A stretch of 55,818 nucleotides of DNA from contig JACREM010000047.1 in NCBI GenBank assembly GCA_016218215.1, forward strand, positions 1 to 55,818, written 5' to 3'. The position numbers and the translations under genes are program-made. The notes beneath the pieces are model-generated. The model searched no databases and was not told the DNA's origin. It was given only the letters and a program-made list of their open reading frames with translations. This DNA comes from Candidatus Gottesmanbacteria bacterium (GTDB taxonomy: Bacteria > Patescibacteriota > Microgenomatia > UBA10105 > UBA927). Below, piece after piece: positions 1-55,818 of the stretch. Each line of letters starts with the position of its first letter. Position 1 is the stretch's first letter.

Positions 1-2
1 TG

Positions 3-80
3 ATAACAAAATATGTGAAGGAACAAGGACGAGAAAAAGAATACAAAAAGATGCACGTCGCGCAAATAACGATGTTTTAA
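3..80 (+). CDS. C-terminal fragment of an unidentified protein (enters from the left edge)
   Basis: Open frame ITKYVKEQGREKEYKKMHVAQITMF* ending in TAA at 78-80. Confidence 0.35.
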   Translation: MTKYVKEQGREKEYKKMHVAQITMF

Positions 81-109
81 CAAAGAGCCTGTCGGGAGCA
101 CAATAGATA

Positions 110-131
110 CCCCGATGGCTCTGCCTCGGGG
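110..131. repeat. Imperfect palindrome / hairpin CCCCGATGGCTCTGCCTCGGGG
   Basis: CCCCGA/TCGGGG stem extended by GGC/GCC with one bulge and a TCT loop; lies at the truncated 5' end of the Kelch frame and has no U-tract. Confidence 0.6.
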
Positions 132-151
132 AGTGTCATTATATATACGCT

Positions 152-646
152 GTGGGCGGAGGAAGAAATAAAGTGCCCCTTGATGTGCTCGAGCGGTATG
201 ACCCAAAAAAGAATACATGGGAAAAACGCGCACCGATGCCGACCAAAAGAGAACATATCGCGGCTGTTAGCTGTGGAGGAAAGCTGTATGTGCTGGGAGG
301 GTATGCCGGCACCCGGTTTAACAACCTTACCACGAATGAAGTCTACGATCCACATACTGATACATGGAAAACATTGGCCTCACTGCCGTATCCTGTAAGC
401 GGATTTTCTTCAGCTGCGATCGGTGAAAGTATATTCATCTTTGGAGGAGAACAGGGATGGGCGGTATCGGGCGAGATACACGAGTATAAGATACGTGTGA
501 ATCGATGGATCAGAAGGTCGGATCTTCCAGCAGCTCGATATGCGTCAACCGCAACCACGTTTGGTAAAAGCATTTTTGTCATAGGCGGAAGCTCAATTCT
601 CATGGGAGAAGATTTTCGATCTGAAAACGATATTTTTACACCATGA
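152..646 (+). CDS. Kelch-repeat protein, probably an N-terminally truncated fragment
   Basis: Repeated Kelch motifs (LYVLGGYAG, EVYDPHTDTW, IFIFGGEQG, IFVIGG); frame open back to TAG at 104-106 and reads YIYAVGG before the GTG start. Confidence 0.7.
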   Translation: MGGGRNKVPLDVLERYDPKKNTWEKRAPMPTKREHIAAVSCGGKLYVLGGYAGTRFNNLTTNEVYDPHTDTWKTLASLPYPVSGFSSAAIGESIFIFGGEQGWAVSGEIHEYKIRVNRWIRRSDLPAARYASTATTFGKSIFVIGGSSILMGEDFRSENDIFTP

Positions 647-1788
647 ATATAGTTATTGTTGCTGTTGCACTTCACAAAAATACTCTGACTGGAGGGGATA
701 AAATATTTGTCGAATGTGCAAAGCGTTGGATACTCTGGGGGCACAAGGTAAAAATACTCACCAATGAAGCAGGGTATGAGTATTGCAGGAGCAATGGCAT
801 TCCTACAAATGCCATTGAGTATAAACAGATGTCCTGGATAGATGCATCAGGAGTCTATCTTGCGATGATTATAAAAACAATCGTATCGTTTTTTTGGGGC
901 GTAACGCTCGATTTTAGAAAAACCGATGTTGTATTTGCTTCCTCATTTTTTCTGCCGGATATTCTGCTTGGGTTACTGATAATGCTCAAGCACTATGAGA
1001 CACGATTGGTCACTTCATTTTATATATACACCACGTCGTTATTCGGGTCAGATTATAGCAACGGTAGAGTGAAAGGGTTTTTCTTTTATCTCAACCAATC
1101 TCTTGCGTTATTGCTTCTGAAATTAAACAGAGGATTGCTCCTTGTGGCATCGCAATTTGATATGAACGTGTTTGCATCAGTACACAGTTTTGACAAGAGA
1201 AGAATATTTGCGGTACGAGGGGGAGTAGATGCTGAATTTTTTGCTTCTATACAGAAGCAGAAGAAGAACTATGATGCTGTATTTGTCGGAAGATTTCATC
1301 CGCAGAAATGCGTAGATGAACTGATAGAAATTTGGTGTGGAGTTGTCAATGAGGGTAATACGAGAGTGCTCGCGCTCATAGGAGGAGGCTTGGAAGAAGA
1401 GGCGTTACGAGAAATCATTGTTCAGAAGCGGCTTGAAAAAAATATTGTATTCCTAGGCATGATAGACGGCAAGAAAAAAGCCATGATACTAAAGTCATCC
1501 CGCATATTTATATCTGCATCTCGTTTTGATACCGGGAACATTGCTCTGGACGAAGCTCTGGCCTGCGGGGTTCCCGGCATCATTTACGATCTCCCAAATT
1601 TAGAGTATCCAAAAGGAGTGGTGAAAGTGCCGGTTGGAAATATGAATAGATTTGTTCAAGAAATTATCAAACTTTTAAAAAATAATGGGAAAAGAGAACG
1701 TCTGGGCATTGAGGCCATGGAATTTGCAAAAACGATTGATTGGAACATACGAGCAAAACAACTGCTTCATTTTTTCGCCTCAGCATAG
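643..1788 (+). CDS. Glycosyltransferase family 4 (GT-B fold)
   Basis: N-terminal GGDKIFVECAKRWILWGHKVKILT; C-terminal VFVGRFHPQKCVDELIEIW, ALIGGGLEEEALREI, DEALACGVPGIIYDL. Confidence 0.85.
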   Translation: MNIVIVAVALHKNTLTGGDKIFVECAKRWILWGHKVKILTNEAGYEYCRSNGIPTNAIEYKQMSWIDASGVYLAMIIKTIVSFFWGVTLDFRKTDVVFASSFFLPDILLGLLIMLKHYETRLVTSFYIYTTSLFGSDYSNGRVKGFFFYLNQSLALLLLKLNRGLLLVASQFDMNVFASVHSFDKRRIFAVRGGVDAEFFASIQKQKKNYDAVFVGRFHPQKCVDELIEIWCGVVNEGNTRVLALIGGGLEEEALREIIVQKRLEKNIVFLGMIDGKKKAMILKSSRIFISASRFDTGNIALDEALACGVPGIIYDLPNLEYPKGVVKVPVGNMNRFVQEIIKLLKNNGKRERLGIEAMEFAKTIDWNIRAKQLLHFFASA

Positions 1789-1859
1789 TGTCAGAAGAGG
1801 AGTTTAGCGAGTGAAAGAATTTTACACTAGTTTTTGGTACAATAAAGGTTGTCTTCATA

Positions 1860-1933
1860 GCCCCGTTCGTCTAGCGGCCTAGGACCCAGCGTTTTCAGCG
1901 CTGTGACCGCCGGTTCGAATCCGGCACGGGGTA
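1860..1933 (+). tRNA. tRNA-Glu (anticodon TTC)
   Basis: Cloverleaf: acceptor GCCCCGT/ACGGGGT, anticodon stem CAGCG-TTTTCAG-CGCTG, T-arm CCGGTTCGAATCCGG; no encoded CCA. Confidence 0.93.
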
Positions 1934-1960
1934 CTTTTGAGCTACTTATAAGCCTAATAA

Positions 1961-2632
1961 ATGAGACATGGATTATTACTTTGTGGAGGAATCGCCGAAC
2001 GATATGCTAAATCTATCGGTGCAACTCCTCCGTATCCAAAGCACTTAGAAAAAACACAGGGAAAAATTATCCTGGAACAGGCGATACATGACATGGTCGC
2101 ATTGCTATCGCCTGATTTAATCACAGTAGTTACAAATACTCAATTTCACGATCAGTATTTGAATGAGTTAAGACGCATTCAAAATGAAACTCCGGACCTT
2201 AATTTATCAATTGCTTTAGTTCCACCATTAATTGGAAATGATTTTCCGTACGAAGAGATTGCACATGAATTTGACTTTATGGTATTCAAGGATCTTGATT
2301 TAAGATCAATTTCAACCCCAAGAGATTCATTATTTATTGTTGCCCCCGGTGATCAAGTTGTAAATTGGAAGCTATCGAATTTAAGGCTTTCACGAACGGA
2401 AATAGAAGCTGAGCTTAAACATTTCGATAGTAAAAATTTATTAGCTGTTGGAGATAGAGATTTACACCCAATGTAGTATATTGGCGGGTTACATGCATTG
2501 GAATATGAAGATTATTCAATTTTGCGTTTAAATAGCATGCAAGTGATAAATGTAAATACTCGCGAGGACTTGTTGTTCGCGAATGAGCTAATTGGTGAAA
2601 CTTCTCAACGAGTTGGTGGCGAATTAAAATAA
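1961..2632 (+). pseudogene. MobA-like/NTP-transferase family protein interrupted by an in-frame TAG
   Basis: ORF 1961-2476 ends in TAG; the same frame continues to TAA at 2630-2632 as YIGGLHALEYEDYSILRLNSMQVINVNTREDLLFANELIGETSQRVGGELK, including a nucleotidyltransferase-like 'NVNTREDL' motif. Confidence 0.7.
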
Positions 2633-2682
2633 TTTTTGTTCTAATAAACTTACAATTCTACATTCGTCCCGAGGTGTCAAGG

Positions 2683-3027
2683 CTATTTCACCTCCAAGGT
2701 GGAAGAAGTGGAAGAAAGGTGGAAGAAAGGTGGAAGAACTGCATTGACTTGAGTACTATTTCCGCCTATATCAACAATTATATCGTGATAATAAATTTTA
2801 CCACTCTTTCCAATGACACCGGATAATGACCCGGATGTCCCGTTTTTAATTTTAATTCCAAGTAATTCACCTATCTGAGCAGGAAATACGCACATATCCG
2901 CACCAGAATCTACGAGCGCTTCATAGCCAATTGGTTTATTTTGCTTGTATCTAAGGGTGATTGAAATAATTGGTCGTATTATGCCTGGTGCGATTCTTTT
3001 ATATTTAAATTGCATATCGCTATCCAA
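2683..3027 (-). CDS. Retropepsin-like aspartic protease domain protein
   Basis: ALVDSGADMCVFPAQIGELLGI (D-S/T-G-A-D motif); C-terminus encoded by a short tandem repeat. Confidence 0.72.
   Translation of the reverse strand: MDSDMQFKYKRIAPGIIRPIISITLRYKQNKPIGYEALVDSGADMCVFPAQIGELLGIKIKNGTSGSLSGVIGKSGKIYYHDIIVDIGGNSTQVNAVLPPFFHLSSTSSTLEVK
2698..2738. repeat. Tandem repeat of GGTGGAAGAA(A), about 4 copies of 10-11 bp
   Basis: ggtggaagaa-gtggaagaaa-ggtggaagaaa-ggtggaagaa read directly. Confidence 0.9.
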
Positions 3028-3208
3028 CCATCGGAGTTATCTGAGAAGGTACAAAAGAAATGATCGGATCGTTGAACCCGTTTTTTATGGCTCGACCATA
3101 TGCTACTCTTGCATTATCTGCGCTTGCGATGACAGTTTTTTCATCTCGCTTCAGAGCAACCCATTTTCCTTTATGTTCTTTATATATCTTTATCCAATTG
3201 ATTGCCAT
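3020..3208 (-). CDS. Small DUF5678-like protein
   Basis: WIKIYKEHKGKWVALKRDEKTVIASADNARVAYGRAIKNGFNDPIISFVPS resembles the small 'KGKWVAL...VIAS' family; overlaps the downstream protease gene by 8 bp. Confidence 0.6.
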   Translation of the reverse strand: MAINWIKIYKEHKGKWVALKRDEKTVIASADNARVAYGRAIKNGFNDPIISFVPSQITPMVG

Positions 3209-3290
3209 GGTTCAATACTATCATAAAAGGAAATATCATGTTTTCTGTTAGCTTCACATTTTACGTTGCACCAATGCCAGGTTATGCTGT

Positions 3291-3776
3291 TCACAGCTCA
3301 ACCTCAAGCTCTATCTCATCTCGTATTGGAATTCTGTCATTGCCCAGGAGGGGGATTGACGGTTTTAATTTCCGTTGTTTTTCCATTTCATTTATGTGTA
3401 TAGCGGTGATAACAAATCCCCGTTTCTGATAAAATCTGAGAGCTTGAGTGTTGTCATTGGTCGTCATGAGCCAGACTTTGCTGCATCCTTCTTCTTTCGC
3501 TCTTTCCTTCACACGATCGATAAATGTAGTCCCGAGGCCTTTATTTGTCACTTCACAGTATAGTGCCACAATTTCAATGGAATTTTTATCTTTGATGTAC
3601 GAGATAAATCCAACAGGATTGCCATCGAGAGTTCCAACAAGTGTGGGGAGATTTAGGATATTGTACACATGTTCTTTGCTTATGATCTCAACCGATCCCC
3701 ACATCTGTGTCGCTATATTTGAAATCCATGCATTGTCTGTCTGTGTTTTTTCTGTGATTTGAAAAGGATGATCCAT
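3291..3776 (-). CDS. GNAT family N-acetyltransferase
   Basis: VALYCEVTNKGLGTTFIDRVKERAKEEGCSKVWLMTTNDNTQALRFYQKRGF; start chosen at MDHPF. Confidence 0.85.
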   Translation of the reverse strand: MDHPFQITEKTQTDNAWISNIATQMWGSVEIISKEHVYNILNLPTLVGTLDGNPVGFISYIKDKNSIEIVALYCEVTNKGLGTTFIDRVKERAKEEGCSKVWLMTTNDNTQALRFYQKRGFVITAIHINEMEKQRKLKPSIPLLGNDRIPIRDEIELEVEL

Positions 3777-3810
3777 GAATTCATTATAGCGAAAAATGCT
3801 ATGTAACGCT

Positions 3811-4530
3811 TTATAGGTTTTGTGGAATATACACAATAAAATCATTATCAATTGCTCCGATCGGTTGACATCCTAGCCTATACAAATCCACCAATGGTAC
3901 ATTTGGGTTTCCGTGATTGAATAGATCAGAGACAAATACATCAGAAACAACTTCATGAAGCGCGGCGTACGTTGCGGGAACAGCAGCCCAACCTGCCGTA
4001 TGGCTAAAACCTTGGTACACAATGTGACTTACAAGATCAAATTCTTCTCTGCGTCCGGAAGAGTCAGCAGTTTTTTCCAATAATTTCCGGTATTTTTCTT
4101 TTGCCTGATTAAGAAAACTATTTGCAGTCATTGAGTCATACATCAGACTATCTGCTGTTTGAATATCGCCATGAATCACATTGATACTCATTGGTGTTGC
4201 ATTGAAACGGAGTAAATAGGCATTGACCAACGTTTGTATTGATGATTCATTTGGCTCGTGTATCGGCACCGAATGAATGATGTCTAGAGAATTATAGACG
4301 GCGTTTGCAACTTGCCTTCCGTTTGGTATGCCAAATCCTTTTGAAGAAAACATTTCCTGCAGTAGATGAAATTTGATCATATCGTCAAGGGAGTTAATCC
4401 ATCGAAATATCTGAGCAGTTTCTCTTTTGTCTAGCATTGGGAGAAATAGATGATCTGCTCCCAATATAGGAGTTGCAACTCTATGAATTGTGTTGCAAAT
4501 ATCCGCTGTGGTATATATTTCCTTACTCAT
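3811..4530 (-). CDS. Hypothetical protein, no family recognised
   Basis: 239-aa ORF abutting the upstream membrane protein gene. Confidence 0.6.
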   Translation of the reverse strand: MSKEIYTTADICNTIHRVATPILGADHLFLPMLDKRETAQIFRWINSLDDMIKFHLLQEMFSSKGFGIPNGRQVANAVYNSLDIIHSVPIHEPNESSIQTLVNAYLLRFNATPMSINVIHGDIQTADSLMYDSMTANSFLNQAKEKYRKLLEKTADSSGRREEFDLVSHIVYQGFSHTAGWAAVPATYAALHEVVSDVFVSDLFNHGNPNVPLVDLYRLGCQPIGAIDNDFIVYIPQNL

Positions 4531-5088
4531 CTATCGTTTTCTTAATATGAGCAGTACCACGGTAAAATCGAGGAAGGTAATGTAGAGAGGGTATGCTAAT
4601 TCCTGAAACGACCACTGTTGGATTGCCAGAAGACTTGCGATGGCTGCAAGTACATCCAGCGCATAAAACGTCCAGACTTCCGATTCAGGATATTTATATG
4701 TTTTGATAAGCATCGGGATCTGACCAGCTAGGTCTGCAGCGATAGACGCTATGATGCCAAAAAGCGGATTTGCAGTAAGTTTCCAAGCCACAATTCCTCC
4801 AAGGGATACGAAAAGACACAGAATATCTATTTTTGAAAATCCTCCCATGCCGTACTTTAAACTCAGAAGAAAAATGATGATGCTTCCTAAAGTCATTGAT
4901 CCTATGAGCCAGATTGCGACCGTGCTTGCAGAAGCAACAAGTGCACTAAATGCAAGGGATGCGATAACGACTATCACAAATCGTGTGGTTCTATGTGGTT
5001 TCGCTTCGCCCTTCAATATGGCGATAGCGTAGACGATGTAGGAGATGAGTGCGAGGACGCTGCTTATGGCAATAAAGAAATTTTGCAT
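4531..5088 (-). CDS. Polytopic membrane protein, possibly PQ-loop/SWEET-like
   Basis: Multiple hydrophobic segments; DLAGQIPMLIKTYKYPESE resembles a PQ-loop. Confidence 0.55.
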   Translation of the reverse strand: MQNFFIAISSVLALISYIVYAIAILKGEAKPHRTTRFVIVVIASLAFSALVASASTVAIWLIGSMTLGSIIIFLLSLKYGMGGFSKIDILCLFVSLGGIVAWKLTANPLFGIIASIAADLAGQIPMLIKTYKYPESEVWTFYALDVLAAIASLLAIQQWSFQELAYPLYITFLDFTVVLLILRKR

Positions 5089-5137
5089 ACATGCATTGTA
5101 TATCTTTCAGTGCGTATGCTGAAACAGTTTTCGTTTC

Positions 5138-5229
5138 ATTCGGGTATTTATAGTATTTGCACTATTTTGATACCGTTGACAGCTCTCTTTGTCAGGTCTA
5201 GTATAGAGATATATTCGGGTTTATTTTGG
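5138..5229 (+). promoter_or_regulatory. Two TTCGGGT-core motifs upstream of the polymerase unit, candidate LexA operators
   Basis: ATTCGGGTATTTATAGTATTTGC (5138-5160) and TATTCGGGTTTATTTTGG (5212-5229), bracketing the TTGACA-N17-TAGTAT promoter. Confidence 0.45.
5176..5204 (+). promoter_or_regulatory. Sigma70-type promoter for the Y-family polymerase unit
   Basis: TTGACA (5176-5181), 17-nt spacer, TAGTAT (5199-5204). Confidence 0.55.
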
Positions 5230-5244
5230 TCATAGGAAATCTTC

Positions 5245-5472
5245 ATGGAACACATCGACGAATCAGTTTCGGTTACTTTGATTTCGGCAATTCCTTCTGT
5301 TTTAGAGTGGCGGGGGAGGCAGTACATTATAAAAACCATCGGACTTCATCATACATGGCGTGATGGTCGAATACTCTACCATGTATTTTCTGTCTCAGAC
5401 GAATCAATGTTTTTCAGATTGGAGTTTAATACCGAATCGCTTCTCTGGAGGCTCACTGATATAGCAGAGTAA
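5245..5472 (+). CDS. Small protein paired with the Y-family polymerase (DUF6504-like)
   Basis: VLEWRGRQYIIKTIGLHHTW...FFRLEFNTESLLWRL; 4 nt upstream of the polymerase gene. Confidence 0.5.
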   Translation: MEHIDESVSVTLISAIPSVLEWRGRQYIIKTIGLHHTWRDGRILYHVFSVSDESMFFRLEFNTESLLWRLTDIAE

Positions 5473-5476
5473 ACGT

Positions 5477-6739
5477 ATGAATGACATATTTTCTCCTCGT
5501 CCGTCAACCGTTCTTTACGTTGATATTAATTCCTGTTTCGCGACTATAGAGCAGCAGGCAAATCCGCTTATCCGTGGAAAGCCGGTGGTCGTGGCCGCGT
5601 ATGCCACAGGCAACGGATGCATCCTCGCCTCTTCTATAGAATCTAAACGCCTTGGGATAAAAACAGGAATGCATGTACGGGAGGCGCAGGTGATCTCTAG
5701 GGATCTCACTGTTCTGACTCCAGATCCGGAAAAATATCGTCATGTGAATGTTCTTTTAAAAAATATTCTGTCTGTCTACACAGATGTTGTAGAAGTGTAT
5801 TCTATAGATGAAATGTCTCTCGACGTTTCAAAAGATCCGTATTTTTTTCGTGTTTCAGAAGGGATACAGAGCGTTGATGCCTCCTTCGCGTATGCGAGAA
5901 AGATCAAGGAGCGTATCAGAAAAGAAATAGGCGAGTGGATACGGGTATCCATCGGAATTTCTACAAATGTGTACCTTGGAAAGGTCGCTTCAGATATACA
6001 AAAGCCGGACGGATGTACCGCAATCATCAAAGAGAACGTCGTAGAAACGCTAAAAAAATTATCAGTAGAGGATTTGTGCGGGATAAAAAAGGGATATGGG
6101 AATAGGCTTCGATCATCTGGAATGCAAACGGCATACGATATGTACAGATCTACACAGGATATTCTCATTCGTGCGTTTGGTTCAAAAATAGGTCGGGACT
6201 GGTGGCTTCGACTTCATGGATTTACCGAAGGAGACCGGGTATATAGGGAAGAACAAAAAACATATGGTCAGTCTCATGCGCTGTATATACCAAAGACTCC
6301 ATCTGATCCGGAGACCCTCTCTGTCTTGTCTCAACTTGTGTATAAAATGGCTCGTCGCCTTCGCGAGACGTACTCTGGAGCGTCTGGTGTTTCTTTGTCC
6401 TGTGTGTTTTCCGGGCATGAGTCCTGGCAGAAAAGTAGAACACTGTCGCACAGCATTTCTTCTTCGGATGATTTTTATAAAGCAGTTCTTCTCCTTTTAA
6501 ACCAAGCTCCATCTCTTCCGATCAGAATTCTTGCTGTTTCCTGTTTTGGCATGGTGTCAGGTAATAGTGTCCAGGAAGGATTGTTTGACACGAGAGAGCG
6601 AAAAGACAGTCTCACTCATGCACTTGACATAATCGGACGCAAATGGGGAGATGACGCGCTTATGTCTGCACGCGCTTTGACCGGGAGCTCTAAAGTTCTT
6701 GACCGCATTCCTTTTGGAAGAGCTGGGCTAAAAAATTAG
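5477..6739 (+). CDS. dinB: Y-family DNA polymerase (DinB/UmuC-like)
   Basis: VLYVDINSCFATIEQQANPLIRGKPVVVAA, EVYSIDEMSLDV, GISTNVYLGKVASDIQKPDG. Confidence 0.9.
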   Translation: MNDIFSPRPSTVLYVDINSCFATIEQQANPLIRGKPVVVAAYATGNGCILASSIESKRLGIKTGMHVREAQVISRDLTVLTPDPEKYRHVNVLLKNILSVYTDVVEVYSIDEMSLDVSKDPYFFRVSEGIQSVDASFAYARKIKERIRKEIGEWIRVSIGISTNVYLGKVASDIQKPDGCTAIIKENVVETLKKLSVEDLCGIKKGYGNRLRSSGMQTAYDMYRSTQDILIRAFGSKIGRDWWLRLHGFTEGDRVYREEQKTYGQSHALYIPKTPSDPETLSVLSQLVYKMARRLRETYSGASGVSLSCVFSGHESWQKSRTLSHSISSSDDFYKAVLLLLNQAPSLPIRILAVSCFGMVSGNSVQEGLFDTRERKDSLTHALDIIGRKWGDDALMSARALTGSSKVLDRIPFGRAGLKN

Positions 6740-6764
6740 AAAAAATAATGACAAGAGTATAATT

Positions 6765-7967
6765 ATGTCTATGGATACACGACCGCTTGCAGAACAGCTT
6801 CGCCCGCAGTCTTTTGACGATGTCATAGGTCAGGAGCATCTGGTGGGAAAAGATGGAGTCCTACGAAAGATGCTTGCCCAATCGTTTCTCCCTTCTCTGG
6901 TCTTCTGGGGCCCGCCCGGAGTAGGGAAAACGACACTTGCCAGATTGCTGGCAACGCTAACGAACAGTCACTTTGAGTCAAAATCTGCGGTGACGGCGAC
7001 GCTTGCAGACGTACGGCTTATCGTAAGCCAGGCGAGAACGCGAAAGACAGAAACCGGAGAACGGACGATTTTATTTTTGGATGAACTCCACAGATTTAAC
7101 AAAGCCCAACAGGATGCGCTTCTCCCCGTGGTAGAAGACGGGACGATCTGTTTTATCGGAGCTACAACAGAGAATCCGTCTTTTGAAGTCATTGCGCCGC
7201 TTCTTTCCCGGACGCGCGTCCTCGTATTAAAGCAATTGACGGACGATGAGCTTAAAAAATTACTGGGCAAAGCGTTGGAATTTGTTTCTACAACCATTGA
7301 TACTGATGCCCAAGGGTTTCTCATCGCATGTGCAAACGGGGACGGCAGATCTCTTCTTACCATATTTGAAATTGCGCATGAATTAAGCAATGGATCAGAA
7401 ATTACCCTGGAGCTTGTAGAAACAGCCGCGCAAAAAAAGATGCTTTCATACGATAAAACCGGAGATAATCATTACGACACGATCAGTGCGTTTATAAAAT
7501 CCATGAGAAGCAGTGATACAAGCGCAAGCATATACTATCTTGCCCGCATGACGATGTCAGGCGAGGATCCTCTTTTTATTGCCCGAAGAATGGTGATATT
7601 TGCAAGTGAAGACATAGGCATGGCGCAACCCACAGCCCTCGTCGTTGCCAATGCAGTGTTTGATGCGTGCCATAAAGTTGGGTATCCTGAGGCGCATATA
7701 GTTTTGGCTCATGGGGTCGTTTATCTGTCCCGCGCGAAGAAAAATAGAAGTGCGTATGATGCACTTCTTATGGCAGAAGTGGATGTAGAGAAATATGGAA
7801 ATCTTCCTATCCCATTGTCTGTCAGAAATGCTCCTACGAAACTTATGAAATCTCTGGGTTACTCAAAAGGGTATGAGATGTATACCAAAGATAGTCATCT
7901 GCCGGATAAAATAAAAGGCACAATATATTATAATGAAGAGTCGTCTACCGAGCATGGAAACACATAA
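6765..7967 (+). CDS. rarA: Replication-associated recombination protein A (MgsA/RarA AAA+ ATPase)
   Basis: AEQLRPQSFDDVIGQEHLVG, FWGPPGVGKTTLARLLA, LFLDELHRFNKAQQDALLPVVEDG. Confidence 0.93.
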   Translation: MSMDTRPLAEQLRPQSFDDVIGQEHLVGKDGVLRKMLAQSFLPSLVFWGPPGVGKTTLARLLATLTNSHFESKSAVTATLADVRLIVSQARTRKTETGERTILFLDELHRFNKAQQDALLPVVEDGTICFIGATTENPSFEVIAPLLSRTRVLVLKQLTDDELKKLLGKALEFVSTTIDTDAQGFLIACANGDGRSLLTIFEIAHELSNGSEITLELVETAAQKKMLSYDKTGDNHYDTISAFIKSMRSSDTSASIYYLARMTMSGEDPLFIARRMVIFASEDIGMAQPTALVVANAVFDACHKVGYPEAHIVLAHGVVYLSRAKKNRSAYDALLMAEVDVEKYGNLPIPLSVRNAPTKLMKSLGYSKGYEMYTKDSHLPDKIKGTIYYNEESSTEHGNT

Positions 7968-8427
7968 AACAAAACTTAAAAAAGAGACTTCTGCTGGAGG
8001 AGTGATCGTGCGGCCAAACGGAAAGGATTTTGAAGTCCTGGTGGTCCGCGACATGAACGAGGAGCTGACGTTTCCCAAAGGCGTTATCGAAGAAGGTGAA
8101 AACGCCCTGGATGCTGCATTTCGCGAGATAGAAGAAGAAGTAGGGCTATGCGATATTACCCTCATCCGGCCACTGACACCCATTTCCTATATGTATTCAC
8201 GTGACGGGGTTGTTCATAAAGTAGTGCAGTATTTTCTCTTCATGACCATAGGCACAGAAGAAACGAGCGCGCAGAAAGATGAAGGAATTCACGATGTGAC
8301 ATGGATGAGGCTTGATGAGGCGATCGATGCGATCGGATACAGGGAGACAAACAAAAAGGTACTTCTGGAAGTCAAAGCCGAGCTTGGAGTAGAAGGCACC
8401 ATGCTTCGGCGAAGGATGAGAGTATAG
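7954..8427 (+). CDS. NUDIX hydrolase
   Basis: Nudix box-like GVIEEGENALDAAFREIEEEVGL; start chosen at METHKTK. Confidence 0.88.
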   Translation: METHKTKLKKETSAGGVIVRPNGKDFEVLVVRDMNEELTFPKGVIEEGENALDAAFREIEEEVGLCDITLIRPLTPISYMYSRDGVVHKVVQYFLFMTIGTEETSAQKDEGIHDVTWMRLDEAIDAIGYRETNKKVLLEVKAELGVEGTMLRRRMRV

Positions 8428-8446
8428 ATTGTTTGGTTTGAGCCCT

Positions 8447-9130
8447 ATGATTACACTTCTACACGGAGATAACATAGAAGAATCCCGAAAAGAGTTCGTT
8501 CGTATAAAAAATGAAGCCCAAGGCAGAGAGCTTCGCGACCTGACGGAGTTTGTCTCAGATGAAAATGCACTGCGACAGGGTCTTGAGTCGCATTCATTAT
8601 TTGGATCAGATCTTTTAGTAGTATTTGAAAATGCACTTTCGCATTTTGGGAGAAAAGAGAAGGCGCTTGATGATTTTCTTTCCATTGTTCTGTCCAGTCC
8701 CTCTGTAGATATACTTTTTTGGGAGAATAAAGAAATAGGAAAAGGGACTATCGCCAAACTCGGTTCTTCTAAGGTGAAGATATTTAAGCTTCCGGTTGTT
8801 TTGTTTGCGTTTTTAGATGCGATAGCGCCGAATAATGTCCCAACGATCATAGATTTGTACAGAAAAACTGTTGCAATAAACGATCCGTATCTTGTGTTTA
8901 CTATGACCGCTCGGCGCGTCCACGACCTTCTTTGCGTCATGGAAGGAGTAAGCGCGGATCCTTCTCAAGCATGGCAGCTTGGTCGTTTGACAAAGCAGGC
9001 GAAGTTGTTTACGATTGAGAAACTTCTTTTTATGCAAAGATCTCTTCTATCTTTGGATATTTCAAACAAAAGCGGGTTGTCCGCTCTTCCTTTGCAAGCA
9101 TCTGTTGAACTTTTTTTGGCTACCTTGTAA
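8447..9130 (+). CDS. DNA polymerase III delta subunit-like protein
   Basis: MITLLHGDNIEESRKEFVRIKNEA...HSLFGSDLLVVFENAL, helical C-terminus (VFTMTARRVHDLLCV). Confidence 0.6.
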   Translation: MITLLHGDNIEESRKEFVRIKNEAQGRELRDLTEFVSDENALRQGLESHSLFGSDLLVVFENALSHFGRKEKALDDFLSIVLSSPSVDILFWENKEIGKGTIAKLGSSKVKIFKLPVVLFAFLDAIAPNNVPTIIDLYRKTVAINDPYLVFTMTARRVHDLLCVMEGVSADPSQAWQLGRLTKQAKLFTIEKLLFMQRSLLSLDISNKSGLSALPLQASVELFLATL

Positions 9131-9143
9131 AGGAGATATCACT

Positions 9144-10505
9144 ATGGCGCTTGACCTTTCAATTTTCAAAGACTACGATGTGCGTGGCACGTACCCAAAT
9201 CAGATCAATGCAGAGATGGCACGCGCTATTGCGTACGCAGTTGTCCGAACGCTTCACCCTAAAACAGTTTGTATTTGTCGCGATATGCGGTTCTCCGGGG
9301 AAGAATTACGGGATGGCCTCACCGAAATATTTTTGTCACAAGGGATAGATGTCTATGATGCAGGACTCGTGGGTACTGAGATGCAGTACTTTATTGCAGG
9401 AACCAGAGACTATGACTTGGTGTTTCAGATAAGTGCGTCGCATAATCCTCCGCAGTACAACGGAATAAAGCTGGTGAAAAAAGGCCCGATTGCCGTGACG
9501 AGTGACAGTGGACTGTATGACGTGCGCGATGCAATAGCAAAGGGTCCTCTTCCGGATGCAAAGACCAGGGGAACTCGAACAGAGATAGACGTCACAACCG
9601 AATGGAAAAAGAAAGTTCTTTCACTTGTGAACGTTACCGACTTTTCTCCTTTGTCAGTCGTTGTAGATGCCGGAAATGGTATGGCGGGAAAACTCGTGCC
9701 TGCTGTATTTTCAGGATTGCCCTTTACACTTACTACCATGTTTATGGATCTGGATGGACATTTCCCAAACCATATACCAAATCCGCTTATTCCCGAAAAT
9801 AATGCGTTCCTCATCTCAAAATTAAAAGAACTCCATGCAGATGTTGGCATAACGTTTGACGGTGATGCAGATCGGATGTTTCTTATTGATGATAAAGGAA
9901 GACTCGTACCGGGGACAATCACCACAGCCCTTCTCGCACGCTACTTTCTTTCCATTCACCCTGGCGAGCTTATTCTCTATAACGCCATCTGCGGCAGGGT
10001 GGTGCCTGAGCTTGTGAAAAAATTAGGAGGCAATTCAAAAAGAGTTCGCGTCGGGCATAGCTATATAAAGACGTATATGCGGGAGACCGGAGCGGTATTT
10101 GCCGGCGAACATTCAGGGCATTATTATTATCGAGATTTTTTTAATGCTGAAAGCGGCGTACTGACAGCGCTTCTCATGCTCGCGCTTCTGTCGCATGAAA
10201 AAAGAAAACTCTCCGAGCTTGTAGATGAGTTAGATACATATCCCGCGAGCGGTGAGATAAATTTTGTGGTTTCAGATATTCCATTGGTAGTAGATAAAAT
10301 AAAGATTGCTCACTTGGATGCGGATTCCATAGATGAGCTGGATGGTGTAAGTGTGTGGTATAAGACGTACTGGTTTAATATCCGGCCATCCAAGACCGAA
10401 CCTCTTCTTAGGCTCAATGTTGAAGCAGATACCAAAGAAATTTTAGATATAAAAACAAATGAGCTTGTGAGTACAATAGAACAGCTCGGAGGAAAAAGAA
10501 AATAG
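9144..10505 (+). CDS. Phosphomannomutase/phosphoglucomutase
   Basis: FKDYDVRGTYPNQINAEMARAIAYA, ISASHNPPQYNGIKLV, GITFDGDADRMFLID, GEHSGHYYYRDF; SD AAAGGAG upstream. Confidence 0.93.
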   Translation: MALDLSIFKDYDVRGTYPNQINAEMARAIAYAVVRTLHPKTVCICRDMRFSGEELRDGLTEIFLSQGIDVYDAGLVGTEMQYFIAGTRDYDLVFQISASHNPPQYNGIKLVKKGPIAVTSDSGLYDVRDAIAKGPLPDAKTRGTRTEIDVTTEWKKKVLSLVNVTDFSPLSVVVDAGNGMAGKLVPAVFSGLPFTLTTMFMDLDGHFPNHIPNPLIPENNAFLISKLKELHADVGITFDGDADRMFLIDDKGRLVPGTITTALLARYFLSIHPGELILYNAICGRVVPELVKKLGGNSKRVRVGHSYIKTYMRETGAVFAGEHSGHYYYRDFFNAESGVLTALLMLALLSHEKRKLSELVDELDTYPASGEINFVVSDIPLVVDKIKIAHLDADSIDELDGVSVWYKTYWFNIRPSKTEPLLRLNVEADTKEILDIKTNELVSTIEQLGGKRK

Positions 10506-10524
10506 AAGTAAGGAGGAACAGCAT

Positions 10525-11601
10525 ATGGCAAACATGGATACTATTTCAGAAATTAAAGCACTTGATCCTTCCGGTGTGCTGGAATCTACGGCAAAATTTC
10601 CTGATCAGTGCGAACAGGCCTGGAGAGAAGCTTCGACGATTAAATTTCCACCTGGATACGAAAATATTTATAACGTCGTTGTCTGTGGGATGGGCGGCTC
10701 TCGGTTTACACCGCGGACAATTAAAGAGTTTTTTCGAGATCGTATAAAAGAACCGTATGAAATTGTTGAGGACTATACGTTGCCGCAGTATGTGGATAAA
10801 GATAGCCTGGTGATTCTTTCTTCCTTTTCCGGTACGACAGAAGAAGTGCTTTCCTGTGGACAGGATGCACTGAGACGCGGTGCGCGGATAAGTGGTGTCA
10901 TGAAGGATGGAGACAGTAAGATCGTCTCATTTCTCAAAGCGCAGGGCGCGACAGGATACCTGTTTGATCCAAAAAACAACCCGTGTGGACAGCCACGTAT
11001 AGGGGGAGGATATCTACTTATGGGACATTTGGGTTTACTTAAAGCACTCAGACTAATTGACATAGATGATAGTGAAGTCGTTTCTGCTATCGCTTATGCA
11101 AGAACAGTAGGGAAAAAATTCGCAGTAGAAGTGCCGACGGAAAAAAATCCTGCAAAACAACTGGCAAAAACACTCAAAGATACGCATCCGTTTATAGTGA
11201 CTAGTGAGTTTTTACGCGGATTCGGTAACGCTTTTTCAAATCAGATCAATGAAACAGCAAAAATGATTTCTGATCCAAGAAATATACCGGAGCTCAATCA
11301 TCACCTGATGGAAGGGTTAAAGTATCCCAAGACTCTGCATCAAAATGGATTGTTTTTGTTTTTTCTGTCACAGTTTTATTCGAAGCTTGTGCAAAAGCGA
11401 TACGCCATAACAAAAACTGTGGTGGAGAAACAGGGGGTAAATACATTTACGGTAAATCTTGAAGGTCCATCCAAACTTGCGCAAACGTTGGAAGCGTTTA
11501 CCATATCCGGATTTACGTCGTTTTACATGGCAGTCCTGTATGATATGGATCCTGTTGCCATTCCCTGGGTCGATTATTTTAAAGCCGAGCTTGCTAAATA
11601 A
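10525..11601 (+). CDS. Bifunctional phosphoglucose/phosphomannose isomerase
   Basis: VVCGMGGSRF, VILSSFSGTTEEVLSC, NQINETAKM...ELNHHLMEG; SD AGGAGG upstream. Confidence 0.85.
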   Translation: MANMDTISEIKALDPSGVLESTAKFPDQCEQAWREASTIKFPPGYENIYNVVVCGMGGSRFTPRTIKEFFRDRIKEPYEIVEDYTLPQYVDKDSLVILSSFSGTTEEVLSCGQDALRRGARISGVMKDGDSKIVSFLKAQGATGYLFDPKNNPCGQPRIGGGYLLMGHLGLLKALRLIDIDDSEVVSAIAYARTVGKKFAVEVPTEKNPAKQLAKTLKDTHPFIVTSEFLRGFGNAFSNQINETAKMISDPRNIPELNHHLMEGLKYPKTLHQNGLFLFFLSQFYSKLVQKRYAITKTVVEKQGVNTFTVNLEGPSKLAQTLEAFTISGFTSFYMAVLYDMDPVAIPWVDYFKAELAK

Positions 11602-11667
11602 TTGTGTACTTGATGTTCAACTTGTATTCCCCTTGCGCTAATTGAGGAAATTTCTCATACTAGAAGT

Positions 11668-13965
11668 ATGTCTAAAAAATTTGTTGTTTGGTTTTCGGAC
11701 GTTGGTAAAGATGATGGGGCTCTTGTCGGTGGAAAAGGTGCAAACCTGGGAGAGATGACGCAGGCTGGCTTTCCAGTGCCGCCTGGATTTATCGTTACGT
11801 CCAAGGCGTACGAACGCTTCCTCGATGAGTCAGGGCTTCGAGCGTGCATAAAAGATGTACTTTACGGTTTAGATGTCAGTGATTCAGATGGGCTTGAGCA
11901 AGCTTCAAAGGATATTCAGAAGAGTATTACACAGTCCCGGTTTCCGCACACTATTGCAAAAGAGGTCATAGAGGCATATTTTTCGATGGATGAAGGATTG
12001 TCTCGTCACTCGCGCGTCGCAGTGCGATCCTCTGCCACGGCCGAAGATCTACCAGGTGCGTCTTTTGCCGGTCAGCAGTCTACATTTCTCAACGTTGAAG
12101 GGGAAGCTTCATTACTTGAAAAAATAAAAGAGGCATGGGCGTCTCTTTTTACCGCACGGGCAATTTTTTACAGAAAAACTCAGGGATTTGATGATTTTAA
12201 GGTAGGAATCGCAATTCCTGTGCAGAAAATGGTTGAATCTGTAGCCTCAGGTATTATGTTTACCCTTGACCCTGTCACAAATAGTAAATCTACTATCGTG
12301 ATAGAAGGTATATTTGGACTCGGAGAAATGATCGTACAGGGCGCTGTAACACCGGACCATTATGAAGTAGACAAAAAATCTCTCATTATTACCGCTAAAT
12401 CGATTAAGACACAGGAAAAACAGATGATTCGGGCAAAAAACGAAAATATCATAGAACAGTTATCCCATGCTCTCGGGTCAAAACAGAAAATTACAGACGA
12501 GATAATTTTAACACTTGCAAAAATTGGAAAAGATCTTGAAAGACATTATTATTTTCCCCAGGATATCGAATGGGCGGTTGATTTCAAAAACACCATCTTT
12601 ATCGTCCAGACAAGGCCGGTGACGACATTAAATCAATCTCCAATGACCAATACACAATCACCAAAAGCAGAAAACAAAAAGAAACTTTTGGTAAAAGGGG
12701 ATCCGGCGAGCCCCGGGATACAATCCGGCCCGGTACAAATTCTCGGGAGTATGAAAGATTTGGACAAAATCAATATAGGAGAAGTATTGGTAGCTGAACA
12801 GACAAATCCGGATTATGTACCGGCAATGAAAAAAGCAGTTGCAATAGTTACCGCTCGTGGCGGAAGAACGTCCCATGCTGCCATCGTCTCTCGGGAGCTC
12901 GGAATTCCTGCTGTCGTTGGGGTAAAAAATGCACTCAGCATATTGAAGGACGGCATGGTTGTCACAGTAAATGGTTCAACCGGAGAAGTGTTTCAGGGCT
13001 CAATTGCATCAAATATTAAAAATCAAATATCAAATATCAAAAAAGATGAAAATCATAATTTAAAGACTGCGACGAAGGTGTATGTAAATTTGGCCGAGCC
13101 CAGTAGAGCCGATGCCGTCTCAAAGATGAATGTAGACGGAGTGGGGCTGCTTCGTGCTGAATTTATGATTGCAGGCATAGGGACGCATCCAAAAAAGTTT
13201 ATAAAGGACAAAAAAGAAAAGGAATTTATTTCTATCCTCTCTTCAAATCTTGAGACCATTTGCTCTGCCCTGAATCCCCGTCCGGTGGTGTACAGGGCGA
13301 CTGATTTTCGAACGAATGAATATAGAAATCTAAAAGGAGGGCAGGAGTTTGAACCAGTCGAGGATAATCCGATGCTTGGGTTTCGGGGTGCTGCCAGATA
13401 TATCGTTGATTCAAGCGTGTTCGAGCTTGAACTTGAAGCAATAAAACACGTACGAAATAAGCTTGGGTTTAAAAATTTTTCTCTCATGATTCCTTTTGTA
13501 AGAAATCCAAAAGAAATGCTTGAAGTAAAAAAGATCGTTGCATCGGCTGGACTCTCGCGTGGCTCGACATTTAAGCTTTGGATGATGGTAGAGATTCCGA
13601 CTAATGTCATACTGTTAGATCAGTATTTGGATGTTGGCATAGATGGTGTGTCTATCGGATCGAACGATCTTACTATGCTTATCTTGGGGACTGATCGGGA
13701 TAATAGCGAAGTTGCTCATGATTTTAACGAAATGGATCCTGCTGTTCTCTGGGCGTTTGAAAAAGTAGTGACGACGTGTGCCAAGCGTGGCGTGACTGTC
13801 TCTATGTGCGGGCAGGCGCCGTCCGATTATCCTGAACTTGTGGAAAAGCTTGTGAAATGGGGTATCACGAGTGTGTCAGTCAATCCTGATGCTCTTGATA
13901 GTGTGAGGAGAACTATATTTGAAGCTGAACAAAATCTCGTGAAACATGCTTCTTTAAACCGATAG
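11668..13965 (+). CDS. ppsA: Phosphoenolpyruvate synthase
   Basis: LVGGKGANLGEMTQAGFPVPPGFIVT, AVRSSATAEDLPGASFAGQQ, ARGGRTSHAAIVSRELGIPAVVG, GSNDLTMLILGTDRDN. Confidence 0.95.
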   Translation: MSKKFVVWFSDVGKDDGALVGGKGANLGEMTQAGFPVPPGFIVTSKAYERFLDESGLRACIKDVLYGLDVSDSDGLEQASKDIQKSITQSRFPHTIAKEVIEAYFSMDEGLSRHSRVAVRSSATAEDLPGASFAGQQSTFLNVEGEASLLEKIKEAWASLFTARAIFYRKTQGFDDFKVGIAIPVQKMVESVASGIMFTLDPVTNSKSTIVIEGIFGLGEMIVQGAVTPDHYEVDKKSLIITAKSIKTQEKQMIRAKNENIIEQLSHALGSKQKITDEIILTLAKIGKDLERHYYFPQDIEWAVDFKNTIFIVQTRPVTTLNQSPMTNTQSPKAENKKKLLVKGDPASPGIQSGPVQILGSMKDLDKINIGEVLVAEQTNPDYVPAMKKAVAIVTARGGRTSHAAIVSRELGIPAVVGVKNALSILKDGMVVTVNGSTGEVFQGSIASNIKNQISNIKKDENHNLKTATKVYVNLAEPSRADAVSKMNVDGVGLLRAEFMIAGIGTHPKKFIKDKKEKEFISILSSNLETICSALNPRPVVYRATDFRTNEYRNLKGGQEFEPVEDNPMLGFRGAARYIVDSSVFELELEAIKHVRNKLGFKNFSLMIPFVRNPKEMLEVKKIVASAGLSRGSTFKLWMMVEIPTNVILLDQYLDVGIDGVSIGSNDLTMLILGTDRDNSEVAHDFNEMDPAVLWAFEKVVTTCAKRGVTVSMCGQAPSDYPELVEKLVKWGITSVSVNPDALDSVRRTIFEAEQNLVKHASLNR
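12630..12663. repeat. In-frame short-word repeat (AATCAATCTCCAATGACCAATACACAATCACC)
   Basis: Iterated CCAAT/ACAAT words; encodes NQSPMTNTQSPK between two ppsA domains. Confidence 0.6.
13008..13060. repeat. In-frame short-word repeat (ATCAAATATTAAAAATCAAATATCAAATATCAAAA)
   Basis: Iterated ATCAAATATCAAA words; encodes SNIKNQISNIKKDENHN between ppsA domains. Confidence 0.7.
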
Positions 13966-13972
13966 ATATTTT

Positions 13973-15253
13973 ATGGCTACTCAATCAACAAATATTTATG
14001 CGGTGCAGGCTCGTGAAATATTGGATTCGCGTGGAAATCCGACGATAGAAACGACTGTCGTACTGGAAAACGGCTACTATGGCATTTCTTCTATCCCCTC
14101 AGGAGCATCGGTCGGAAAATACGAGGCAGTGGAACTTCGAGATAGCGATCCGAAGCGCTATCACGGCATGGGAGTATTGAAAGCAGTGAACAACGTGAAC
14201 AGCATATTAGGTCCAAAAGTGCGTGGGAAAGACGCATTGAAACAAGAAGAAATTGATGCCACGCTTATTGCTCTCGATGGTACTCCGAATAAATCAAACC
14301 TTGGAGCCAATAGTATATTAAGCGTATCTTTGGCCTCAGCAGTTGCGGCGTCTAATGCATCCCGCATGATGGTCTATCGGTATCTCAATCAGATATTTTC
14401 TACGTTCTGCCCGACTTTGTTAGTTAAAATACCTGTACCTATTTTTAACATCATAAACGGAGGAAAACACGGTGCCGGAAACCTTAATTTTCAGGAATTT
14501 CAGATCATTCCCGCCTCCGGCAAGCCGTACCATGATGCACTTATGATGGGAGTCGAAATATATCATGCGCTTGGAAAACTCCTCGAGTATAGGGGCGCAG
14601 TACACTCTGTCGGTGATGAAGGCGGGTATGCTCCAAACCTTTTTACCAATGTTGAAGCATTGGAATTACTTTTAGAAGCAAGTAGAACACTCGGATATCG
14701 ATTTGGTACGGATGTATTTTTCGGTCTCGATGTTGCTTCAAGTTATTTCAAAACGGATAAAGGATACCTTATAAAAGACCGCGCGTTACCATATTCTCCT
14801 TCGGAATTCATAGAGTATTTTCGCACACTGAATACAAAATATAGACTTCTTCTTTTGGAAGATGCGTTTAGTGAAGATGATTGGAGCAGTTGGCAGGCAT
14901 TAACTGCTGCTCTTGGTAAGGATTCTCTTATCATAGGAGATGATCTGCTCGTGACTAATCCAGAGAAACTCGTCAAAGCGATAAACGAAAAGGCCTGCTC
15001 GGCGATACTTCTAAAACCAAATCAAATCGGCACGTTGTCTGAATTTTTTCGCGTTGTCAAAATTGCAAAGGAACACGGGTTTGGCACGATTGTGTCTCAC
15101 AGAAGCGGAGAAACTGTGGATACATTTGAGGCGGATTTAGCAGTCGCCATTCAATCCGACTACGTAAAGTTTGGTGCTCCAGCTCGCGGAGAGAGAGTTG
15201 CTAAATACAACAGACTTCTTCAGATCGAAGCTGAACTTTCTGTGAAAAAATAA
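13973..15253 (+). CDS. eno: Enolase
   Basis: AREILDSRGNPTIETTVVLENG, PSGASVGKYEAVELRD, HSVGDEGGYAPNL, LLLEDAFSEDDW, VSHRSGETVDTFEADLAVA. Confidence 0.97.
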   Translation: MATQSTNIYAVQAREILDSRGNPTIETTVVLENGYYGISSIPSGASVGKYEAVELRDSDPKRYHGMGVLKAVNNVNSILGPKVRGKDALKQEEIDATLIALDGTPNKSNLGANSILSVSLASAVAASNASRMMVYRYLNQIFSTFCPTLLVKIPVPIFNIINGGKHGAGNLNFQEFQIIPASGKPYHDALMMGVEIYHALGKLLEYRGAVHSVGDEGGYAPNLFTNVEALELLLEASRTLGYRFGTDVFFGLDVASSYFKTDKGYLIKDRALPYSPSEFIEYFRTLNTKYRLLLLEDAFSEDDWSSWQALTAALGKDSLIIGDDLLVTNPEKLVKAINEKACSAILLKPNQIGTLSEFFRVVKIAKEHGFGTIVSHRSGETVDTFEADLAVAIQSDYVKFGAPARGERVAKYNRLLQIEAELSVKK

Positions 15254-15255
15254 TC

Positions 15256-16917
15256 ATGCTGACCAATGCGCCTGTCGTGCTATTAATATTGGATGGTTGG
15301 GGTATTGCTCCGCCAGGACCGGGGAACGCCATCTCGCGATCAAAACTTTCTATTCTCCCAAGACTTATAAATATGTACCCATCAAGTGAGCTGGGTGCGT
15401 CCGGTGAAAGCGTGGGCCTTCCACCAGGAGAAGATGGAAACACTGAAACCGGCCACATCAATATTGGTGCCGGAAGAATAGTCTATCAGGACCTTCCACG
15501 GATAAACCAGTCAATTAGTGACCGTTCTTTTCACGCCAATCCAACGTTTCTTGATGCGTTTTCCTATGCCAAGCAGCATAAAACAAACATACATCTTATG
15601 GGGCTTGTCAGTGATGGCGGTGTTCACGCGCAGATGTCTCACCTGTTTGCTCTTCTTGAGATAGCAAAATCGCAACATTGTGGGAATCAGGTGTTTTTGC
15701 ATCTCTTTACTGATGGTCGTGATGCTTCGCCAAATTCAGGCGTTCGATTTCTTGAAGAAATTATGAAACGGTGCAAGTCTCTTGACTGCGGTACTATCGC
15801 GACAGTCATGGGAAGGTATTTTGGCCTGGATCGGGATCACCATTGGGAGAGGACAGAAAAAGCGTACAGAGCACTGACAGAAGGCATTGGCACAAAGGGC
15901 TTTGATATATTAAGCATCATGCGACAGTCATATCAAAAAGGAATCACGGATGAGTTTATTGAGCCTATTATCTCTACTCGAGATGATGGAACAATGCTTC
16001 CGCGGATTTCTAATCATGATGCGGTCATTTTTTTTAATTACCGTATTGATAGACCAAGACAGCTAACAGAAGTGTTTATTCGACCAGATTTTGAAGAACA
16101 TAAGGATGTCGCTCCGTCATTCGATCCGTATACCGTAAAGTATTACCATAAGCACGTCATAGATGAAGATATAAACACTCAGCATTTTCAGAGAAAAATC
16201 ATTTTGCCGGATATATTTTTTGTTACCATGACAGAATACGAGCGCGGTCTTTCTGCAAGCGTCGCGTTTCCTCCTGAAAAAATTATCCACCCATTTGGTG
16301 AAGTACTATCAGAAGCAGGGCGGAGACAACTGCGTATATCTGAGTCAGAAAAAGAGCGGTTTGTCACGTATTATTTTAATGGCATGCGTGAGGTACCGTA
16401 TCTTGGGGAAGACCGCATTATTATCCCTTCTCCGAGAGTCGCAACGTACGACCTTGCTCCAGAAATGGCTTTGGACACACTGGTAAGCACTCTTTTAGAC
16501 CGATTAGACAGTAAAATATATCCTGTTATTATTGCAAATTTTGCCAATGCAGACATGGTTGCGCACACAGGGAACATACAGCAGGCGATACAAGCGTGCG
16601 AAATAATTGATCGAAGTATCGGACAAATAACAGAGAGAGTACTCTCTCTCGGAGGCACTTGCATCATAACTGCTGACCATGGTAACGTGGAAGAGATGCT
16701 GACAGCGGACGGGAATATAGATACAGAGCATTCCGTGTTCCCGGTACCTTTTGTTGTAGTAAATAAGAGATTTGAAGGAATACCAGGCTGCATGAAAAAG
16801 GGAGTGCTTGCTGACATAGCACCAACAATACTTTATCTTTTGGGTCTTGAGATGCCAAAAGAGATGACCGGTAAAAATTTATTAATAGATTGTATAGCAA
16901 AAGGAGGCACTATATGA
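15256..16917 (+). CDS. gpmI: 2,3-bisphosphoglycerate-independent phosphoglycerate mutase
   Basis: VVLLILDGWGIAPPGPGNAI, GNTETGHINIGAGRIVYQDLPRI, HLFTDGRDASPNSG, MGRYFGLDRDHHWERTEKAY, ITADHGNVEEM. Confidence 0.95.
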   Translation: MLTNAPVVLLILDGWGIAPPGPGNAISRSKLSILPRLINMYPSSELGASGESVGLPPGEDGNTETGHINIGAGRIVYQDLPRINQSISDRSFHANPTFLDAFSYAKQHKTNIHLMGLVSDGGVHAQMSHLFALLEIAKSQHCGNQVFLHLFTDGRDASPNSGVRFLEEIMKRCKSLDCGTIATVMGRYFGLDRDHHWERTEKAYRALTEGIGTKGFDILSIMRQSYQKGITDEFIEPIISTRDDGTMLPRISNHDAVIFFNYRIDRPRQLTEVFIRPDFEEHKDVAPSFDPYTVKYYHKHVIDEDINTQHFQRKIILPDIFFVTMTEYERGLSASVAFPPEKIIHPFGEVLSEAGRRQLRISESEKERFVTYYFNGMREVPYLGEDRIIIPSPRVATYDLAPEMALDTLVSTLLDRLDSKIYPVIIANFANADMVAHTGNIQQAIQACEIIDRSIGQITERVLSLGGTCIITADHGNVEEMLTADGNIDTEHSVFPVPFVVVNKRFEGIPGCMKKGVLADIAPTILYLLGLEMPKEMTGKNLLIDCIAKGGTI

Positions 16918-18023
16918 AAACAACACTCTCTGCGATCAAGGCCGACACAGGATCGGTGGGAGGACACAATAGACCAAGCAATGCCATGCTTGCCAAGGCT
17001 ACGGAACTTGCAGATGCCGCAGTGAAAAAGGGCCTTCTTTCTGACTGTAAAGTTACCTTCACCGGTGATGATATCTGTTTTCTCATGGCGCACACGCGCG
17101 GAATGGATAATCCCGATATTCATACATTTGCCTGGGAATCATTTAAGGAAACGACGGCGATTGCAAAGAGTCAGGGACTGTACGGAGCGGGTCAGGATTT
17201 ACTAAAAGACGCATTTTCAGGAAACGTGCGTGGTATGGGACCAGGATCGGCAGAAATGGAATTTGAAGAGAGACAAGCTGAACCATTTGTTCTTTTTGCG
17301 GCTGACAAATGTGGTCCGGGTGTATTTAACTACCCGCTTCTTAGTTGTTATGCTGATCCGTACCATAATGCTGGGCTACTCCTCGCACCGGACATGCATG
17401 CAGGGTTTACCTATACTGTCATGGATGTAAATTATACAGAGGCTGATAAGGTCATAAAAGTGAAGGTACCGGAAGAATACTATGATCTCTGTACGCTTCT
17501 TCGAGATCCAAATCATTATGTCGTCGAAAGCGTCACGCATAACGCCTCCGGGCTTCAGGGGTGCGCAGTGTCTACGAGTAGACTTCATAACATAGCAGGA
17601 AAATACGTCGGAAAGGATGATCCTGTGGCAATCGTCCGAACGCAGAAGCAATTTCCATCAACCGGTGAGTATCTTTCTCCCTGGGCGCTTGCTCATTTTA
17701 CGCTCGGAGACAATAGAGGATCTCATCATGTGGCAGTCATGCCGGTCAAACAAAATTCAATTATCTCCTACTTTGACGGACCGACTATCGTCAGTGCTGC
17801 GGGGTATTGCGTGCATGAGGGAAAATTTACGGAAGCTGTTGATCTATTTGATCAACCGTTCTGGGATCTTATACGAACAAAGGCTTCTGAGAAAACTCTC
17901 TCAATTCGTGCACAGGGATTTTTTAATCCCGCTATGGCTGGTATGGATGAGCTTGAATATACAGGCGTCATGGAGAATTTAAAGAGGATTGAGACAAAGT
18001 TTGAAGTGCGTAGCGTCAAATGA
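16914..18023 (+). CDS. fbp: Archaeal-type fructose-1,6-bisphosphate aldolase/phosphatase (class V FBPase)
   Basis: MKTTLSAIKADTGSVGGHNRPS, FTGDDICFLMAHTRG, YVGKDDPVAIVRTQKQFPSTGEYLSPWALAHFTLGDNRGSHH; Asp11, His18, Asp52 and Asp53 at the expected spacing. Confidence 0.92.
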   Translation: MKTTLSAIKADTGSVGGHNRPSNAMLAKATELADAAVKKGLLSDCKVTFTGDDICFLMAHTRGMDNPDIHTFAWESFKETTAIAKSQGLYGAGQDLLKDAFSGNVRGMGPGSAEMEFEERQAEPFVLFAADKCGPGVFNYPLLSCYADPYHNAGLLLAPDMHAGFTYTVMDVNYTEADKVIKVKVPEEYYDLCTLLRDPNHYVVESVTHNASGLQGCAVSTSRLHNIAGKYVGKDDPVAIVRTQKQFPSTGEYLSPWALAHFTLGDNRGSHHVAVMPVKQNSIISYFDGPTIVSAAGYCVHEGKFTEAVDLFDQPFWDLIRTKASEKTLSIRAQGFFNPAMAGMDELEYTGVMENLKRIETKFEVRSVK

Positions 18024-19753
18024 AGTACGAAGTACTGAAAAAAGATAAAACAGATGAAGAAACATCAGGTCATGCTCTCCACGATTATGACAAGATGTAT
18101 GCATCGTTTTCGTGGAAAGCAAGCGAGAAAGAATTTGTCTCGGATGATGGGTGTCTTAATGCAGCGTATGTCGCTATAGATAGACACGTAGGAACTTGGA
18201 GAAGAAATAAGCTTGCACTTATTTTTGAAGATGAGGCTGGATTTATAGAAAAGTTCACGTTTGAGGACCTTTCTCTACTTTCAAATAAGGTCGGTAATAT
18301 CCTCAAGGATTTTGGAGCAGAGAGAGGCGACAGGGTGTTTTTGTTTTTGCCCCGGACACCGTATCTGTATATCTCGTTTCTTGCGATTTTAAAAATTGGC
18401 GGTGTTGCAGGTGCACTTTTTAGCGCATTTCAGGAACAAGCGCTTTTTGACAGACTAGAAGATAGCAGTACTTCAATAGTCATCACAACTTCACAGCTTC
18501 TTCCAAGACTTTCCGGTATTAGAAAGAAGCTCAAAAACTTAAAGCATATTATTACCGTTGATACAGATGATTTTAAAACGTCGGTTGCTAACGCATCTGC
18601 CGATCTTCGCATTGCGGGAACAAGGCCTGATGATCATGCGTTTATGCTTTATACTTCAGGGACGACGGGTAAACCAAAAGGTGTGGTTCATGTGCATAAA
18701 GCTATAGTGCATCAGGCGATGTCCGCACGATTGGTTTTGGATCTGAAGGAAGATGATACGTACTGGTGTACCGCAGATCCGGGATGGATAACGGGTATAT
18801 CCTACGAAATTTTAGGAAATTTAGCCTTAGGAATTACCACCCTTGTATTTAGCGGCAGATTTGATCCAAAACGGTGGTATACGCTTTTAGCAGCACACAA
18901 AGTTACTGTTTGGTATACCGCTCCGACGGCTATTCGAATGCTCATGGCACAAGGCGTTTCTCTTCCAAAATCTTTTGACCTTTCAAATCTTCGTCATCTT
19001 TGTTCCGTAGGTGAGCCGTTGAATCCCGAAGCTATCAGGTGGAGTATAAAAGCATTCGGCAGACCGTTTCATGACACCTGGTTTCAGACAGAAACCGGAG
19101 CTATTATGATTGCTAATTTTGCAACTCTTGATATCCGAGTGGGTTCTATGGGAAAACCCATGCCTGGCGTAGTCGCAGCTATAGTAGACGACTCGGGGCG
19201 CCAGGTTCCCAACGGAACCGAGGGCAATATAGCCCTAAGACCGGGATGGCCGGCCATGATGCAGGCCATCTGGAAGAGACTGGGTAAATATCACAGTTAT
19301 TTTATCAACGGCTGGTACATGTCAGGAGATCATGGGACAAAAGATGGCGACGGGTATTTTTGGTTTATAGGCCGAGCTGACGACGTCATAAAAACCTCAG
19401 GCGAAAGAGTCGGGCCGTTTGAAGTGGAGTCTGCTCTCGTAGAACACCCCGCCGTTGTCGAAGCAGGAGTCATTGGAAAGCCGGACGAACTTCGGGGAGA
19501 GATAATAAAAGCATTTGTGGTACTAGATAAAGATCAAAGATCAAAAATAAAAAATCAAAAAGATGGAGAGAGATTAAAAGAAGAACTCATGGAGTATGTG
19601 AAAAAACATCTGGCTGGACACGCATACCCGCGAGAGATTGAATTTATTGATTCACTGCCTAAAACCCGTTCCGGGAAAATTATGCGTAGGATTCTAAAGG
19701 CCAAGGAGCTAGGGCTTCCGGTCGGAGATACCTCTACCCTTGAAGAGTATTAA
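18020..19753 (+). CDS. acs: Acetyl-CoA synthetase-like AMP-forming acyl-CoA ligase
   Basis: MLYTSGTTGKPKGVVHVHKA, YWCTADPGWITGISYE, YMSGDHGTKDGDGYFWFIGRADDVIKTSGERVGPFEVES, PKTRSGKIMRRILKA; 4-bp overlap with fbp. Confidence 0.92.
   Translation: MKYEVLKKDKTDEETSGHALHDYDKMYASFSWKASEKEFVSDDGCLNAAYVAIDRHVGTWRRNKLALIFEDEAGFIEKFTFEDLSLLSNKVGNILKDFGAERGDRVFLFLPRTPYLYISFLAILKIGGVAGALFSAFQEQALFDRLEDSSTSIVITTSQLLPRLSGIRKKLKNLKHIITVDTDDFKTSVANASADLRIAGTRPDDHAFMLYTSGTTGKPKGVVHVHKAIVHQAMSARLVLDLKEDDTYWCTADPGWITGISYEILGNLALGITTLVFSGRFDPKRWYTLLAAHKVTVWYTAPTAIRMLMAQGVSLPKSFDLSNLRHLCSVGEPLNPEAIRWSIKAFGRPFHDTWFQTETGAIMIANFATLDIRVGSMGKPMPGVVAAIVDDSGRQVPNGTEGNIALRPGWPAMMQAIWKRLGKYHSYFINGWYMSGDHGTKDGDGYFWFIGRADDVIKTSGERVGPFEVESALVEHPAVVEAGVIGKPDELRGEIIKAFVVLDKDQRSKIKNQKDGERLKEELMEYVKKHLAGHAYPREIEFIDSLPKTRSGKIMRRILKAKELGLPVGDTSTLEEY
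19529..19561. repeat. In-frame short-word repeat (AAAGATCAAAGATCAAAAATAAAAAATCAAAAA)
   Basis: Iterated GATCAAA words; encodes KDQRSKIKNQK near the C-terminus of the acyl-CoA ligase. Confidence 0.65.
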
Positions 19754-19766
19754 TATCTTACCACTG

Positions 19767-20480
19767 TTAAAGCGAGAACAAAAGGACAATTTCCCCTTTT
19801 GCGGGCGAAGCATTTGTAAGCGCGTCATGTATCGACCCAGTCCATACAGTTTCATGTATTTTCGTCAGTTCCCGGGCGATTACTATATGAAGCGTTGGAA
19901 AAATAATCTCTAAATCTTTCAGAGTTTCAATGAGATTATGAGGCGCGCAATAAAAAATTACTGTGGGCTTCAAAGTATTGATTGTAGATTGTAAAAGCAG
20001 AAGGTCAGTAAAGATTTTTATTCTTGATGCTTGTTTTTCAGGAGGGAAACCTAAAAACAATATGTGATTGGCAGGCAGTCCGCTTGAGACAACTGCCGAA
20101 AGCATTGCCGATGATCCCGGTATTGGTATCACCCTGATAGCTCTTTTTTTACATTCTGAAATAAGGAGGTATCCAGGATCCGAAAGCATCGGTGTACCGG
20201 CGTCGCTTATGAGGGAAACAGACTGTTCCTTTTGGAGTATTTCAATGATTTCGGGCACTCGATTCATCTCTGATCTATCATCAAACCGGATAAATGTTCT
20301 TTTTTCGTTTGCCTTGATATCAAGGTTTTTATTCTGTTTTGATAATTCCTGAAGTAGGAGGCCAGCCCTTCTTGTATCTTCGCATGCTATGACTCGGGAT
20401 GAAAGCAACACGTTAATGGCGCGGATGGTAATATCTTCAAGGTTTCCGATTGGTGTTGACACTACGTAGAGCGCTGCCAT
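19767..20480 (-). CDS. rsmI: 16S rRNA (cytidine-2'-O-)-methyltransferase
   Basis: MAALYVVSTPIGNLEDITIRAINVL, ACEDTRRAGLLL, SLISDAGTPMLSDPGYLL. Confidence 0.93.
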   Translation of the reverse strand: MAALYVVSTPIGNLEDITIRAINVLLSSRVIACEDTRRAGLLLQELSKQNKNLDIKANEKRTFIRFDDRSEMNRVPEIIEILQKEQSVSLISDAGTPMLSDPGYLLISECKKRAIRVIPIPGSSAMLSAVVSSGLPANHILFLGFPPEKQASRIKIFTDLLLLQSTINTLKPTVIFYCAPHNLIETLKDLEIIFPTLHIVIARELTKIHETVWTGSIHDALTNASPAKGEIVLLFSL

Positions 20481-20496
20481 AGAATCATTATATCCT

Positions 20497-21141
20497 ATGG
20501 GTAGTTTACTCGCATTTTTGAAGCCAGAGTTACTCATTCAAACATTTGGATTATTCGGTGTATTTTTTGTTTTATTTGCCGAGTCGGGACTATTTTTCGG
20601 ATTTTTTCTTCCCGGCGACAGTCTTTTGTTTACGGCGGGAGTGCTGTCATCTCAGGGGTATCTTTCCTTTCCATTGTTAGTTATTGTTAGTTTTCTCGGA
20701 GCCGTCATTGGGGATAATGTCGGATACTGGTTTGGACATACAGTCGGAAAAAAATTGTTTGAAAAAGAAGAGAGCTTATTTTTTAAAAAACATCATTTAC
20801 TAGATGCGCAGGTATTTTATGAACAGCACGGTGCGAAAACGATTGTATTTGCGCGTTTCATGCCATTTGTCCGTACGTTCGCCCCAATTGTTGCTGGAGT
20901 GGCAAACATGAATTACGGTGTATTTATGAGATACAATTTATTTGGCGGGGCGCTTTGGGCAGTGGGGCTCACTGTACTTGGGTATTTTTTGGGCAATATA
21001 CCGATCATCAAGCATAATTACGAACTTGTCATCCTTGTCATAGTGTTTGGCTCTGTTTTGCCGCTTGCCATCCATTTTCTCATAGATCAGGACAAAAGAG
21101 GCAGGGTAATACGAAAAGTAAAGAGTATATTTGGACGATAA
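20497..21141 (+). CDS. DedA-family membrane protein
   Basis: ESGLFFGFFLPGDSLLFTAGVL, GDNVGYWFGHTVGKKLF, ARFMPFVRTFAPIVAGVANM. Confidence 0.92.
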   Translation: MGSLLAFLKPELLIQTFGLFGVFFVLFAESGLFFGFFLPGDSLLFTAGVLSSQGYLSFPLLVIVSFLGAVIGDNVGYWFGHTVGKKLFEKEESLFFKKHHLLDAQVFYEQHGAKTIVFARFMPFVRTFAPIVAGVANMNYGVFMRYNLFGGALWAVGLTVLGYFLGNIPIIKHNYELVILVIVFGSVLPLAIHFLIDQDKRGRVIRKVKSIFGR

Positions 21142-21142
21142 A

Positions 21143-21769
21143 CTATGCCTGGTATTTACGGATAAGGCCGACAACTTTCCCCTGAATTTTTACATGTGTG
21201 GCAAAAATCGGAGACATCTGGGTATTTGCGGGCATGAGCTTGATCCTATCTTTTTCAAAATAAATCCGCTTAAGCGTTGCGAGCCCGTTTGGCAGAAGTG
21301 CAACCACGATGTCTCCATTTTTAGCATCCTGCTGGTGTTGTATAACAACAAAATCACCGTCAAAAATTCCGTCATCAATCATAGATGTGCCTTTGACCTG
21401 CAGTACATACCCCGGTTTATTGCTTGAGATCATGCCCGGGGCTACTGACATGTAAAAATTTGGATCTGTGTACGGCTCGAGAGGCGCGCCCGCAGCGATA
21501 TACCCAAGTACTGGTAGTTCTATGACAGTTTGACCAGTCAGAGCCGATTTTACACTGTCTGAAAGGTCCAATCCACGTGCCGTTCCATCGAGTTTTTTTA
21601 TAAAGCCCCTCTGCCTGAGTTTGTCTATATGTTCGTGTACTGTGGCGGGAGAAGCCATGCCAAGGGCCTCGCCTATTTCTTTCAGAGTTGGTGCATACCC
21701 ATATCTTTGAATAAATTGAGATATAAATTCTAAAATTTGACGTTCTCTCGAATAGACTGTTGCTGGCAT
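21143..21769 (-). CDS. lexA: LexA repressor
   Basis: YGYAPTLKEIGEALGMASPATVHEHIDKLRQRGFI; PVLGYIAAGAPLEP cleavage region; VKGTSMIDDGIFDGDFVVI. Confidence 0.95.
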   Translation of the reverse strand: MPATVYSRERQILEFISQFIQRYGYAPTLKEIGEALGMASPATVHEHIDKLRQRGFIKKLDGTARGLDLSDSVKSALTGQTVIELPVLGYIAAGAPLEPYTDPNFYMSVAPGMISSNKPGYVLQVKGTSMIDDGIFDGDFVVIQHQQDAKNGDIVVALLPNGLATLKRIYFEKDRIKLMPANTQMSPIFATHVKIQGKVVGLIRKYQA

Positions 21770-21835
21770 AGTAGTATAAAATGAATGAATTGTTCTTTTA
21801 TCTCTCGTTTCTTTCTGTTACTATTAGAGAATAAT

Positions 21836-21905
21836 CCAAAATATACCCGAACGTCAAGAGGTCTATTGTGGATCAGAGCATATCAAGTATTGTATTTACC
21901 CGAAT
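21836..21905 (-). promoter_or_regulatory. Two TTCGGGT-core motifs in the lexA/uvrB intergenic region, candidate LexA operators
   Basis: Minus strand: ATTCGGGTAAATACAATACTTG (21905-21884), then CGTTCGGGTATATTTTGG (21853-21836); the same two motifs in the same order precede the polymerase unit. Confidence 0.45.
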
Positions 21906-23948
21906 ATGAATGAGTATTTACTTACATCCAAGTTTCAGCCAACGGGCGATCAGCCAGAGGCTATATTAGCTTTGCATAAGGCAATAGAAGCAGGAAATCG
22001 TGAACAGGTGCTCCTTGGTGTGACAGGGAGCGGAAAGACGTTTACCGTGGCACATCTTATAGCAAAACTAAACCGACCGACGCTTATCATCTCTCATAAT
22101 AAAACACTTGCGGCCCAGCTGTATCAGGAGTTTCGTGATTTTTTTCCTAAAAATGCTGTATCGTATTTTGTCTCCTATTACGATTACTATCAACCGGAAG
22201 CATATATTCCTCAGTCAGGTACATTTATAGAAAAAGAAACCGAGATCAACGATGAAATAGACAAACTGCGCCTTGCGGCTACCACCAATATTCTGACCAG
22301 AAAAGACACCATCGTTGTCGCGTCTGTTTCGTCTATCTATAACATAGGTTCGCCGCGCGAGTACGGACATTTTGTCCTGGAATTAAAACCCGGAATTGTT
22401 ATTTCAAGGGAATCCATTATGCTTCGCCTTATACAACTTCAGTACACGAGAGAGTCAGGAAGTTTTACGCGTGGGACATTTCGTGTCCGCGGAGATGTGA
22501 TAGATATATTTCCGGCGTACGAAGACACCGCTATCCGTTTGTCACTGTCACTCACGTCTGTGCTCTCAATCACACGTATAGATCCGATTGACATAGAGAC
22601 AATAGATACACTGCAATCGATTGTCATATTTCCAGCAAAACATTACATGACTAATCCAGAAAATCATAAAGAGGTGTTTAAAAAAATTGACAAAGACCTG
22701 GAGATAGAAGTGAAGGCACTGCAGAATAAAGGAAAAATTGTAGAAGCCCAAAGACTTCGGCAACGAGTCGAGTATGACATCGAAATGATAGGAGAGATGG
22801 GATATGTAAACGGCATCGAAAATTATTCCCGATATTTTGATGGAAGAAGCCCCGGTGATCCACCGTTTTCACTGTTAGACTATTTTAAGGAGGCAGGCGA
22901 ACAGCGGAAGAGCGATTGGCTTCTCATCGTCGACGAATCACATATTACTATTCCACAGATACGCGGCATGTATAACGGGGACAGAAGCAGAAAACAAACC
23001 CTGGTAGATTTTGGCTTTAGGCTCAGAGCATGCCTTGACAATAGGCCGCTTAACTTTGGGGAATTTTTATATAGAATTCCAGATACGGTATATGTTTCAG
23101 CAACTCCGGATGAATGGGAGCTTTCCCGAGCAAAGGATGCGTCCACTGGCGGCAATGGTGTGGTAGAGCAACTTGTCAGGCCAACGGGACTGGTCGATCC
23201 GCTGGTGAGCATCCATCCGACAGAGGGGCAAATACCGTCCTTACTTCTTGAGATAGAAAAACGTGTGCAGAAAAAAGAGAGAGCCATCATTACTACCCTG
23301 ACAAAACGGATGGCTGAAGAACTATCTGAATATATACAAAACAAAGGAATAAAAGTGAATTATCTTCATAGCGACATAGAAACACTTGACAGAAATGAAA
23401 TATTAAGAGATTTTCGCCTCGGGTTGTATGACGTAATTATCGGTATAAATCTTTTGAGAGAAGGTCTGGATCTTCCGGAGGTATCGCTTATTGCCATCCT
23501 CGATGCTGATAAGGAGGGATTTTTACGAAGTAAAACAAGTCTCATACAGATCATGGGAAGAGCCGCGCGGCACGTGCATGGATCGGTTATTTTGTATGCA
23601 GATGGTGTCACTCAGTCTATGAAAGGGGCCATGGATGAAGTAAACAGACGGCGAAAGATTCAGGAGACATATAATACCGTTCACAATATTCAACCTAGAA
23701 GCATCATAAAACCAATTCGTGACCAACTCATCGATCGTAAAGATACGTCACGCGAGACAAATGCGCTGACAATACTTGAAAATATGCGACCTCACGACAT
23801 GGATGCAATGACGCCGGATGACAAAAAAAAGTTTATATCAAAGCTTGCTCGTGAAATGAAAAGTGCCAGCAAATTGCTTCTCTTTGAGCGTGCCATGGCC
23901 ATACGGGACGCAATAACTGCAATAGAAAAGGGAGAATGGAAAAATTAG
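21906..23948 (+). CDS. uvrB: Excinuclease ABC subunit B
   Basis: GVTGSGKTFTVAHLIAKLNRPTLIISHNKTLAAQLYQEF, YYDYYQPEAYIPQSGTFIEKE, IMGRAARHVHGSVILYAD. Confidence 0.97.
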   Translation: MNEYLLTSKFQPTGDQPEAILALHKAIEAGNREQVLLGVTGSGKTFTVAHLIAKLNRPTLIISHNKTLAAQLYQEFRDFFPKNAVSYFVSYYDYYQPEAYIPQSGTFIEKETEINDEIDKLRLAATTNILTRKDTIVVASVSSIYNIGSPREYGHFVLELKPGIVISRESIMLRLIQLQYTRESGSFTRGTFRVRGDVIDIFPAYEDTAIRLSLSLTSVLSITRIDPIDIETIDTLQSIVIFPAKHYMTNPENHKEVFKKIDKDLEIEVKALQNKGKIVEAQRLRQRVEYDIEMIGEMGYVNGIENYSRYFDGRSPGDPPFSLLDYFKEAGEQRKSDWLLIVDESHITIPQIRGMYNGDRSRKQTLVDFGFRLRACLDNRPLNFGEFLYRIPDTVYVSATPDEWELSRAKDASTGGNGVVEQLVRPTGLVDPLVSIHPTEGQIPSLLLEIEKRVQKKERAIITTLTKRMAEELSEYIQNKGIKVNYLHSDIETLDRNEILRDFRLGLYDVIIGINLLREGLDLPEVSLIAILDADKEGFLRSKTSLIQIMGRAARHVHGSVILYADGVTQSMKGAMDEVNRRRKIQETYNTVHNIQPRSIIKPIRDQLIDRKDTSRETNALTILENMRPHDMDAMTPDDKKKFISKLAREMKSASKLLLFERAMAIRDAITAIEKGEWKN

Positions 23949-23949
23949 T

Positions 23950-26934
23950 ATGTACGACAGTATAAAAATAATTGGAGCAAAGCAGCATAATCTAAAGAAT
24001 GTTAATCTCACTCTGCCAAAGGGCAAACTTATTGTGTTTTCAGGTCTTTCGGGTTCCGGAAAGTCATCTCTTGCATTTGATACGATCTATGCTGAAGGAC
24101 AAAGACGGTACGTCGAGTCGCTCTCATCATACGCTCGTCAATTTTTGGGTGTGCTCGACAAGCCAGATGTAGATAGCATAGAAGGGTTGTCTCCTTCAAT
24201 CTCTATTGACCAAAAAACGACCTCTCATAATCCGCGGTCTACTGTTGGTACAGTGACGGAAATGTATGATTATCTTCGCCTCTTATTTGCGCGCATAGGG
24301 CATCCGCATTGCTCTCTTTGCGGACGCGAGATAGAGAGACAGACGAACCAACAGATTGTTTCACTGTGTATAGACCGCATGCTTGAACGATCCCACGAAT
24401 CTCCCATTGTTCGTATGCTTATTTTGTCTCCCGTTGTAAGGGATAGAAAAGGGGAATTTAGTGGGCTGTTTGCAAATGCAAAAGCGAAAGGGTATTCAGA
24501 CCTTCGTGTCGACGGCGTCATCATCGGACTTGACGAAGATATCGGGCTTATTAAAACAAACAAACACAGTATAGATATTGTCATTGATCGTATAATTGTG
24601 GATCGAGCGCTTGCACGCTCAATGAAACGCGGAAAGGATGAACGTGCGTCAGACAACGATAAAATGCTCTATAAAACATTTCGTAGCCGCGTAGCAGACT
24701 CCATAGAGCAGGCACTCAAGCTTTCAGATGGCCTTGTGACCGTGGCAGATGTCCAAGAATCAGGGTTTACGTTTCCCCAAAAACCCAAAGAAATGATTGA
24801 TTTGCTTTACTCAGAGCGTTTTGCCTGTCCGACGTGCGGCATTTCGCTTCCTGAGATTGAACCCAGGTCTTTTTCTTTTAACTCCCCGCACGGTGCGTGT
24901 GGGGACTGCACCGGCCTTGGAAAAATTCTCACCGTTGATCCTGATTCCGTTATGAATCCAATACTAACTCTTAGCGAGGGCGGCATCCTGCCTTTTGCGA
25001 GGACTTTTGAAAATGACACCTGGTACTCGCGCCTTGTTCGGACTGTCTGTGAAGAACACTCCATATCTATGAAGCAGGCCATAGGAACCCTCACACAAAA
25101 ACAGCGCGATATTCTTCTTCTTGGTACGGGAGAACGCATCTACAGCGTTTCCGGCACAAACAGGTTTGGCGAAAAAACAAGAATTGAAGAACAGTTTAAG
25201 GGGTTTATTTCAGAGTTAAAAGCCAGGCATGTATCCTCGGATTCTGAATGGGTAAAAAGTGAAATTGAAAAGTATATGCGGGAAGAAGTTTGCCCAACGT
25301 GCCATGGGGATAGGCTGAAAAGAGATGCGCTGACTGTAACGGTAGACGGTAAGAATATTGCGTTTGTCTCTAGCCTTTCCATCGGCGCTCTCCATGCATG
25401 GGTGAGTACTATAGGAACGATCATAAAAAATGATCAGGAAAAAATTATTGCTACATCGATCATAAAGGAGTTGAAGCTTCGGTCTAAATTTTTAGATGAA
25501 GTAGGGCTTGAGTATCTGAGCCTCTCGCGTGCAGCCATGACTCTTTCCGGTGGAGAAGCTCAGCGAATTCGCCTTGCTTCTCAGATTGGATCAGGACTGT
25601 CCGGAGTATTGTATGTCCTGGATGAACCGTCTATTGGTCTTCACCCACGGGATAACGCAAAACTTATTTCAACACTCAAAACTTTAAGAGATTTAGGAAA
25701 TACCGTCATAGTTGTCGAGCATGACCGCGAAATGATTATGGAAGCGGATTATCTTGTAGATTTCGGACCCGGAGCAGGAGAACACGGCGGAGCTATCATA
25801 GCAGAGGGAACTGTTGATGAAGTGATCAAAAATAAATACTCAATTACCGGAGCGTATCTTTCGGGTAAACGTAATCTCGACAGATTTTACAAACATCAAA
25901 AATTGCTTACGGATGAGACGAAATACCTCAAAATTTATGGCGCGAGTGAAAACAATTTAAAAAATCTGAACGTATCATTCCCCCTCGGACACTTTGTTAC
26001 AATCACTGGAGTATCCGGAAGCGGAAAATCAACGCTTATTGTAGAAACACTCTACAAAGCGCTTCAAAAAGAAAGAGGTATTCTATCCCGCGAAGCAGGG
26101 GCAGTGTACAAAAAACTAGAGGGAATTGAATTTTTAGATAAGGTCGTTCTTATCGATCAGTCTCCGATTGGAAGAACCCCGCGAAGCAACCCTGCCACGT
26201 ACACAGGTCTTTTTACACTTATACGCGATGTCTATTCCGAGATTCCGGAAGCAAAATTACGCGGATATAAGCCGGGAAGATTTTCATTTAATGTTTCCTC
26301 CAGAGGAGGAAAAGGCGGAAGATGTGAAGCGTGTGAAGGCGAAGGACAGCGAAAAATCGAGATGCAGTTTCTTTCGGATGTCTATGTAACATGTGAAGTC
26401 TGTCATGGACAGCGGTATAACATCGAGACTCTCGAAGTGCTCTATCGTGGCAAATCCATAGCTGGCGTTTTGGATATGACCATTGAAGATGCGTGTGATT
26501 TTTTTAGGCATCATCCTCTCATGAGAGAAAAATTAGAAACACTCGCATGTGTAGGGTTAGGGTATATGCATCTTGGTCAGAGCGCGACCACTCTTTCTGG
26601 AGGAGAGGCACAGAGAGTCAAGCTTGCCACGGAGCTCTCGCGTAGATCTACTGGGAAAACCATGTATATCCTCGACGAGCCTACAACCGGCCTTCATTTT
26701 GGAGATTTAGAAAAGCTTCTCGAAGTACTTTTTGCCCTGCGAGACAAGGGAAATAGTCTTATCGTGATTGAACACAATCTGGATGTTATTAAAAATAGCG
26801 ATTGGCTTATTGATCTCGGACCTGAGGGCGGGGACAATGGAGGTACTCTCGTCGCGGTTGGTACGCCAGATGACATAAAAAAGAACAAAAATTCCTACAC
26901 AGGCCAGTGTCTTAGTGAGAGTACAGAGATATGA
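23950..26934 (+). CDS. uvrA: Excinuclease ABC subunit A
   Basis: GAKQHNLKNVNLTLPKGKLIVFSGLSGSGKSSLAFDTIYAEGQRRYVESLSSYARQFL; two ABC signature regions; CEACEGEGQRKIEMQFLSDVYVTCEVCHG. Confidence 0.98.
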   Translation: MYDSIKIIGAKQHNLKNVNLTLPKGKLIVFSGLSGSGKSSLAFDTIYAEGQRRYVESLSSYARQFLGVLDKPDVDSIEGLSPSISIDQKTTSHNPRSTVGTVTEMYDYLRLLFARIGHPHCSLCGREIERQTNQQIVSLCIDRMLERSHESPIVRMLILSPVVRDRKGEFSGLFANAKAKGYSDLRVDGVIIGLDEDIGLIKTNKHSIDIVIDRIIVDRALARSMKRGKDERASDNDKMLYKTFRSRVADSIEQALKLSDGLVTVADVQESGFTFPQKPKEMIDLLYSERFACPTCGISLPEIEPRSFSFNSPHGACGDCTGLGKILTVDPDSVMNPILTLSEGGILPFARTFENDTWYSRLVRTVCEEHSISMKQAIGTLTQKQRDILLLGTGERIYSVSGTNRFGEKTRIEEQFKGFISELKARHVSSDSEWVKSEIEKYMREEVCPTCHGDRLKRDALTVTVDGKNIAFVSSLSIGALHAWVSTIGTIIKNDQEKIIATSIIKELKLRSKFLDEVGLEYLSLSRAAMTLSGGEAQRIRLASQIGSGLSGVLYVLDEPSIGLHPRDNAKLISTLKTLRDLGNTVIVVEHDREMIMEADYLVDFGPGAGEHGGAIIAEGTVDEVIKNKYSITGAYLSGKRNLDRFYKHQKLLTDETKYLKIYGASENNLKNLNVSFPLGHFVTITGVSGSGKSTLIVETLYKALQKERGILSREAGAVYKKLEGIEFLDKVVLIDQSPIGRTPRSNPATYTGLFTLIRDVYSEIPEAKLRGYKPGRFSFNVSSRGGKGGRCEACEGEGQRKIEMQFLSDVYVTCEVCHGQRYNIETLEVLYRGKSIAGVLDMTIEDACDFFRHHPLMREKLETLACVGLGYMHLGQSATTLSGGEAQRVKLATELSRRSTGKTMYILDEPTTGLHFGDLEKLLEVLFALRDKGNSLIVIEHNLDVIKNSDWLIDLGPEGGDNGGTLVAVGTPDDIKKNKNSYTGQCLSESTEI

Positions 26935-28727
26935 AATTTATTGAACGGGTGTTTACGTTTTTCATTCTTATATTTATTCCCCTTGGACACGTTTTCGCGG
27001 CTTCTGATTTTCTTGCAAATTATGATATTTCATACGCAGTTTCACCAAGCGGTAAAACCATCGTTACAGAAAATATTACCCTCATAAACAAAACATCCGG
27101 AACGTACCCAAAACAATATGCTATTACTCTTGATTCAACAGATATAAAAAATACTATCGCATACGATCCAAAAGGTATTGTTCCGATAGAAGCAAGAAGT
27201 TTAGAGGGAAAAACGATGCTTCTCCTAACTTTTAATACAAAAGTTGTCGGGATAGATAAGGCTTTGCCGTTCTCTCTTCGATTTGAAACAGATTCTGTAG
27301 CCCGAAAATTTGGGTCAATCTGGGAGATTTCAATTCCGGGCGTACCAAAAGATGAATCTATTGGCACCTATGATGTGAGGCTATCTGTGCCTGATAATTT
27401 CGGTGAAAATTCCTATGTATCGCCATCTCCTGTAGATGGAATGCACTGGACGAAAGCTACGCTTTCATATGGTGGTGTAAATGCGTCCTACGGAAAAAAA
27501 CAATCGTACAGCCTTTCGCTTTTATACCACCTAGTAAATTCTTCGACAAGAGAAAAAAACATGAGCATCACGCTTCCTCCAGACACCGCCTATCAACAAA
27601 TGCTTATTTCTTCTCTTGATCCGGAGGCCGCGAAGGTAGAGCGAGATCGTGATGGGAACTGGCTTGCACAATACACTGTGAAAGCAAACGAGAAGCTTGA
27701 TATATCAGCACAAATCTTAGCAACGGTGTATCCTTTTCCAAGAGAAAGTTACGGCAAAGATACTATAGTTTCACGGGACTATCTGGCTGAACGGCCGTTT
27801 TGGGAGGTGTCTGACCCGTCTATCGTTTCTCTGGGCGGAACATATAAAACACCCGAGCAAATATATACATACGTATCTACATTTCTTTCCTATGATTATA
27901 CAAGGGTATCTCTTGGTATTGACAGGCTTGGGGCCGTAGGAGCTTTACGTTCAAACGCTCAAGCGCTTTGCAATGAATTCACTGATCTTTTTATCGCAAT
28001 CGCAAGAGCATCGGGCATACCCGCGCGAAGAGTAGTAGGATATGGATACACGACAAATCCAAAAATTAAGCCCTTGTCACTTATCGTAGATGTTCTTCAT
28101 ACCTGGCCTGAGTACTTTGATGAAAAGCGAAGCGTTTGGATATCCGTAGACCCAACATGGGCAAATACCACTGGAGGCATAGATTATTTCAGGAAACTTG
28201 ATTTTTCACATATAGCATTTGCAATAAATGGGCTATCAAGCTCAGAACCAAAGGCTGCCGGGATGTATAAAAACGAAAAAATCCAATCAAAAGATGTTCT
28301 AGTGACACTGTCATCTGAAAAAATTGAAAGCAGTGAGTCACCATCCCTTGTTCTTTCGTTTCATCTTCCTCGTCAGGTGATAAGCGGCACATATGCCCGA
28401 GGGACTCTCGAACTTAAAAACACATCGGGTGTTGCGGTGCAGATAGAGGGTGTAAAAGTTGAATCTTTATCGCATCTTGTGAGTCTATCAAATTCAACGA
28501 CAGAAATCCCACCATTTGGGAATATTGTTCTCCCGATAACATATCCTCTCCCGTTCTTTCCGACAGTCACCCGCGACATATTTACAGCGAAAGCGGGAAG
28601 TAGTATGGCACGGGCAGAAGTGCTTTATATATCTGCCACGCTCGTTTTTACTGTGCTTCTTTCTCTTTTATCTATCGGCGGAATTATCTACATTATTTTT
28701 TTAATGCTGAGAAGAAAGCATGTGTAG
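26931..28727 (+). CDS. Transglutaminase-like domain protein with signal peptide and C-terminal TM
   Basis: NAQALCNEFTDLFIAIARASGIPARRVVGYGYT...HTWPEYFDEKRSVWISVDPTW (Cys-His-Asp pattern); 4-bp overlap with uvrA. Confidence 0.88.
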   Translation: MKFIERVFTFFILIFIPLGHVFAASDFLANYDISYAVSPSGKTIVTENITLINKTSGTYPKQYAITLDSTDIKNTIAYDPKGIVPIEARSLEGKTMLLLTFNTKVVGIDKALPFSLRFETDSVARKFGSIWEISIPGVPKDESIGTYDVRLSVPDNFGENSYVSPSPVDGMHWTKATLSYGGVNASYGKKQSYSLSLLYHLVNSSTREKNMSITLPPDTAYQQMLISSLDPEAAKVERDRDGNWLAQYTVKANEKLDISAQILATVYPFPRESYGKDTIVSRDYLAERPFWEVSDPSIVSLGGTYKTPEQIYTYVSTFLSYDYTRVSLGIDRLGAVGALRSNAQALCNEFTDLFIAIARASGIPARRVVGYGYTTNPKIKPLSLIVDVLHTWPEYFDEKRSVWISVDPTWANTTGGIDYFRKLDFSHIAFAINGLSSSEPKAAGMYKNEKIQSKDVLVTLSSEKIESSESPSLVLSFHLPRQVISGTYARGTLELKNTSGVAVQIEGVKVESLSHLVSLSNSTTEIPPFGNIVLPITYPLPFFPTVTRDIFTAKAGSSMARAEVLYISATLVFTVLLSLLSIGGIIYIIFLMLRRKHV

Positions 28728-28733
28728 ATACGT

Positions 28734-30077
28734 ATGCGATATACAAAAAATCAGCGGAAATTACTGCCAACTACCCCCGGAATTTATCAGTATTTTGACG
28801 CATCAGATAGTCTTTTATATATAGGAAAAGCCAAAAATCTTCGAAAAAGAGTAAGTCAATACTTTCTCGATACGAAGCACCTTGGAGAAAAAACTCACAT
28901 ACTCGTTTCTCAGATAGACTCAATTTCGATCATAGAGACTGAAAGCGAATTTGACGCTATACTGTTTGAATCTGAACTTATTCGTACACTTCAGCCAAAA
29001 TATAATATTCTCGCCAAGGACGATAAGAGTCCGCTGTATGTCCTTCTGACACTCCACGAAGAATTGCCGCACATTCTGTATATCCGTAAACACGATATTC
29101 AGCGTTTGTACATACGAAAAAAAGATGCGTTGTTCGGCCCATATCAATCAGCGCATATGATTCGGTCGCTCATGAGAACACTGCGGCATATTGTTCCGTT
29201 TTGTCTTCAAAAAAGACGGAACGGTAAACCGTGTTTTTCGTCTCACATTGGACTCTGCAGCCCATGCGCGTCAGAAATACAGGGTATGCCGGGGGGCAAA
29301 TTAAAACAGGAAAGCGTACGAGTATATAGATCCCATGTGATTACGTTAAAACATATTTTGTCGGGAAAATCAGACGTTGTCAGGCGATCATACGCAAGAG
29401 AGATGAACGCTCTTTCAAAACACTTGCACTACGAAGAGGCGCTCGTTATACGAAAACACATTGAATCCCTTGATGTACTTAAGCGAAGAAGATTTGATCC
29501 ATCTGTCTATACTCAAAGTGAACAAAAAATTGATGATATTTACCAGATGGAGCTCTCTGACACTCTGGAAGTACTACATAGATTTGGCATAACAATACAC
29601 TCACTAGAACGTATAGAATGCATAGACATTTCAAACACGCAAGGGACGCATGCGACAGGAGCATTGACAGTATCAATCGATGGTCGCATGACAGTGAGCG
29701 AATATCGAAAATTCCGTATCAGGACTGTACAGTCTCCAAATGATGTTCTTATGGTTTCTGAAGTTATGCGACGAAGGTTGTCTCATACCGAATGGCGGTT
29801 TCCCGAGCTTTTTGTGATAGACGGAGGGAAGGGACAGATCCAGGCTGCGTGTAGCGTACTTGATGAATACAGCTGCACTATTCCAATTATTGGTCTTGCC
29901 AAACGCTTTGAAACGATTCTTTACTACCACAGAAGAACTCAATCATTTCAAAGCATCAATCTTTCTTTCGATCGACCGGCTCTCCATCTTTTTCAGCGGA
30001 TACGCGATGAAGCTCACAGGTTTTCAAAATCATATCATTCCTTATTGCGTTCAAAAAGTATGACGCGGGAGTCTTGA
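28734..30077 (+). CDS. uvrC: Excinuclease ABC subunit C, short form
   Basis: LPTTPGIYQYFDASDSLLYIGKAKNLRKRVSQYF (GIY-YIG), UVR-like helix pair, CIDISNTQGTHATGALTV, FVIDGGKGQ, RIRDEAHRF; ends shortly after. Confidence 0.93.
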   Translation: MRYTKNQRKLLPTTPGIYQYFDASDSLLYIGKAKNLRKRVSQYFLDTKHLGEKTHILVSQIDSISIIETESEFDAILFESELIRTLQPKYNILAKDDKSPLYVLLTLHEELPHILYIRKHDIQRLYIRKKDALFGPYQSAHMIRSLMRTLRHIVPFCLQKRRNGKPCFSSHIGLCSPCASEIQGMPGGKLKQESVRVYRSHVITLKHILSGKSDVVRRSYAREMNALSKHLHYEEALVIRKHIESLDVLKRRRFDPSVYTQSEQKIDDIYQMELSDTLEVLHRFGITIHSLERIECIDISNTQGTHATGALTVSIDGRMTVSEYRKFRIRTVQSPNDVLMVSEVMRRRLSHTEWRFPELFVIDGGKGQIQAACSVLDEYSCTIPIIGLAKRFETILYYHRRTQSFQSINLSFDRPALHLFQRIRDEAHRFSKSYHSLLRSKSMTRES

Positions 30078-30113
30078 GAATAGAGAGTAAATTTGTTAGC
30101 ATTGGATGACACC

Positions 30114-30518
30114 ATGAGATATCTTTTGAAGTTGTTTGTTTTTCATGCATTTGCACTGTGGGTCACGACAGAAATATATGCCGGATTTGTCATACGGGGC
30201 GGTTGGCAAACAATTTTTTTTGCCGGTCTTATACTCACAGTATTAACTCTCCTGGTAAAGCCTCTTTTAAAAATTCTCTTTATACCGGTAAATCTTCTGA
30301 CATTTGGATTATTTTCCTGGATAGTTAATGTTCTTGTTTTGTATATGCTGACTGTTATCATAAACACTGTGTATGTAAGACCCTGGATATTTATGGGTTT
30401 TACGTTCCAAGGGTTTGTCGTACCATCTACTCAGATTTCGTATCTGGCCTCTCTCATCGGGGCTACATTTATTATTACCGCTATATCAAACCTTCTTTTT
30501 GAAGTAACGGAAAGCTAA
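30114..30518 (+). CDS. Phage holin family 4 / YvlD-like membrane protein
   Basis: Four hydrophobic segments; LVKPLLKILFIPVNLLTFGLFSWIVNVLVLYML. Confidence 0.75.
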   Translation: MRYLLKLFVFHAFALWVTTEIYAGFVIRGGWQTIFFAGLILTVLTLLVKPLLKILFIPVNLLTFGLFSWIVNVLVLYMLTVIINTVYVRPWIFMGFTFQGFVVPSTQISYLASLIGATFIITAISNLLFEVTES

Positions 30519-30523
30519 TCTCT

Positions 30524-31528
30524 ATGGCACGAATTTCTCATAAAAATATTGTCTGTATTGGCGGTGGTACCGGTACGTTTGTGGTGCTTAAAGGCTTAAA
30601 AGAATTTTATACAAACCTTTCGGCTATTGTCACCATGAGCGACAGTGGAGGAAGCAATAAACGCATTCGTGATGAATTTGGCCTCCTCCCAACGTCAGAC
30701 ATACGACAATGCTTCGTAGCACTTTCAAGCGAGAACGGCGGATCAGGACTTTTACGAAAACTCTTTATGTATCGGTTTGAAAAAGGTCAGGGTATCTCGG
30801 GGATGACATTTGGAAATTTATTTATGGCTGCTCTTTCTGATATTTTGGGTTCGCAAGAAGAAGCGATACGTCAAACAGGTAAGGTATTGAACATAAAGGG
30901 GCACGTTATACCGGTTTCTTTTACAGATACTAATCTTATTGCCGAATATGAAGATGGAACTACTTTAAGCGGTGAACATTTTATCGATGAGCCGCCCCAC
31001 GACGGCAAGACAAAAATTACTCATATCGCTCTCAGCCCAGAGGCAGTAGCAAATCCGGAGGCGTGTGACGCTATAGAAAAAGCCGATCTTATCGTATTAG
31101 GCCCTGGAGACCTTTATACGAGTCTCGTACCAAACTTACTGGTAAAAGATATTTCCCGCTCGATTCAACATGCCCGCGCAAAAAAAGTGTATGTACTAAA
31201 CCTTATGACAAAATCAGGTCAAACGTACGGATATAAAGCCTCAGACCACCTGCGAGTGGTGGAATCGTATGTTGGTCGTGTTTCGTCTATCATTCTTCAT
31301 GAGGGTCAATTTCCTGAGCATGCGCTTGATGTATATAAAAAGTACAACGAATTCCCCGTGAAAGATGATTTGAAAAGAGACAGTAGGGCTGTGAGAGGCG
31401 ACATCGTCAACAGAAAAATTGTGACAAAATCTAAAAGTGACGCTCTGGTGCGAAGCCTGATTCGCCACGATAGCGCAAGACTTGCCGGTATCATAATTGA
31501 TATACTAGAGGAAAGAGAAAAAGTATGA
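30524..31528 (+). CDS. yvcK: YvcK/CofD-like gluconeogenesis factor
   Basis: IVCIGGGTGTFVVLKGLKEF, VTMSDSGGSNKRIRDEFGLLPTSDIRQCFVALS, VLGPGDLYTSLVPNLLV. Confidence 0.92.
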   Translation: MARISHKNIVCIGGGTGTFVVLKGLKEFYTNLSAIVTMSDSGGSNKRIRDEFGLLPTSDIRQCFVALSSENGGSGLLRKLFMYRFEKGQGISGMTFGNLFMAALSDILGSQEEAIRQTGKVLNIKGHVIPVSFTDTNLIAEYEDGTTLSGEHFIDEPPHDGKTKITHIALSPEAVANPEACDAIEKADLIVLGPGDLYTSLVPNLLVKDISRSIQHARAKKVYVLNLMTKSGQTYGYKASDHLRVVESYVGRVSSIILHEGQFPEHALDVYKKYNEFPVKDDLKRDSRAVRGDIVNRKIVTKSKSDALVRSLIRHDSARLAGIIIDILEEREKV

Positions 31529-31737
31529 AAAACATTATTCTTATTATGCATATCATCGTATCTGTGTCGCTTATCGCGCTTGTGCTTTTACAATCAAGTA
31601 AAGGCGGACTATCAAGCTTTGGAGGCGGGGAGCTTTATAGAACAAAAAGAGGTGCGGAAAAAATCGTTTTTATGCTGACGATTATTTTTGCGTGCCTATT
31701 CCTTGCGACGTCCATTGCGAATATACTCATTCGCTGA
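31525..31737 (+). CDS. secG: Preprotein translocase subunit SecG
   Basis: IIVSVSLIALVLLQSSKGGLSSFGGG and second TM segment. Confidence 0.88.
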   Translation: MKNIILIMHIIVSVSLIALVLLQSSKGGLSSFGGGELYRTKRGAEKIVFMLTIIFACLFLATSIANILIR

Positions 31738-31739
31738 TT

Positions 31740-33080
31740 ATGTTCATATTGCGGAAAATTCGTCTCTTTTTTTGGGTCATTCGCATACTAGCGACAAAGT
31801 ACACAAAAGCTCTTGCAGGCGGATTTATCATCGGACTTTGCACTGCATTTCTTCTGTCTCAAATGCTTCCTCTCATAAAAATTACATTTTTTGCCCCGAT
31901 TGAACGAATAGGTATTGTGGGAGAGTTCACTCCCTCCACGCTTCCTCGAGAGCTTCAGGATAAAGTATCTGCAGGTCTGACCAGTCTTGCGCCAGATGGA
32001 AGCGCGAAAGAATCACTTGCTATCTCATGGGAGGCCACTGACTCTGGAAAAGTGTATATCTTTCACTTGAGGTCCGATCTTTTCTGGCACGACGGAAAAA
32101 AAGTTGAGGCAAATGATGTGAATTACAATATAAAAAATGTTACATTTTCTCCTATCGATAACAAAACCATACGAGTCATACTAACAGAATCTTACAGCCC
32201 GTTTCCAACCGTAGTAGCAAAACCACTGTTTAAAAAAGGCCTTATCGGATTTGGACCGTATAGAGTATCATCTATAAAACTTTCCGGCGACAGCGTGCAA
32301 TATCTTTTGCTTACCCCGAGATTTGAACGCCTGGGCATTTCCTATGAATACCGGTTTTATAAAACTCAATCTCAGGCCGTGTCGGCATTTAAGCGCGGAG
32401 ATGTCGATCGTATTAATGATCTGTCAGACGCATTATTGTTTTCTTCGTGGGGGACTGCAAATCTGACTGAGCAGGTGCTAAAAGACCGAATGGTAACACT
32501 TTTTTACAATACAAAGGACAGCATGCTAAAAGAGAAGCAGGTGCGTCAGATGCTCTCCTATGCAGTACCTGATCTTGGGGGCGAACGAGCATACTCTCCA
32601 ATAGGAAAAGGCTCATGGAGCTACACAGATAAAATAAGAAAGTACGATCCAAATACATCTCAGGCGTTAAAAATGGCGAAATCACTAGGAATTGCATCCG
32701 AATCATCGGAGCTGACTATAACAACATTTCCAGGCTATGTTGATGTAGCATCAAAAATAGCAACAGCTTGGACAAATATTGGAATCAAAACTTCTGTCCA
32801 GGTTGAAAACTCTCTCAGCGGTACCTTTCAGGTACTCTTGGGTGTACAGATCATTCCGCCTGATCCTGATCAATATCCATTCTGGCATTCTACTCAAACT
32901 GTAACAAACGTCACAGGGTATATAAATCAGAAAATTGATAAACTTTTGGAAGATGGCCGCGGAAAAAACCTCGATCCAGAAAACAGAAGGGTTGTGTACC
33001 AAACGTTTGCGCGTACACTAACAGAAGATGTCCCCGCTCTCTTTCTCTATTACCCTACAGTATATTCAATACACCGATAA
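31740..33080 (+). CDS. Extracellular solute-binding protein, family 5-like (peptide ABC transporter)
   Basis: HLRSDLFWHDGKKVEANDVNYNIKNV, FGPYRVSSIKL, LLGVQIIPPDPDQYPFWHSTQ; N-terminal TM. Confidence 0.85.
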   Translation: MFILRKIRLFFWVIRILATKYTKALAGGFIIGLCTAFLLSQMLPLIKITFFAPIERIGIVGEFTPSTLPRELQDKVSAGLTSLAPDGSAKESLAISWEATDSGKVYIFHLRSDLFWHDGKKVEANDVNYNIKNVTFSPIDNKTIRVILTESYSPFPTVVAKPLFKKGLIGFGPYRVSSIKLSGDSVQYLLLTPRFERLGISYEYRFYKTQSQAVSAFKRGDVDRINDLSDALLFSSWGTANLTEQVLKDRMVTLFYNTKDSMLKEKQVRQMLSYAVPDLGGERAYSPIGKGSWSYTDKIRKYDPNTSQALKMAKSLGIASESSELTITTFPGYVDVASKIATAWTNIGIKTSVQVENSLSGTFQVLLGVQIIPPDPDQYPFWHSTQTVTNVTGYINQKIDKLLEDGRGKNLDPENRRVVYQTFARTLTEDVPALFLYYPTVYSIHR

Positions 33081-33148
33081 TTTTTTTTCAGTAAAGTATC
33101 ATCTGCGGCATATTCGGATACGTAAACGCATATGGTATACTTCACTCT

Positions 33149-34174
33149 GTGAAAAAAGTCGTCATTTCTATCATCATTATTGTTGGAATTATTGGATTTT
33201 TTTGGTACAGACAGTCATCGCAAAAGACCCCCAATATAGAAACTATTCAAGTTCAAACAAAAAACCTTGATGAAACTATCAGCGCATCAGGAAAAACATC
33301 TGCAAAACGCATGGTAGATTTAAAATTTCAGACGTCGGGACTTCTCATCTTTGTTGGGGTTAAGGAAGGAGATCATGTTGAGAAAGGACAAATTCTGGCA
33401 TCCCTGGATTCACGAGAAGTGCAAAAAAATTTGGAGAAAACGCTTATTGACTATTCCAAACAAAGAAATGACTTTGAAGAATTATGGAGAGTAACCTATA
33501 AAGGAATGAAAATGCCGCAAGATGCACTGACAAACACAGTCGCAAGAATTTTAGAGAAAAATCAGTGGGATTTGAGTCGGTCTGTACTCGATGTAGAACT
33601 TAAAGCTTTGGCAATTGAATGGTCAAAGCTCGTTACTCCTATTTCAGGCATTGTTACGCATATTGATGTTCCTGTCTCCGGAGTAAATATTACTCCTGCT
33701 GGAGCCGTATTCGCGGTAGTAGATCCGCAAAGCATTGTCTTTCAGGCAAATGTCGACGAAACAGACGTAGGTGCAGTGCATGAAGGAATGAAGGCAGTGG
33801 TGGCTCTCGACGCGTACAGAGATGTGCCTTTTGAAGGTGAAATTTCAACCATTGCCTATGCGTCGCAAACATCCAGTGGTGGTGCAACTATATTTCCTAT
33901 TGAGATGAAATTTGCTTCTCCCTCGGCTCTCCGAGTGGGGCTTAATGGTGACATCTCTATACAAACACGAAGAATCAGTAATGTACTGGTAGCCCCACGC
34001 GAAGCAGTCCGGGGCACAACTGATCGATATGTCATCCGAGTCGTAGAAAAAAAATACGTTAAAACCAGTGTCACGGTTGGACTTATAACAGAGAAAGAAA
34101 TTGAAATTCAAAGCGGCCTTGCACCGGGTGACATGGTCGTAATCAAAGGGTTTAGCGAGATTTTGGTACACTAG
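33149..34174 (+). CDS. Membrane fusion protein / HlyD-family periplasmic adaptor-like protein
   Basis: GLLIFVGVKEGDHVEKGQILASLDSREVQKNLE, ITPAGAVFAVVDPQSIVFQANVDETDVG. Confidence 0.88.
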   Translation: MKKVVISIIIIVGIIGFFWYRQSSQKTPNIETIQVQTKNLDETISASGKTSAKRMVDLKFQTSGLLIFVGVKEGDHVEKGQILASLDSREVQKNLEKTLIDYSKQRNDFEELWRVTYKGMKMPQDALTNTVARILEKNQWDLSRSVLDVELKALAIEWSKLVTPISGIVTHIDVPVSGVNITPAGAVFAVVDPQSIVFQANVDETDVGAVHEGMKAVVALDAYRDVPFEGEISTIAYASQTSSGGATIFPIEMKFASPSALRVGLNGDISIQTRRISNVLVAPREAVRGTTDRYVIRVVEKKYVKTSVTVGLITEKEIEIQSGLAPGDMVVIKGFSEILVH

Positions 34175-34188
34175 CGTTTATTCTGATT

Positions 34189-34878
34189 ATGATTCCTCAC
34201 ATACTCTTGTCTGTTTCTCATGTATCCAAAGCTTATAGAATGGATGAAGTAGAATTTGCAGCACTAAACGACGTGACTCTTCGTGTGTCTGAAGGTGAAT
34301 TTATCGCGATCATTGGTCCTTCCGGAAGCGGCAAATCAACGCTTATGCACCTCATTGGGTGTCTTGACACACCAACAATAGGTACGTTGTCCTTTGATGG
34401 TGTAGATATTTCAAAAATATCAAATCGTGAACTCGCTATGGTCAGAAATCAAAAAATTGGTTTTGTATTTCAACAGTTTAATCTGCTTCGAAAAACTTCT
34501 GCTCTCTCAAACGTTGAATTACCACTCATTTACGCAAACATGAATGCAAAAGAGAGAAAAGTAAAGGCCGTAGAAATGTTAAGAAAAGTGGGGCTCTCAG
34601 ATAAACTTTCGAATTTTCCTTCACAACTTTCCGGAGGTCAACAGCAGCGTGTCGCTATCGCAAGAGCACTCGTGACTAACCCGCGGATTTTGCTTGCAGA
34701 TGAACCAACCGGAAATTTAGATAGCAAATCCGGTCGCGAAATACTAGATATGTTTCAGGACCTAAACAAAAGCGGGCATACCATTGTTCTCGTGACCCAC
34801 GACATGAATATTGCAAAGGAAGCAAAAAGAATTGTTCAGATTAAAGACGGGTCAATACTATCGGACAAAAAAAAATAA
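34189..34878 (+). CDS. ABC transporter ATP-binding protein (MacB/LolD type)
   Basis: IGPSGSGKSTLMHLIGCLDTPT, FVFQQFNLL, LSGGQQQRVAIARAL, LLADEPTGNLDSKSG. Confidence 0.96.
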   Translation: MIPHILLSVSHVSKAYRMDEVEFAALNDVTLRVSEGEFIAIIGPSGSGKSTLMHLIGCLDTPTIGTLSFDGVDISKISNRELAMVRNQKIGFVFQQFNLLRKTSALSNVELPLIYANMNAKERKVKAVEMLRKVGLSDKLSNFPSQLSGGQQQRVAIARALVTNPRILLADEPTGNLDSKSGREILDMFQDLNKSGHTIVLVTHDMNIAKEAKRIVQIKDGSILSDKKK

Positions 34879-34882
34879 ATGT

Positions 34883-36085
34883 ATGAATATAGGTGTATAT
34901 TTTAAATTATCTCTCAATAGTTTGAGTGCAAACAAAATCAGGTCTATATTAACAATGCTTGGTATCATCATAGGCGTAGCTTCTGTAATTCTTCTCGTTT
35001 CTATCGGTACAGGCCTTCAAGCATATGTCACGAATCAATTTGCGTCTCTTGGTTCTAATGTTGTCTTTGTTCTTCCTGGAAAAGTTGATTTGAAACGTGG
35101 CACACAGGGTAGGCCTCTGACCCAAGTAAGTAAATTTGAACTTCAAGATGTGACAGAATTAAATCGGCTCGGAGGGCCGATAAAGCAAGCTAGTCCTATG
35201 ATTCAGACTCAGGGTACGCTTCGAGCCCGCGGTGAATCCGTCAGCGTACCTATTATAGGAGTATGGGAGAATGTTTTTGATATAAGAAACTTAGCGGTGA
35301 AAGAAGGAAAACGCATAGCGCAAAGCGATGTTGAACGGTCAAGAAAAGTTATTGTTCTAGGTTCTGAAACGTCAAAAAATTTATTTGGAACTGAAGAAAG
35401 TGCTATCAATCAAACGCTCACAATAAATGATATTCGTTATACCGTCGGTGGAGTTCTTGAAAGCAAAGGCGGAGGCGGATTAGGGGCAAACGTAGATGAG
35501 CAGGTCTATATACCTCTCTCAACAGCACTTCGTCAGTTCAACCAATCAAAGCCAAGCATTATACTTGTGGAAGCAATAGATCAATCCTCTGTTGAAGAGG
35601 CATCAAGCGAAACGAAGAAACTATTGCTGAGACGACTTAAGGACGATGATTTTACCGTGCTTGAGCAAAAAGAACTTTTATCTACTATCAATCAATTCTT
35701 GGGCACTATTACCGTAGCGCTCGGAGGAATAGCAGCGATTTCTCTCCTCGTCGGCGGCATCGGCATTATGAACATCATGCTCGTCTCCGTGACTGAGCGG
35801 ACGCTGGAAATTGGATTACGAAAAGCGGTTGGAGCCCCACCAGAGGCGATTCTCATACAATTTCTTATTGAGGCAATCGTCCTCTCGCTTGTCGGGGGTA
35901 CGATCGGTATCATTCTTGGATCTGTGGGCGCACTCCTTTTAAGTCGATTTATTCAAACATCTGTCTCTCTATGGTCTATCGTTTTATCATTTTCCTTTAG
36001 CGCGTTTATTGGTATCGTTTTTGGAGTCGCACCCGCTATTCGGGCCGCAAGACTTGACCCAATTGCTGCTTTACGATATGAATAG
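34883..36085 (+). CDS. ABC transporter permease (MacB/FtsX type)
   Basis: SLSANKIRSILTMLGIIIGVASVILLVSIGTG, GGIGIMNIMLVSVTERTLEIGLRKAVGA. Confidence 0.95.
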   Translation: MNIGVYFKLSLNSLSANKIRSILTMLGIIIGVASVILLVSIGTGLQAYVTNQFASLGSNVVFVLPGKVDLKRGTQGRPLTQVSKFELQDVTELNRLGGPIKQASPMIQTQGTLRARGESVSVPIIGVWENVFDIRNLAVKEGKRIAQSDVERSRKVIVLGSETSKNLFGTEESAINQTLTINDIRYTVGGVLESKGGGGLGANVDEQVYIPLSTALRQFNQSKPSIILVEAIDQSSVEEASSETKKLLLRRLKDDDFTVLEQKELLSTINQFLGTITVALGGIAAISLLVGGIGIMNIMLVSVTERTLEIGLRKAVGAPPEAILIQFLIEAIVLSLVGGTIGIILGSVGALLLSRFIQTSVSLWSIVLSFSFSAFIGIVFGVAPAIRAARLDPIAALRYE

Positions 36086-36155
36086 CGTTCGTCTAGTTGA
36101 CAGAAAAGGAAATACTCTTTAGACTTACAGTCATCTCGAGAGACTGTACTCTCGT

Positions 36156-37259
36156 ATGTTGTTTTTTCTCAAGCAACGAATATCCCTGGCTCATGCGAAG
36201 CATGAACAGAAAGCCGCCTTGGATGTTCACCAAACGAAAAAACGTATGTTCGATTCCAATTTTTTTGTATCACTTGAATTAGCTGAAATTCATACACACC
36301 TTGGCTTTAGCGTCTCTCCGACCATGCTCTGGGAGATAGCCCACAATCAGGGTCTTCGACTTCCGACTAAAAATTATTTTGAGTTTGAAAAACTCGTCAC
36401 GATGTACGAATCCAAAGGATACGAAGAATACCTTATGCTTTTTGATCTGACAGAAAAAATACAGTCATCGCCAGAGGCGTTGTTTTTAGCCACAGAAACA
36501 GCCGTATCCAGTGCCTACCGCAAAAATAATATTACAACGCTTGAACTCCGCTTTAATCCAATTTTGCGGAGCCGAAGCGGCGAACGAGATCTAGATCACC
36601 TTATAGTATTCGCTATTCAGGGCATGGAGCGCGCCATGCTCAAGTACCCCGTAAACGCTGGGCTTATTCTTATGATGGATAGGAGATTTACACTTCGTGA
36701 AAATGAGATTATCGTTGAAAAAGCTATTAAATACAAAAGCCGGGGAATTATTGGTGTAGACCTGGCAGGGCCAATTCATAGAACTGAGTCAAGCAAAGTA
36801 TTTCGTCCCAAGGACATACTATCCTGTGTGCGTGAGGCAAGAAAGCATGAACTTGGAGTAACTGTACACACCGGCGAAACTACCTCAACAGACGAAATGT
36901 GGGAGGTGGTGAACAATCTTAGGCCGGATAGAATCGGACACGGCATAGCCTGTGTCACCGATGAGAAACTCATGAACATATTAAAGTCCAAACGCATCGT
37001 GCTCGAAACATGTCCGACGTCAAACCTTCATACTAAGGCACTAAAAAATATTGATCACATGAGAGAAATGTACAAAACATTGCTCCAGCATGACGTACCC
37101 TTTACCATAAATACAGACGGGCCGGAGATGCAAAAAATTTCTCTTCGGGGTGAATATCAGATGCTTTTAGAACATAATGTTTTGACGAAAAAAGAATTGC
37201 TTACCGCAAATAAACTCGCACACAAAGTTTCTTTTCTCAAGAAAGGATCGTCCATATGA
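36156..37259 (+). CDS. add: Adenosine deaminase-family protein
   Basis: LAEIHTHLGFSVSP, GVDLAGP, VTVHTGETTSTDEM, RIGHGIACV, LETCPTSNL, FTINTDGPEM. Confidence 0.88.
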   Translation: MLFFLKQRISLAHAKHEQKAALDVHQTKKRMFDSNFFVSLELAEIHTHLGFSVSPTMLWEIAHNQGLRLPTKNYFEFEKLVTMYESKGYEEYLMLFDLTEKIQSSPEALFLATETAVSSAYRKNNITTLELRFNPILRSRSGERDLDHLIVFAIQGMERAMLKYPVNAGLILMMDRRFTLRENEIIVEKAIKYKSRGIIGVDLAGPIHRTESSKVFRPKDILSCVREARKHELGVTVHTGETTSTDEMWEVVNNLRPDRIGHGIACVTDEKLMNILKSKRIVLETCPTSNLHTKALKNIDHMREMYKTLLQHDVPFTINTDGPEMQKISLRGEYQMLLEHNVLTKKELLTANKLAHKVSFLKKGSSI

Positions 37260-38419
37260 ACAAACAATCAATTATCGAAAACAAAATAGTCCGTCATGAG
37301 GCGTTGACTTTTGATGATATTCTCCTTCTGCCAAATTACTCCGATGTAAAAAGGCAGGACACATATCTTTCAGTAAAGCTACATCCGAAAATTCATCTGC
37401 ACCTTCCGGTTCTCTCGTCGCCAATGGACACGGTGACGGAAGAGTCTATGGCGATCGCTATGGCTCTTGCCGGTGGTCTTGGAGTATTACATAGAAATGT
37501 AAGCGTGGAACATCAGGCTTCTATGGTTATAAAAGTAAAACAGCAAAAAGTGAAAAATGCCAATGAATCAGCAGTAGATTCGGCCGTAGACGAACACAAT
37601 GCACTCCTCGTCGGTGCCGCTGTTGGTGTAGGAAGTGATACCATGGAGCGTGTTGATGCGCTAATGAAGGCAAAAACGGATGTTATCGTAGTAGACAGCA
37701 GCCATGGGTACACAAAATTTGTTATTGATACAGTAAAAGATATCAAAAAACAATATCCCAAGTGTGTTCTTATGGCGGGAAATATTGCGACGTACGACGG
37801 AGCGCGTGCACTCATTGAGGCAGGGGTGGATATTCTTCGCGTTGGCATGGGACCCGGAAGCATATGTACCACAAGAATCATAAGCGGCATGGGTGTGCCC
37901 CAGATATCAGCGATTTCAGCAGTCGTTCGTGCAACTGAAGACTCGCAAGCGACAGTCATAGCAGATGGCGGCATCCGGCAAATCGGAGATATGGCAAAGG
38001 CCCTGGCATTCGGAGCCACTGCAGTTATGCTGGGGTCGCTTCTTGCAGGATACGATGAATCGCCCGGCGACGTTGCAGAGATACACAGTAAAAAATATAA
38101 AATATATCGAGGCATGGGTTCTATTTCTGCCATGAAAAAAGGTGGGGCAGAACGCTACGGTCAGAGTCGGGATACAGACGAAAGGAAATTAATCGCAGAA
38201 GGTGTTGAAGGTTTTGTCCCGTACAAAGGAAGTGTTTCCAACTACCTTTATCAGATTCATGGAAGCCTCCGAACGTCTCTTTACTACCTCGGGTCAAAAA
38301 ATCTCTTGGAGTTTTTTGAAAAGTCCCGTGTGATAAAGATATCAAATGCTGGCTTACTTGAAAGCCATCCGCATGACGTATCGATAGAATCTTCGGGGGG
38401 AAATTATGCAAAAAAATAA
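37256..38419 (+). CDS. guaB: IMP dehydrogenase without CBS domains
   Basis: EALTFDDILLLPNYSDV, GPGSICTTRIISGMGVPQ, IADGGIRQIGDMAKALAFGATAVMLGSLLAG, KIYRGMGSISAM, AERYGQ, EGVEGFVPYKG; 387 aa. Confidence 0.93.
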   Translation: MNKQSIIENKIVRHEALTFDDILLLPNYSDVKRQDTYLSVKLHPKIHLHLPVLSSPMDTVTEESMAIAMALAGGLGVLHRNVSVEHQASMVIKVKQQKVKNANESAVDSAVDEHNALLVGAAVGVGSDTMERVDALMKAKTDVIVVDSSHGYTKFVIDTVKDIKKQYPKCVLMAGNIATYDGARALIEAGVDILRVGMGPGSICTTRIISGMGVPQISAISAVVRATEDSQATVIADGGIRQIGDMAKALAFGATAVMLGSLLAGYDESPGDVAEIHSKKYKIYRGMGSISAMKKGGAERYGQSRDTDERKLIAEGVEGFVPYKGSVSNYLYQIHGSLRTSLYYLGSKNLLEFFEKSRVIKISNAGLLESHPHDVSIESSGGNYAKK

Positions 38420-38461
38420 TCTCCCGATTGCATTTTTTCTTGGGATGATTATTATAAGGTC

Positions 38462-39793
38462 ATGAATAAATACTCGCTAAAATTTCAGGATAAAAAAATA
38501 TTTTCTCTTATAGAGGATGAAAAAGTGAGACAAAGAGATGGTCTTGAGATGATACCATCTGAAAATTATACCTCCGCCGCTGTTCGGGAGTGCATGGGAT
38601 CAATTCTCACCAATAAATATTCCGAAGGGTACCCGAAAAAACGATACTATGGGGGAAATGAGGTCATAGATGAAGTGGAGATTCTCGCTCAGGAGCGAGC
38701 GAAAAAATTATTTGGCGTTCCGTATGTAAATGTACAGCCCTATTCAGGTTCTCCGGCAAATCTCGCTGTCTATCTTGCAACGTGTAATCCAGGAGACACA
38801 GTCATGGGGCTAAATCTTCCGGACGGCGGTCACCTCACTCATGGATGGAAAGTCTCTGCAACAGGCACTTTTTATAAAGGTGTTATGTATCACGTTGATG
38901 AGAATGGCAGAGTGGATATAGATGAGGTATGGCGCCTTGCCAAAGAGCATAAGCCAAAGCTTATCTGGACAGGCGCGACAGCATACGTCTATCAGTACGA
39001 TTTTGAGAAATTTGTTGAAATTGCCCAAAGCGTCGGTGCGTATTTTGCAGCCGATATTGCCCATGTCGCAGGTTTAATCGTTGCAGGTGTGCATACAAGT
39101 CCATTTAAGTATGCACATATTGTGACCACCACGACACACAAGACGCTCAGGGGTCCTCGTGGCGGCATGATTATGGTAACAAATCAGGGATTAAAAAAGG
39201 ATCCCGAACTTGGAGATAAAATAGACCGGGCAATATTTCCAGGCCTTCAGGGTGGCCCGCATGACCACCAAACGGCAGCTATCGCTGTTACTTTAAAGGA
39301 AGCGTCAACGCCTTCGTTTCGTACATATGGAAGCCAGATAGTAAAAAATGCAAAAATTCTCGCAGAAACATTGAAAAAAAGAGGCATATCACTCATAGGT
39401 GGTGGGACAGAAAACCATCTGCTTTTGTTAAATCTCGTTCCAATATTTGGTCCGGGCGGAGGCGTTATAGTCTCTGACGCCCTCGGAGTGGCTCATATTA
39501 CCGTCAACAAAAACACCATACCAAAAGATCCGTCTTCACCGTTTTATCCTTCAGGAGTGCGGCTCGGGACACCTGCACTGACGACCAGAGGCATGAAAGA
39601 GAAAGAAATGAAAATCATTGGAAACCTTATTGCAGATTGTATTGACGCCGTAAAAGTATATAGAGTCCCTGCAAATAAAGAAGAGAGAACAGAATTTCTT
39701 AAAAAAATGAGAAAAGAAATTGCTCTCAATAAAATACTTCTTTTAGTGCGTAGCAAGGTCAAAAAATTAACGCGGGGATTCATCATTCCCTAA
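38462..39793 (+). CDS. glyA: Serine hydroxymethyltransferase
   Basis: LEMIPSENYTSAAVRECMGSILTNKYSEGYPKKRYYGG, VNVQPYSGSPANLAVY, VTTTTHKTLRGPRGGMI. Confidence 0.97.
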   Translation: MNKYSLKFQDKKIFSLIEDEKVRQRDGLEMIPSENYTSAAVRECMGSILTNKYSEGYPKKRYYGGNEVIDEVEILAQERAKKLFGVPYVNVQPYSGSPANLAVYLATCNPGDTVMGLNLPDGGHLTHGWKVSATGTFYKGVMYHVDENGRVDIDEVWRLAKEHKPKLIWTGATAYVYQYDFEKFVEIAQSVGAYFAADIAHVAGLIVAGVHTSPFKYAHIVTTTTHKTLRGPRGGMIMVTNQGLKKDPELGDKIDRAIFPGLQGGPHDHQTAAIAVTLKEASTPSFRTYGSQIVKNAKILAETLKKRGISLIGGGTENHLLLLNLVPIFGPGGGVIVSDALGVAHITVNKNTIPKDPSSPFYPSGVRLGTPALTTRGMKEKEMKIIGNLIADCIDAVKVYRVPANKEERTEFLKKMRKEIALNKILLLVRSKVKKLTRGFIIP

Positions 39794-39800
39794 CGTATCT

Positions 39801-39828
39801 TTGCTACACGATGGATTTCGTGTATAAT
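39801..39828 (+). promoter_or_regulatory. Promoter of the rpsB unit
   Basis: TTGCTA (39801-39806), 16-nt spacer, TATAAT (39823-39828). Confidence 0.6.
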
Positions 39829-39834
39829 ACGAAT

Positions 39835-39940
39835 ATTAAGCACACTCATAGACGTCTTCTTTCTATCGTATAGATAGCCATGAGTGGAAGATCCAAAAAG
39901 AAGATAGGGTATCCCGCCCTGGCGGGTTTTTTCAATTTTC
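39835..39940 (+). promoter_or_regulatory. Structured rpsB 5' leader with intrinsic terminator (attenuator candidate)
   Basis: CACTCAT/ATGAGTG long stem (39843-39849/39880-39886), CTATC/GATAG hairpin, then CCCGCC-CT-GGCGGG-TTTTTT (39913-39932) just before the rpsB start. Confidence 0.65.
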
Positions 39941-40753
39941 ATGCATATGAAAACGATAACATTACAGGAACTTCTCGAAGCAGGATGCCACTTTGGCCAC
40001 AAATCCGAACGATGGCACCCTCGAGCGCAGGAATTTATTTACACCAAAAAGGACGGTATTCACATTATCGACCTTGCCAAAACCAAAAGAGCCCTGGAAG
40101 AAGCCATGGAGTATGTCTATAAAGTTGCATCTACTGGCAATACCGTGCTGTTCGTTGGCACAAAGAGGCAGGCATCAGAGATAGTGAAAAGCGAAGCTTT
40201 GCAGGCAGGGGCGCCTTTTTTCGTCACTCGTTGGGTCGGTGGATTTTTGACAAATTGGGACGGGATCAAGAAAAATATCGACAAAACCAACCTCATGGCT
40301 AAGCAAGAAGCTGAGGGTGCATGGAAAATCTATCCGAAACATGAACAGTTAAAACTTGCCCACCATTTAAGAAAGCTGACGATGGAATATGAGGGAGTAT
40401 TAAACCTTCCAAAACCTCCAGTTGCACTGTTTGTTGTCGATGTAAAAAAAGAATTTTCTGCTGTCCGGGAAGCAAAAAGGACAGAATCTTTTACTCTTGG
40501 AATTGTTGATACAAATACAAATCCTCTCGACGTAGACATAGCCATACCGGCAAACGATGATGCTGTCGGATCTATTACCTATATTGTCAAAGCTATAGCA
40601 GAAGCGTATCTTGAAGGAAGAGATGCGTATAAAAAAGATCTTGCTCATGAAAAGGCAGTCCAAGAACAAAAAGAAGCAGTAAAAGAGCCAATTAAAGCAG
40701 AAACTTCAGAGAAAGAGCCAAAAGCGGCAAAGAAAAAAACCTCTACTCAATAA
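39941..40753 (+). CDS. rpsB: 30S ribosomal protein S2
   Basis: LLEAGCHFGHKSERWHPRAQEFIYTKKDGIHIIDLAKTKRALEEA, WVGGFLTNWDGIKK. Confidence 0.97.
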   Translation: MHMKTITLQELLEAGCHFGHKSERWHPRAQEFIYTKKDGIHIIDLAKTKRALEEAMEYVYKVASTGNTVLFVGTKRQASEIVKSEALQAGAPFFVTRWVGGFLTNWDGIKKNIDKTNLMAKQEAEGAWKIYPKHEQLKLAHHLRKLTMEYEGVLNLPKPPVALFVVDVKKEFSAVREAKRTESFTLGIVDTNTNPLDVDIAIPANDDAVGSITYIVKAIAEAYLEGRDAYKKDLAHEKAVQEQKEAVKEPIKAETSEKEPKAAKKKTSTQ

Positions 40754-40757
40754 CCTT

Positions 40758-41213
40758 ATGCAGGTATCACTGGATCTTATAAAGAAACTTCGGGAAGAAA
40801 CCTCTGCGGGCGTGTCCGATTGCAGAAAAGCGCTTGAGGATGCCGAAGGAAACATTGATAACGCCCGAAAACTTTTACTTGAGCGCGGTCTTGAAAAAGC
40901 GGCAAAAAAAGAAGGAAAGGAAACGTCACAGGGCGTCGTTGAGGCGTATGTCCATTCCGGACGTGTTGGAGTACTCGTAGAGCTTCGATGCGAAACTGAC
41001 TTCGTCGCTCGAACCGATGAATTTAAACAGCTCGCTCATGAAATTGCGCTTCAAATTGCAGCTATGAATCCTCAATCAACCGATGAATTATTGAAATCTG
41101 CCTATATAAGAGATGGAGCTCTGACAATAGATGCTCTTATGAAATTAAGCATAGCAAAAGTGGGCGAAAACATTACCGTTGCAAAATTTTCCCGTCTTGC
41201 CTTGGATGAGTAG
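40758..41213 (+). CDS. tsf: Elongation factor Ts, short form
   Basis: LIKKLREETSAGVSDCRKALEDAEGNIDNA, VLVELRCETDFVARTDEFKQLAHEIALQIAA; 151 aa. Confidence 0.95.
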   Translation: MQVSLDLIKKLREETSAGVSDCRKALEDAEGNIDNARKLLLERGLEKAAKKEGKETSQGVVEAYVHSGRVGVLVELRCETDFVARTDEFKQLAHEIALQIAAMNPQSTDELLKSAYIRDGALTIDALMKLSIAKVGENITVAKFSRLALDE

Positions 41214-41264
41214 ATTTCTCTTTCCACTATTGCTCCCTTTTGATTCATACGATACCATAGAAGC

Positions 41265-41825
41265 ATGATTACAGTACTTCAGGACGCGAGAGTACGCATG
41301 CAAAAGGCACTGGATATCTCAAAACAGGATATATCAAGCATTCGTTCCGGTAGGGCAACACCGGCTTTGGTAGAAAATATCATCGTGTCCGCGTATGGAG
41401 GATCACAAAAATTGAGAATTTTAGAACTTGCGACCATAAATATACTGGATGTAAAAACGATTACTGTAACGCCATACGATCCAGCCACTATTTCTGAAAT
41501 AGAAAAAGGCATTCAGGATGCACATGTCGGTTTATCACCTCTTAAAGAAGGTGAATACATTCGTATCAGTCTGCCTCCACTATCAGAAGAGAGGCGACTG
41601 GAATATCTAAAGCTTGCGAAAGCAAAACTCGAGTCAGGCAGAGTCATGATCCGTCAGATACGGCATGAAGCCATGAAGGAGCTTCAAAAACTGGCTGATA
41701 CTAAATTTCTTACTGAAGATCAGATGCGTCATGAAGAAAAGCAGATTCAATTACTGACAGATGAGCTTATCGCTGAAATAGATATGCTTGGTGAAAGAAA
41801 AGAAGCAGAGCTTATGAAAATCTAA
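41265..41825 (+). CDS. frr: Ribosome recycling factor
   Basis: SIRSGRATPALVENIIVSAYGG, EGEYIRISLPPLSEERR, IRQIRHEAMKEL. Confidence 0.95.
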   Translation: MITVLQDARVRMQKALDISKQDISSIRSGRATPALVENIIVSAYGGSQKLRILELATINILDVKTITVTPYDPATISEIEKGIQDAHVGLSPLKEGEYIRISLPPLSEERRLEYLKLAKAKLESGRVMIRQIRHEAMKELQKLADTKFLTEDQMRHEEKQIQLLTDELIAEIDMLGERKEAELMKI

Positions 41826-41832
41826 AGAACAA

Positions 41833-42918
41833 ATGATACTCACTGCCGTAATCTTTTTTGTTATCCTCACGATTCTTGTATGCATCCATGAGCTGGGTCA
41901 TTTTGCTATGGCTCGCATTATTGGAGTAAAAGTTGAAGAGTTCGGATTTGGTCTTCCTCCTCGTATTTTTGGTAAAATGTTTGGCAAAACACTCTATTCA
42001 CTCAACTTGCTTCCCATAGGGGGATTTGTCAGACTTGCAGGAGAGGATGCAGAGGAAGACGTAGGGGTAAAACAAAAAAAAATTGTTTCCAAAAAATATT
42101 TTTTTAATAGAAGCAAAAAAGAACGCGTTGCTATTCTTCTGGCAGGCGTATCTATGAACCTTATTCTTGCCCTTGGCATTACGACCGCACTCCTCACCTC
42201 TGGCGTATCTGAACCGTCTGGCAAAGTTCGTGTTCAAAATATTCAGCCGAAAAGTCCTGCAGATACAATTGGACTTCGGGAAAACGATATCATTGCAAAA
42301 ATTCAAACCAATTCTGAAATTGTAACTGTGCACGTACCAAAAGATGTCATCAGTACGGTCAAAAAAAATGCGGGGTCTAGCGTTGATCTATTTATTCTTC
42401 GTAATGGGAAAGAACTGTCTCTTACAGTGGTGCCTCGAGTAGCTCCGCCGCCCGGAGAGGGCCCTTTGGGAGTTGCTATCACTGACCTTGAGATCCACTC
42501 GTATCCAATTCACCTTGCACTTATAAAATCCGTTGAAATCAATGCCGGACGTGTACGCGATATGGTTTTGTCTATAGGATCTACAATTGCACGGGTGATA
42601 ACCCTCCGGTCTCCTGAGGCTGATATAGCTGGTCCTATTGGAATCGCGAAAGTTACCGGTGAGGCAATGAAGTTCGGATGGAAAGCAGTGCTTGAATTTA
42701 TGAGCATACTCTCTTTAAATCTCGCAGTATTAAACGCTCTCCCGATACCGGCGCTTGATGGAGGAAGAGTCCTCTTTGTTCTTTTTGAAAAAATTTTAGG
42801 AAAAAGAATCAGGCCGGCATTCGAGCGGTCTACTCACCAGATAGGCATGATCGTGCTCCTGGCACTTGTCGCGCTAGTATCAATAGGCGACATAGTCAGA
42901 CTTTTTAAGAGCGGCTAA
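41833..42918 (+). CDS. rseP: Site-2 zinc metalloprotease, M50/RseP type with PDZ domain
   Basis: CIHELGHFAMARIIGVKVEEFGFGLPPRI, NLLPIGGFVRLAGED, LNALPIPALDGGRVLFVLFE. Confidence 0.95.
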   Translation: MILTAVIFFVILTILVCIHELGHFAMARIIGVKVEEFGFGLPPRIFGKMFGKTLYSLNLLPIGGFVRLAGEDAEEDVGVKQKKIVSKKYFFNRSKKERVAILLAGVSMNLILALGITTALLTSGVSEPSGKVRVQNIQPKSPADTIGLRENDIIAKIQTNSEIVTVHVPKDVISTVKKNAGSSVDLFILRNGKELSLTVVPRVAPPPGEGPLGVAITDLEIHSYPIHLALIKSVEINAGRVRDMVLSIGSTIARVITLRSPEADIAGPIGIAKVTGEAMKFGWKAVLEFMSILSLNLAVLNALPIPALDGGRVLFVLFEKILGKRIRPAFERSTHQIGMIVLLALVALVSIGDIVRLFKSG

Positions 42919-42919
42919 T

Positions 42920-43798
42920 ATGAAAAAAATAAGCGAGTATTTTTCCTGGTTTGTCCTCCTTGTCTTCGCTGGCCCTACGTTTATGATCATCATCTCATGG
43001 AATAGTGTTCCGGGTGATCCTTTGTATAAAACGAAACTGTATCTCGAGCAGACACTGGTATTGCTTGTAAGCCCCTCTAGGGATACGGCTACCAGCTTGC
43101 AGATGAAATATACGGAAAGACGGCTTGAAGAAGCAAAGACCCTCTTATCCCGCGACCAGTCCTCTGAGGGCTTAGCATACCTTCAGGATCAGATAGTTTC
43201 TACGGGAACGTTTATAGCAAGTTCCAAAACAAGTGCAGATCAATCGGTTCAAGCTGCAAAGTATATAGAGACACTGCAGAAAGTCTCGAAGGAACTTGAG
43301 GTACAGAATAGAACCATAACAGGCACTTCCTCCACAAATCTTTTAACCGCAAATACATCAAACCAACAAATAAATATTGGTACTCAACCAATCAGTTCGC
43401 CTCAACAAGCGGTCTCAAACACATCTCTTTCTAATGCCACTCCGTTGCCACAAAATCAATCAGCTCTTCCATCAGTAGGGACAGCTCCTTCATCAACTGC
43501 TTTAGCAAATAAGCCTGTCGTTATTCAAAATACGCCGCTTGCTGTACCGACGAATTCTGTCATTGCTGCGAAACCCGCTTCTGTACCTTCTCCCACAGTA
43601 TCGCAGGTTATCGTGTCACACGAGATTCAGGCGACACAGGAAAAAATAAAAGAGACCATAAAGGAAATGGAAAAAGTGAAGAAGGATTCTGAAGATAACA
43701 AAAGTCGAAATACAAAAGAACGGGATAAACAACAAAAAGAAGAGCAGAAAAAATCCGAAGATGAAAGCAGGAGGATAAACGAAAAAGTTTCTATGTAA
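42920..43798 (+). CDS. Membrane-anchored protein with DUF5667-like segment, low-complexity linker and charged coiled coil
   Basis: N-terminal hydrophobic segment; NSVPGDPLYKTKLYLEQTLVLLVSPSRDTATSLQMKYTERRLEEAKTLL; S/T/P/Q-rich linker; K/E-rich C-terminus. Confidence 0.65.
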   Translation: MKKISEYFSWFVLLVFAGPTFMIIISWNSVPGDPLYKTKLYLEQTLVLLVSPSRDTATSLQMKYTERRLEEAKTLLSRDQSSEGLAYLQDQIVSTGTFIASSKTSADQSVQAAKYIETLQKVSKELEVQNRTITGTSSTNLLTANTSNQQINIGTQPISSPQQAVSNTSLSNATPLPQNQSALPSVGTAPSSTALANKPVVIQNTPLAVPTNSVIAAKPASVPSPTVSQVIVSHEIQATQEKIKETIKEMEKVKKDSEDNKSRNTKERDKQQKEEQKKSEDESRRINEKVSM

Positions 43799-43812
43799 GT
43801 TTCTAACGAAAA

Positions 43813-43840
43813 TTGACAGACTGAATAATTGTGATACAAT
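43813..43840 (+). promoter_or_regulatory. Promoter of the T-box/proBAC unit
   Basis: TTGACA (43813-43818), 16-nt spacer, TACAAT (43835-43840). Confidence 0.75.
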
Positions 43841-43982
43841 ACATAAAATCTAAGAAAAGCGTTTAAGTTTGGTTTCCCGCCAAACAAGCTGCATACGAAG
43901 AGTACGACGGAAGGCAACCGTAAAAATATAACCAAAGTGTGTCGTAAACTAACGGAGCACTAATAAGGATTATTTTATAGAT

Positions 43983-44007
43983 ACACACCATAGGTTGGTG
44001 TGTTTTT
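43983..44007 (+). terminator. Stem III of the T-box leader and/or an extra intrinsic terminator
   Basis: ACACACCA-TAGGT-TGGTGTGT followed by TTTTTGTTT. Confidence 0.6.
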
Positions 44008-44042
44008 GTTTAAGATCAAAACAAGGTGGTACCACGAGTTTA

Positions 44043-44088
44043 ATCTCGTCCTTGTCCCGATTCAATCGGGATGAAGACGAGATTTTTT
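44043..44088 (+). terminator. T-box-controlled intrinsic terminator
   Basis: ATCTCGTC/GACGAGAT outer stem with inner CCCGAT-TCA-ATCGGG and a TTTTTT tail. Confidence 0.9.
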
Positions 44089-44107
44089 GTGGCAAAAAAT
44101 GATAAAT

Positions 44108-44731
44108 ATGAAAGTAATGACTATCAAAATAGGAAGCAGTGTGTTACTCACCCAGCGATATAAACTGGATGAGTTTCGCGTTGCACATATTGCCGACCAA
44201 GTTGTTTCTCTTAAGGGACAAGATGTGGGAGTTGTTTTGGTGGTTTCAGGAGCGGTAGCTTGTGGAGCGAGCCGTGTCAACTTTTCCTCTGAAGATAACG
44301 AGTTAAAGATGGTTGCAGCTGGAATTGGCCAGGCCTACGTCATCTCTGTTTTCCAGCAGATATTTTCAAAAAAGCATGTACAGATAGCTCAGGTGCTAAT
44401 AACAAAAGATCTTTTGAATTCAAACAGTAAAAAAGAGGCTATGGGTAAACTGCTTCATACGTACTTAGAAATGGGCGTGGTAGCTGTTATTAATGAGAAT
44501 GATGCTATCGATCTTAATAGTTTTGGAGGTAATGATTTTCTCGCAACAGATGTTTCTATATTACTGAAGGTAGACCAATGTATGATGCTTTCTACCATGG
44601 CAGGTTCAGAGTATGGAGTTGGAGGAGGAAAAGCTAAACTTCAGGCTCTTAAACTACTAAGAAGGAACAATATCCAGGCAAATATTGTCGATGGTAAATC
44701 TAAAAACATTATTTTGCAAAGTATTTTATGA
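44108..44731 (+). CDS. proB: Glutamate 5-kinase, compact form
   Basis: VMTIKIGSSVLL, VVLVVSGAVACGASRV, AQVLITKDLL, VVAVINENDAID...GGNDFLATDVSILLKVD; alternative start ATG 44099. Confidence 0.85.
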   Translation: MKVMTIKIGSSVLLTQRYKLDEFRVAHIADQVVSLKGQDVGVVLVVSGAVACGASRVNFSSEDNELKMVAAGIGQAYVISVFQQIFSKKHVQIAQVLITKDLLNSNSKKEAMGKLLHTYLEMGVVAVINENDAIDLNSFGGNDFLATDVSILLKVDQCMMLSTMAGSEYGVGGGKAKLQALKLLRRNNIQANIVDGKSKNIILQSIL

Positions 44732-45924
44732 AAAACACACTTAACTTAAAAAAGATCCAACTTACAGCCACTCAACTCTCTAACGCTACCGAGGGACAGC
44801 GTGATCTATTTTTGAAATTCTTGTCAAAGACATTAATAGAACGGCAAAGTAAGATTATAGAAGCCAATAAAAAAGACGTTAACGCCTCCAAAAAGAAAGG
44901 TCTACCCTCTGCATTTATCGAGCGATTGGTTCTTGATGAAAAGGCAATACAACTTTTGGTCTTAAAACTTGAAAATATTGCAAAGCTACAAAGTCATCTT
45001 GGCAAAGTAGTAGAAGAAAACTCTGATGAACAAGGATTAACTATTAAAAAGGTGAGAGTTCCCTTAGGAGTAATTGCGATCATTTATGAAGCCAGACCTG
45101 AAGTAACAATTGATGTTGCGGCTCTCTGTGTTAAATCTGGTAATGCCGTAATTCTCAAGGGAGGATCGGAAGCGGTTGAGACAAATAAAATCCTTTATCA
45201 CTGTATTTTGGCGGCTTTAGAGAAAGCAGGCTTTGCTAGAGAAGTGGTAAGTTTTATCTCCAGTAGTGACCGAAAAATAACTGACAACCTTCTCAAGCAA
45301 CATAAGTACATCGATTTAGTTATTGCCAGAGGTGGTTATGAATTGGCGAGAAGTGTTCTTCATAAATCAATGATTCCTGTTCTGGCTCATGCAGCAGGTG
45401 GAGCAAGAATTTACATAGATAAAAGTGCAGACACATTTCTCGCTCAAAAAATAATAATAAACGCCAAAACAAGTAAACCATCTGCCTGTAATTCAATTGA
45501 CACAATTGTCGTACATAAAGATATTGCAAACGACTTTATTTCAGACATTACCAATGCTTTGAAGAAAGCGAATGTTGAAGTTATGAGTAATGAGGATTGG
45601 GATAAAGAATTTTTGGGATTGTCTATCAACATAAAAATCGTAAAGGACATTGATGAGGCAATAAGCTTTATAAATGAACACAGCAAGAAACATTCTGAAG
45701 GCATTATTGCAACGGATAAAAATGTGATTGAGCAATTTATGAATTCAGTCGATTCTGCCGCTTTATTTGCCAACTGTTCCACGCGATTTCATGATGGATA
45801 TGTATTCGGCTTGGGATCAGAAATGGGTATCTCTACAAGCAAGCTTCACGCGCGTGGACCAGTTGGATTAAAAGAATTAATGACGTATAAATGGGAGGTA
45901 TATGGCAATGGACACATTCGATAA
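44728..45924 (+). CDS. proA: Glutamate-5-semialdehyde dehydrogenase (gamma-glutamyl phosphate reductase)
   Basis: VRVPLGVIAIIYEARPEVTIDVAALCVKSGNAVILKGGSEA, DLVIARGGYELAR, KTSKPSACNSIDTIVVH. Confidence 0.95.
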   Translation: MKNTLNLKKIQLTATQLSNATEGQRDLFLKFLSKTLIERQSKIIEANKKDVNASKKKGLPSAFIERLVLDEKAIQLLVLKLENIAKLQSHLGKVVEENSDEQGLTIKKVRVPLGVIAIIYEARPEVTIDVAALCVKSGNAVILKGGSEAVETNKILYHCILAALEKAGFAREVVSFISSSDRKITDNLLKQHKYIDLVIARGGYELARSVLHKSMIPVLAHAAGGARIYIDKSADTFLAQKIIINAKTSKPSACNSIDTIVVHKDIANDFISDITNALKKANVEVMSNEDWDKEFLGLSINIKIVKDIDEAISFINEHSKKHSEGIIATDKNVIEQFMNSVDSAALFANCSTRFHDGYVFGLGSEMGISTSKLHARGPVGLKELMTYKWEVYGNGHIR

Positions 45925-46741
45925 AAAAATAGCAGTCATTGGTGGAGGCCATATTGGTCAAGCTTTAGTGGAAGGCTTTATCAACAGTGGCAAAATTTAC
46001 GGTAATCAAATTATTATTTCTAACCCTTCTTTGTCAAAACTTACTCACTTGGAAAAATACGGTGTTGAACTAACTTCAGATAATAAAACTGCTGCAGAAA
46101 AGGCAGATTACGTTTTTCTGTCTGTAAAACCTCTGATAGTGGGAGTAGTCTTGAGAGAAATTAGTAGTTTATTAGAAGAGAAAATCGTTATTTCTTTAGC
46201 CGCTGTCGTCTCTATTTACAACCTGAAAAAATATGCTAAGAGAACAAATATAATCAGAGTCATGCCAAACATGGCAATTTCTTGCAATCAGGGAGTCATT
46301 GGATATTATGCAAGGGGGCATGATAAATTTCAGGTTAAGAAATTACTGTCTACTTTAGGAACTGTTATTAAAATGAAAAAGGAGGTAGATCTAGATCTTT
46401 TGACGTTACTTTCCGGATGCGGTCCTGCAATCGTCTCACAATTTATAGAATTGTTAGAAAATTACGGGATCAAAATTGGTTTATCTGCTGATGTAAGCCA
46501 AACGACGGCAACACTAACTTTTAAAGGTACGACAGCTATACTGGAACAGAAAAAACAATTACCAAGTCAGTTGATTCAGTCCGTATGTACTAAAGGAGGA
46601 ATAAGTGAAGCAATTTTAGATTCATTGAAGATGAATGGATTTCAAAGTACCTTTGACTATTCAATGGACTCAGGATTGAGTAAAATACGAGCATTGAAAG
46701 ATATGTATAATAAAAAGCAGGAGGAATATGGCAGCGATTGA
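45902..46741 (+). CDS. proC: Pyrroline-5-carboxylate reductase
   Basis: KIAVIGGGHIGQALVEGFINSG, VFLSVKPLIVGVVLREI, IRVMPNMAISCNQGVIGYYA, TLLSGCGPAIVSQFIE. Confidence 0.93.
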   Translation: MAMDTFDKKIAVIGGGHIGQALVEGFINSGKIYGNQIIISNPSLSKLTHLEKYGVELTSDNKTAAEKADYVFLSVKPLIVGVVLREISSLLEEKIVISLAAVVSIYNLKKYAKRTNIIRVMPNMAISCNQGVIGYYARGHDKFQVKKLLSTLGTVIKMKKEVDLDLLTLLSGCGPAIVSQFIELLENYGIKIGLSADVSQTTATLTFKGTTAILEQKKQLPSQLIQSVCTKGGISEAILDSLKMNGFQSTFDYSMDSGLSKIRALKDMYNKKQEEYGSD

Positions 46742-47063
46742 TGATTTTAATCAGTTAGATATACGGGTCGGAAAAATTATAGAAGTTAATGAGTTTCCAG
46801 AGGCGAGGAAACCGTCATATAAACTGACGATTGATTTTGGTTCTGAGATTGGCATAAAGCATTCCAGTGCCCAACTCGTGAAACATTACACAAAAGAGGA
46901 GCTACTGAATAAAAAAGTGTTGGGTGTAGTCAATTTTCCTCCACGACAGATTGGGCCTTTTATTTCCGAGTCTCTGACGCTCGGAGTGCCGGATGAAAAC
47001 CATGACTGTATATTAGTGGCGCCAGATAAAGACTTTGCTGTTATTGGCGGTAAACTGTATTAA
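46728..47063 (+). CDS. csaA: CsaA-like tRNA-binding domain protein
   Basis: FNQLDIRVGKIIEVNEFPEARKPSYKLTIDFGSEIGIKHSSAQLVKHYTKEELLNKKVLGVVNFPPRQIGPFISESLTLGV. Confidence 0.92.
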   Translation: MAAIDDFNQLDIRVGKIIEVNEFPEARKPSYKLTIDFGSEIGIKHSSAQLVKHYTKEELLNKKVLGVVNFPPRQIGPFISESLTLGVPDENHDCILVAPDKDFAVIGGKLY

Positions 47064-47084
47064 GATAGTCTTAGGAGACAAATT

Positions 47085-48539
47085 ATGGCAAAAGTTTTTG
47101 AAAAAAAGGAACTCAAGAAAAAATCTGAAAATCTTTCCGATTGGTATACGGATGTGGTGCTCAAGGCGGAGCTTGCAGATTATGGCCCTGCAAAAGGCAC
47201 TATGGTCATACGTCCCTATGGCTACGCTATCTGGGAAAGATTACAGCATATATTAGACACCATGTTTAAAGAATATGGTGTGGTAAATGCATACTTTCCG
47301 CTTTTTATCCCATACTCATTTTTAGAGAAAGAAAAAGAACACATGAAAGGGTTTTCCCCGGAGCTTGCCATAGTAACTCATGGTGGAGGGGAAAAACTTA
47401 AAGAGCCTCTCGTGGTGCGGCCCACGTCCGAAACGATTATGTATCACATGTATGCAAAATGGATTCAAAGCTATAGAGATCTACCGGTTCTCATAAACCA
47501 ATGGAATAACGTCGTACGCTGGGAAATGCGAACCTATTTATTTTTACGAACAACAGAATTTTTATGGCAGGAAGGACATACTGCACATGAAACTGAAGTT
47601 GACGCGATAAGAATGCAGGAAGCCGCACTTGCATGGTACCAAAAAGCATATGAAGAGTATTATGCAGTTCCAGTGATAGCAGGAATAAAAAGCAATAAGG
47701 AGAAATTTGCTGGAGCGAAAACGACATATACGGTTGAAGCACTTATGCCGGATGGCAAAGCGCTTCAGGGAGCGACTTCACACAACTTAGGACAAAATTT
47801 TTCTAAAGTGTTTGACATAAAATTTCAAAATAGAAAAAGTCAGGAAGATTTTGCATGGCAAACATCATGGGGTTTTTCCACCCGAAGTCTAGGCGGATTA
47901 TTTCTTGTTCACGGAGACGATCAGGGACTCATACTGCCACCAAATATTGCGCCTATGCAGGTCATAGTGATGCCCATTCGTAAATCCGATCTTTCAAATG
48001 AACTCCTTGATGAGTATGTGCAAAATATTAAAGAAGCGCTTCTAAACGGCGGAGTGAGAGTAAAAGTGGATGCACGAGAGGAACCGAGTGTCGGTCGTAG
48101 ATTTAATGAATGGGAAGTAAAGGGAATACCAGTGAGATTTGAAATTGGTCATAAAGAGGCAGAGGACAATACGGTCACACTCGTCCGAAGAGATACAGGT
48201 GAAAAAACAGTGGTCAAACGAAGCGATATGCTTGTCACCGTCGAAAAGGTACTAAAAACTATACAGGACGATTTATTTGAGAAAGCGAAAACTTTTCGTG
48301 ATAAACATACCCATGAAGTTAGTACCTATGATGAGTTTAAAAAGATCATGGAGACATCCAGAGGGTTTATCAAAGCGTTCTGGTGCGAAAATGCCCATTG
48401 TGAAACCGCGATAAAAGAAGAAACAAAGGCCTCCACACGCTGTTTGCCGCTTGAAGATATTGATAAAAATCTTGATGGAGTTTGTGTAAAATGCGGAGCG
48501 AAAGCGATACACAAATGGCTCTTTGCACAGGCCTATTAA
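47085..48539 (+). CDS. proS: Prolyl-tRNA synthetase (archaeal/eukaryotic-like, no INS editing domain)
   Basis: LSDWYTDVVLKAELADYGPAKGTMVIRPYGYAIWERLQ, VVRPTSETIMYHMYAKWIQSYRDLPVLINQWNNVVRWEMRT, FLWQEGHTAHET. Confidence 0.95.
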   Translation: MAKVFEKKELKKKSENLSDWYTDVVLKAELADYGPAKGTMVIRPYGYAIWERLQHILDTMFKEYGVVNAYFPLFIPYSFLEKEKEHMKGFSPELAIVTHGGGEKLKEPLVVRPTSETIMYHMYAKWIQSYRDLPVLINQWNNVVRWEMRTYLFLRTTEFLWQEGHTAHETEVDAIRMQEAALAWYQKAYEEYYAVPVIAGIKSNKEKFAGAKTTYTVEALMPDGKALQGATSHNLGQNFSKVFDIKFQNRKSQEDFAWQTSWGFSTRSLGGLFLVHGDDQGLILPPNIAPMQVIVMPIRKSDLSNELLDEYVQNIKEALLNGGVRVKVDAREEPSVGRRFNEWEVKGIPVRFEIGHKEAEDNTVTLVRRDTGEKTVVKRSDMLVTVEKVLKTIQDDLFEKAKTFRDKHTHEVSTYDEFKKIMETSRGFIKAFWCENAHCETAIKEETKASTRCLPLEDIDKNLDGVCVKCGAKAIHKWLFAQAY

Positions 48540-48548
48540 TCAAAAGAT

Positions 48549-49379
48549 ATGAAAACAATTATTGTTCACATCGGTCCTGACCTAGATGCGATAACAAGTA
48601 TCTGGCTCGTAAAAACATTTTTTCCGGGATGGATCGAAGCCTCTATAGGATTTGTGCCAGCAGGAAAAACTCTCAAAGACTTGCCGCCGGATGACAACGG
48701 AGAAATTCTTCACCTAGATACAGGTTTTGGAAGATATGATCACCATCAGACGGATGCAGATATCTGTGCGTCTACACTCGTTTACGAAGAGATAAAAAAG
48801 AATTCCGGGAAAGACCCTGCTCTTGAACGTATTGTTTCTCTTGTAAATGACGTAGATCATTTTAAAGAGGTGTATTATCCAAACCCCACAGCTGATTACT
48901 GGGAATTTTCTCTCATCGGCCAGATAGACGGATGGAGATTTTTGTATTCCGAAGATCCACAAAAAATTGTCGCCCTTGGCATGGACTGCCTTGATGCTAT
49001 ATACAAAATGTTTCAAAACAAAATATGGGCAGAAAAGGAGATCAAAGAAATCGGAAAAGAATTTGACACCAAATGGGGGAAAGCTCTTGGGATCGAGACG
49101 GTAAACGACGAAGTGGTACACCTGGCTCAAAAAATGGGATATATGGTCGTCATCCGAAAAGATCCAAATAAAGGATACATGCGCTTAAAGTCCCGGCCCG
49201 AGCCTGATATTGATCTTTCTGAGGCGTATGAAAAATTTAAAAAGGATGAACCGGACGCAACGTGGTTTCTTCATGCGAGTAAGCACATGGTCCTCAATGG
49301 CAGCGCCAAAAATCCTGACATGAAACCAACAAAAAAAAGTCTCGACGAACTCATTTCTGTCCTGAAAATTCACAGATAG
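48549..49379 (+). CDS. DHH-like phosphoesterase domain protein of unknown function
   Basis: VHIGPDLDAITSIWLVKTFFPGW, FVPAGKTLKDLPPDDNGEILHLDTGFGRYDHHQTDADICASTLVYEEI. Confidence 0.65.
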   Translation: MKTIIVHIGPDLDAITSIWLVKTFFPGWIEASIGFVPAGKTLKDLPPDDNGEILHLDTGFGRYDHHQTDADICASTLVYEEIKKNSGKDPALERIVSLVNDVDHFKEVYYPNPTADYWEFSLIGQIDGWRFLYSEDPQKIVALGMDCLDAIYKMFQNKIWAEKEIKEIGKEFDTKWGKALGIETVNDEVVHLAQKMGYMVVIRKDPNKGYMRLKSRPEPDIDLSEAYEKFKKDEPDATWFLHASKHMVLNGSAKNPDMKPTKKSLDELISVLKIHR

Positions 49380-49463
49380 AAACTCTGTTCCAATTACGCT
49401 ATAATCATAGAAAGAAGTTCAGTGGGATCACTACTGAACGAAGGGGGGTGTTTTTTAATTTTT

Positions 49464-49655
49464 ATGGTATTTGTCAAGGCACAACCAGGAGATACAGCAG
49501 ATACTCTTATTCGTAAATTTACACGTAAAGTTCTCACAGAGGGCATATTGCAGGATCTAAAAAAGCGAGAATTCTATCAAAAGCCGGCAGAAGTTCGAAA
49601 AGAGCAGAACAAAGAACTGAAAAAACGCATCCGTCACGCAAATAAGAGCTATTAA
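49464..49655 (+). CDS. rpsU: 30S ribosomal protein S21
   Basis: MVFVKAQPGDTADTLIRKFTRKVLTEGILQDLKKREFYQKPAEVRKEQNKELKKRIRHANKSY. Confidence 0.9.
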   Translation: MVFVKAQPGDTADTLIRKFTRKVLTEGILQDLKKREFYQKPAEVRKEQNKELKKRIRHANKSY

Positions 49656-49661
49656 TTACGT

Positions 49662-50108
49662 ATGCTACGAGAACAAATCAAAGAACAAATGCTTGCGTCT
49701 TTGAAAGACCATGATAAAGCGAAAGTAGAAACGCTCAGATTCTTGTTGGCCGGAATACAGCAAGCAGCGATAGCCAAATATGGCAATCTTTCGGATAGCA
49801 AGCTCTCAGATGCTGACGTATTGGATGTTATAAAAAAACAAGTAAAATCACATAAAGAGTCTATTTTTGCATTTAAAGAGGCCAAAAGAGCTGAGCTTGT
49901 TGAGAAGGAAACACAGGAACTTGCAATGTTAGAAGCATATCTGCCTTCTCAGATATCAGATGAGAAACTTATTGAAATGTTATCCCCAATAGTACAAAGC
50001 GGCGAGAAGAATTTTGGCCTTCTCATGAAGCTTGCTATGGAGAAAGTTGCCGGTAAGGCAGACGGATCCCGCGTTTCTCTCATATTAAAATCATTAATCC
50101 AAAAATAA
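49662..50108 (+). CDS. yqeY: GatB/YqeY domain protein
   Basis: LREQIKEQMLASLKDHDKAKVETLRFLLAGIQQA, YLPSQISDEKLIEML, GLLMKLAMEKVAGKADGSRVS. Confidence 0.92.
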   Translation: MLREQIKEQMLASLKDHDKAKVETLRFLLAGIQQAAIAKYGNLSDSKLSDADVLDVIKKQVKSHKESIFAFKEAKRAELVEKETQELAMLEAYLPSQISDEKLIEMLSPIVQSGEKNFGLLMKLAMEKVAGKADGSRVSLILKSLIQK

Positions 50109-50115
50109 AATATTC

Positions 50116-50511
50116 ATGATTAATGTTCTCTTCCGCACAGAGTCTCACTATCCTGTCGATAGGAAAAAGATAGTAGAAAGCGTCACCCAAAGCCTTTCCA
50201 AAAAAGTAAAGAGCAAAACAGAGGTGAGTATATCTATCATTGGCGATAGGCTCATGAAAAGACTCAATAGTACGTACCGAAAAAAAGATACCACTACAGA
50301 CGTTCTCTCATTTCCGCAAAATGATCCTTCCGTACTCATGGCACCATTTGTCGATCCGCCTGACGGAATCTTATATCTTGGAGATATCCTCGTTTCGTTT
50401 CCTATGGCAGTAAAAGAAGCAGGGGAAGAAAATAAGCTAGTGGATGATACAATTGTTGAACTTGTGCTCCATGGACTGGATCATCTTTTAGGTATCCATC
50501 ACCCGGAATAG
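50116..50511 (+). CDS. ybeY: rRNA maturation RNase YbeY
   Basis: RLNSTYRKKDTTTDVLSFPQND, LYLGDILVSFPMAVKEA, LVLHGLDHLLGIHHPE. Confidence 0.93.
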   Translation: MINVLFRTESHYPVDRKKIVESVTQSLSKKVKSKTEVSISIIGDRLMKRLNSTYRKKDTTTDVLSFPQNDPSVLMAPFVDPPDGILYLGDILVSFPMAVKEAGEENKLVDDTIVELVLHGLDHLLGIHHPE

Positions 50512-50554
50512 CTTTATGAGCTCAACAACATGTTGAACTTTATAACTTATTACT

Positions 50555-51964
50555 ATGTCTTTTTATAGAACATATCGACCACAGACGATTGAAGAACTTG
50601 ATACAAAGGCAGTACGGGATTACGTACTCTCACTTCTTAAAAAAGACAAAAGCACACTGCCGCATGCATATGTACTCACGGGCCCAAAGGGCATAGGCAA
50701 AACGACGACCGCGCGACTCATCGCCAAGATTTTTAACTGCGTAAGGCCAATTAAATCCGGCGAACCCTGCGGAACATGCGACCAATGTACTGCTATTGCC
50801 AAAGGGCAGCACATGGATGTACTTGAGATCGACGCGGCAAGCAATACCGGTGTAGACAACATCAGAGAACTTCGCGACAGTATCAGCCTTACTCCGGGCA
50901 GCGGGGCATATAAGATATACATCATTGACGAGGTGCACATGCTTTCCACAGGAGCATTTAATGCACTCTTAAAAACGCTCGAAGAGCCTCCGGCTCACGC
51001 GATATTCATCCTCGCGACGACTGATCAGCAAAAAGTACCCGCCACCATCATTTCCCGATGCGTGAGGCTTCAATTTCAAAAAGCGGAAAAACAGGATATT
51101 CAAAGGGCTTTGGAGCGAATCATTGCAACGGAAAAAATTAGCATAGAACCGGATGCACTTTCTCTGATAGTAAATAGCGCAGATGGTTCATATCGCGATG
51201 CTGTAAAAAATTTAGAGCAATCAGCGCTTGCAGACGAAAAAATCACTCAAGAACACGTGTCAGAAACACTTTCTCTCTCAGACTCCTCCATCGTCCATGA
51301 GTATCTGGCTGCAGTAAAGGAAAAAAATGCACCAAAGGGACTCAAAATTTTAAACGATCTTCAAATTTCAGGAACAGATATAAAAATATTTATCTCTTCG
51401 TGCCTTTCGTATCTGGAAATCGAGTTTGTGCATCAAGCGTTGAACAAAACAAATACTCTCGAACTTACCCAAATCATCAACACGCTTATAAGCGCGTATG
51501 GAAACTTACGCATAAGTCCCATACCATTATTGCCTCTTGAAATTGCAACGATAGAAATCTGCAATCTCCCTACTACACCAGTCTTACCGACAAAAAACAC
51601 GCCGCCTCACACTCCATCGGTCTTAAAAGAAAAAGCAACCGCACCCAAAGAGGCAGAATCTCAGAAGAATGAATCTGAACAACATATTAAATCTGAAGAA
51701 AACGATCTTCTGACAATAGACACATTCAGCGAATGTTGGAAAGATTTTATAGAAGCCATGAAAGAGTATAATCATTCAATTAGCGGAGTATTGCGCTCAA
51801 CTCGGCCCAAGAGTGTAACTAAAGACACTGTCGTCATAGAGGCTTTTTATCCGTTTCATAAAGAAAAATTGTCCGTAGCACCCGTGCGAGAAGCACTTGC
51901 GCTTACCATAAAAAAATTGTTTGGAACCAAGGTCAACGTTGAGATTGTTCTCGGAAAAAAGTAA
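50555..51964 (+). CDS. dnaX: DNA polymerase III gamma/tau subunit
   Basis: FYRTYRPQTIEELDTKAV, HAYVLTGPKGIGKTTTARLIAKIFNC, CGTCDQCTAIAKGQHMDVLEIDAASNTGVDNIRELRD, IIDEVHMLSTGAFNALLKTLEEPP. Confidence 0.96.
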   Translation: MSFYRTYRPQTIEELDTKAVRDYVLSLLKKDKSTLPHAYVLTGPKGIGKTTTARLIAKIFNCVRPIKSGEPCGTCDQCTAIAKGQHMDVLEIDAASNTGVDNIRELRDSISLTPGSGAYKIYIIDEVHMLSTGAFNALLKTLEEPPAHAIFILATTDQQKVPATIISRCVRLQFQKAEKQDIQRALERIIATEKISIEPDALSLIVNSADGSYRDAVKNLEQSALADEKITQEHVSETLSLSDSSIVHEYLAAVKEKNAPKGLKILNDLQISGTDIKIFISSCLSYLEIEFVHQALNKTNTLELTQIINTLISAYGNLRISPIPLLPLEIATIEICNLPTTPVLPTKNTPPHTPSVLKEKATAPKEAESQKNESEQHIKSEENDLLTIDTFSECWKDFIEAMKEYNHSISGVLRSTRPKSVTKDTVVIEAFYPFHKEKLSVAPVREALALTIKKLFGTKVNVEIVLGKK

Positions 51965-52003
51965 AATATACAAATTACAAATATACAAATTCACAATATT
52001 TAA
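51965..52003. repeat. Short-word A/T-rich repeat (ATATACAAATTACAAATATACAAATTCACAATATTT)
   Basis: Iterated TACAAAT words between dnaX and ybaB. Confidence 0.7.
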
Positions 52004-52019
52004 ACAAAGGAGTAATACT

Positions 52020-52292
52020 ATGATGAACCCATTTAAAATGCTTGGAGATATGAATGAGATGAGAAAGCAGGCAGGAACCATACAAAAAGCACTCGAAGAA
52101 CAGGTGTTTGATGTAGCATACGGAACCGTAAAAATAAAAATTACCGGAAATCAAAACGTCTTAAGCGTTACGGAAAATGGCGTTGAACGAAATGACATCC
52201 GTACTGCTATAAATGATGCTATCAAAAAATCCCAGCAGGCAGCAGCAGGAAAACTCATGGAACTTTCCAAAAGCATGGGACAGGGACAGTAA
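52020..52292 (+). CDS. ybaB: YbaB/EbfC nucleoid-associated protein
   Basis: MMNPFKMLGDMNEMRKQAGTIQKALEEQVFDVAYGTVKIKITGNQNVLSV; SD AAAGGAG; downstream of dnaX. Confidence 0.9.
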   Translation: MMNPFKMLGDMNEMRKQAGTIQKALEEQVFDVAYGTVKIKITGNQNVLSVTENGVERNDIRTAINDAIKKSQQAAAGKLMELSKSMGQGQ

Positions 52293-52327
52293 TAGTTTAA
52301 TGAAAAGTGAAAAATTGACTCAATACA

Positions 52328-53281
52328 ATGAACATATTAGTTACTGGAACGCTGGGATATGACTACATCATGGACTTTGACGGGCTCTTCGCCGAGAGAA
52401 TCATGCCGGAGCGTGTTCATAATCTGTCGTTAAGCTTCCTCGTAGATTCACTTTCAAAACAGCGCGGCGGAACAGCAGGAAACATAGCATACTCTCTTCA
52501 TCTTCTCAAGCTTTCACCGTTACTGCTTTCATCTGCGGGCAATGACTTCGGACCATATTTTAAGGAAATAAAACAACTTCGAATGAATACCAAAGGGATA
52601 TCTTTACATAGAGATGTCTCAACTGGATCGTACTTTGTCGTTACAGACAAAGCAGACAATCAGATAGGTTCGTTTTATATCGGTGCTTCAAAATACAACA
52701 AAGATATTTCTTTTTTACCATATATTCAAAAAAAATATCCAAACGATTCGTTTGCCATTATTTCGCCAAACATCCCTGATGCAATGAAAAAATATGTCAG
52801 AGAGTGTCTTACACTCAAAATCCCCTATATGTACGACCCGGCGTTTCAGATTGGAAGCATTGAACCTGATGAATTAAAAAAGGGGATAACTGGAGCTACT
52901 ATCGTCATAGCAAATGACTACGAAATAGGACTCATGCAGGATCGCCTTGAGATGACCCACGAAGAACTTATTGCCGAGGCAGGCATACTCATTACTACCC
53001 TTGGAAGTCGCGGATCGATCATCGAAACCATGAAAGATGCAATTCATATAAAGCCTGCAAAACCGAAGGAAATTCTTGACCCCACCGGAGCAGGAGATGC
53101 CTACAGAGCCGGATTTATCACAGGATTTCTAAAAAAATTTGATCTACCTACTTGCGGTCAGATGGGTTCTGTCACAGCCGCATATACGGTTGAAGCGTAT
53201 GGTACTCAAACACATGTGTTTACCGTAAAGGATTTTTGTTTGAGGTATGAAGAAAATTTTTATGACTCATTATTACTCTAA
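52328..53281 (+). CDS. PfkB-family carbohydrate/nucleoside kinase (adenosine kinase-like)
   Basis: GTLGYDYIMDFDGLFAERIMPERVHNLSLSFLVDSLSKQRGGTAGNIAYSLHLL, ITTLGSRGSII, DPTGAGDAYRAGFITGFL. Confidence 0.87.
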   Translation: MNILVTGTLGYDYIMDFDGLFAERIMPERVHNLSLSFLVDSLSKQRGGTAGNIAYSLHLLKLSPLLLSSAGNDFGPYFKEIKQLRMNTKGISLHRDVSTGSYFVVTDKADNQIGSFYIGASKYNKDISFLPYIQKKYPNDSFAIISPNIPDAMKKYVRECLTLKIPYMYDPAFQIGSIEPDELKKGITGATIVIANDYEIGLMQDRLEMTHEELIAEAGILITTLGSRGSIIETMKDAIHIKPAKPKEILDPTGAGDAYRAGFITGFLKKFDLPTCGQMGSVTAAYTVEAYGTQTHVFTVKDFCLRYEENFYDSLLL

Positions 53282-53465
53282 AAACACGTGTTATACTCGT
53301 GATTCACTGCTTCTGGTGCATTTAGTGCCCTATAATTGTTCTATAATTGATGAAATCCGGAGGAATGCACAGAGGATAATCGTACAAAAAACTCCTTGAC
53401 TCATAGTTCTCTAGGGTATACAAAGGGTGGGTAACAAAAATGAATAGAAGAAAGGAATACATCGT

Positions 53466-54734
53466 ATGAGTAAATACTTAAAACACAACGTGAAGGATCT
53501 GAATCTTTCAAAAGATGGTAAGCTTAAAATAGAATGGGCAGATCAGAACATGCCCGTACTAAAACAAATTCGCGAAGAATTTGCCAAAAATAAGCCGCTC
53601 AAAGGCATATCTATCGGCGCATGTCTTCATGTTACAAGCGAAACTGCCAATCTTATGCTCACATACAAAGCCGGCGGAGCTGATGTATCGCTTTGTGCAA
53701 GTAATCCTCTCTCAACACAGGACAGTGTCGCCGCATCTCTTGTTTCGGATTATGGCATACCTGTCTTTGCGATACATGGTGAAGATAAAAAAACATATTA
53801 CAAACATCTAAACAATGTTTTAGACTTTCGGCCCATGCTTACCGCCGACGACGGAGCGGATCTTGTAGCACTTCTTCATACCGAGAGAACACAACAACTC
53901 AGCGGTATGCTTGGAAGCGCGGAAGAAACTACAACCGGCGTCATACGCCTAAAGGCCATGGCTCGAGACGGAGCGTTAAGGCTTCCGGTACTCGCAGTAA
54001 ACGATAGCGATACAAAACACATGTTTGACAACAGATACGGTACTGGACAATCGACGGTAGACGGAATCGTTCGCGCAACCAATATCTTACTTGCAGGCAA
54101 AAGAGCGGTAGTGTGCGGATACGGATGGTGCGGCAGGGGCATAGCATCAAGGCTTCGGGGTCTTGGAGCCATTGTCACAGTAACAGAAGTTGATAGCGTC
54201 AAGGCCCTGGAAGCCGCAATGGATGGTTTTAGCGTCGATCAGATCTCGCGGGCAGTTCGATATGCTGATCTTATTATTACCGCAACCGGAGACAAAGAGG
54301 TGGTAAATATCGGCAGCATGAAAAAAATGAAGGAAGGCGCAATTATTGCAAATTCTGGTCATTTTAACGTGGAATTTGACTACGATGGGATGGTAAAATT
54401 TGCAAAGGCACGACGCACACTTCGAAATTCTCTCGAAGAGCTTACTCTTCCCGGCGGGAAACGAATTTATGCTCTGGCTGAGGGAAGGCTGGTCAACCTT
54501 GCGGCGGCGGAAGGACACCCAGCTGCAGTCATGGACATGAGTTTTGCAAATCAGGCTCTGGGTGCGGCATGGTTTTGCCACATGAAAGGAAAACTCAGGA
54601 CAAAAGTATACGTATTGCCAAAAGCGATAGATCAACGTGTAGCAAGACTCAAACTCAAGGCCATGAACATGCGCTTTGACAGATTAACCAAAGCGCAAAG
54701 GAAGTATCTTCATAGCTGGGAAGAAGGCACGTAA
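53466..54734 (+). CDS. ahcY: Adenosylhomocysteinase
   Basis: GISIGACLHVTSETANLMLTYKAGGADVSLCASNPLSTQDSVAASL, GTGQSTVDGIVRATNILLAGKRAVVCGYGWCGRGIASRLRGLGA, ATGDKEVVNIGSMKKMKEGAIIANSGHFNVE. Confidence 0.96.
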   Translation: MSKYLKHNVKDLNLSKDGKLKIEWADQNMPVLKQIREEFAKNKPLKGISIGACLHVTSETANLMLTYKAGGADVSLCASNPLSTQDSVAASLVSDYGIPVFAIHGEDKKTYYKHLNNVLDFRPMLTADDGADLVALLHTERTQQLSGMLGSAEETTTGVIRLKAMARDGALRLPVLAVNDSDTKHMFDNRYGTGQSTVDGIVRATNILLAGKRAVVCGYGWCGRGIASRLRGLGAIVTVTEVDSVKALEAAMDGFSVDQISRAVRYADLIITATGDKEVVNIGSMKKMKEGAIIANSGHFNVEFDYDGMVKFAKARRTLRNSLEELTLPGGKRIYALAEGRLVNLAAAEGHPAAVMDMSFANQALGAAWFCHMKGKLRTKVYVLPKAIDQRVARLKLKAMNMRFDRLTKAQRKYLHSWEEGT

Positions 54735-54803
54735 AATAATCAACTGCTTCTTGCAATTATTAAATATGTGTCATATTATGCACTGTAATTCTGCCTCTTT
54801 CTC

Positions 54804-55818
54804 ATGTATTACAGATCAATACTAGACCTCATTGGAAATACTCCACTTGTAAAAGTTAATGCGCTTAATCCAAATCCAAACGTAACTCTCCTCTCAAAAC
54901 TTGAATATTTTAATCCCGGTGGTTCAGTCAAAGATCGTATTGGTACGACCATGATTGATCGTGCCGAGAGACTTGGAAAGTTAAAACCTGGAGGAACCAT
55001 CGTCGAGCCTACGTCGGGAAATACCGGCACTGGTCTTGCCATGGTAGCGTCAATACGAGGATATAAAACAATCTTTGTCATGCCGGATAAAATGAGCGAC
55101 GAAAAGAGAAATTTACTTCGCGCATACGGTGCAAAGGTGGTCATCACTCCTACGGCAGTGCTTGCTGAAGATGAACGGAGTTACTATAAAGTGTCAGATA
55201 GACTTGCAAAAGAAATAAAAGGAGCCTATAAGCCGGATCAATACCACAATCCGGCAAACCCTGACGCACATTACAAAACTACAGGACCTGAAATCTGGAA
55301 CCAGACAGAAGGGAAAATTACCCATTTTGTCTGCGGCATGGGTACAGGAGGGACAATCACAGGAGTTGGAAAATATCTCAAAGAGAAAAATCCAAAAATC
55401 CAGATTATCGGAGTAGATCCGGTAGGATCAGTATATACTGAATATAAAAAATCTGGTAAATTTCCTAAGATATTTAAAACGTATAAAGTGGAGGGAGTGG
55501 GAGAAGATTTTATCCCTACCACTATTGATTTTCAATATATAGACGATGTTATACAGGTTGCAGATCAGGAATGTTTTCTGACAGCCCGAGAGTACGCCAG
55601 AAAAGAAGGCATACTCGTTGGTGGATCTTCTGGTATGGCGCTGTACGCAGCTCTTCGGCTCTCAAAAAAATTAACAGCAGGTACCATTGTGGTACTCCTG
55701 CCTGACAGCGGAAAATCATACCTCACAAAAATGTATAACGATGTATGGATGCGGGAAAACGGATTTTTACCACACGCATCTGAGGGTGTCACTATAGGAC
55801 AAGTTCTTTCAAAGAAAA
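54804..55818 (+). CDS. Cystathionine beta-synthase / cysteine synthase-family PLP enzyme (partial, runs off window)
   Basis: YRSILDLIGNTPLVKVNAL, LEYFNPGGSVKDRIG, EPTSGNTGTGLAMVAS, FVCGMGTGGTITGVGKYLKEKNP, GGSSGMALYAAL; C-terminal EGVTIGQVLSKK looks like the start of a CBS domain. Absent from the ORF track because it has no stop. Confidence 0.9.
   Translation, partial: MYYRSILDLIGNTPLVKVNALNPNPNVTLLSKLEYFNPGGSVKDRIGTTMIDRAERLGKLKPGGTIVEPTSGNTGTGLAMVASIRGYKTIFVMPDKMSDEKRNLLRAYGAKVVITPTAVLAEDERSYYKVSDRLAKEIKGAYKPDQYHNPANPDAHYKTTGPEIWNQTEGKITHFVCGMGTGGTITGVGKYLKEKNPKIQIIGVDPVGSVYTEYKKSGKFPKIFKTYKVEGVGEDFIPTTIDFQYIDDVIQVADQECFLTAREYARKEGILVGGSSGMALYAALRLSKKLTAGTIVVLLPDSGKSYLTKMYNDVWMRENGFLPHASEGVTIGQVLSKK

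Follow-up and report, generated by a model that had tools for sequence, protein, structure and literature searches.

The LexA boxes of E. coli (CTGT-N8-ACAG) and of Gram-positive bacteria (GAAC-N4-GTTC) are inverted repeats. LexA operators built as direct repeats are also known. The Alphaproteobacterial LexA box, GTTC-N7-GTTC, is a direct repeat (PMC8565304), as is the Balneolaeota box, TTACACATATTTTWTACATA, which is found at lexA and at polymerase genes (PMC7739468). The Balneolaeota paper also cites work by Sanchez-Osuna, Barbe and Erill from 2017 (PMID 28618189) on Patescibacteria LexA as an instance of direct-repeat recognition.

Here we describe a candidate SOS box of the form TTCGG-N6-TTYGG in a 55,818-nucleotide stretch of DNA (the window), which is contig 15 of a 1.27-Mb draft genome of a Candidatus Gottesmanbacteria bacterium. 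With the Alphaproteobacterial box it shares the 11-bp period, half-sites in the same direction and the letters TTC, but the half-site here is TTCGG rather than GTTC, and the base before TTC is variable (12 A, 8 G, 6 T, and 4 C in 30 boxes). The Balneolaeota operator is likewise a direct repeat, but its half-site differs and its regulon includes recA, unlike the regulon predicted here. The Patescibacteria LexA operator comes from the same superphylum and is also a direct repeat, a likeness that follows the description in the citing paper rather than a consensus. Because direct-repeat LexA operators are already known, TTCGG-N6-TTYGG adds a member to a known kind, and this box has quite possibly been described before.

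A preliminary description of this DNA had held that the motif matches neither of the inverted-repeat boxes. For E. coli we reached the same conclusion, as the conserved box does not contain CTGT-N8-ACAG. For the Gram-positive box the statement holds in part: the GAAC-N4-GTTC palindrome is absent at both sites in the window, but its half-site, GTTC, shares TTC(G) with the direct repeat found here. The recognition helix of B. subtilis LexA is very similar to that of the LexA encoded in the window.

The candidate box at the dinB and lexA promoters

One of the two sites lies upstream of a plus-strand unit whose first gene is a 75-aa ORF (5245..5472), assigned to a conserved family by translation and alignment. 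This ORF is followed by a gene for a Y-family DNA polymerase (dinB-like, 5477..6739; Pfam IMS and IMS_C and DNA polymerase IV models) and by one for a RarA/MgsA AAA+ ATPase (6765..7967; Pfam MgsA_C and AAA), which probably belongs to the same unit. No Pfam model matched the 75-aa protein above the cut-off, and DUF6504 gave a sub-threshold match in 8 of 21 family members (best E of 0.0035). Homologues of the protein (including L245-L274) were found in 136 of the 286 genomes of the class, and in some f24 genomes a homologue is encoded directly downstream of lexA. The promoter of the unit (5176..5204, plus strand), TTGACA (5176-5181)-N17-TAGTAT (5199-5204), is present as the preliminary description had proposed, and TTGAC occurs at a related position in the dinB-unit promoters of relatives.

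Upstream of the -35 element of this promoter we also observed a TTTGAT element (5166..5171, plus strand), which lexA and dinB promoters carry ahead of their -35 element (5166-5181 in the window; L121, L122, L155, and other lexA loci). TGAT begins 8, 18, or 28 bp before TTGAC, and thus in 10-bp steps, and TTTGAT is repeated 10 bp apart in genome G006. It also occurs at other promoters, with 262 matches over 24 genomes versus 59 in the reversed control. We dropped the element as a part of SOS control because it is present at other promoters, including those of G006, where lexA was not found. It is a general promoter feature of the family and, given its presence at other promoters, may serve widely as an upstream promoter element with which the alpha subunit of RNA polymerase makes contact.

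The other site lies between lexA (21143..21769, minus strand; TIGR00498, E of 9e-53, with LexA_DNA_bind and Peptidase_S24 domains) and the divergent uvrB (21906..23948, plus strand; TIGR00631). LexA (208 aa) is intact by sequence, with the conserved Ala93-Gly94 cleavage site and the catalytic residues Ser129 and Lys167. It matches 16 distinct solved LexA sequences, and its closest relatives, at 81% identity and below, are mostly from Candidatus Gottesmanbacteria (Microgenomates, Patescibacteria). The genes for uvrB, uvrA, and a UvrC-like protein are close together on one strand (21906-30077), with uvrA and uvrC named by eye and one other frame (26931-28727) between them. Some genomes, that of the window (G000) included, encode additional LexA-like S24 proteins that are 30-42% identical to LexA and have different recognition helices (G000:C61:1900-2469, which is L055, and G000:C81:12974-13564; L052-L054, L056, and L057).

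At each site the preliminary description had reported two motif copies, A and B, in that order and spaced by 75 nt at dinB and 53 nt at lexA, and we found their sequences, coordinates, strands, order, and spacings to be as claimed. Copy B, the main candidate SOS box, reads TTCGG-GTTTAT-TTTGG at the small-ORF-dinB unit (5214..5229, plus strand), where this direct repeat of 11-bp period lies just 3' of the -10 element and close to the expected transcription start. At lexA, copy B reads TTCGG-GTATAT-TTTGG (21836..21851, minus strand) and lies directly 3' of the -35 element TTGACG, with a weak -10 element (ATTATT) beyond it. When the intergenic regions at the two sites (156 and 136 nt) were compared, 1 of 1000 dinucleotide shuffles equalled the 16-mer match of B and 15 of 1000 equalled the 22-mer match of A, a marginal result for A. 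Considering the window alone, the evidence is thus only suggestive for A, and B stands well above chance. Exact matches to the B pattern in the 1.27-Mb genome numbered two, the lexA and dinB sites only. When up to three mismatches were allowed, the 16-mer pattern yielded 53 matches versus 30 for the reversed control, too lax a search to be of use.

Conservation and specificity of the direct repeat

Whether orthologous lexA and dinB genes carry the motif upstream had been set beforehand as a test of it. In the lexA and dinB upstream regions of about 20 family genomes, copy B takes the form of the direct repeat TTCGG-N6-TTYGG, with a perfect TTCGG-N6-TTCGG in several; a dinB-like match or a box match was missing from some family genomes. 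Both in Candidatus Gottesmanbacteria and more widely in the Microgenomates class, lexA and the small-ORF-dinB operon are repeatedly preceded by the box. Under strict patterns, TYGG-N7-TYGG was present in 38 of 78 lexA upstream regions (shuffle mean, 1.15), and neither the neighbouring spacings nor the inverted arrangement (TYGG/CCRA) was enriched in these 78 regions. Similarly, TTCGG-N6-TTYGG was found in 39 of 89 promoters of the small-ORF-dinB unit, drawn from 21 families, versus 0-1 at the other spacings from 1 to 15. Copy B alone, as a direct repeat TTCGG-N6-TTYGG of 11-bp period, is supported as the putative operator unit.

In its typical form, TTGAC-TTCGGGTTTTATTCGG-TATAAT, the box fills the promoter spacer. 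Its T-rich composition and its frequent position between the -35 and -10 elements could suggest that the motif is a promoter or spacer feature of the lineage rather than an operator. We find this scarcely credible, however, as the motif is concentrated at SOS genes and not at promoters generally, lies downstream of the -10 element at dinB in the window's genome, and is missing from recA promoters. In two families of the Microgenomates class, f7 and f37, we observed a (G/A)AAC-N4-GTT(C/T) palindrome replacing the TTCGG direct repeat at the small-ORF promoter (L284, L297, L298, L301, L318, L320, L321, L322, and L325).

Nor is the motif randomly scattered, as the preliminary description had anticipated for a genuine operator. 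A sequence-only model was made from 30 lexA and dinB boxes and run against 27 genomes of the order. Its top four matches in the window's genome are at lexA/uvrB (the best, with an E of 9e-4), a Bro-N gene (on C71, 2e-3), the dinB operon (4e-3), and a rhuM-like gene (on C64, 7e-3). The C71 match lies just upstream of the Bro-N (DinD-like) gene (L003) and the C64 match just upstream of the RhuM-family gene (L086), and both are outside the training set. A box also precedes the rhuM-like gene of genome G010 (L102). The next match (C73:5318, E of 0.02) is inside a thymidine kinase frame; we rejected it as a target and took it as chance.

A blind scan of 382 phylum genomes with a promoter-plus-box pattern yielded 16 matches versus 1 in the reversed control. 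Twelve of these loci were read, and the downstream gene on the same strand encodes a LexA homologue in seven (the window's genome included), a Y-family polymerase in two, and RhuM in one. Ten of the 13 genomes with matches are outside the class. The association of rhuM with the box recurs outside the class at L373 (G286). Conservation, genome-wide specificity, and blind recovery at lexA, dinB, and rhuM in the phylum argue at the sequence level for the original proposal of a candidate SOS operator common to lexA/uvrB and the dinB unit.

All 27 genomes of the order encode recA. We did not detect a box in 25 recA upstream regions, in which the best score was 7.3 versus a minimum of 15.9 for the training boxes, and recA was rejected as a target on these grounds. 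The LexA regulon of the order thus appears to be small and to exclude recA. Control of recA by LexA is common but does not define an SOS operator.

We consider it very probable that TTCGG-N6-TTYGG is the operator of the LexA of this lineage, acting through the mechanism proposed below. Counting against this reading are recA without a box, the family genomes without a dinB-like match or a box match, and the weak lexA -10 element. The recognition region of LexA, S-x-A/S-T-V/I-HEH, hardly varies among 78 LexAs, which agrees with a shared operator. Since the window's genome encodes two additional LexA-like proteins, at 42% and 38% identity, the box might instead belong to another repressor, such as an S24 paralogue, that happens to control lexA and dinB. 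This is highly unlikely: the paralogues are found in only a minority of family genomes, whereas lexA and the box are common throughout the class and turn up again in the wider phylum, and the recognition helix differs in one paralogue group that was aligned.

Copy A and possible auxiliary TTCGG sites

Copy A at dinB (5138..5159, plus strand), a candidate auxiliary site, contains TTCGG with a decayed second half and precedes the main box by 75 bp (7.1 turns). In the lexA/uvrB gap, copy A (21884..21905, minus strand) contains TTCGG with no recognisable second half, abuts the uvrB start codon, and is 53 bp from the main box. With a matrix made from 30 family boxes, both window B copies among them, the A copies scored 13.7 (dinB) and 2.9 (lexA/uvrB) versus 26.1 and 28.6 for the respective B copies. 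In G015, G019, G020, G009, and G013, a full box occupies the place that copy A has in the lexA/uvrB gap. As for copy A at dinB, in relatives TTCGG-N6-TTCGT or TTCGG-N6-TTCAT precedes the main box by 53-55 bp. Judged by its letters, A is the B repeat in a degenerate form or reduced to a half-site.

The preliminary description had viewed A and B as a two-part motif, which we revise, as A is a weaker copy of the B repeat. If A and B were distinct and both needed, they would form a bipartite operator around the promoter, and many lexA and dinB promoters within the order do have a second TTCGG at a whole-turn spacing. We nonetheless regard a bipartite operator as improbable, because A is not a different element from B and because most promoters outside the order have a single box.

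A further TTCGG inside the small ORF (5268..5272, plus strand) follows the main box at 54 bp (5.1 turns) and is a possible auxiliary half-site, although it may simply reflect Val-Ser-Val codons. Spacings of 54 or 64-66 were also found in G002, G009, G011, G012, G022, G024, and G025, and genomes with a site inside the small ORF are mostly without an upstream copy. Within the order, extra TTCGG sites occur 21, 42, 53-56, 64-66, 75-76, and 95-96 bp from the main box on either side. After equal spacings were collapsed per promoter type, 15 spacing classes showed helical phasing with an R of 0.76 at a period of 10.5 (Rayleigh p ~2e-4), though the classes are partly dependent, as 95 equals 53 plus 42 and some pairs were counted from both sides. 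The window's own TTCGG spacings of 53, 75, and 54 fit this phasing. Outside the order, phasing had no support (Rayleigh p ~0.30). Because the classes are not fully independent and shared ancestry was only partly removed, we treat phasing as a lead and not as a result. Tentatively, LexA repression in Gottesmanbacteria and their kin might involve the main direct-repeat box together with auxiliary TTCGG sites farther away, lying upstream, in the leader, or within the first gene and held in helical phase with it at about 4, 5, 6, or 7 turns, a possibility in which our confidence is low. If true, phased auxiliary sites would imply cooperative LexA binding, possibly with looping or wrapping, a mode for which we know of no description for LexA.

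Proposed repression and the predicted regulon

We infer LexA binding, repression, and induction at these promoters from knowledge of the LexA family. A LexA dimer would bind the pair of co-oriented half-sites, which are one turn of the helix apart, and its two DNA-binding domains would then sit on the same side of the DNA. As the box overlaps the promoter, bound LexA is proposed to exclude RNA polymerase: at lexA the box occupies the stretch after the -35 element up to the -10 element, and at dinB in the window's genome it would cover the transcription start. Following DNA damage, RecA would trigger LexA self-cleavage at Ala93-Gly94, which would release lexA, the small-ORF-dinB-rarA unit, the Bro-N (DinD-like) gene, and the rhuM-like gene. 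Release would probably extend to uvrB on the other strand, which probably shares the lexA operator region.

The presence of a GAAC-N4-GTTC-like palindrome versus a direct repeat at the same promoter position across Microgenomates families provides an example of operator switching. Our analysis yields a concrete candidate SOS box for a large group of uncultured bacteria, along with a small predicted regulon, one without recA and with a conserved, unnamed small protein encoded ahead of dinB.
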